Below are positions 1 to 24,931 of a stretch of DNA of 24,931 nt, one piece after another. Within the stretch, counting starts at the first letter, position 1. Every line of letters begins with the position of its first letter. The translations under genes were made by a program, and so were the position numbers. This DNA is from a virus: positions 1 through 24,931 of IMG/VR virus record IMGVR_UViG_3300005435_000049, one strand, 5' to 3'. The notes under the pieces are model-generated. The model was not told the origin of the DNA, did not search any database, and was given only the letters and a program-made list of their open reading frames with translations.

Positions 1-121
1 GAGCGAAGTGCTTCAAGGAAGTATCCGCGTTCGAGGAGACGATACCCGTCTCCTGACAGGCCTCGACGAACTCGTCGGCCTTCTCGTTGTCGTCGAAGGC
101 AAGCAGAACGTACCTAGCCAA
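1..121 (-). CDS. small paralogous protein, cut by window edge
   Basis: Only the first 40 codons are in the window; the gene continues beyond the left edge. The start is TTG, and the stop of the upstream gene (TAG at 114-116) lies inside its first codons, so translation is probably coupled. The N-terminus reads MARYVLLAFDDNEKADEF, a beta strand followed by an acidic helix, and resembles the neighbour at 114-281 (MARYVLVKFERDE) and the gene at 7877-8086. Function is not recognised. The family looks like tiny single-domain phage proteins produced by local duplication. Confidence 0.6.
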   Translation of the reverse strand, partial: MARYVLLAFDDNEKADEFVEACQETGIVSSNADTSLKHFA

Positions 122-281
122 AACGCTTCACCAGCTCTCGCCACATCTCGGTCAGGCTCTCGGTGTAGTAAATGACCTCGTCAGGTGAGGGAACGTCCCA
201 AGTCTCGCCCTCCCGAATGTCCTTGCAGAACTCCTCGCCAGGCTCGTCCCTCTCGAACTTGACCAGCACGTACCTAGCCAT
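114..281 (-). CDS. small paralogous protein, 55 aa
   Basis: ATG start at 281 overlaps the stop of the upstream membrane-protein gene as TAATG, and its own stop overlaps the TTG start of the next gene. The product begins MARYVLVKFERDEPGEEF and is acidic, with a predicted strand, helix and C-terminal amphipathic helix (SLTEMWRELVKRFG). It shares its first six residues and a 13-nt DNA repeat at the start with the downstream gene, which points to tandem duplication. Function unknown; no cysteines and no membrane segment. Confidence 0.65.
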   Translation of the reverse strand: MARYVLVKFERDEPGEEFCKDIREGETWDVPSPDEVIYYTESLTEMWRELVKRFG

Positions 282-463
282 TACAGGAGACCTGCCTCAG
301 CCATCATGCTCTCGAGGAACGGGTTGTTGTAAACAAACGTCCGCGTGGCCAGCTCCCTCTTCGAGAGCTTACGGCCGTCCTCCCAGTGCTTGCGGTTGTC
401 CCACTCCATGTAGCAGACGCTGCCGATGATGAAGGTGATAAGGGTGATTGCCAGTGCGATCAT
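281..463 (-). CDS. small single-helix membrane protein, 60 aa
   Basis: Residues 1-18 (MIALAITLITFIIGSVCY) form one hydrophobic helix, followed by a charged, Trp/Arg-rich cytoplasm-type tail (MEWDNRKHWEDGRKLSKRE). The ATG at 463 is preferred over a GTG six bases upstream because it has GAGGAG five bases before it and overlaps the TGA of the preceding gene as ATGA. Likely inserted in the host inner membrane with the tail inside by the positive-inside rule. Function unknown; it is one of at least eight small membrane proteins in the left arm. Confidence 0.65.
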   Translation of the reverse strand: MIALAITLITFIIGSVCYMEWDNRKHWEDGRKLSKRELATRTFVYNNPFLESMMAEAGLL

Positions 464-684
464 TCCCACTCCTCGAACTCGACCTCGACGGTGTCCTGGT
501 AGTTCTTCTCCTCGTCACACTGCTGCTTGATCAGGTCAGCAAGCTCGTCGGCGTGCTGCGAGAAGTAGGCGTAGACGGCGTCCTCAACGTCCTCCTCGGC
601 AGGATCGTCAACTACGCTATTGACGTCGATTCCCACCTCGTCGGTGTCGATCGTGATCTGCGCCAGGATACGAACCTTAGGCAC
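460..684 (-). CDS. small acidic protein, 74 aa
   Basis: GTG start at 684 with AAAGGGAG upstream; the start overlaps the TAG of the preceding gene (TAGTG). The product begins MPKVRILAQITIDTDEVGID and is very acidic at the C-terminus (VEVEFEEWE). The middle, DVEDAVYAYFSQHADELADL, resembles the middle of the 9087-9284 product (VEDLKQAVFAYWAENQ), so both may belong to one small strand-helix-strand family. No catalytic motif is visible. Function unknown. Confidence 0.65.
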   Translation of the reverse strand: MPKVRILAQITIDTDEVGIDVNSVVDDPAEEDVEDAVYAYFSQHADELADLIKQQCDEEKNYQDTVEVEFEEWE

Positions 685-956
685 TACTGAACTCCCTTTC
701 CGAAGCGGAAACACTTGATGTCGTGCTTCTTCAGTTCCATGCCAGGGCAGGTGTCGCTCAGGCCGTGCATGTGAACCTCGACCTGATCGTAGTCGCCTTT
801 CTGAATGGAACTACGACCCTGTACGATGCACTCGTCCTTGTTGACGATCTTATCGTTGAAGATGAAGTACTTCCTGATACGCGGTCCGTTGTTCGCAGGC
901 GTAGCCGTCTTGCGCAGGTGACCAGACCCGACCTGCCTATCCTTTGATGTTTTCAT
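684..956 (-). CDS. hypothetical protein, 90 aa, leaderless start
   Basis: The ATG at 956 lies six bases after a TATAAT (963-968) that has TTGATG 18 bases further upstream, so the transcript would begin at or beside the start codon; no Shine-Dalgarno is present. A GTG 21 bases upstream is also open, but it sits inside the promoter. The product begins MKTSKDRQVGSGHLRKTA, is basic at the N-terminus and carries two Cys near the ends of a strand-rich middle (KYFIFNDKIVNKDECIVQ). Function unknown. It is the first gene of the operon running off the left edge. Confidence 0.6.
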   Translation of the reverse strand: MKTSKDRQVGSGHLRKTATPANNGPRIRKYFIFNDKIVNKDECIVQGRSSIQKGDYDQVEVHMHGLSDTCPGMELKKHDIKCFRFGKGVQ

Positions 957-962
957 ATCTTT

Positions 963-992
963 ATTATATATGAGCACCTAGTGGGTCATCAA
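963..992 (-). promoter_or_regulatory. minus-strand promoter, TTGATG-N18-TATAAT
   Basis: The -10 TATAAT is at 963-968 and the -35 TTGATG at 987-992, with exactly 18 bases between. It reads into the gene starting at 956, and the expected start site falls on the ATG, giving a leaderless mRNA. The -35 sits around the stop codon of the upstream gene (989-991). Confidence 0.6.
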
Positions 993-1267
993 GACTCACT
1001 TTTGGAACCGTAAGTGTTCTGAAGCAGGAGCAGCTTGTGCTTAATGGACTTGAACTTCTCCTTGTCCTGGTCACTCAGATTTTGCAGTGCATGCGAAGGG
1101 TTAGCTACCGACAGCTTCAGCAATACTGTCCAGAACTCAAGCGCCTTGGCGTAGTATTCTGTCGTTCTCTCCATGTTCGCTACAGGGTCGTTGATCACGG
1201 CACTCACGCCGATGTAGATGTTCGTCAACAACGATGCGTTGAGCTCACGCTGTTCGGCGTAACCCAT
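989..1267 (-). CDS. hypothetical helical protein, 92 aa
   Basis: ATG at 1267 overlaps the helicase stop as TAATG; the open frame extends upstream to 1351, but that part is antisense-like sequence inside the helicase gene. The product begins MGYAEQRELNASLLTNIY and is mostly helical: repeated Leu/Ile heptads, then a Lys-rich segment (DQDKEKFKSIKHKLLLLQ) and a short polar tail. It may act with the helicase given the coupling, but no domain is recognised. Confidence 0.65.
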   Translation of the reverse strand: MGYAEQRELNASLLTNIYIGVSAVINDPVANMERTTEYYAKALEFWTVLLKLSVANPSHALQNLSDQDKEKFKSIKHKLLLLQNTYGSKSES

Positions 1268-2811
1268 TACATCCAACCCTCTTCCTTGGTGAAGTCCGCG
1301 CTCTGGTAGTCCATAACGCTGTCGCCCAGGATTTGCTGTAGCCAACCCCACTCCTCCTGGAGCTTCTGGTGCCTACCAAGGTCTACGGTATTTCGAGCCA
1401 TAAGATCCGTCACCTGAACGGCGTTCTTCTGCCCGACCCTGTGGAGTCTGTCCTCGGCTTGCCTGTTGATTGCCTGCTTCCAGGACCTATCGATGAACAC
1501 AACATGCGAGGCCCTAGTGAGTGTAATGCCTACACCACCCGCAGCGATCGTTCCAGCCATGCACTTGAGTCGTCCTGCCTGGAAGTTGATGATCTGATTC
1601 CTACGAGCTCTTTCGGGAACGTCACCAGTAATGATCCCATGTGGCATCTTCTCCTTCGCCATGTGCTTAGCAAGCAGGTTAATGGCGGACTTGAACTGGG
1701 AGAAGACGACCACAGGCTCGTCGCTATCTTCGAGAAGGTCCATCACTGCACTGATCTTCACGGAGGGATCGACGATGTTGTACCGAACTGCGTTGACAAC
1801 GCGCCACTTCCAGTTGTGCTTCGGATCAAAGGCACGCTGGGGATCGTACAGCTCAGTATCGCGATTCGGATCCCACCTCTTGTTCAGTTCCTTCTTCCGG
1901 TAGCTCTCATGCTCGATAGAACCTACCGCAAACTGTTGCAGCCTGATCAGTCTGGAAATAACTTCAGGTGCAGCTAGAGGAACTTCCTCACCTGAGTTAC
2001 TGTTCACCCAGGTCAGTTGGGACTTACGCATCTGGTCGTAAGCTCTGCGCTGCGCAGGTGTGAGGTCGACCCACATAGTGTTATAGTACTTGTCAGGGAG
2101 GTCCGTGAGAACATCTTCCTTGCGCCTACGAAGGTAGAAGGGTTCGATCTCCCGGAGTAGCCGAGCAGTATTCTTGACGCCTGTGATCTTGTGGTAGCCA
2201 CGAGGGTCGACGTCGTACAGCGTATGTTCCTTGTAGAATCGCCAGTACGAAGTGTACTTCCTGGGCTGGAGCCAGTGTAAAATACTCCACAGGTCGTAGG
2301 GCTTGGAATCGGCGGGGGTACCTGAGGCAGCGAATTTGTTCTGCGGGCGCATCATCTTGAGTGCACGTGTCATCTGCGACTTGCGACTCTTGGCCCTGTG
2401 GCATTCGTCGGCGATGACCGTGAACCATTCAGTGCGTGCCAGCTCATTCTGAAGCAGACGAAGTGCATCCCAGTGAATGAGGTAGATCTGGTAGTCCTGC
2501 TTCAAGGCTTCCGCAAAGGCAGGTCGGTTCTTCGGGTTGATGCAGTACACCTTCAGGCCGGGCAAGGCCCATGCGTAGTGCTCCTCCCAGCTACCCAGTA
2601 CAGTCAGAGGCGCAATGATCAGCGTCTTCGAACGTGTCGTACCCTTCTGAAGACGCCATTCGCGATCGGTGGCGATTGCTTCCAGTGTCTTACCGAGACC
2701 CATGTCGTCGCCACACAGCACATGGTCGACAGCAGCGAACTTATCCAGCGCTACTTTCTGATAAGGAAAGAGCTCGTAGCCAGGTTCGAGCTGCTCACTC
2801 AGCGTTACCAT
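1267..2811 (-). CDS. SNF2/DEAD-family DNA helicase
   Basis: A 514-residue superfamily 2 ATPase. Walker A (motif I) is GDDMGLGKT at residues 34-42, the Walker B DECH box is at 135-138, motif III SGTP at 163-166, and motif VI DRLHRVGQ at about 454-461, preceded by the C-terminal RecA-domain signature AGGVGITLT. The DMGLGKT and RLHRxGQ forms are typical of SNF2-type translocases. It should move along duplex DNA using ATP, in phage replication, recombination or repair; no nuclease domain is visible. The start has GGAGG seven bases upstream and overlaps the preceding gene by 17 nt. Confidence 0.93.
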   Translation of the reverse strand: MVTLSEQLEPGYELFPYQKVALDKFAAVDHVLCGDDMGLGKTLEAIATDREWRLQKGTTRSKTLIIAPLTVLGSWEEHYAWALPGLKVYCINPKNRPAFAEALKQDYQIYLIHWDALRLLQNELARTEWFTVIADECHRAKSRKSQMTRALKMMRPQNKFAASGTPADSKPYDLWSILHWLQPRKYTSYWRFYKEHTLYDVDPRGYHKITGVKNTARLLREIEPFYLRRRKEDVLTDLPDKYYNTMWVDLTPAQRRAYDQMRKSQLTWVNSNSGEEVPLAAPEVISRLIRLQQFAVGSIEHESYRKKELNKRWDPNRDTELYDPQRAFDPKHNWKWRVVNAVRYNIVDPSVKISAVMDLLEDSDEPVVVFSQFKSAINLLAKHMAKEKMPHGIITGDVPERARRNQIINFQAGRLKCMAGTIAAGGVGITLTRASHVVFIDRSWKQAINRQAEDRLHRVGQKNAVQVTDLMARNTVDLGRHQKLQEEWGWLQQILGDSVMDYQSADFTKEEGWM

Positions 2812-3142
2812 TCAGTAGCCTCCGAATGTCTTCGTCCGATAGTGTCATCCCCGGAAAGGGCGTGAATGACTTGTACGTGTAGCCGAGCTGACCGAGGTGC
2901 ATGCCGAAGGCCAATGCAGTTATGAAGTAGTTGGCATGTTCGACATGTGCTCTTTCGAACTGTTCCGCGTCTATTAGCTTTGTGACTTCCTCTACCGCCG
3001 CATCACGTGCCATCTGACCCAGTATCACTAGTACAGGTGGAACCTCCATTGCCGTTGGGAGAGTCGTCCACTTGTCCTGCTCTGCCTTCAGAAGTTCTAC
3101 ATCCTTCTGAATCGCCTCTGCTACCTTGTCGTCCACTGTCAC
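2795..3142 (-). CDS. hypothetical protein, 115 aa
   Basis: Begins at a GTG directly after an in-frame TAG (TAGGTG) and ends inside the helicase start. The product is mainly helical (VDDKVAEAIQKDVELLKAEQ), with a hydrophobic centre and a C-terminal DEDIRRLLNG segment. There is no clear Shine-Dalgarno before the GTG, and the first 140 nt are shared with the open frame of the preceding gene, so the true start could be internal (for example the ATG at 3049). Function unknown; the overlap with the helicase suggests co-translation. Confidence 0.55.
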   Translation of the reverse strand: MTVDDKVAEAIQKDVELLKAEQDKWTTLPTAMEVPPVLVILGQMARDAAVEEVTKLIDAEQFERAHVEHANYFITALAFGMHLGQLGYTYKSFTPFPGMTLSDEDIRRLLNGNAE

Positions 3143-3419
3143 CTAACCAAAGCTCGCCGACTACATTACCTGTTGTCTTGCAGACCCAGAGTGATACCCA
3201 GGTCTCACCGCGCTTCTCGTGCTTCATGCCAAGAGTGCTATAGCCATGCCACTTGTGACACGCTCTGCAGTACTTACCGTCCTGCGGATCAGCACTCTGA
3301 CTCAGAGGAGTCCACGTCGCTCCCTGGAACTTTTTCCTCCTTCGGTACTGCTTCCGACCTCCCTCTAACCATGACGGCGTCGGCTTCTGCGATGACGATG
3401 ACACTTCGTCCACAGGCAC
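3003..3419 (-). CDS. putative zinc-binding protein, unusually overlapped
   Basis: Residues about 48-85 (YCRACHKWHGYSTLGMKH, then a later Cys) look like a small zinc site with CxxC and two His. The N-terminal 43 residues overlap the previous gene by 131 nt, and the last 46 residues overlap the next gene by 140 nt; that last part (rich in Gly, Ser, Asp, Glu) reads like out-of-frame translation. No start codon has a good ribosome site. It may really end at the TAG at 3143-3145 after a +1 shift. The zinc core is probably real; the ends are uncertain. Confidence 0.4.
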   Translation of the reverse strand: MPVDEVSSSSQKPTPSWLEGGRKQYRRRKKFQGATWTPLSQSADPQDGKYCRACHKWHGYSTLGMKHEKRGETWVSLWVCKTTGNVVGELWLGDSGRQGSRGDSEGCRTSEGRAGQVDDSPNGNGGSTCTSDTGSDGT

Positions 3420-3582
3420 ACCTTATCTTCCTGATGTGGTTCTGCCTGATGTGGTAGTGAACGAGTTGAGGTCTGAAGCCTCGTGCACGAGCGTAGTCGT
3501 TGATCGAGGCAGTTGTCTGCTCCGCGAGCTGGTCCTGTCGCTCATCGGCTTCCATGGCTGCGATCATCTCGTCGATGTTCAT
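3289..3582 (-). CDS. putative HTH protein with CxCG motif, 97 aa
   Basis: ATG at 3582 overlaps the preceding stop as ATGA. After an acidic helix (MNIDEMIAAMEADERQDQ), residues about 27-53 (NDYARARGFRPQLVHYHI) look like a helix-turn-helix, followed by RCACGRSVIVI, a short Cys-containing strand pair. It plausibly binds DNA, but no family is named. The last 40 residues are read in another frame by the downstream gene, so its C-terminus is less certain. Confidence 0.55.
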   Translation of the reverse strand: MNIDEMIAAMEADERQDQLAEQTTASINDYARARGFRPQLVHYHIRQNHIRKIRCACGRSVIVIAEADAVMVRGRSEAVPKEEKVPGSDVDSSESEC

Positions 3583-3893
3583 ATCGGCTCAGGCCTGCCT
3601 CCGCAGGTAGCGTAGTGCTTGTTGCTGCCGTCGCCGCTCACCTTGCCGCACTCCGAACAGGTCTTCATCCTGCCGTTAGTCCTCTCGGCACGTGGTGCGA
3701 ACGGCTTCGTGTACTCCTCGCCAATTCGAACCTCGTGACGCAGCTTGAGGATTACCTCAAAGGCTCCTGGATCATCGTCGTGATCTGGCAAGTTCAGTTC
3801 GTCAGCGATGTGCAAAGCCTTCGTCGTTACCGCTGTCAGTTCCTCTTCGAGTTCCTTAAGAACGCGCTTCATGTACTCCAGTTTGGTTTCCAT
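3579..3893 (-). CDS. coiled-coil and zinc-finger protein, 104 aa
   Basis: First gene of its operon. AGGAGGTGAAAG stands just before the ATG at 3893. The N-terminal 35 residues (KLEYMKRVLKELEEELTA) form an amphipathic coiled coil. The C-terminus holds CSECGKVSGDGSNKHYATC, a Cys2-His-Cys zinc-binding arrangement. A bridge or dimerising nucleic-acid binder is possible, but function is not recognised. Confidence 0.65.
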   Translation of the reverse strand: METKLEYMKRVLKELEEELTAVTTKALHIADELNLPDHDDDPGAFEVILKLRHEVRIGEEYTKPFAPRAERTNGRMKTCSECGKVSGDGSNKHYATCGGRPEPI

Positions 3894-3911
3894 CTTTCAC
3901 CTCCTATTTCT

Positions 3912-3941
3912 ATTATATAGCGACCGCAAAGTACACTTCTA
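3912..3941 (-). promoter_or_regulatory. minus-strand promoter with TATAAT -10
   Basis: TATAAT (3912-3917) lies about 18 nt upstream of the ATG at 3893. The -35 at 18-nt spacing (3936-3941) is TAGAAG, one base away from the TTGAAG seen at 9628-9633 but weak against consensus. The leader would be about 12 nt and carries the AGGAGG site. Confidence 0.5.
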
Positions 3942-3994
3942 GGCCCAATCTAAGAGCTCTCTGCTTTCGATACTCATAGACTAGCAAATAGACA

Positions 3995-4094
3995 AAGTCT
4001 AAGCTAGGTCTAACAAGCGTTTCCCCTAGCCTCAATACAAAGACCTTAAGGCTAGGGGTCACACTCGTAGACTCTCTTAGACTTAACGCTTGTT
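3995..4094. other. intergenic structured region with interleaved inverted repeats
   Basis: The 189-nt gap between 3894 and 4082 contains three inverted-repeat pairs. AAGTCTAAG (3995-4003) pairs with CTTAGACTT (4076-4084). AACAAGCGTT (4012-4021) pairs with AACGCTTGTT (4085-4094), which lies inside the end of the upstream gene. CCCCTAGCCT (4023-4032) pairs with AGGCTAGGGG (4049-4058). The first two pairs cross rather than nest, so both together would make a pseudoknot or alternative folds. The innermost hairpin could terminate the 4083-4997 operon, though no U tract follows it. Confidence 0.5.
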
Positions 4095-4394
4095 GAACTG
4101 TGCGTAGAAGTCCTTGATCTCCTGTTCGCGCTGATCACCGAAGACCCCCCGTTCCAGAGTCGGGTACGCCTTCGGCTTGGCCCGAAGGATCTCCGGCGCG
4201 TCCTCGGCGGGGAGGCTTCCGTCGAGCATGACGGTGATCAACCATCCAGTGTCTAGCCAGTCACACCGGCTGTTACGACACAACATGGTGATCACCTTCT
4301 TGGTGACGTCCTGCGAGGGTCGAGTGCCCTCCAGTTCACCAGGCTCGCCGCACTTGGGGCAGCGCTTGCGTTCCTCGAGCGTTGACTCAGCCAT
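4083..4394 (-). CDS. zinc-ribbon protein, 103 aa
   Basis: The N-terminal half holds two Cys pairs, CPKC at residues 12-15 and CRNSRC at about 39-44, spaced like a zinc ribbon; the C-terminal half is polar and helical (DQREQEIKDFYAQFNKR). ATG at 4394 overlaps the stop of the DUF397 gene by 8 nt. Zinc ribbons of this kind bind nucleic acid or RNA polymerase, but the specific role is not visible. Confidence 0.65.
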   Translation of the reverse strand: MAESTLEERKRCPKCGEPGELEGTRPSQDVTKKVITMLCRNSRCDWLDTGWLITVMLDGSLPAEDAPEILRAKPKAYPTLERGVFGDQREQEIKDFYAQFNKR

Positions 4395-4581
4395 TAGCTG
4401 CCGCCTCGAGCTTCTCGATGTCGAACTCGTTGTTCTTGACGCCCTTCACGAAAGCTTCCCACTCGTCCCTGTGGAAGCAAGCCTCGTTGCCGTCGGGGTC
4501 TGTGACGGTGATGAGATCATCATCCAACGGATCGATTGCGACCTCGACACAGGTTCCGGTGTTGCAGAAGCTGCTCTTCAT
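4387..4581 (-). CDS. DUF397-family protein, 64 aa
   Basis: The pattern K-S-S-F near the N-terminus, then CVEVAID, VTDPDGNEACF and EWEAFVKGVKNNEFD matches the DUF397 family, abundant in Streptomyces and usually encoded beside XRE-type regulators of development. A phage copy may imitate or titrate a host partner; that is inference, and no XRE gene is adjacent here. Start: ATG with AGGAGGAGCA directly upstream, 8 nt after the previous gene. Length is normal for the family. Confidence 0.85.
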   Translation of the reverse strand: MKSSFCNTGTCVEVAIDPLDDDLITVTDPDGNEACFHRDEWEAFVKGVKNNEFDIEKLEAAANG

Positions 4582-4589
4582 TGCTCCTC

Positions 4590-4997
4590 CTAGGCAGAGA
4601 GGTCGCCGACATTCTTGAGCATGTTCTCGACGCGCTCGAGCCGTGCGGTCAGATCGCTAATCTGACCTTCCATGACGGCCGTCTTGCTGTTAGTACGAAC
4701 CTTACCCTTCTCAAGGAACAGCTGCTCTGTGGGGTTCTTGATCAGCTCCCACATCGAGGGGTGCGTACCGCCACCTCGGTTGATCTGTTCGATGCAACCC
4801 ATACGAACGAGGTTGTTGCGAACAGCGGAGTAGTAGGGGACAGCGAGACCACAGTCTTCGTTGATGAGCTTGGTCAGGAAGCCTCGCCAGACGCGGCGAG
4901 GTGTGCCCTGATCCGTAATAACCTCGGCGGTGGCCTTCATTGCCTCGTAGACAGTGACGCAGTGGTTGTAGATCTGCGGCATGATAGCATCAGTCAT
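4590..4997 (-). CDS. winged-helix-like protein with C-terminal coiled coil, 135 aa
   Basis: Residues about 55-90 (VPYYSAVRNNLVRMGCIEQI, then RGGGTHPSMWELI) look like a winged-helix recognition helix and wing. The last 25 residues (GQISDLTARLERVENMLKNV) form a coiled coil, suggesting an oligomeric DNA-binding regulator. GAGAGGAGG lies before the ATG, with a TATAAT promoter just upstream. It heads the operon that includes the DUF397 and zinc-ribbon genes. Confidence 0.7.
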   Translation of the reverse strand: MTDAIMPQIYNHCVTVYEAMKATAEVITDQGTPRRVWRGFLTKLINEDCGLAVPYYSAVRNNLVRMGCIEQINRGGGTHPSMWELIKNPTEQLFLEKGKVRTNSKTAVMEGQISDLTARLERVENMLKNVGDLSA

Positions 4998-5019
4998 ATG
5001 GAAAACCTCCTCTCATTCT

Positions 5020-5049
5020 ATTATATAGGAAACCCTAATGGGAAATCAC
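5020..5049 (-). promoter_or_regulatory. minus-strand promoter, GTGATT-N18-TATAAT
   Basis: TATAAT occupies 5020-5025 and GTGATT 5044-5049, with an 18-nt spacer. It sits immediately downstream of the terminator at 5061-5117, so a fresh operon starts here. Confidence 0.5.
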
Positions 5050-5060
5050 GAGGCAAAAAG

Positions 5061-5117
5061 AAGGCCCTGTGACCGTCGCTACGCCGATGCCAGACGCCGT
5101 ACGGTCACAGGGCTTTT
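5061..5117. terminator. strong bidirectional intrinsic terminator
   Basis: A perfect 13-bp stem GCCCTGTGACCGT (5064-5076) / ACGGTCACAGGGC (5101-5113) with a 24-nt loop, flanked by an A-rich run on the left (5056-5062) and TTTTCCTTCT on the right. On the minus strand the A-rich run becomes a U-rich tail, so transcription through the structured RNA region should stop here. Confidence 0.85.
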
Positions 5118-5535
5118 CCTTCTCCCCGTGTTGATGGCTTTCGGTCAGCCCAACCGTTACCACCAACTTCCACTCCCAGTCCCCACTGGGTAGGCGGAGC
5201 TCTACGTTGACCCTATGGTCTCGAGTTCGCGCACGAAAACATTTGGTTGTCGTAGAGCTCCAGTGCGTTAGCCTGACTCGAACCGTCCGCTCGGGGGGCA
5301 CTCGAGGTGTCGCGGACCGATGCGCTGCACGGGGGCACAGTACATCTGAGGCTGCCGACCTGCATCATCAAACTGCGACGACGCTACGGGTAACGCTCCA
5401 CAGACCCGGCTCGGGGTTCTCGAGGAAGGGAATTACTCGAGACTCTTCCGGGTCAGTTGGAGGTGATGGGCGTGATAATCCACTGGTTTCGTCCGCTACG
5501 AGACGTCCGAGGGTTAATGCGTTTCCATCACCAGT
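5118..5535 (-). ncRNA. candidate structured non-coding RNA, about 400 nt
   Basis: No credible coding frame fills this stretch between the tRNA-like gene and the terminator. It is dense with stems: 5130-5137/5160-5167 (8 bp, with inner stem 5142-5145/5153-5156); CCCAGT/ACTGGG 5175-5180/5185-5190; GGAGCTCTACG/CGTAGAGCTCC 5196-5206/5251-5261; GTCCGC/GCGGAC 5285-5290/5312-5317; GACCCGG/CCGGGTC 5403-5409/5448-5454, enclosing TCTCGAG/CTCGAGA 5418-5424/5436-5442; and 5486-5492/5498-5504. Strand is inferred from the flanking genes and terminator. It does not look like tmRNA or RNase P RNA by eye; GOLLD- or ROOL-like large phage RNAs, which often sit beside tRNAs, are worth comparing. Confidence 0.45.
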
Positions 5536-5632
5536 GCCCTCGGGAGGAATCGAACCTCCGTCGCCCTTTGCTTCCCCGATCGGGTCGCCACCAGACTATT
5601 CAAAGGGTGCTCTACCATTGAGCTACGAGGGC
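5536..5632 (-). tRNA. tRNA-like gene with a 34-nt anticodon loop
   Basis: On the minus strand the acceptor stem GCCCTCG/CGAGGGC, D arm GCTC-AATGGTA-GAGC, T arm GGAGG-TTCGATT-CCTCC and a 4-nt variable loop (CGAC) are all perfect. The anticodon stem CCCTT (5603-5607) pairs with AAGGG (5564-5568), extendable to 7 bp, but the loop is 34 nt (5569-5602) instead of 7, and position 33 would be G rather than U. Length is 97 nt against the usual 73-77. CCA is not encoded. No amino acid is assigned. It could contain a small insertion or intron, be a degenerate tRNA, or be a tRNA mimic belonging to the adjacent RNA. Confidence 0.6.
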
Positions 5633-5640
5633 TTGGTCAG

Positions 5641-5676
5641 CCGGCGGGAAGGTGCGTCCGAGTCACTTCCCGCCGG
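5641..5676 (-). terminator. GC-rich hairpin between coding gene and tRNA-like gene
   Basis: CCGGCGGGAAG (5641-5651) and CTTCCCGCCGG (5666-5676) form a perfect 11-bp stem with a 14-nt loop, 7 nt after the stop of the 5684-6229 gene. No U tract follows, so it may be a U-less terminator, an mRNA 3'-end stabiliser or a processing site that frees the tRNA-like RNA. Confidence 0.5.
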
Positions 5677-5683
5677 CGACGTC

Positions 5684-6229
5684 TCACTCGGCCTCGACGG
5701 CCTCTTCCAGTTCCTCGTCCTCGCCCAGCGGGCCCGCAACGGGCTTGTTCGCCGGCGTCGCCTTCTTCGCGGCCTTGGCCGCCGCGTTCTCCTTGCGCTC
5801 CTGCGCACGCTTCCGACGGTTCTCCCACCACTCGACGCCCTCAGCCAGCTGGAAGGCACCGCGCCTGACACCATTGGTGTCCTCGACCTCAAGGAGCTTG
5901 CCGCTCTCGGAGTGCGGGAACGGGTTCGTCGCGGGCGCGTTCTTGATGTAGCTGTACACGACCTGCGGCTTCAGTTCCGCGACGTTGCCGTGCTTGTCGT
6001 AATGCAGCTGGTTCTCGGTCATGTGCTTCGCGAAGGCGACAGGCGTCACCCACCCCTCGGGCAGGTCGCCACGCTTCGGCGCGGTCGGGGCCTTCTCGGC
6101 CTTCGCCGGCTTGTCGTTGTCCTCGTCACCGGTGACCTCGACGTCCTCCAGCTCCTCGTCGGTGTCGACGTCGAAGTCCTCGACCTCCGGCTCGAGCTCC
6201 GCGGTGTGGCCGTGCTTGTGGTCGGACAT
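5684..6229 (-). CDS. acidic phage protein with HTH-like core, 181 aa
   Basis: Residues 1-55 are a disordered, very acidic tail with His at the start (MSDHKHGHTAELEPEVED). Residues about 58-125 form a compact domain containing KPQVVYSYIKN, which resembles PPQMLYTYVGKGYIKSF in the 12890-13192 product; both look like a short helix-turn-helix module. The C-terminus is Lys/Ala-rich, then acidic again (EDEELEEAVEAE). GAGGAAAGAA precedes the ATG. Probably an abundant DNA-associated protein; function not known. Confidence 0.7.
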   Translation of the reverse strand: MSDHKHGHTAELEPEVEDFDVDTDEELEDVEVTGDEDNDKPAKAEKAPTAPKRGDLPEGWVTPVAFAKHMTENQLHYDKHGNVAELKPQVVYSYIKNAPATNPFPHSESGKLLEVEDTNGVRRGAFQLAEGVEWWENRRKRAQERKENAAAKAAKKATPANKPVAGPLGEDEELEEAVEAE

Positions 6230-6276
6230 TTCTTTCCTCTTCCGTTTGGGCGTTATTTGATCTCGCTCTGATTTCT

Positions 6277-6306
6277 ATTTTACATGAGACACCAGCAGGA
6301 TCTCAC
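6277..6306 (-). promoter_or_regulatory. possible minus-strand promoter
   Basis: TAAAAT (6277-6282) lies about 48 nt upstream of the ATG at 6229; at 18-nt spacing the -35 would be GTGAGA (6301-6306), which is part of the 12-bp inverted repeat 6299-6352. This placement would suit operator control. The -35 match is weak. Confidence 0.35.
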
Positions 6307-6352
6307 GGGGCAATATATAATTTTCTTGAAGAAGATATCACCCCGTGAGATC
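6299..6352. repeat. 12-bp perfect inverted repeat in intergenic region
   Basis: GATCTCACGGGG (6299-6310) and CCCCGTGAGATC (6341-6352) are exact inverted copies around 30 nt that contain an AT-rich TATATAATT run and the small dyad TTCTTGAAGAA. It lies between the membrane protein at 6356-6565 and the promoter-like sequence for the 6229 gene. It could be a terminator, an operator pair or a recombination site; no U tract follows on the minus strand. Confidence 0.5.
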
Positions 6353-6355
6353 ACT

Positions 6356-6565
6356 TCACATCACGCGAGCAACTAGGACAACTGCAACATCTACGGTGGC
6401 AGTGACCGCGAGGCAGGGAAGCCAGATCTTGTAGTTCAGTTCCTGACGCCTCACAAGGGTGTTGATCCAACCGAAAAGGCTGCCGAGGACCGTGTCCAGC
6501 GTGAGCAGGCTCGCAACGAGTACCAGACTCCAGAAGCCTGCCCACTTCACCTGCTCAGCTATCAC
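6356..6565 (-). CDS. small membrane protein with two helices, 69 aa
   Basis: Hydrophobic segments are at residues about 9-33 (ending ...GSLFGWI) and 46-68 (WLPCLAVTATVDVAVVLVA), joined by a basic loop with RRQELNYK, giving a hairpin topology. The start is GTG and overlaps the upstream gene by 11 nt. The arrangement is compatible with a holin-like or superinfection-type membrane protein, but no lysis gene is nearby and the role is unknown. Confidence 0.65.
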   Translation of the reverse strand: MIAEQVKWAGFWSLVLVASLLTLDTVLGSLFGWINTLVRRQELNYKIWLPCLAVTATVDVAVVLVARVM

Positions 6566-6851
6566 GGTTCCTGGCCTTCAGGAACACCATGCCGTGCTTG
6601 GCGTAGTGGCGCTCTCGACGCTTAGCGACCTTCCGCGTCCACGGGTTGGAGCTCCGCGGACCGAACTTCAGGCGAGCCTCCGGGCCGAAGACCGGGTGCT
6701 TCACGATGCGGAGGTCGCGCTTGCGTGTGGTACCCATGTACTGTCCGACGCGACGTATCTCGTAGCGGTTACGCATCGGCTTGGACGAAGTGTCCTTCGT
6801 ACCGTCAGCGACGGGCCCGCCCAGGTGTGTCATCAGCATGGTCTTGTTCAC
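6555..6851 (-). CDS. basic hypothetical protein, 98 aa
   Basis: Start chosen at GTG 6851, which has GGAGG eight bases upstream and overlaps the preceding gene's stop as GTGA; the open frame extends five codons further. The product is rich in Arg, Lys and His (RKVAKRRERHYAKHG), as in nucleic-acid binding or DNA-condensing proteins. No domain is recognised. Confidence 0.6.
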   Translation of the reverse strand: MNKTMLMTHLGGPVADGTKDTSSKPMRNRYEIRRVGQYMGTTRKRDLRIVKHPVFGPEARLKFGPRSSNPWTRKVAKRRERHYAKHGMVFLKARNRDS

Positions 6852-6964
6852 AGGAAGAACCTCCACAGGAGGAGAAGGATTCCCAAGGCGACAAGAACGG
6901 CCCAGGGGAAGTTGTTTGCTCCCCTAGTGTTGTCGATCTCGTAGCCCTCTTCACGTTCTGTCAT
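6848..6964 (-). CDS. 38-residue single-helix membrane protein
   Basis: ATG at 6964 to TGA at 6848: an acidic N-terminus MTEREEGYEIDNTRGANN is followed by one hydrophobic helix, FPWAVLVALGILLLLWRFFL, that ends the protein. Its stop overlaps the next start as GTGA, and it begins three bases after the preceding gene ends, so it fits the operon exactly. A C-tail-anchored miniprotein; function unknown. Confidence 0.6.
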   Translation of the reverse strand: MTEREEGYEIDNTRGANNFPWAVLVALGILLLLWRFFL

Positions 6965-6966
6965 CT

Positions 6967-7191
6967 TCACTCGCACTCCACCTCCGATGTGAACTCGCCG
7001 TTCCAGTCCGCGTTCATCAGGAACGTCTCCGGATCGTCTTTGGCCTCTTCGATCTCGAAGGCGATGACCTTGTCCATGTCGAGTTCACCGTCGGTGTAGA
7101 ACGCGTCGGTCTTCGGGTAGGAGTAGTCCTTGACTTCGAACCGAAGCTTGACTCCGACCTTGAGCGTCAGGAAGGTCTTCTTGTCGCTCAC
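6967..7191 (-). CDS. small acidic protein, 74 aa, paralogue of 8667-8879
   Basis: GTG at 7191 overlaps the previous stop (GTGA). The C-terminal half reads ELDMDKVIAFEIEE, then WNGEFTSEVECE, matching IDLDKVSAVDIMSLFTRGEFDGEV in the 8667-8879 product. Both begin with a strand (FLTLKVGVKLRF versus YVTVKIQTQY). It is likely one small mixed alpha/beta domain duplicated within the arm. Function unknown. The longer open frame to 7326 is antisense-like and not supported. Confidence 0.65.
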   Translation of the reverse strand: MSDKKTFLTLKVGVKLRFEVKDYSYPKTDAFYTDGELDMDKVIAFEIEEAKDDPETFLMNADWNGEFTSEVECE

Positions 7192-7439
7192 TTCGTGGGC
7201 CTCTTCCTGCTCTTGTGCGTCGGCGAGCCACCCTTGTTGCGACCCGCGTGACCACCTCGCGCACGGAGCGTCACACCTGCCTCCAGAAGCAGGTCGTGTA
7301 CGCCGCCGTAGCTGCGTCCGCTCCATTCCTGGAGCTCACGGATGGAGGCGCCGTCCTCGTATCGCTTCTTGAGTGCGGACTTCCAGATCTCACGAGTCTC
7401 GCCAGTCAGGATCTTTCCCGACTCGAGCTTTGTTGCCAC
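7188..7439 (-). CDS. helix-turn-helix DNA-binding protein, 83 aa
   Basis: Residues about 26-62 (YEDGASIRELQEWSGRSYGG, then VHDLLLEAGVTLRARGG) match the HTH form common in actinobacterial proteins, in which the recognition helix follows SGRSYG. The basic C-terminal tail (NKGGSPTHKSRKRPTK) would add DNA contacts. Start GTG at 7439 with AAGGG upstream, overlapping the preceding gene by 34 nt. Probably a small transcriptional regulator or nucleoid-type protein. Confidence 0.75.
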   Translation of the reverse strand: MATKLESGKILTGETREIWKSALKKRYEDGASIRELQEWSGRSYGGVHDLLLEAGVTLRARGGHAGRNKGGSPTHKSRKRPTK

Positions 7440-7594
7440 TTCACAACCCTTCCCACTCGCACACGCCGAGGTGTACCCCCACTGATCAGGTCCCCTACCT
7501 CAACGATGTGGCCCATGAATGCCTTACGCACGTAGATTGCGTGCACTCCCTTCCAGGGCACGCTACGTACCTCAACCTCTTCACCGTTCTGCAT
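7406..7594 (-). CDS. small beta-rich basic protein, 62 aa
   Basis: AAGGAGGTGCAAC precedes the ATG at 7594. The product (MQNGEEVEVRSVPWKGVHAI, then IVEVGDLISGGTPRRVRVGRVV) is a run of short strands with a Lys/Arg-rich end, like a small SH3-like barrel. The longer frame to 7630 lacks a ribosome site. Function unknown. Confidence 0.6.
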   Translation of the reverse strand: MQNGEEVEVRSVPWKGVHAIYVRKAFMGHIVEVGDLISGGTPRRVRVGRVVKWQQSSSRERS

Positions 7595-7664
7595 GTTGCA
7601 CCTCCTTGGTCTCATCAGGGCCAGCATCACTGACCGACGTCTCCCGACGTTTCGACCTGTGGAA

Positions 7665-7880
7665 TCAGTCTACGTACACTTCCACGCCTCCGACGTTGAT
7701 CACACCCTTGCGGTTGACACCACGTATTGGTCCGTAGACCTCGTCGCAGATGTCACATGGCGAGATAAAGTGGTTGGCACGGCTCTCCAGCGTGCCAAAC
7801 TGCCAGAAGCGTGCATGGTTTCGACGACGGCGCTGTTGTTTGGTAACCTTCTGTCGGGTCACAACCATGTGAACGCTCAC
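7665..7880 (-). CDS. basic CxxC protein, 71 aa
   Basis: GTG at 7880, with GGGAGG eight bases upstream and a GTGA overlap with the preceding gene. The N-terminus is strongly basic (RQKVTKQQRRRRNHARFW); the middle has CDICDEVYG, one CxxC pair that could bind zinc with a partner; the end is strand-rich (GVINVGGVEVYVD). A small nucleic-acid binder is plausible; no family recognised. Confidence 0.6.
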   Translation of the reverse strand: MSVHMVVTRQKVTKQQRRRRNHARFWQFGTLESRANHFISPCDICDEVYGPIRGVNRKGVINVGGVEVYVD

Positions 7881-8086
7881 GGGTGAGGCCTCCCTCGGCC
7901 ATCCATCACGATGCCACCCTGAACCGTGTTGCACTGAACACCGTGGAAGTTGTTGCCCGTGACCACGTTATTGGTACTGTGATCCTTGAAGGGCGTTACT
8001 GAAATGATGTCGCCGTACTTTGCCTCTTCGACGAACTTCCGCATAGCGGCCTCGTCCTTGAATTCGACGACCAGTTTGAATGCCAT
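7877..8086 (-). CDS. small protein, 69 aa, related to left-end paralogues
   Basis: ATG at 8086 overlaps the previous stop (TGATG). It starts MAFKLVVEFKDEAAMRKFVE, the same strand-then-acidic-helix pattern as MARYVLVKFERDEPGEEF at 114-281 and the partial gene at 1-121. The rest is polar and Gly/Asn-rich with one Cys. Function unknown. Confidence 0.6.
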   Translation of the reverse strand: MAFKLVVEFKDEAAMRKFVEEAKYGDIISVTPFKDHSTNNVVTGNNFHGVQCNTVQGGIVMDGRGRPHP

Positions 8087-8598
8087 CAGATCTTCTCCCC
8101 TTCCACCATCACCGTGACCTCCTCGTCGCCGATGAACTCAACCAGTTGCTCCCAGTTCATCGTCTTGGAGCCGGCGCACGTGAGGTACCAGAAGCCGTTG
8201 TCCGCGCGGAGTGCGACGTAGTCGTACACCTTGCTGTTCACCGGAATCGTTCCGTACTTCATGAACACGTGCTTGAACTTGAGGACAGTCCCTACCGGGA
8301 ACTCATCCGGAAATCTCTGCGTCTGGCGGAGCAGCTTCTCCACCATTTCCTGCTGTCTCTGCAGGTCCCTGAGCGCCTTCTCCAGGTTCAGCTTCGGAGC
8401 CCTCGGCGCAGGCATGTTCGTCATTGCGTTTCCCTTCCCATAAATACGACCCTGTGGTTCGAACAGATACCCATCAGGGTCATCGAGCTCGTACAGAGCA
8501 AACTCAATTTCTTCGCGCCTGTCCCAGTACTCAGCTTCGTCTTCGGACTCTTCGTCGCCCCAAAAGCTATCGATGACCCATTCATCGTGGTCATTCAC
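8086..8598 (-). CDS. conserved phage-type protein, 170 aa, possible internal start
   Basis: GTG at 8598 has AAGGGAG six bases upstream, so it is preferred over the open-frame start at 8643. The first 58 residues are very acidic (DEESEDEAEYWDRREEIEF). An ATG at 8424 (MTNMPAPRAPKLNLEKALRD) has its own strong GGAAGGGAAA site, so a shorter 112-residue form may also be made. That form has a coiled coil (LRDLQRQQEMVEKLLRQ) and a strand-rich end. Function unknown. Confidence 0.65.
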   Translation of the reverse strand: MNDHDEWVIDSFWGDEESEDEAEYWDRREEIEFALYELDDPDGYLFEPQGRIYGKGNAMTNMPAPRAPKLNLEKALRDLQRQQEMVEKLLRQTQRFPDEFPVGTVLKFKHVFMKYGTIPVNSKVYDYVALRADNGFWYLTCAGSKTMNWEQLVEFIGDEEVTVMVEGEKI

Positions 8599-8627
8599 GT
8601 CCTGCTCCCTTCTGAGCGGAACACGAA

Positions 8628-8655
8628 TGTATCGGGATTCCACAGGCCCGATACA
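8628..8655 (-). terminator. 9-bp hairpin between 8667 and 8598 genes
   Basis: TGTATCGGG (8628-8636) and CCCGATACA (8647-8655) form a perfect stem with a 10-nt loop in the 68-nt gap. On the minus strand the sequence after the stem is TTCGTGTTCC, a weak U-rich tail. It could be a partial terminator or attenuator, as no promoter is evident downstream. Confidence 0.45.
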
Positions 8656-8666
8656 AACGAATCCTG

Positions 8667-8879
8667 TCAGTCGGCGATGTTGTTGCGTTCGGTGATCTCT
8701 TCGGTCACAACCTCGCCGTCGAACTCGCCACGAGTGAAGAGGCTCATGATGTCGACGGCGCTCACCTTGTCGAGGTCGATGGGGTCAGCGCCTGAGTCGC
8801 GGAGGTCGGTGTCGCGAACCAGCTCCCTGAGTTCGTCCTCGGTGTACTGCGTCTGGATCTTCACGGTCACGTACGTCAT
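8667..8879 (-). CDS. small acidic protein, 70 aa, paralogue of 6967-7191
   Basis: AAAGGGAGACC precedes the ATG at 8879; the frame upstream to 9044 overlaps the next gene out of frame and is not supported. The product (MTYVTVKIQTQYTEDELREL, then IDLDKVSAVDIMSLFTRGEF) shares the DLDK...GEF..EV block with 6967-7191. Strand-helix-strand prediction, no Cys. Function unknown. Confidence 0.65.
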   Translation of the reverse strand: MTYVTVKIQTQYTEDELRELVRDTDLRDSGADPIDLDKVSAVDIMSLFTRGEFDGEVVTEEITERNNIAD

Positions 8880-8889
8880 GGTCTCCCTT

Positions 8890-9090
8890 TCAGTGAGAGT
8901 CGATGGTGGTGACGGTCTGCCAGGCCTCGTGGCACGTGTCGAGCTTGTTGGGCTCCTTGTCGCTCCACGTCTGGCACCACATCTCGCTGGTGTCCAGAGC
9001 GTAGCTGTTGTCCGTGCCCTTGACCTGCACGGTACGCAGATCACCTTCGACCGGCATGCAATGTTCCCGGCACCAGATCATGATCATCAT
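8890..9090 (-). CDS. Cys-rich small protein, 66 aa, paralogue of 12460-12648
   Basis: The start cluster ATGATGATCATG overlaps the previous stop; the first ATG is at 9090. Pattern: IWCREHC at residues 5-11, SEMWC at about 35-39, a Cys near 53 and then W.TVT. The 12460-12648 product has the same frame, with FTCRKHG, SDMWC, MCNEDW and KTTVTF. The conserved Cys and His suggest a zinc-binding fold of its own small family. Function unknown. Confidence 0.65.
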   Translation of the reverse strand: MMIMIWCREHCMPVEGDLRTVQVKGTDNSYALDTSEMWCQTWSDKEPNKLDTCHEAWQTVTTIDSH

Positions 9091-9284
9091 GATTCGAACC
9101 TCGACTCCACGAACGCATCGAGCGTGTCGCCCTCGTACCAGCAGCTCGCCACATCGTCGGACGTCACGTCTTCGACCTTGACGTGTACGTTCTCCTGGTT
9201 CTCAGCCCAGTACGCGAAGACAGCCTGCTTCAGGTCCTCAACCGTCTTCTCCGGAAAGTCGAGGACCAAGTGCACCTTGGCCAT
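9087..9284 (-). CDS. small acidic protein, 65 aa
   Basis: ATG at 9284 overlaps the preceding TGA (TGATG). It starts MAKVHLVLDFPEKTVEDLKQ, then AVFAYWAENQENVHVKVEDV: strand, helix, strand. Its middle resembles the 460-684 product. Acidic throughout. Function unknown. Confidence 0.6.
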   Translation of the reverse strand: MAKVHLVLDFPEKTVEDLKQAVFAYWAENQENVHVKVEDVTSDDVASCWYEGDTLDAFVESRFES

Positions 9285-9583
9285 CAGTACACCTCGATCG
9301 GTCCGCGCGCGAGCACGTCGGCCATGTACGCCTGTGCATCCGCGAGCGTCTCGATGTGCGTGCTCGCGTCCACTTCTCGCCGGCGCTGCAGTTCCGCCTT
9401 CTGCACGTCGCTGTACGGCGTCAGCGGCTCAGTGGTGAGGACGATGACCTTCCTCTCGTGGTCGATTCCGTCGAGAACGAGAGGAACTCGCTCCTTGCCG
9501 TTCCAAGCCACGATCTCGAAGTCCTCGACACCATCAGGCCATGATGGTGCCTCGATGTCGTTCCGGAAGCTCTTGAAGTCCAT
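9284..9583 (-). CDS. hypothetical protein, 99 aa
   Basis: First gene of an operon running left: GAAGGGAG lies before the ATG at 9583 and a good promoter is immediately upstream. The product is a mix of strands (EDFEIVAWNGKERVPLVLDG) and a long helix (VQKAELQRRREVDASTHIE). No cysteines or membrane segment. Not recognised. Confidence 0.65.
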   Translation of the reverse strand: MDFKSFRNDIEAPSWPDGVEDFEIVAWNGKERVPLVLDGIDHERKVIVLTTEPLTPYSDVQKAELQRRREVDASTHIETLADAQAYMADVLARGPIEVY

Positions 9584-9603
9584 TTTGATCTCCCTTCAAT
9601 TCA

Positions 9604-9633
9604 ATTATATCGCGACCTCATGTGGTTCTTCAA
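9604..9633 (-). promoter_or_regulatory. minus-strand promoter, TTGAAG-N18-TATAAT
   Basis: TATAAT at 9604-9609, TTGAAG at 9628-9633, spacer 18 nt. The ATG at 9583 follows about 20 nt after the -10, with GAAGGGAG between. One of the best-matching promoters in the window. Confidence 0.65.
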
Positions 9634-9654
9634 GGCGCAATTAAATCCTTCGTT

Positions 9655-9692
9655 GGTTCGGGAACGCCGAGACCCTTCGGTCCCGACGAACC
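9655..9692 (-). terminator. branched hairpin after the mini-membrane-protein cluster
   Basis: GGTTCG (9655-9660) pairs with CGAACC (9687-9692), with a further GGGA/TCCC match and an inner GACC/GGTC hairpin (9671-9674/9679-9682). It begins 4 nt after the last stop of the cluster and stands before the next promoter, so it likely ends that transcript. The tail is AT-rich but lacks a clean U run. Confidence 0.5.
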
Positions 9693-9696
9693 TGAA

Positions 9697-9858
9697 TCAG
9701 CGACGGAAGAACGGAATCACTAGGATCCCCACTGCAGCTACCAGCGCCACGGGCAACACCAAGAGCGCCAGGCAGGCCTTCTCAGCCTTGGGTTCACTAT
9801 TGTAACTGTCGATCCTCTGGAAGCGATCGTCACCACGTCCGAAATCCTTCTGCATCAT
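9697..9858 (-). CDS. mini membrane protein, 53 aa
   Basis: ATG at 9858 (MMQKDFGRGDDRFQRIDSYN) overlaps the preceding TGA as ATGA. A polar 27-residue N-terminus leads into one helix, ACLALLVLPVALVAAVGILV, ending in IPFFRR. Basic end inside by the positive-inside rule. Last of five consecutive mini membrane proteins. Function unknown. Confidence 0.6.
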   Translation of the reverse strand: MMQKDFGRGDDRFQRIDSYNSEPKAEKACLALLVLPVALVAAVGILVIPFFRR

Positions 9859-10004
9859 CCCATCACCACAGCCACTGCAGCCCAGATCCAGGCGATGGCA
9901 CTCACGATCTGATTCGAGCAGCGCCCTCCTGGCGGGGGCACGTAGCCGTTGTCGTCCTTCCAGGCGAACGTGTCGCCGAACTCCTCGTAGTCAGCGTCGG
10001 GCAC
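9855..10004 (-). CDS. mini membrane protein, 49 aa
   Basis: GTG at 10004 with GGAGGAACA directly upstream. An acidic, aromatic N-terminus (MPDADYEEFGDTFAWKDDNG), a short YVPPPGGRCS linker with one Cys, then a C-terminal helix SAIAWIWAAVAVVMG that ends the protein. The start overlaps the end of the upstream gene by 14 nt, and its stop overlaps the next start. Tail-anchored; function unknown. Confidence 0.6.
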   Translation of the reverse strand: MPDADYEEFGDTFAWKDDNGYVPPPGGRCSNQIVSAIAWIWAAVAVVMG

Positions 10005-10116
10005 TGTTCCTCCTCGCCGGCCAGCACAGGATGACCAGCCCCACAGCCAGTGCTAGCCCGATCTTGACGATCTCGGCTGCCACCTTCGTGCAGCCGGGGT
10101 ACTTCGACTCGGTCAA
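9991..10116 (-). CDS. mini membrane protein, 41 aa
   Basis: TTG start at 10116 in a TTGA overlap with the preceding stop. MTESKYPGCTKVAAEIVKIG leads into one helix, LALAVGLVILCW, and an Arg-rich end (PARRNSARR). The unusual TTG start depends on translational coupling, since no separate ribosome site is visible apart from an upstream GGAGAAGG. Function unknown. Confidence 0.5.
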   Translation of the reverse strand: MTESKYPGCTKVAAEIVKIGLALAVGLVILCWPARRNSARR

Positions 10117-10244
10117 CGCCTTCTCCTCAGAATGATTACGAACACGATCAGTGCAACCACACCCCAGATGGGGTAGAGACCGATCAGCCAGGCAATCTTG
10201 TTCAACTGCACAGCCAACCAGTCCCAGCCCTGTTGAAACGTCAC
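10113..10244 (-). CDS. mini membrane protein, 43 aa
   Basis: GTG at 10244 overlaps the previous stop as GTGA. MTFQQGWDWLAVQLNKIAWL is an amphipathic, Trp-rich front; IGLYPIWGVVALIVFVIIL is the helix; it ends RRRR. Amphipathic helix plus anchor with a tetra-Arg tail resembles small pore-forming or holin-like peptides, but this is only a resemblance. Confidence 0.55.
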   Translation of the reverse strand: MTFQQGWDWLAVQLNKIAWLIGLYPIWGVVALIVFVIILRRRR

Positions 10245-10405
10245 TCGGCCTTCTCCCAGAAGAGTAACGTCCACACTAGTGTCACCACTGCGATGGCACC
10301 CATGATCACCAATTCCACAGGGGCAGTGGTGATGAAGTCCCAGCCTGCGAGGAGGGCCTTCGTTTCTGTCTGGAATTCCAGACCCCAGAGCTCCTGTAGT
10401 GTCAC
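10241..10405 (-). CDS. mini membrane protein, 54 aa
   Basis: GTG at 10405 overlaps the preceding TGA as GTGA. A polar start (MTLQELWGLEFQTETKALLA) precedes one long helix (residues about 29-50, VELVIMGAIAVVTLVWTLLF) and the end WEKAE. First membrane member of the five-gene chain. Function unknown. Confidence 0.6.
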   Translation of the reverse strand: MTLQELWGLEFQTETKALLAGWDFITTAPVELVIMGAIAVVTLVWTLLFWEKAE

Positions 10406-10548
10406 TTGCCGTTCTTCCTGTTCAGCGCGCCGAACAAGAGCCCGAAGAACCCCTTGCCCTGGTTGGCGTTGAAGTCCTTGGCGCTCTGCCTGACCTTCTT
10501 GCGCTGGACCTTGTTCATCGGCACGTCACGAACCTTCTTCTTCGGCAT
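10402..10548 (-). CDS. very basic small protein, 48 aa
   Basis: GGAAGGGAAAACG lies before the ATG at 10548. MPKKKVRDVPMNKVQRKKVR is highly basic; the end is GKGFFGLLFGALNRKNGK. It is a likely nucleic-acid or membrane-surface binder rather than a membrane protein. It leads the overlapping chain, so it should set the translation of the genes after it. Confidence 0.6.
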   Translation of the reverse strand: MPKKKVRDVPMNKVQRKKVRQSAKDFNANQGKGFFGLLFGALNRKNGK

Positions 10549-10578
10549 CGTTTTCCCTTCCGTCCGAATGGACAACGC

Positions 10579-10607
10579 GACACAGAGTCACTGCCGGGCT
10601 CTGTGTC
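10579..10607 (-). terminator. 9-bp intergenic hairpin
   Basis: GACACAGAG (10579-10587) and CTCTGTGTC (10599-10607) form a perfect stem with an 11-nt loop, 11 nt downstream of the stop of the 10619 gene and before the ribosome site at 10548. No U tract. It may be an attenuator between the regulator-like genes and the membrane cluster. Confidence 0.45.
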
Positions 10608-10618
10608 ACGCAATCCGT

Positions 10619-10801
10619 TCAGTACCGTTGGCTCTGCAGGTACTTCTTCATCCGCGGCATGTGCACTATGAACCTGCTGCTCACCGGTTCGCCCTTCTTG
10701 GTCTGACACGGCTCCCACTGTCGGGCTCCACACGTGCAGGACCAACGTCGTGACGGATGTGTGTCTCTGGTCCAGGCTATGATCTTCTGGCTATCCGACA
10801 T
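10619..10801 (-). CDS. zinc-finger-like protein, 60 aa
   Basis: ATG at 10801 overlaps the previous stop by 11 nt. A central CTCGARQWEPC gives a CxC and a third Cys, followed by KGEPVSSRFIVHMPRMKKYL with a His: a small treble-clef-like zinc site often seen in actinophage miniproteins. Function unknown. Confidence 0.65.
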   Translation of the reverse strand: MSDSQKIIAWTRDTHPSRRWSCTCGARQWEPCQTKKGEPVSSRFIVHMPRMKKYLQSQRY

Positions 10802-11030
10802 TGTTCACCGTGTGCTCTCTGATCCAGCCGTACGCGCTGAGGTCGTTGTTGAACTTGGCCACCCTGACATTGGCAGCGTTGACGATGAAGGTAAAGATCA
10901 CCACAGTCCTGATGCCTGTTTGTCCGAGGTCTACCTCGATGCCCTCGTGGTCCAGGTGGTATTCGGACTTGGTCGCGTAGGTGTAGGCCTCGATGTCCCT
11001 TCCCGGCCTGCCTTTGTCCGACTCCTGCAT
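10791..11030 (-). CDS. hypothetical protein, 79 aa
   Basis: The ATG at 11030 has GGAGAGG eight bases upstream. An ATG at 11066 is also in frame, only about nine bases from the -10, so a near-leaderless 91-residue form (MQNKSLTGEVET added) is possible. The product is strand-rich (IRTVVIFTFIVNAANVRVAK) with a polar helical start. Its Asn-rich C-terminus overlaps the next gene. Not recognised. Confidence 0.55.
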   Translation of the reverse strand: MQESDKGRPGRDIEAYTYATKSEYHLDHEGIEVDLGQTGIRTVVIFTFIVNAANVRVAKFNNDLSAYGWIREHTVNNVG

Positions 11031-11075
11031 GGTTTCGACCTCTCCAGTGAGGCTTTTGTTTTGCATGCTAATTCT

Positions 11076-11105
11076 ATTATAGAGCGGGAGCAACGTGTAA
11101 ATCAA
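11076..11105 (-). promoter_or_regulatory. minus-strand promoter, TTGATT-N18-TATAAT
   Basis: TATAAT at 11076-11081, TTGATT at 11100-11105, spacer 18 nt. It drives the leftward operon starting with the 11030 (or 11066) gene and marks the left edge of the divergent control region. Confidence 0.65.
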
Positions 11106-11460
11106 GCCCCAAATTCAAAAGCCTTTGAGCCCCTCGGACACGCTTTTCCTTATATCCTAGGTCGGTGTTGGTTTTGTTTGGTTTTTCCTCAAGATCTTTT
11201 AGAGGGTTGCCTAACTACGCCAAATGATGCGTGTCGGAGTCTATCTGAGGCTACGTTAGGTCATATTATACTGGTCGTGATGGTTCCTCATAGAGGACTT
11301 ACGGGAAGATTCCCCTGGAAAACAGACTGAGAATCCGGTTATTCTACTTTTCAACATCAAGTTCGGTCAGTATATCAGAGTTTGATCCTGTGAAGATTCA
11401 TGCGGTTTCTCTAGAGGATACTCGTGACGATTCACTGAAGTCCCCTATAGGAGAAAAAGA

Positions 11461-11475
11461 ATGAGGTGTCTATAG
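11461..11475 (+). other. possible minigene / leader peptide (4 codons plus stop)
   Basis: AGGAGAAAAAGA stands right before ATG-AGG-TGT-CTA-TAG. The spacing is ideal for initiation, so it could be a leader peptide or minigene of the control region, but chance is a fair alternative. Confidence 0.25.
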
Positions 11476-11487
11476 CGTTCGTCCCCC

Positions 11488-11512
11488 AACCAAAACCAAA
11501 ACCAAAACCAAC
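11488..11512. repeat. tandem CCAAAA repeat
   Basis: AACCAAAACCAAAACCAAAA followed by CCAAC: three perfect 6-nt units with partial flanking units. A similar GGTTTTGGTTTTG lies at 13211-13223 on the opposite strand and GTTGGTTTTGTTTGG at 11167-11181. Iteron, protein-binding or replication use is possible. Confidence 0.6.
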
Positions 11513-11634
11513 AGAATCTTCTATACTATAAAAATTAGGTTAATATATAATAGTTATAGTTACTTTGTAGTCAATCGGTATAGAGTTTCTTTATTAAGAG
11601 CTTGATCAAACCCAAACGAAACCAAATCTGACCC

Positions 11635-11664
11635 TTGTTTACCCTAGAGGGTCCTCTATATAAT
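11635..11664 (+). promoter_or_regulatory. plus-strand leaderless promoter with palindromic spacer
   Basis: TATAAT at 11659-11664 and TTGTTT at 11635-11640, spacer 18 nt; the ATG at 11672 is seven bases beyond the -10, so the mRNA should start at the start codon. The spacer holds the perfect palindrome ACCCTAGAGGGT (11641-11652), well placed for a repressor. Confidence 0.55.
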
Positions 11665-11671
11665 AAATAGT

Positions 11672-12055
11672 ATGAGCTTCGACATCGTTGACGGGAAAGT
11701 CATACCACATATTCCGGGTCAGAAAACGTGTAACATCTGTAACCGTAGCCGGCCCTACAGCTACTTTGCCAAGACTGGAAGGTACCACAAGCCCTACTGC
11801 AAGCCCTGTTACAAAGCGTACCAGTCGCAGCGTGGTAAGGTCGACCGCATGGAGAACCGTTCGCTTACCATTGTAGAGTTCCGGGACTATTGGTTGCCCC
11901 TCATGATTGAGGCTGGAGAGGCACCCTGGGCTGACCCGGAGTACAAGACAACGGAGGAACTGGTTAAGGAGACAGCCCCTACGCTTTCCGAACAGGAAAA
12001 GACGGCGCGGCACAACGCCATCGTTGCGGAGCTGAACCGCACCGTCCCCTCCTAG
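11672..12055 (+). CDS. zinc-finger protein resembling the N-terminus of endonuclease VII
   Basis: 127 residues. CNICNRSRPYSYF at residues 20-32, then YCKPCYKAYQSQR at about 42-54, form a CxxC...CxxC zinc knuckle like that opening recombination endonuclease VII-type HNH proteins, but no catalytic Asp/His/Asn block follows; the C-terminal half is helical. It may therefore be a regulator or a truncated nuclease. No ribosome site; leaderless promoter. It is the only plus-strand gene left of the virion genes and converges on 12062-12400. Confidence 0.65.
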   Translation: MSFDIVDGKVIPHIPGQKTCNICNRSRPYSYFAKTGRYHKPYCKPCYKAYQSQRGKVDRMENRSLTIVEFRDYWLPLMIEAGEAPWADPEYKTTEELVKETAPTLSEQEKTARHNAIVAELNRTVPS

Positions 12056-12061
12056 TTCAGG

Positions 12062-12400
12062 TCAGCCGACCTTCGTGCACTGGTACCGATGCTGCGAAGG
12101 ACTCAATGCCTTCGGGTGCTGGACGGTCGGCGTCTTGTGAGAGATGGTCACATCCCCGTTTGATGACGCCCCTGTGGTGTCTGCTCCCTGCATCGCCGCA
12201 ACCTGCGCCTGCAAGTCAGCGACCTGACTGTCCATGCCGGCCTTCTCGAGGACGCCACCGAGGATGGCCGCACCCAATGCGAGGCCGACCAGTGTACGGC
12301 GGGTGAAGGTGTGCTTGTGCTTCCACCACGACGCCTTCACGGGCCCCGAAGGGGCCGGCGCCGAAGGGTCGGGCAGCACACCCGTGATCGTACCCTTCAT
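12062..12400 (-). CDS. membrane-anchored protein, 112 aa
   Basis: AAAGGGAAATGAA precedes the ATG at 12400. Pro/Ala-rich N-terminus, a basic stretch WWKHKHTFTRR, a helix LVGLALGAAILGGVL at about 37-51, then a coiled coil (SQVADLQAQVAAMQG) and a polar tail with one Cys. Basic side inside means the coiled coil would face outward. Role unknown; spanin- or exclusion-like functions are possible but unsupported. Confidence 0.65.
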   Translation of the reverse strand: MKGTITGVLPDPSAPAPSGPVKASWWKHKHTFTRRTLVGLALGAAILGGVLEKAGMDSQVADLQAQVAAMQGADTTGASSNGDVTISHKTPTVQHPKALSPSQHRYQCTKVG

Positions 12401-12428
12401 TTCATTTCCCTTTCTGTCGGGAAGGCAC

Positions 12429-12448
12429 GATAGGGCCCCCGCCCTACC
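12429..12448 (-). terminator. hairpin after the 12460 gene
   Basis: GATAGGGC (12429-12436) and GCCCTACC (12441-12448) form an 8-bp stem (one wobble) with a CCCC loop, 11 nt downstream of the stop at 12460. No U tract. Confidence 0.5.
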
Positions 12449-12459
12449 GCACCCACCTA

Positions 12460-12648
12460 TCAGAAAGTGACCGTGGTCTTCCAGTCCTCGTTACACATGG
12501 ACCCTTCCGGGTTGTCTCCCGGTTCCGGGTTGCCTGCACACCACATGTCGGACTGCTCGAGCACCCACGACCCGTTCGCGTCCTGACCAATCAACGGCTG
12601 ACCCTGAAGTTCCGTACCGTGTTTGCGGCACGTGAAGACGAATTCCAT
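12460..12648 (-). CDS. Cys-rich small protein, 62 aa, paralogue of 8890-9090
   Basis: ATG at 12648 with GAAGGG seven bases upstream; the longer frame to 12777 is not supported. MEFVFTCRKHGTELQGQPLI, then SDMWCAGN, MCNEDW and KTTVTF follow the same Cys/His/Trp pattern as 8890-9090, 3.4 kb away. Probably zinc-binding. Function unknown. Confidence 0.65.
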   Translation of the reverse strand: MEFVFTCRKHGTELQGQPLIGQDANGSWVLEQSDMWCAGNPEPGDNPEGSMCNEDWKTTVTF

Positions 12649-12661
12649 TACCGTACCCTTC

Positions 12662-12820
12662 TCAGCACTGACCGTCGCATGCGAACCAACCGACCGTACC
12701 CCGCGTTTCGTACCCGCCCACCCCGACGATCGTCCACCCCTCGTTCTGGGTCGACTCGTCCCCGTAGTGAACAACAAGAGGTGCGATGACCATCGTGACG
12801 ATGATCAGGATCTTCTTCAT
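12662..12820 (-). CDS. small secreted or membrane peptide, 52 aa
   Basis: AAGGG eight bases before the ATG at 12820. MKKILIIVTMVIAPLVVHYG is a classic signal or anchor segment (two Lys, then a hydrophobic core). The remainder (GDESTQNEGWTIVGVGGYET, then RGTVGWFACDGQC) has two Cys at the end that could form a disulfide outside the cell. No lipobox. Function unknown. Confidence 0.6.
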   Translation of the reverse strand: MKKILIIVTMVIAPLVVHYGDESTQNEGWTIVGVGGYETRGTVGWFACDGQC

Positions 12821-12849
12821 GTTCTAGACCCTTCTGGTATGGAAGGAGT

Positions 12850-12873
12850 GGGTACGATCTTTCGATCGTACCC
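12850..12873 (-). terminator. 10-bp hairpin with GAAA tetraloop
   Basis: GGGTACGATC (12850-12859) and GATCGTACCC (12864-12873) with a 4-nt loop that reads GAAA on the minus strand. It begins 16 nt after the stop at 12890. U-less but very stable; likely the 3' end of that transcript. Confidence 0.65.
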
Positions 12874-12889
12874 CACCCACCTTACCAGA

Positions 12890-13192
12890 TCAGGACTGGT
12901 CGGTCTCGACGTCGTCGATGGTCATCTGGTTCTCGTCCACGACCGTCTCGGTCTGCACCGACTCGTCCTTCTTGAGCAGGTTCTTCGGAGCGTACTTGTT
13001 GTCGAACCAGTTCTTCAGGTCCTCGACCGTGACCTTCTTCTTTCCGTCCTCGCCCACGAAGGACTTGATGTAACCCTTCCCGACGTAGGTGTACAGCATC
13101 TGCGGGGGCAGCTCCTTTTCCACACCCAGGTTCGCGATCCACCCGTTGACGACCTTCGTGGCCTGGTACGGGGAGTACGTGGTGTTCAACAT
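12890..13192 (-). CDS. HTH-like phage protein, 100 aa, related to 5684-6229
   Basis: AAAGGGG precedes the ATG at 13192. SPYQATKVVNGWIANLG, then PPQMLYTYVGKGYIKSF and KVTVEDLKNWFDNKY, look like a compact helix-turn-helix module; the last 25 residues are acidic and disordered. It shares the PQ-hh-Y-x-Y-V/I block with the 5684-6229 product. Probably DNA-binding; exact role unknown. Confidence 0.7.
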   Translation of the reverse strand: MLNTTYSPYQATKVVNGWIANLGVEKELPPQMLYTYVGKGYIKSFVGEDGKKKVTVEDLKNWFDNKYAPKNLLKKDESVQTETVVDENQMTIDDVETDQS

Positions 13193-13234
13193 TTTCTTAC
13201 CCCTTTTTCCGGTTTTGGTTTTGCTGTTGATATT

Positions 13235-13240
13235 AGTATA
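13235..13240 (-). promoter_or_regulatory. possible -10 element upstream of 13192 gene
   Basis: TATACT in the context GCTATATACTAATATC, about 43 nt before the ATG at 13192. No good -35 at 16-18 nt spacing, so only a partial promoter is seen. The direct repeat GCGCTAT...GCGCTAT lies just upstream (13265-13282). Confidence 0.3.
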
Positions 13241-13309
13241 TAGCGGGATCTTGCAGTTACATACGCGCTATTTGGCGCTATTATTCATGATCTTTTTTGA
13301 CCGTGTGTA

Positions 13310-13364
13310 CTAGATGGTCATATATAGGTAGGGGTTATTACCGTACCTATATATGACGGTCTAG
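13310..13364. repeat. long AT-rich inverted repeat (14 + 5 bp)
   Basis: GTCATATATAGGTA (13317-13330) and TACCTATATATGAC (13344-13357) are exact inverted copies; after a 2-nt mismatch, CTAGA (13310-13314) and TCTAG (13360-13364) extend the stem. The loop is 13 nt. It starts 12 nt after the stop of the 13377 gene. It could be a terminator, an operator or a cruciform-forming site. Confidence 0.75.
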
Positions 13365-13376
13365 GACCGTACCGTA

Positions 13377-13571
13377 CTAACTGTTACATTCACACTTATT
13401 AGTAACGGACCGTACCATTCCACAACCCGGACAAACCTTACCGGACCGGACGGTCTGGACCTGCTTGGACCGTCCGAACTTGAACGGTGAAGCAGCACGG
13501 TCCGTATAAGCACCGTCCTTCATGAACCGAAAATCGTTCCTTACCGTACCGTTCAGGTCCTGATAGGACAT
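13377..13571 (-). CDS. small CxxC zinc protein, 64 aa
   Basis: AAAGGAACGGTC precedes the ATG at 13571. The C-terminus carries CPGCGMVRSVTNKCEC, four Cys in a knuckle; the rest is polar and basic (FKFGRSKQVQTVRSGK). The DNA is unusual: the pentamer ACGGT/ACCGT recurs through it in all frames, as in its flanks. Function unknown. Confidence 0.6.
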   Translation of the reverse strand: MSYQDLNGTVRNDFRFMKDGAYTDRAASPFKFGRSKQVQTVRSGKVCPGCGMVRSVTNKCECNS

Positions 13572-13653
13572 GACCGTTCCTTTCCAGACTGATAGTATCG
13601 TTTTTTGACCTGTCCTATTTTTTTGTTTGCTATTTTGTTTTGCTTGTAACTAT

Positions 13654-13683
13654 ATTATACTAGAGGATCTTGGTCCAAGTCAA
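13654..13683 (-). promoter_or_regulatory. minus-strand promoter, TTGACT-N18-TATAAT
   Basis: TATAAT at 13654-13659 and TTGACT at 13678-13683, spacer 18 nt. It gives a leader of about 75 nt before the ATG at 13571. Closest match to the sigma-70 consensus in the window. Confidence 0.7.
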
Positions 13684-13825
13684 TGCCCCTGGGTCTCAGA
13701 TAGAGTAGGAGCATTTTCGCATGTGTTACCAGGTCATACCGTACCTTCGTCGGCAGATTTGACCATATAATATACACGAGAAAAGTCGCCAGAAACTGCA
13801 GATTTTCCACGTATTTACCAATAAG

Positions 13826-13855
13826 TTGCGTACATTACGGGTAATAAGCTATCAT
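13826..13855 (+). promoter_or_regulatory. plus-strand virion promoter, TTGCGT-N18-TATCAT
   Basis: TTGCGT at 13826-13831 and TATCAT at 13850-13855, spacer 18 nt, 42 nt before the first virion gene. The same form recurs at 19724-19753, suggesting a distinct (late) promoter class. Confidence 0.5.
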
Positions 13856-13897
13856 ATAGGAAGGAGCTTTGTCCTGAAAGCCTAGGGAGGCGACCAA

Positions 13898-14185
13898 ATG
13901 GCTTACGATCCTGAGGCGCTTGATGGACTGAGGATGGAGCAGGACCTCACAGGTGCTACTGATGCCGAGCTGGCGAACGAGATCTTCAGTCAGAACGCAG
14001 CACGAGCGGCGCTGAAGATCACCCACCTTGCCTTCAACAGTGCGAATGAGCAGCTTCAGTACCGCGCAGCTACGTACATCACCGACCGCGTCCTCGGCCC
14101 TGTGAAGAGTGCAGGCCTGAAGGGCGACGATCAGAAGGATGCCCTGGCTGAGTTCGTCAAGGGTATCGTGAACAACAACGCCTAG
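13898..14185 (+). CDS. candidate small terminase subunit, 95 aa
   Basis: AGGGAGGCGACCAA precedes the ATG. All-helical: MAYDPEALDGLRMEQDLTGA, then QNAARAALKITHLAFNSANE and LQYRAATYITDRVLGPV. The last block resembles the helical region of actinophage small terminases, where a chain of helices ends in an A-x-YVxDRxLG motif. It heads the virion operon, two genes before the large subunit, which supports the call; it would recognise packaging sites on DNA. Uncertain without profile comparison. Confidence 0.5.
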   Translation: MAYDPEALDGLRMEQDLTGATDAELANEIFSQNAARAALKITHLAFNSANEQLQYRAATYITDRVLGPVKSAGLKGDDQKDALAEFVKGIVNNNA

Positions 14186-14197
14186 AGCCACAACAAA

Positions 14198-14227
14198 GGC
14201 CCTGTGGAATCTGTGCAGCCTAGGGCC
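14198..14227 (+). other. small hairpin between first two virion genes
   Basis: GGCCCT (14198-14203) and AGGGCC (14222-14227) enclose TGTGGAATCTGTGC-like sequence that recurs (17 of 18 bases) at 19648-19665, inside the end of the portal gene. It could be an RNA-processing or attenuation element. Confidence 0.3.
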
Positions 14228-14246
14228 GCCCGCGATGGAGGACATC

Positions 14247-14582
14247 ATGACGTTTGGTTTCAAGGCCCTTGGCACCAAGGATGAGGTCATCGAGCAGCTG
14301 AAGGCCTACGACGACACCAACTTCGGAGACCTGGGTAAGGCAGTCAGGGATCTGATCGTTGGGAACCTCGAGGCTACTTCCGGGATGACTGCGCATTCGC
14401 AGGACCAGTGGGGGCTGCGCTACGTAGTCGAGGGGCACGGACACGGCGATGCGAATAGCATCAGTGTCACGCTGAAGTGCGATGCGTGCTGGGTGCCACA
14501 GGCTAAGGCTGACGAGCCTGGGGCCGACCCGACGCCGACTCCCAACACCGACGTGCCTGCGCAGAGCGGTCCGGTCGGCTGA
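14247..14582 (+). CDS. hypothetical protein, 111 aa
   Basis: The ATG at 14247 has GGAGG five bases upstream and is preferred over the ATG at 14235. A helical start (KALGTKDEVIEQLKAYDDTN), a strand-rich middle (RYVVEGHGHGDANSISVTLK) with CDAC, and a Pro/Asp/Thr-rich tail (ADEPGADPTPTPNTDVPAQ). Possibly a small virion or assembly protein; not recognised. Confidence 0.65.
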   Translation: MTFGFKALGTKDEVIEQLKAYDDTNFGDLGKAVRDLIVGNLEATSGMTAHSQDQWGLRYVVEGHGHGDANSISVTLKCDACWVPQAKADEPGADPTPTPNTDVPAQSGPVG

Positions 14583-14601
14583 AGTCCTGAGGAGGGGAAC
14601 C

Positions 14602-15978
14602 GTGCCCACAGTGCCGGGGATTACATACGTACAAGTACACGATGTACTCTACCGTGGGGACGGTTCCTTTGACTCTGGCTTCATCGAGTTTAGGCTGACA
14701 CAGCAGATTCACAAGTCAGGCGCTGTTGTCCTAACGCCTACGACGTGGGTTGTGCCTGTAGGGACCAATAATGATGGGGCCTTTTCGGTTTCCTTGCCGG
14801 CCAGTGACGACACCAGCCTGAGCCCGGCCAGTTGGTTTTATCAGGTGCAGGTACGTACAAAGGAATGGAACGAGACCTTTTACATGCCGGTGCTTATTGC
14901 ATTGGCTGGAACTGGTGCTACACTTTCGCAGCTGCTCGACCACGTAGCAGTGCCACAAGCGCCGGGCTTTGACCTTGCGGGGTTCCTTCAGAAGACCGGT
15001 GGCACCATGACAGGTGCCTTGATTCTGTCCGGAGATCCCACTGTCCCTTTGGGCGCGGCGACCAAGCAGTTTGCGGAGAGCCTTGCAGCTGCAGGTACGC
15101 CTGATGCGACCACGACGGCGAAGGGTAAGATCAAGCTCGCAGGGGACCTTGCTGGTACTGCGGACTTACCCTTGGTACCTGGATTGGCGAACAAGGCCGC
15201 TGCGAGCCACTCGCACGCTGAATCGGACATCACCCAGCTAGTGACTGACCTGAACACCTTGAGTACCTCAATTGCAGGCAAGGTGCCCTCGTCGCTAGTA
15301 ACTACAAAGGGTGACCTGCTTGCTGCTACCGGTAGCGGGGTACTGAGCCGTCTAGGGGTCGGTTCAAATAACCAGGTGCTCACTGCTGACAGCACACAAA
15401 CTACAGGAGTGAAGTGGGCAGCAGTTGCAGGTGGTAGCGGACCCATACTGTACATTCCTGGTGGGTACGGGCTTACGTCCGTTACGGGGGATCCCCTAGC
15501 CTACCAGAACACGCAGCCTGCGGGTACCAACTTCATCTGGTACATGCGCCTACCAACGCCAGCAAGCGGCACCGCGACCAACCTCTGGGTTGCCTGTGGT
15601 ACATCGGGTGCGTACGATGGCACCACTACACCTAACCAGATCGGCATCTACGACGACACGGGCGCCAAGCTCGGAGCGACGGCTGACGACAGCACTCTAT
15701 GGGGTGCCATTGGCTGGCGCGGCGGTGCAGTTGTCGGAGGCGCTGCCAGTATTGGCACTTCGTACTTCTACCTCCTGGCCCTAATCCGTGGATACTCGAA
15801 CGAACAGTTCTGTTTCCCCGGTGCCCCTGTGGACTCCCACACCTTTGCCTCGCGCGGCCCTGGACAGACTAAGCGGCGTTGCGGTTACTTCAGTGGTGCT
15901 ATTGCACTGCCTGCTAGCTTTGACCCGACGACGTATGGTACCGAATCGGGGTTCGGGTTCCTTTGCGGGGTGAGCTAA
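14602..15978 (+). CDS. tail fibre / receptor-binding-like protein, 458 aa
   Basis: GTG at 14602 with AGGAGGGG four bases upstream; the longer frame from 14482 is not supported. Residues 131-138 KTGGTMTG and 145-157 DPTVPLGAATKQF are the repeat signature of phage tail fibres, followed by GKIKLAGDLAGTADLPLVPG. The N-terminal 110 residues look like a beta-sandwich attachment domain; the C-terminal 130 residues (GGYGLTSVTGDPLAYQ, later RGYSNEQFCFPGAP) are a Gly/Thr-rich receptor-type domain. It is placed before the large terminase, away from the usual tail genes. It ends in a TAATG overlap with the terminase. Confidence 0.8.
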   Translation: MPTVPGITYVQVHDVLYRGDGSFDSGFIEFRLTQQIHKSGAVVLTPTTWVVPVGTNNDGAFSVSLPASDDTSLSPASWFYQVQVRTKEWNETFYMPVLIALAGTGATLSQLLDHVAVPQAPGFDLAGFLQKTGGTMTGALILSGDPTVPLGAATKQFAESLAAAGTPDATTTAKGKIKLAGDLAGTADLPLVPGLANKAAASHSHAESDITQLVTDLNTLSTSIAGKVPSSLVTTKGDLLAATGSGVLSRLGVGSNNQVLTADSTQTTGVKWAAVAGGSGPILYIPGGYGLTSVTGDPLAYQNTQPAGTNFIWYMRLPTPASGTATNLWVACGTSGAYDGTTTPNQIGIYDDTGAKLGATADDSTLWGAIGWRGGAVVGGAASIGTSYFYLLALIRGYSNEQFCFPGAPVDSHTFASRGPGQTKRRCGYFSGAIALPASFDPTTYGTESGFGFLCGVS

Positions 15979-17429
15979 TGAGCCTTACAGTCGACAAGGA
16001 GAAGTACTTCAAGTCGATTAACTACCACCCCCACCCTGAGCAGCGCAGGTTCCACGACTCGAAGGCACGGTTCCGGATCTGCTGTTGCGGCCGTCGGTTT
16101 GGTAAGTCTACGATGGCTGCGCGCGACCTTGAGCCTTACCTGTTTATTCCGAAGACGCGTTACTGGATTGTCGGGCCTACCTATGACCTGGGCGAGAAGG
16201 AGTTCCGGGTTATTTGGGATGACCTGATGATTGGTCAGGGCTTCGGTAGGGACAAGCGAATCAAGAAGGCGTACAACAAGAAGCAAGGGGACATGTACAT
16301 TGAGTTCCCCTGGCAGTCGCGCCTAGAGGTCCGATCGGCAGAGCATCCAGATCTTCTGGTTGGTGACGCTCTCAATGGCGTTATTATGTCCGAGGCGGCC
16401 AAGCAGAAGGAAGCAACTTGGAAGAAGTACATTCGTCCTGCGCTGACTGACTATCGAGGGTTCGCAACGTTTCCTACTACTCCTGAGGGCTACAACTGGC
16501 TGCACAGGATGTGGCAGTACGGCCAGGACCCCGATCGCCCTAACTACGAGTCGTGGCAGTTCCCTTCCTGGGCTAACACGGTTATCTACCCTGATGGGTA
16601 CGATGACGAAGAGATCCAGGAGATGAAGCGTTCGACTATTCCTGAATGGTTTGCACAGGAAATCGGCGCAGAGTTCTCAGCCTTTGTCGGAAAGATCTAC
16701 GGCGAGTGGCGTGAGACCGTTCATGTCAAGAAGCATACGTTCAACCCTGCATGGCCGAACTACATCGCCTTTGACTGGGGCTTTACGAACCCCATGGCGG
16801 CGATCGAGTTCCAGGTCGCACCTGATGACACTGTGTACATCTGGCGTGAGTACTACAAGGCCTTTGTCACGCTGAACTCGGCCCTAGAAGAGATGAAGGC
16901 ACGGGAACAGCCTAAGGGCTATCGCCTGGACCTAGCCTTTGGCGACGCAGCCGACCCTGAAGCCTGTGTTACTGTCAGCGAAAAGTTGGTCGGGTGTTAC
17001 GCGGATCCCAAGGCTAAGGAGAACTGGCGCGACGGTGTAATGACCGTCAAGAAGGCCTTGGGGATGCGCGAGACAGGCCTGTACGACGAATACGAGCGCC
17101 CGATCGAGCGGCCTGGGCTGTATGTTGACCACTCCTGTAAGAATGTAATCAGGGAGTTCAACAACTACAAGTCGAAGGAACCTGTTAACGGTTCGAACGT
17201 TCCTGAGATGGGCCAGAAGGTCGAAGACCATGCTATGGATGCTATTAGGTATGGTCTAGTACACTTGTTCACTCTGGGCGCGAGTCACCACCTGGATGAG
17301 GTCATGGGGCTTCCTTCGCCTTACCGTGACCCTGATCCTGGTGACCTTAACAGGCTAGCGGGAATGCGAGTAGTTCCTAGCTCTGAACTCGACCACGGCA
17401 TGTTCGTGGCATCCGAACTAGTGTTCTAG
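15978..17429 (+). CDS. terL: terminase large subunit
   Basis: 483 residues. ATPase: Walker A CGRRFGKST at 37-45, Walker B GVIMSEA at 134-140 with catalytic Glu139. Nuclease: FDWGFTNP with Asp266, GDAADPE with Asp323, and DHAMDAIRYG at 417-426, the RNase H-fold metal site. It packages DNA into the prohead and cuts concatemers. The ATG at 15978 overlaps the fibre gene stop and has GGGGTGAG upstream; the frame from 15963 is rejected. Length is usual for the family. Confidence 0.95.
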   Translation: MSLTVDKEKYFKSINYHPHPEQRRFHDSKARFRICCCGRRFGKSTMAARDLEPYLFIPKTRYWIVGPTYDLGEKEFRVIWDDLMIGQGFGRDKRIKKAYNKKQGDMYIEFPWQSRLEVRSAEHPDLLVGDALNGVIMSEAAKQKEATWKKYIRPALTDYRGFATFPTTPEGYNWLHRMWQYGQDPDRPNYESWQFPSWANTVIYPDGYDDEEIQEMKRSTIPEWFAQEIGAEFSAFVGKIYGEWRETVHVKKHTFNPAWPNYIAFDWGFTNPMAAIEFQVAPDDTVYIWREYYKAFVTLNSALEEMKAREQPKGYRLDLAFGDAADPEACVTVSEKLVGCYADPKAKENWRDGVMTVKKALGMRETGLYDEYERPIERPGLYVDHSCKNVIREFNNYKSKEPVNGSNVPEMGQKVEDHAMDAIRYGLVHLFTLGASHHLDEVMGLPSPYRDPDPGDLNRLAGMRVVPSSELDHGMFVASELVF

Positions 17430-17437
17430 GAGGCGAC

Positions 17438-17953
17438 ATGCCACTCAGGGCTGCAAAGACTGTCCTTCAGCACGTGGCTAGGTACATCTTCGCCAATGGC
17501 CGTTCCATGACTGCCATTGTGCTAGGTAATGCAGGTACTGCTCTTGCTGCCCCTACTCTGGGTACCGCTACTACTGGCGGAACGCTTGCTGCAGGTACCT
17601 ACACGTACAGTAATACGGCAATCGTGAACGGTGTTGAGACTCAGGCCAGCGCCACAGCCAACCAGGTCACCACAGGATCGACGTCGACTGTAACTGTTAC
17701 GGCACCTGTGACCTCTGGTGCGACTGCCTACCGGTTCTACGGCCGTACGGGTTCCCAGCTGTTCATGAAGCAGCAGGTGAGCAACGTGTTCGTCGATGAC
17801 GGTAGCATCACGCCTGCTGTAGGCACCGCCGCCCCTGCTGCGAGTAGCGCTTCTCTGCTTCTGCCTGAGTTGCAGGGTGGTCGGCTGCTCCACGGAGTTG
17901 CTGCCGCTACCACGACCAAGCAGACTGGTGCCTATCACAACAGGGGCCTCTAA
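17438..17953 (+). CDS. Ig/FN3-like virion protein, 171 aa
   Basis: TAGGAGGCGAC precedes the ATG. GGTLAAGTYTYSNTAIVNGV, then VTTGSTSTVTVTAPVTSGAT and YRFYGRTG, form a beta-sandwich module that also begins the product at 24648. Such modules decorate heads and tails and bind surfaces weakly. The rest is Ala/Ser-rich with a polar C-terminus. It lies between terminase and portal, so a head-decorating or minor virion role is likely. Confidence 0.65.
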   Translation: MPLRAAKTVLQHVARYIFANGRSMTAIVLGNAGTALAAPTLGTATTGGTLAAGTYTYSNTAIVNGVETQASATANQVTTGSTSTVTVTAPVTSGATAYRFYGRTGSQLFMKQQVSNVFVDDGSITPAVGTAAPAASSASLLLPELQGGRLLHGVAAATTTKQTGAYHNRGL

Positions 17954-18156
17954 TGGCAACCCGGAAGTTGAAGGTCAACAGCCACGTCAATGTCTTTTCC
18001 GGTGGCAAGCTGCTTCCGGGGACTGTTACAAGCTTCGCCACGGACACCGCTCCGATTGTGAGGCTTGTCCATACTGGTACCACCTTCGGAACTGCTTCTG
18101 TCGGCGTTCCTAAGTGGTCGCGTACAGGTTCTAGGGCTGGGACGTACACACCATGA
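17953..18156 (+). CDS. small basic beta-rich protein, 67 aa
   Basis: ATG at 17953 overlaps the preceding TAA; its TGA overlaps the portal ATG (ATGA). Basic start (MATRKLKVNSHVNVFSGG), then strands (PIVRLVHTGTTFGTASVG) and a basic end. The tight coupling suggests a structural helper. Not recognised. Confidence 0.65.
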   Translation: MATRKLKVNSHVNVFSGGKLLPGTVTSFATDTAPIVRLVHTGTTFGTASVGVPKWSRTGSRAGTYTP

Positions 18157-19703
18157 CCACTACCGAAGAAGCAGCGGAAGGTAGTCAGCTTACCTGGGCC
18201 GAGGCGCTTGAGAAGTACGAGTTCGTTGACACTGTTACTGATCCTGACGGACAGTCAGTTGTTCTAATGGCTGACAGGTCAGCACAGAATACTCTCGGGC
18301 GACCTGACCTGAATGAGATTGGCACCACTAGTCCTTCGACGTACCTGAGTTTCCTTAGGCAGGAATACAATCCTGACTTGCGTGAGGCTCAGGGTCTGCG
18401 CACTTACGACAAGATGCGCAGGTCCGATTCAACTGTTCGGTCGACTCTACGGTTGATGAAGACTCCTGTCCTGTCTGCACGCTGGTTCATTAAGCCTGCT
18501 TCGGACAGTAAGAAGGACAAGGCGATCGCTGACTTCGTGTCCTGGAATCTGTTCAAGGGCATGACGAACTCTTGGCCACAGCTGCTTACGGAAGCGCTGC
18601 TGTGTCTGGAGTTCGGGTACTACATGTTCGAGAAGGTCTGGACGAATAAGCATCCTGAGCGCCCTGGGATGATGTGCTGGCAGAAGTTTGCTCCTCGTCA
18701 CCCTCTCGATGTGCTGTACTGGGAGTTTGACGATAAGGGTGGTCCTGCTGGCGTACAGATGTACAACTACAGCATCCTGAGCACCATCTTCATTCCGATC
18801 GAGAAGCTCGCTGTCTTCACGTTCGAGAAGGAAGGTGGCGACATGACTGGTCTGTCGCTCCTTCGTTCTGCGTACAAGCCTTGGTACTACAAGCAGCAGC
18901 TCGAGAAGATCGACGCTATCCAGAAGGAGCGTCATGGTATCGGTATCCCGATCATTAAGCTTCCTCCGGGGTTTAGTAAGAACGATCGCCTCCTGGCAGA
19001 CAACCTCGGACGTAATCTGCGTACCAACGAGCGTGCACACGTTGTTCTGCCGCCGAACTGGGACTTGGTCTTCGCCAAGCTCGAGGGACAGCCAGTCAAT
19101 GCACTGGATTCGTTGAACTACCACGACGACCAGATCGAAATGAACGTGCTTGGAAACTTCATTGACGTTGAAAGTGGTCGCTCAGGCAAGGATGATGACC
19201 ACACAATGTTCATGAGGTCGACGCGGTTCCTGGCCGAATGCGTCGAAGATGTGTTCAATTCGTACTGTATTCGACAGTTGGTCGATTACAACTTCCCTCG
19301 GACGCCTAATGGTTACCCTGAGCTCAAGGCTCGCCGCATTGGTGAAGAAGACACCTGGCGCACCATCTCGTTCGCTGTCAGGAATCTCGTCGGGTCTGGT
19401 GTACTCACTCCGGACGACCAGCTCGAGGACGAGATGCGCGACGAGTTCGACCTTCCGCCTCGTGATCCTACGACGTCTCGCAACATCGGCAACCCACAAG
19501 GTGCACCTGTTGAGGGCCAGGCCACAGCGCCTCAGGGTAGTGGAGGCGCGCGTCCTGCTCCTGCAAACCAGCAACGAGGAGCCTCTGGCGCAAACGTTCC
19601 AAGTGCGCCAAACCCCTCGCCCGCGCAGCTTCCGAGGCAAAACCCTCGCCCTGTGGTATCTGTGCCTCGGGGCAACGCGGGGACTGACAGAAGTGGTAAG
19701 TAG
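18153..19703 (+). CDS. portal protein, DUF935 / Mu gp29-like
   Basis: 516 residues. RRSDSTVRSTLRLMKTPVLS, LEFGYYMFEKVW, ERHGIGIPIIKLPPG and the C-terminal EDEMRDEFDLPP follow the order of DUF935 portals. It should form the twelve-subunit ring at the head vertex through which DNA passes. The last 80 residues are a disordered Pro/Gln/Asn-rich tail (PAPANQQRGASGANVPSAPN) longer than the core requires. The start overlaps the previous gene as ATGA. Confidence 0.88.
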   Translation: MTTTEEAAEGSQLTWAEALEKYEFVDTVTDPDGQSVVLMADRSAQNTLGRPDLNEIGTTSPSTYLSFLRQEYNPDLREAQGLRTYDKMRRSDSTVRSTLRLMKTPVLSARWFIKPASDSKKDKAIADFVSWNLFKGMTNSWPQLLTEALLCLEFGYYMFEKVWTNKHPERPGMMCWQKFAPRHPLDVLYWEFDDKGGPAGVQMYNYSILSTIFIPIEKLAVFTFEKEGGDMTGLSLLRSAYKPWYYKQQLEKIDAIQKERHGIGIPIIKLPPGFSKNDRLLADNLGRNLRTNERAHVVLPPNWDLVFAKLEGQPVNALDSLNYHDDQIEMNVLGNFIDVESGRSGKDDDHTMFMRSTRFLAECVEDVFNSYCIRQLVDYNFPRTPNGYPELKARRIGEEDTWRTISFAVRNLVGSGVLTPDDQLEDEMRDEFDLPPRDPTTSRNIGNPQGAPVEGQATAPQGSGGARPAPANQQRGASGANVPSAPNPSPAQLPRQNPRPVVSVPRGNAGTDRSGK

Positions 19704-19723
19704 TACCCTTATATACGAATCAG

Positions 19724-19753
19724 TTGTGTCCCCTTGGGTCACTGTGTTATCAT
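19724..19753 (+). promoter_or_regulatory. plus-strand virion promoter, TTGTGT-N18-TATCAT
   Basis: TTGTGT at 19724-19729 and TATCAT at 19748-19753, spacer 18 nt, in the 74-nt gap after the portal gene. It matches the promoter at 13826-13855 in -35 pattern, spacer and -10, and would boost expression of capsid genes. Confidence 0.5.
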
Positions 19754-19777
19754 TAAGACAAGGGAAAGGGGCGTGCC

Positions 19778-19999
19778 GTGGCAGCTCCCAAGAAGACCAC
19801 CGTAAGCAAGGGCAAGACACCTGCTAGGGGCGGTCAGAAGGCGGTTGTCACGCCGCCTGTGAAGAATACCGCAGCCACGGCCAAGAAGCCTGCTGTCGGT
19901 ACACAGAAGCCCAGCGCAGCGATGCCCGTAGGCAAGAAGCCGGTCGTGTCGACCAAGAAGGCAACTCCGAAGGGGAGTGGGGGTGGCTACGGTAAGTGA
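19778..19999 (+). CDS. basic Lys/Ala/Pro-rich protein, 73 aa
   Basis: GTG at 19778 with GGAAAGGGG upstream. Low complexity, histone-H1-like: MAAPKKTTVSKGKTPARGGQ, later AATAKKPAVGTQKPSA, ending GSGGGYGK. Net charge is strongly positive with no acidic residues visible. It could coat DNA or a scaffold surface, or be packaged. It overlaps the protease gene as GTGA. Confidence 0.65.
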   Translation: MAAPKKTTVSKGKTPARGGQKAVVTPPVKNTAATAKKPAVGTQKPSAAMPVGKKPVVSTKKATPKGSGGGYGK

Positions 20000-21210
20000 C
20001 TGGGCATTTTAGCTACCTGTACGATCTCTCGGGTATCCAGTTTGACGATAATTCGTCGAGCTGGATTCAGGCCTTTCCTGTTGGTAAGTACCAGCATCCC
20101 ACCTACGGCGAGATCAATGTCACGCCTGAGCGCGTGAAGGCTTTTGCTGCCAGCGTCAACAATAAGGTTCGTGGCACTGATCTCGATATCGACTACGACC
20201 ACAAGACGCATACGCAGGTCGCTGCGGGGTGGGTCAAGCAGGCTGACGCGCGTCCCGACGGTCTCTACCTCCACGTCGACTGGACACCTGCAGCTCGTGA
20301 CAAGATCAAGAACAAGGAATACCGCTACTTCTCGCCTGAGTACACGGATTCCTGGACGGACAACCAGGGTACGACTCACAATGACGTTCTGTTCGGTGGC
20401 GCACTCACTAACCGTCCGTTCCTGAAGAACATTCAGCCCGTCAACCTCTCGGAGGAGATGGCGAAGCTTCTCGCTACGTCTGCACCTCCTGTTTCGCCTA
20501 ATGATGGTACCGGTACGCGAACTGACCCGCAGAGCAGTTCGGTAGCGCCACTAAGTGTTGATGACGCCCTCGGCAAGATGGCTAGCCTCCTAGGCTTGGA
20601 TCCCAATGCTGACCACAACCAGATCCTGGGCGCGGTCAGTATGCTCGCCAAGGACGAGGCAACTGAGGGCGACGACACTACGAAGGAGCCCGGACAGGGC
20701 AACACAAAGGAGACGCAGATGTCCGAGAAGAAGGGCGGCGAGGGTGGGGCACCTGCGGTGACCCTGTCCGAGGCGCAGCTTATGGAGCACCCGCTCTTCA
20801 AGCAGCTGTCCGACAAGATGATGGTGCTGGAAGCAGCGAACCGCCTTGCCGAGGTGCAGCGTACGCTCAGCAACCTGACCGAAGGCAACAACGTCCTCTC
20901 GCCTGCTGCCAAGGAACTGGCTGAGCCGTTCATGCTCACGCTAGGTTCCGACGCGCACAAGAAGTTCGCCGAGATCCTCCAGATGTTCGTCGAGGGTAAG
21001 GGCGTCGTCGAACTGGGTGAGCGAGGCGTTGCTCGCAAGGTCATTAGCACCGAGGACCAGATGACTGGTGTGAGGGCCTTCAGCGAAGCTGTCAAGAAGG
21101 TTCAGGCCGACAACAAGGACCTGACCTACGCACAGGCCGTTCACGCAGTCACGCTGAACGACCCTGATCTGTACGAGCAGTACCGGCAGTCCACTCTGGC
21201 TGGCGAGTAA
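19996..21210 (+). CDS. capsid maturation protease / scaffold, Mu gpI-like
   Basis: 404 residues. FPVGKYQHPTYGEINVTPER, TDLDIDYDHKTH (DYDH at 66-69), AAGWV, LHVDWTPAARD, YRYFSPEY at 109-116 and GGALTNRPFL follow Mu gpI-type proteases. The C-terminal half (from about residue 242) is a helical, charged scaffold-like region (KQLSDKMMVLEAANRLAEVQ). GTG start overlaps the previous TGA. It should cleave scaffold and itself during head maturation. Confidence 0.88.
   Translation: MTGHFSYLYDLSGIQFDDNSSSWIQAFPVGKYQHPTYGEINVTPERVKAFAASVNNKVRGTDLDIDYDHKTHTQVAAGWVKQADARPDGLYLHVDWTPAARDKIKNKEYRYFSPEYTDSWTDNQGTTHNDVLFGGALTNRPFLKNIQPVNLSEEMAKLLATSAPPVSPNDGTGTRTDPQSSSVAPLSVDDALGKMASLLGLDPNADHNQILGAVSMLAKDEATEGDDTTKEPGQGNTKETQMSEKKGGEGGAPAVTLSEAQLMEHPLFKQLSDKMMVLEAANRLAEVQRTLSNLTEGNNVLSPAAKELAEPFMLTLGSDAHKKFAEILQMFVEGKGVVELGERGVARKVISTEDQMTGVRAFSEAVKKVQADNKDLTYAQAVHAVTLNDPDLYEQYRQSTLAGE
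20719..21210 (+). CDS. nested scaffold protein from internal start
   Basis: The in-frame ATG at 20719 (protease residue 242; MSEKKGGEGG) has AAAGGAGACGCAG right before it. The product would be 163 residues, equal to the scaffold half of the protease gene. Nested scaffold genes of this kind are known in Mu (Z within I) and lambda (Nu3 within C). The start and site are seen here; expression is inferred. Confidence 0.65.
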   Translation: MSEKKGGEGGAPAVTLSEAQLMEHPLFKQLSDKMMVLEAANRLAEVQRTLSNLTEGNNVLSPAAKELAEPFMLTLGSDAHKKFAEILQMFVEGKGVVELGERGVARKVISTEDQMTGVRAFSEAVKKVQADNKDLTYAQAVHAVTLNDPDLYEQYRQSTLAGE

Positions 21211-21226
21211 GGGGAGGAGGTAAGTC

Positions 21227-21628
21227 ATGGGTCCGAACTTCGTTCTTGACAAGGGCTTCAAGGTCAATTCCTCCGCCACTGTCAACCAGTTCACGTGTGC
21301 CACGCTGGACACGACCGATGCAAGCGGTGGTACTGTCACTACTGCAGGTACAGGTACTCGTGTTCTGGGTGTGTACCAGGAAACCCTGGACGCTACCAAG
21401 GTGGCGACGGGTAAGGCTACCGTCGATGTCCGCATCATGGGTATCACTCGCGGTATCACTGGCGGTGCCATCACCATCTACACGCCTGTGTTCTGCGACG
21501 CCTCGGGCAACTTCGTTACGTCAGGTGCTGCAGGCACCAAGCAGGCTGGTATCGCACTTACGGGTGCGTCCGGTTCTGGTCAGGTCATCGACGTGCTGCT
21601 GACGCCGGGTGCGGCAGTCTCCAGCTGA
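21227..21628 (+). CDS. head decoration-like protein (DUF2190-like), 133 aa
   Basis: GGGGAGGAGGTAAGTC precedes the ATG. A Thr/Gly/Val-rich beta protein (FKVNSSATVNQFTCATLDTT, later RVLGVYQETLDATKVATGKA) whose pattern of strands and Gly turns resembles DUF2190 or lambda gpD-type proteins. Its place directly before the major capsid gene fits a head-stabilising role. Confidence 0.7.
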   Translation: MGPNFVLDKGFKVNSSATVNQFTCATLDTTDASGGTVTTAGTGTRVLGVYQETLDATKVATGKATVDVRIMGITRGITGGAITIYTPVFCDASGNFVTSGAAGTKQAGIALTGASGSGQVIDVLLTPGAAVSS

Positions 21629-21647
21629 CCCCTGAAGGGAGTGAATC

Positions 21648-22676
21648 ATGGCAGTTTACAGCCCTTCTGGGTCTGGTTCCGTCCACATCGATCTGGTGCT
21701 CACCCAGATTTCGATCCAGTGGCCGATGGACATGGGCTTCGTCGGGCCGGAGCTCTTTCCGGCCGTGCCTGTGGCGAAGCAGTCCAACAAGTACTACATC
21801 TTCGACCGTGAGTTCTTCAAGGTGGAAGCTGCGGACGTTCGTGCGCCTGGTACGGTTGCGAACGAGATTCCTGGCCTGAAGGTCAGCACGGACTCGTACT
21901 ACGCATCCGAGCACGCCCTTCAGATCGCGGTCACGGACGAGGAGCGGCAGAACGCCGACATCCCTCTGCAGCCTGATCAGGATGCTGTCGAGCTCGTCAC
22001 TGACCGCATCATGTTCAGCCGCGAACTCAACATGATGAACATGGCGCGTACGATCGGTAACTACGCGTCTGGCAACAGTGTCACGCTGTCTGGTACTGCT
22101 CAGTGGAACAGTGCAAACTACGCTACGTCCAACCCGATCTCGGATGTGAAGACGGGCATCAGGGCGATCAATGCGAAGATCTTCAAGAACCCGAACCTCG
22201 CCATCTTCCCGTACCAGGTGATGACGCAGCTCGAGGACCACCCGGACTTCATCGAGCGCATCAAGTACTCGGAGCGGGCGATCCTCACTCCGGACATCAT
22301 CTCCTCGGTTCTGGGTATCGATCGAGTTCTGGTTCCGGGTGTCGGCTACTCCACCGCTGGTGCAGGTGTGTCCGTCACCTCGGCGAACATGACCTACATG
22401 TGGGGCAAGGACGTCATCCTCGCCTACGTGCCTGGTGCTCCCGGCATCAAGAAGCTCGGATTCGGCTACGAGTTCGTGTGGGGCTTCGGCGGTGGTCAGG
22501 CGCGAGACAACGGCAAGACTGGAGGCTCCTCGCAGTCCCAGGTCATCGACCGTTGGCGCGAGGACCCGCGGGCATCGGATCTCATCCGTGTCCGGCGGCG
22601 CTACGACCTCAAGCTGGTCGGCGTCGAGAGCAATCTGCTCATCACTGGCTACCTCATCCAGAACGCGGTGGCCTGA
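21648..22676 (+). CDS. major capsid protein
   Basis: 342 residues, after GAAGGGAGTGAATC. MGFVGPELFPAVPVAKQSNK, YYASEHALQIAVTDEERQNA and DVKTGIRAINAKIF are typical of HK97-fold capsid proteins; the C-terminus SDLIRVRRRYDLKLVGVESN completes the A domain and final strand. It makes the head lattice. The position after scaffold and decoration genes is canonical. Codon use is more GC-rich than in the flanking genes, as expected of an abundantly made protein. Confidence 0.85.
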   Translation: MAVYSPSGSGSVHIDLVLTQISIQWPMDMGFVGPELFPAVPVAKQSNKYYIFDREFFKVEAADVRAPGTVANEIPGLKVSTDSYYASEHALQIAVTDEERQNADIPLQPDQDAVELVTDRIMFSRELNMMNMARTIGNYASGNSVTLSGTAQWNSANYATSNPISDVKTGIRAINAKIFKNPNLAIFPYQVMTQLEDHPDFIERIKYSERAILTPDIISSVLGIDRVLVPGVGYSTAGAGVSVTSANMTYMWGKDVILAYVPGAPGIKKLGFGYEFVWGFGGGQARDNGKTGGSSQSQVIDRWREDPRASDLIRVRRRYDLKLVGVESNLLITGYLIQNAVA

Positions 22677-22689
22677 GAAAGGAGAGAAC

Positions 22690-23049
22690 ATGGCTTACTT
22701 CGCCAAGACTCCGATCCAGCACGGTCTGGATTCCGGAGACGTCGTGACGCTGCAGGTCGGCGACGAGCTCACCGAGGAACACGGTTTCAGCCAGAACGAC
22801 ATCGACACTCTTCTCGCTTCGGACTCCATCGAGGAAGGCGACGAGTACTCGGGTGAGCGCCCTGTGGGTCCCATGGAGCGTGTCACCACTGCTCACGGTG
22901 TCGAGGGACAGACCCTCCCGTCCGGTGCTCCCGAGACTCCGCAGGAGGCCGCGGAGGCTGATGCAGTGGCGACCGAACCGTCGCTGCAGGAGAACCCTAA
23001 CGCCGAGGGTGTCGACGAGCGTACTGAGGACACCGAGAACACGGAGTGA
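22690..23049 (+). CDS. acidic hypothetical protein, 119 aa
   Basis: AAAGGAGAGAAC precedes the ATG at 22690. Residues 1-60 are folded and acidic (TPIQHGLDSGDVVTLQVGDE); from about residue 75 the protein is a disordered Glu/Pro/Ala-rich tail (ETPQEAAEADAVATEPSLQE). Probably a small head or connector accessory; not recognised. Confidence 0.65.
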   Translation: MAYFAKTPIQHGLDSGDVVTLQVGDELTEEHGFSQNDIDTLLASDSIEEGDEYSGERPVGPMERVTTAHGVEGQTLPSGAPETPQEAAEADAVATEPSLQENPNAEGVDERTEDTENTE

Positions 23050-23057
23050 GGTGAAGC

Positions 23058-23507
23058 ATGTCGCGTATCACGGTTCAGCAGGCGCAGTCTTGGGCTGAGA
23101 AGACCAAGCTGCCTATTACTGTCCTTGATGCCGACTTGCTTACTCAGGTCGAGAACCAGGTGCTTGGCATGCTGACCGAGGGCTTCGATGTCAGCACCTG
23201 GTCCGACTCTTCTTCCACGCCACCTATCGTACAGCAAGTCATTTCAATGCTGTACATTTCCTGGTTCTATAACAGGCAGTACTCGGAAGACCAGGAACAT
23301 GTTAACGTCTATGCCACGCTTCTCCGTGCTGAGGCAGAGTCGTTGATGGCAGGCCTTTTGAACGGGTCTGTTATCATGCCTGGCCTAGTAGTTTCTGCTT
23401 CGGATGGACCGACATTCTACCCGAATGATTCATCCTCCGCACAGCAACCAACGGACCTCGACAGTTCGTTGGGTGATGCTGCTTTCTCTGTGGGGAAGGT
23501 GTTCTAA
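23058..23507 (+). CDS. head-tail connector-like protein, 149 aa
   Basis: ATG at 23058, eight bases after the previous stop, with GAGGTGAAGC upstream. SRITVQQAQSWAEKTKLPIT, then LDADLLTQVENQVLGMLTE and a tyrosine-rich helix (MLYISWFYNRQYSEDQEHVN) resemble connector proteins of the gp6 / Mu gp36 type, which extend the portal. The C-terminal 40 residues are polar and disordered. Its stop overlaps the next ATG. Confidence 0.65.
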   Translation: MSRITVQQAQSWAEKTKLPITVLDADLLTQVENQVLGMLTEGFDVSTWSDSSSTPPIVQQVISMLYISWFYNRQYSEDQEHVNVYATLLRAEAESLMAGLLNGSVIMPGLVVSASDGPTFYPNDSSSAQQPTDLDSSLGDAAFSVGKVF

Positions 23508-24172
23508 TGACAGCTCCCCGTAAAGACTCCGGAATCCTTGCGTTTGACTTCTCGCCAACGATTGGCATCCTGGCTCGTGATGTCGACAAGATGGGTGTTG
23601 ACATCCGTTCGTTCAGAGTGCCTCTGACGAATGCAGTCCGCAATGTCATGATTCCGTCGATTCAGCAGAACTTCTCTTCAGGTGGTCGTCCTGACACTTG
23701 GGTGCCTTTGTCTGAGTCTACACTGCTTATTCGTAGCCGTGAAGGTTCAGGCAGCACTACTCTAGTCCGGTCTGGTGCATTGAAGCGTAACATGGGCTTC
23801 ATGACCATGTGGGACATTACTCAGGACTACGCAATCGTTAAGCAGCTGCCTGATCGTGTCTGGTATGGTGCCATACACCAGTCAGGTTACGATACTACTA
23901 CAGGTGCGCAGATTCAGAGTAAGATCAAGTCTGCTGCCAAGCGTGGTGTGAAGCTTAGTGCAGGTAAGGCAGCACAGCAAGTCATGGCCGAGCTGGACGC
24001 TAAGCTTAAGGTCGCCATGGCTTCAGGCACTTCAGCTGCTTCTAGCTCTGACCGTGCGCATGCTATTCCCGCGCGCCCGTTCGTGATGTTTCAGGATGAG
24101 GACTTGGATAAGATTGATGCTGAGTTCGATTCCTGGATTGCCATGCGGGTTGCTGCTGCAGGGTTTGGGTGA
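23507..24172 (+). CDS. virion morphogenesis protein, Mu gpG-like
   Basis: 221 residues. NFSSGGRPDTWVPLSESTLL, TLVRSGALKRNMGF and the HAIPARPFVMF motif near residue 188 are the signature of the virion morphogenesis / tail completion family of Mu gpG and P2 gpS. It joins head to tail. The start overlaps the connector stop (TAATG). Confidence 0.85.
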   Translation: MTAPRKDSGILAFDFSPTIGILARDVDKMGVDIRSFRVPLTNAVRNVMIPSIQQNFSSGGRPDTWVPLSESTLLIRSREGSGSTTLVRSGALKRNMGFMTMWDITQDYAIVKQLPDRVWYGAIHQSGYDTTTGAQIQSKIKSAAKRGVKLSAGKAAQQVMAELDAKLKVAMASGTSAASSSDRAHAIPARPFVMFQDEDLDKIDAEFDSWIAMRVAAAGFG

Positions 24173-24636
24173 TAGAGATGACCACACCCACTGATAGCCT
24201 CGAAACCTTTGCTGCGACTATTCAGAATCTGATTACGGCTAAGCAGACCGACTTAGCCGTTGCAGATATCTGGTATGGTGAGCAGACTAAGATTCCACGC
24301 ACGCCTGCTGTAGAAGTCATTCCTGGTGGTAAGGTACGCAACCCTGCCGGAGCACCTAGGCGGGTTAAGAACGCTTTCGAATGCTTCGTGCTGGTTCAGG
24401 CAGGTCAGGTTCAGGATGCACAGTTGAATCTTCACCTTGCTAGCCAGCTAGCAGAGTCCATCGAGACTATCCTACACGCTGATCCTACGCTAGGCGGAAT
24501 CGTTATCAACTGCCTAGTCGTACGTACTGACTTTGGTGTTTCGTTGCGCAGCAAGACTGAATTTCGTGCAGCGCGTCTTACTGTACAGGCGGAGTCGCTT
24601 ACGCTTCTTCCCATGCAGCCGAACTACAACCAGTAA
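24169..24636 (+). CDS. tail terminator-like protein, 155 aa
   Basis: GTG at 24169 overlaps the previous stop (GTGA); an ATG three codons on is an alternative. An N-terminal helix (LETFAATIQNLITAKQTDLA), IPRTPAVEVIPGGKVRNP, a Val/Leu-rich strand pair (FECFVLVQAGQVQDAQLNLH) and ETILHADPTLGG fit tail terminator or tail-tube-initiator proteins (Mu gp37-like position). Assigned chiefly by order. Confidence 0.55.
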   Translation: MIEMTTPTDSLETFAATIQNLITAKQTDLAVADIWYGEQTKIPRTPAVEVIPGGKVRNPAGAPRRVKNAFECFVLVQAGQVQDAQLNLHLASQLAESIETILHADPTLGGIVINCLVVRTDFGVSLRSKTEFRAARLTVQAESLTLLPMQPNYNQ

Positions 24637-24647
24637 GGTGGTGTAAA

Positions 24648-24931
24648 GTGGGATACGGTATTGGTGGTGGCGGCTTCCTGGGATTGGCGCTAGAGCAGCT
24701 CGCTGCGCCTGTTCAGCTTGCTGCTACGTCGTCAACGGCTGGCGGCACGCTGCCTGCTACGTCTACGTACAAGTACGTTCTGACTGCGACGAATACTGCC
24801 GGTGAGACGCTTGTCAGCAACGAGCAGACGGTCACCACGGGTGCAGGTTCTACCAACTCGAACACTGTCAACTGGAACGTCGTTACTGGTGCGACGGGTT
24901 ACAAGCTCTACCGGACCGCTGCAGGTGGTGC
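24648..24931 (+). CDS. Ig/FN3-like virion protein, cut by window edge
   Basis: GTG at 24648 with AAGGTGG six bases upstream; open to the window end (94 codons). After a Gly-rich start (MGYGIGGGGFLGLAL), AGGTLPATSTYKYVLTATN and VTTGAGSTNSNTVNWNVV, then GATGYKLYR, repeat the beta module of the 17438-17953 product. In this position it may be a tail tube, sheath or major tail protein with a surface domain. Which one cannot be told from the fragment. Confidence 0.6.
   Translation, partial: MGYGIGGGGFLGLALEQLAAPVQLAATSSTAGGTLPATSTYKYVLTATNTAGETLVSNEQTVTTGAGSTNSNTVNWNVVTGATGYKLYRTAAGG

Follow-up and report, generated by a model that had tools for sequence, protein, structure and literature searches.

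To our knowledge, few large structured RNAs of phages are known, and none of these has a settled function. GOLLD is a large non-coding RNA of phages and prophages that lies near or together with tRNAs, sometimes with tRNAs in its linker, and its 3′ region is conserved whereas its 5′ region is less so (PMC12286853). ROOL is a large phage-borne RNA near tRNA islands, with unknown function (PMC12286853). We investigated a locus in a 24,931-base virus record from IMG/VR, here referred to as the window (the whole stretch of DNA that was analysed), which carries, like these two, a large structured non-coding phage RNA near tRNAs. Similar to the uneven conservation of GOLLD, its core and terminator are conserved and a stretch ahead of the core varies by ~330 nt; however, the conserved part is ~260 nt, it is joined to a tRNA-like domain without an anticodon, and the GOLLD model found no match in the window or in two relatives, L007 and L047. 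ROOL differs in sequence and in that the core here is smaller, and it was equally without a match in these three phages (E up to 5 for the window and up to 2 for L007 and L047, both models). The kinship with GOLLD and ROOL suggested in a preliminary description of this DNA thus holds for setting and layout but not for homology, and the comparison is one of setting, not membership. Of the 4227 Rfam families searched in the window at E up to 5, only tRNA was matched, by the tRNA-like domain. With the strong covariation in five distinct sequences described below, this supports the earlier proposal of an undescribed large phage RNA, and we consider the RNA a new family not described before.

Genomic Setting and Distribution of the RNA

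In its right half, the window encodes the terminase, portal, protease and major capsid proteins of a tailed phage, and the phage proteins of the window are ~30–35% identical to those of Arthrobacter and Microbacterium phages, among others, a distant kinship. The RNA is carried by uncultured soil phages of an actinophage-like lineage. The RNA occupies positions 5055–5632 of the minus strand, or up to 5677 with its leading hairpin P0, and sits between an upstream gene (6229–5684, minus strand, 181 aa), whose 3′ end it directly follows, and a conserved downstream gene (4997–4590, minus strand, 135 aa). The upstream gene is kept in ~40 other uncultured phages and matched no family in Pfam or PHROG; the downstream gene matched none in PHROG. 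The extent of 5118–5535 given in the preliminary description was too small, though its statement that the region holds no coding gene was borne out: in the relatives, stop codons and shifts of frame interrupt the open frames, and no conserved ORF was found across them.

Homologues were searched for in viral contigs with the two neighbour proteins and conserved DNA patterns. Five distinct versions of the RNA were recovered, from the window (with the near-identical L002) and from four distinct uncultured phages (L003 with L004, L007, L047 and L228), all with the same downstream gene beside the RNA. L228 was found last, by a gapped sequence pattern, and had no part in defining the structure; it scores 89 bits against a model for which the window structure was the only source. 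No match was found among 50,697 phage records. Against INPHARED, blastn of the region and tblastn of both neighbour genes gave nothing, and the annotated phage collection contains no close relative. The models did not recover the core at ~57 other loci of this phage family, and it is thus limited to one sub-lineage. Several other candidates were rejected: pattern matches in Hyphomicrobiaceae and Anaerolineae (L104, L105) received no support from the models, and 119 contigs sharing GGAGCGTTACCCGNA yielded, besides the already known copy L094, only fragment matches to a core sequence profile and no homologue. TTCGA motifs common to other islands belong to tRNA T arms and not to the core.

The RNA is probably co-transcribed with the upstream gene. 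A consensus scan identified a candidate promoter ahead of this gene (GTGAGA-18-TAAAAT, TGTAAAATAGAA, 6306–6277, minus strand), in a stretch conserved in the window, L003 and L007; its promoter activity is inferred from sequence, and it would serve the upstream gene and the RNA as one unit. Between the upstream stop codon and the tRNA-like domain lies P0, a 12-bp hairpin (5677–5640, minus strand) whose stem, read by eye, recurs with altered pairs in L007 and L047. This arrangement, with P0 immediately after the stop codon and no strong promoter between gene and RNA, could be expected if the RNA were the 3′ untranslated region of the upstream gene, its structure guarding or regulating the mRNA without a role of its own. 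We regard this as unlikely, as protecting an mRNA end would not require hundreds of bases that include near-invariant internal motifs and a tRNA-like domain, and the same gap in L008, L012 and L014 holds just a short terminator-like hairpin.

The tRNA-Like Domain

The tRNA-like domain (5632–5535, minus strand) scores 55.7 bits against the Rfam tRNA model (RF00005, cut-off 29 bits) and has homologues in all five phages. It shares with tRNA the acceptor, D arm, T arm and T loop, consisting in the window of a 7-bp acceptor, a D arm with GG, a T arm of GGAGG-TTCGATT-CCTCC and a 7-bp anticodon stem. It departs from tRNA beyond this stem, where the 7-nt anticodon loop with U33 and an anticodon, as in a functional tRNA, is absent and a 30-nt loop without a recognisable anticodon (AATAGTCTGGTGGCGACCCGATCGGGGAAG, 5600–5571, minus strand) takes its place; position 33 is a G. 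The acceptor is complete (7/7 bp) in the window and L003 but reduced to 4 bp with mismatches in three of the five phages (L007, L047 and L228). The tRNA-like domain is no decoding tRNA. What the preliminary description had called a tRNA-like gene is a real element, but it belongs to the same conserved RNA unit and is no ordinary tRNA.

Among the five phages the D and T arms are nearly invariant, and the anticodon stem covaries (CCCTTTG/CAAAGGG, CTACATCA/TGATGTGG, CGCATCA/TGATGAG and TCAATGCACTT/AAGTGCATTGA) beneath a loop of ~28–43 nt. The loops of the window and L228 are almost identical (GTCTGGTGRCGACCCGATCGGGGAA) over differing anticodon stems, and conservation of a loop on a changed stem is what one would expect if a functional module had replaced the anticodon. 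With the D and T arms kept and the anticodon lost, a role in processing or mimicry fits better than decoding.

All of the extra sequence lies in the anticodon loop, the site of tRNA introns, and ARAGORN, which makes no call without introns, proposes a tRNA-Val(GAC) with a 29-nt intron when introns are allowed. An ordinary tRNA with a spliced intron, followed by 400 nt of intergenic remnant, is nevertheless very unlikely: there is no U33 at the right place, a group I intron would be far longer than the insertion, L007 gives no such call, the acceptor is mismatched in three of five phages, and the 400 nt behind the domain are under clear structural constraint. A second comparison is with tmRNA, in which other RNA likewise replaces the anticodon arm on a tRNA elbow. 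The domain here differs in being contiguous at the 5′ end of the RNA, where tmRNA has permuted halves, in its full D arm, in having C3-G70 and not G3-U70 in the window, and in lacking a tag ORF, and searches with Rfam and ARAGORN found no tmRNA.

Secondary Structure and Covariation

Read along the minus strand, the RNA consists of P0, the tRNA-like domain, hairpin domain R1, a variable stretch, P1 enclosing P2, a junction closed by P10 (containing P3, P11, P4 and P5/P6), P7, P8 and the terminator P9. About 420 nt with many stems separate the tRNA-like element from the terminator, ~260 nt of which form the conserved core, and the stretch between R1 and the core is 0 to ~330 nt longer in the relatives. 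The stems of the preliminary description are present, with more than eight helices of 6–14 bp now recognised. R1 (5532–5462, minus strand, as are all features that follow) has a closing stem GGTGATGG/CCATCACC, fully compensated in L007, L047 and L228, and an inner TTAACCCTCGG. The nested pair noted earlier was confirmed as P1 (GACCCGG/CCGGGTC, 5454–5448 with 5409–5403) around P2 (TCTCGAG/CTCGAGA, 5442–5436 with 5424–5418), which encloses the conserved loop AATYCCYTYC; P1 carries three two-sided changes and P2 seven, with every cell paired.

The core junction (5396–5265), closed by P10 (GCGTTA, 5396–5391, with TAACGC, 5270–5265), is backed by the covariance models R1 and R2, which hit in all five phages. 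P10 and P11 are invariant among the five sequences and thus compatible with the structure only, since helices that never vary are unchecked by covariation. In hairpin P3 (5384–5362), missing in L003, six of eight pairs changed on both sides, as did 8/10 in hairpin P4 (5346–5319). P5 (GTCCGC/GCGGAC), with P6 (CAC/GTG) and an invariant CCCCCC (5317–5285), has two two-sided pairs in L228 (GTCGTC/GACGAC) and one G-U in L047; a CCCCCC/GGGG pseudoknot is conceivable. The alignments further revealed GGTTCGAGTC (5284–5275), altered among the five sequences only by a G to A in L007, and we infer that this motif is T-loop-like. Beyond the junction, P7 (5261–5196) is an 11-bp helix (GGAGCTCTACG/CGTAGAGCTCC) with a variable interior and three two-sided changes, reading GAAGCACTAC/GTAGTGCTTC in L228, and P8 (5190–5175, CCCAG-TGGGGA-CTGGG) is a hairpin with two.

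The terminator reported previously was confirmed as P9 (5113–5055), an intrinsic terminator with a 13-bp stem, a conserved loop around GGCGTCTGGCATCGGCGT and a U-rich tail (CTTCTTTTTG). Nine of the 12 pairs compared in P9 changed on both sides, and every cell is paired. Its loop, ACGGCGTCTRGCATCGGCGTRGCG (window 5100–5077), is conserved in L003, L007, L047 and L228 with the stem largely replaced, which is unusual for a terminator, and may be a binding site. A hit of ctRNA_pGA1 to the L047 terminator was below threshold (27.3 vs 45 bits) and taken as chance.

A structured RNA, then a terminator, then a gene is the classic order of a cis-acting leader or attenuator in the style of a riboswitch or T-box, in which the RNA would sense something and the terminator, with its unusually conserved loop, would control the downstream gene. 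Behind the terminator, however, lies a strongly conserved −10 promoter motif of the downstream gene (CTATATAATAGA, 5028–5017), present in the relatives as well, and with a promoter motif of its own at this position the downstream gene does not have the RNA as its leader. In addition, we noticed no competing anti-terminator pairing, the two strands of the terminator stem covary with each other, and no Rfam riboswitch or T-box matched at E up to 5. Attenuation is accordingly an improbable explanation of the RNA.

The motif CTATATAATAGA is repeated in the window, with nine matches at ≤2 mismatches vs 0.37 expected, including 3909–3920, 5017–5028, 11073–11084 and 11656–11667. Separately, a GTCTA/TAGAC-rich non-coding element precedes a TATAAT promoter throughout the family (window 3950–4080, L008, L010, L012 and L014). 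The window also holds a cluster of CCGTACC/ACCGTACC repeats at 12612–13739, nearly all on one strand and including seven copies of ACCGTACC, with a 27-nt inverted repeat at 13307–13367 within it; this cluster is a possible operator array.

Covariation in the homologues, a check suggested with the preliminary description, provides the decisive evidence for the structure. Across the five distinct sequences, which are the whole sample, 16 of the 44 pairs in the core junction changed on both sides and 97.2% of cells are paired (12/44 pairs with four sequences). L228 brought new compensatory changes in P5 (GTCCGC/GCGGAC to GTCGTC/GACGAC), P7 and P1. Of 500 shuffled controls, none attained either the percentage of paired cells or the number of two-sided pairs, and when the partners were slid out of register, 24–37% of cells were paired and 0–3 pairs were two-sided. 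These counts come from an alignment fitted to the structure and itself biased, but the slide control and L228 counterbalance this bias. The helices beyond the modelled junction (anticodon stem, R1, P1, P2, P7, P8 and P9) contribute ~35 more two-sided positions with nearly every cell paired; they were anchored by hand, and the count for the anticodon stem is at most one too high (the outermost L228 pair). That four other phages keep the folded shape while the letters change shows that the shape matters, and the conserved structured RNA is almost certainly real.

Folding energy alone gave moderate, suggestive evidence that is neither decisive nor strand-specific, with z = −2.71 on the minus strand and −4.25 on the plus strand for 5118–5534, z = −4.2 for 5040–5640 on the minus strand, and unremarkable values in 200-nt sub-windows across 5201–5600. 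A plain MAFFT alignment of the core with RNAalifold had no signal (z = −0.7) because the variable hairpins misalign; the hand-made core alignment gave z = −10.5, a value biased by curation for structure. The plus-strand value, the folding of palindromic DNA on both strands and the T-rich tails on both sides of the terminator hairpin might point to an element that acts as DNA or on the plus strand (an origin, a packaging or recombination site, or an antisense RNA). Where only one side of a pair has changed, however, the outcome is mostly G-U on the minus strand, equivalent to A-C on the plus strand, and this supports the minus strand. As the tRNA-like domain, the neighbour genes and the promoters all lie on the minus strand too, action as DNA or on the plus strand appears highly improbable.

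Potential Function of the RNA and Related tRNA-Like Elements

By analogy with tRNA processing, we favor, with a probability of roughly 0.6, a trans-acting structural RNA that is separated from the upstream mRNA by tRNA-type processing. The RNA would arise as the tail end of a transcript that begins with the upstream gene, and host RNase P and 3′ tRNA-processing enzymes would recognise the tRNA elbow and cut there, steps that follow the established action of RNase P and RNase Z. The cut at the tRNA-like domain would separate mRNA from RNA and set the RNA's 5′ end, with terminator P9 setting its 3′ end. The released RNA of ~420 nt (up to ~765 nt in L007) would accumulate during infection and serve as a stable structural RNA that works in trans, the role presumed for GOLLD and ROOL. 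In a variant of this mechanism the tRNA-like domain would stay attached, and the whole ~520-nt RNA would be one molecule whose tRNA mimicry engages host translation or tRNA-handling machinery. The weak acceptor (4 bp with mismatches) in L007, L047 and L228 may weaken RNase P and 3′ processing. The locus adds a new large phage RNA, represented by five distinct sequences, whose secondary structure has been tested and whose fused tRNA-like domain predicts RNase P cleavage and binding to the ribosome or to tRNA enzymes.

In related phages the same island holds many tRNAs and tRNA-like elements, among them at least six others with expanded anticodon loops. Those in L031, L085, L009, L040, L072 and L064 have canonical D and T arms, a full acceptor and anticodon loops of 12–92 nt, and the expanded-loop elements mostly have a normal variable region of 4–5 nt after the stem. 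Since the anticodon stems of single elements are only weakly better than chance, these elements are a lead; searches of open-licence literature found no description of such expanded-loop tRNA-like elements in phages. They suggest that these phages use anticodon-less tRNA bodies repeatedly, from related islands. It is possible, though rather doubtful, that they form a class of anticodon-less tRNA mimics in which a conserved RNA module stands in for the anticodon loop and the tRNA body is recognised either as the carrier of a large structured RNA or as a mark for its processing; the RNA described here would then be one member of a wider set maintained at one island in a phage family, acting in trans on the host tRNA or ribosome machinery.

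Elements with intact D and T arms whose anticodon loops are expanded or non-canonical were located, in this island of related phages or near it, at L031:5990-6086, L085:2666-2805, L009:1337-1496, L040:5562-5672, L072:41-126 and L228:14216-14290. The elements in L031, L085, L009 and L040 carry G3-U70, the alanine identity pair. At about 1098–1165 of L075, a T arm and the 3′ acceptor strand TCGGGGA are followed, 8 nt on, by the matching 5′ acceptor strand TCCCCGA and a D arm, an order that looks like a circularly permuted tRNA gene.
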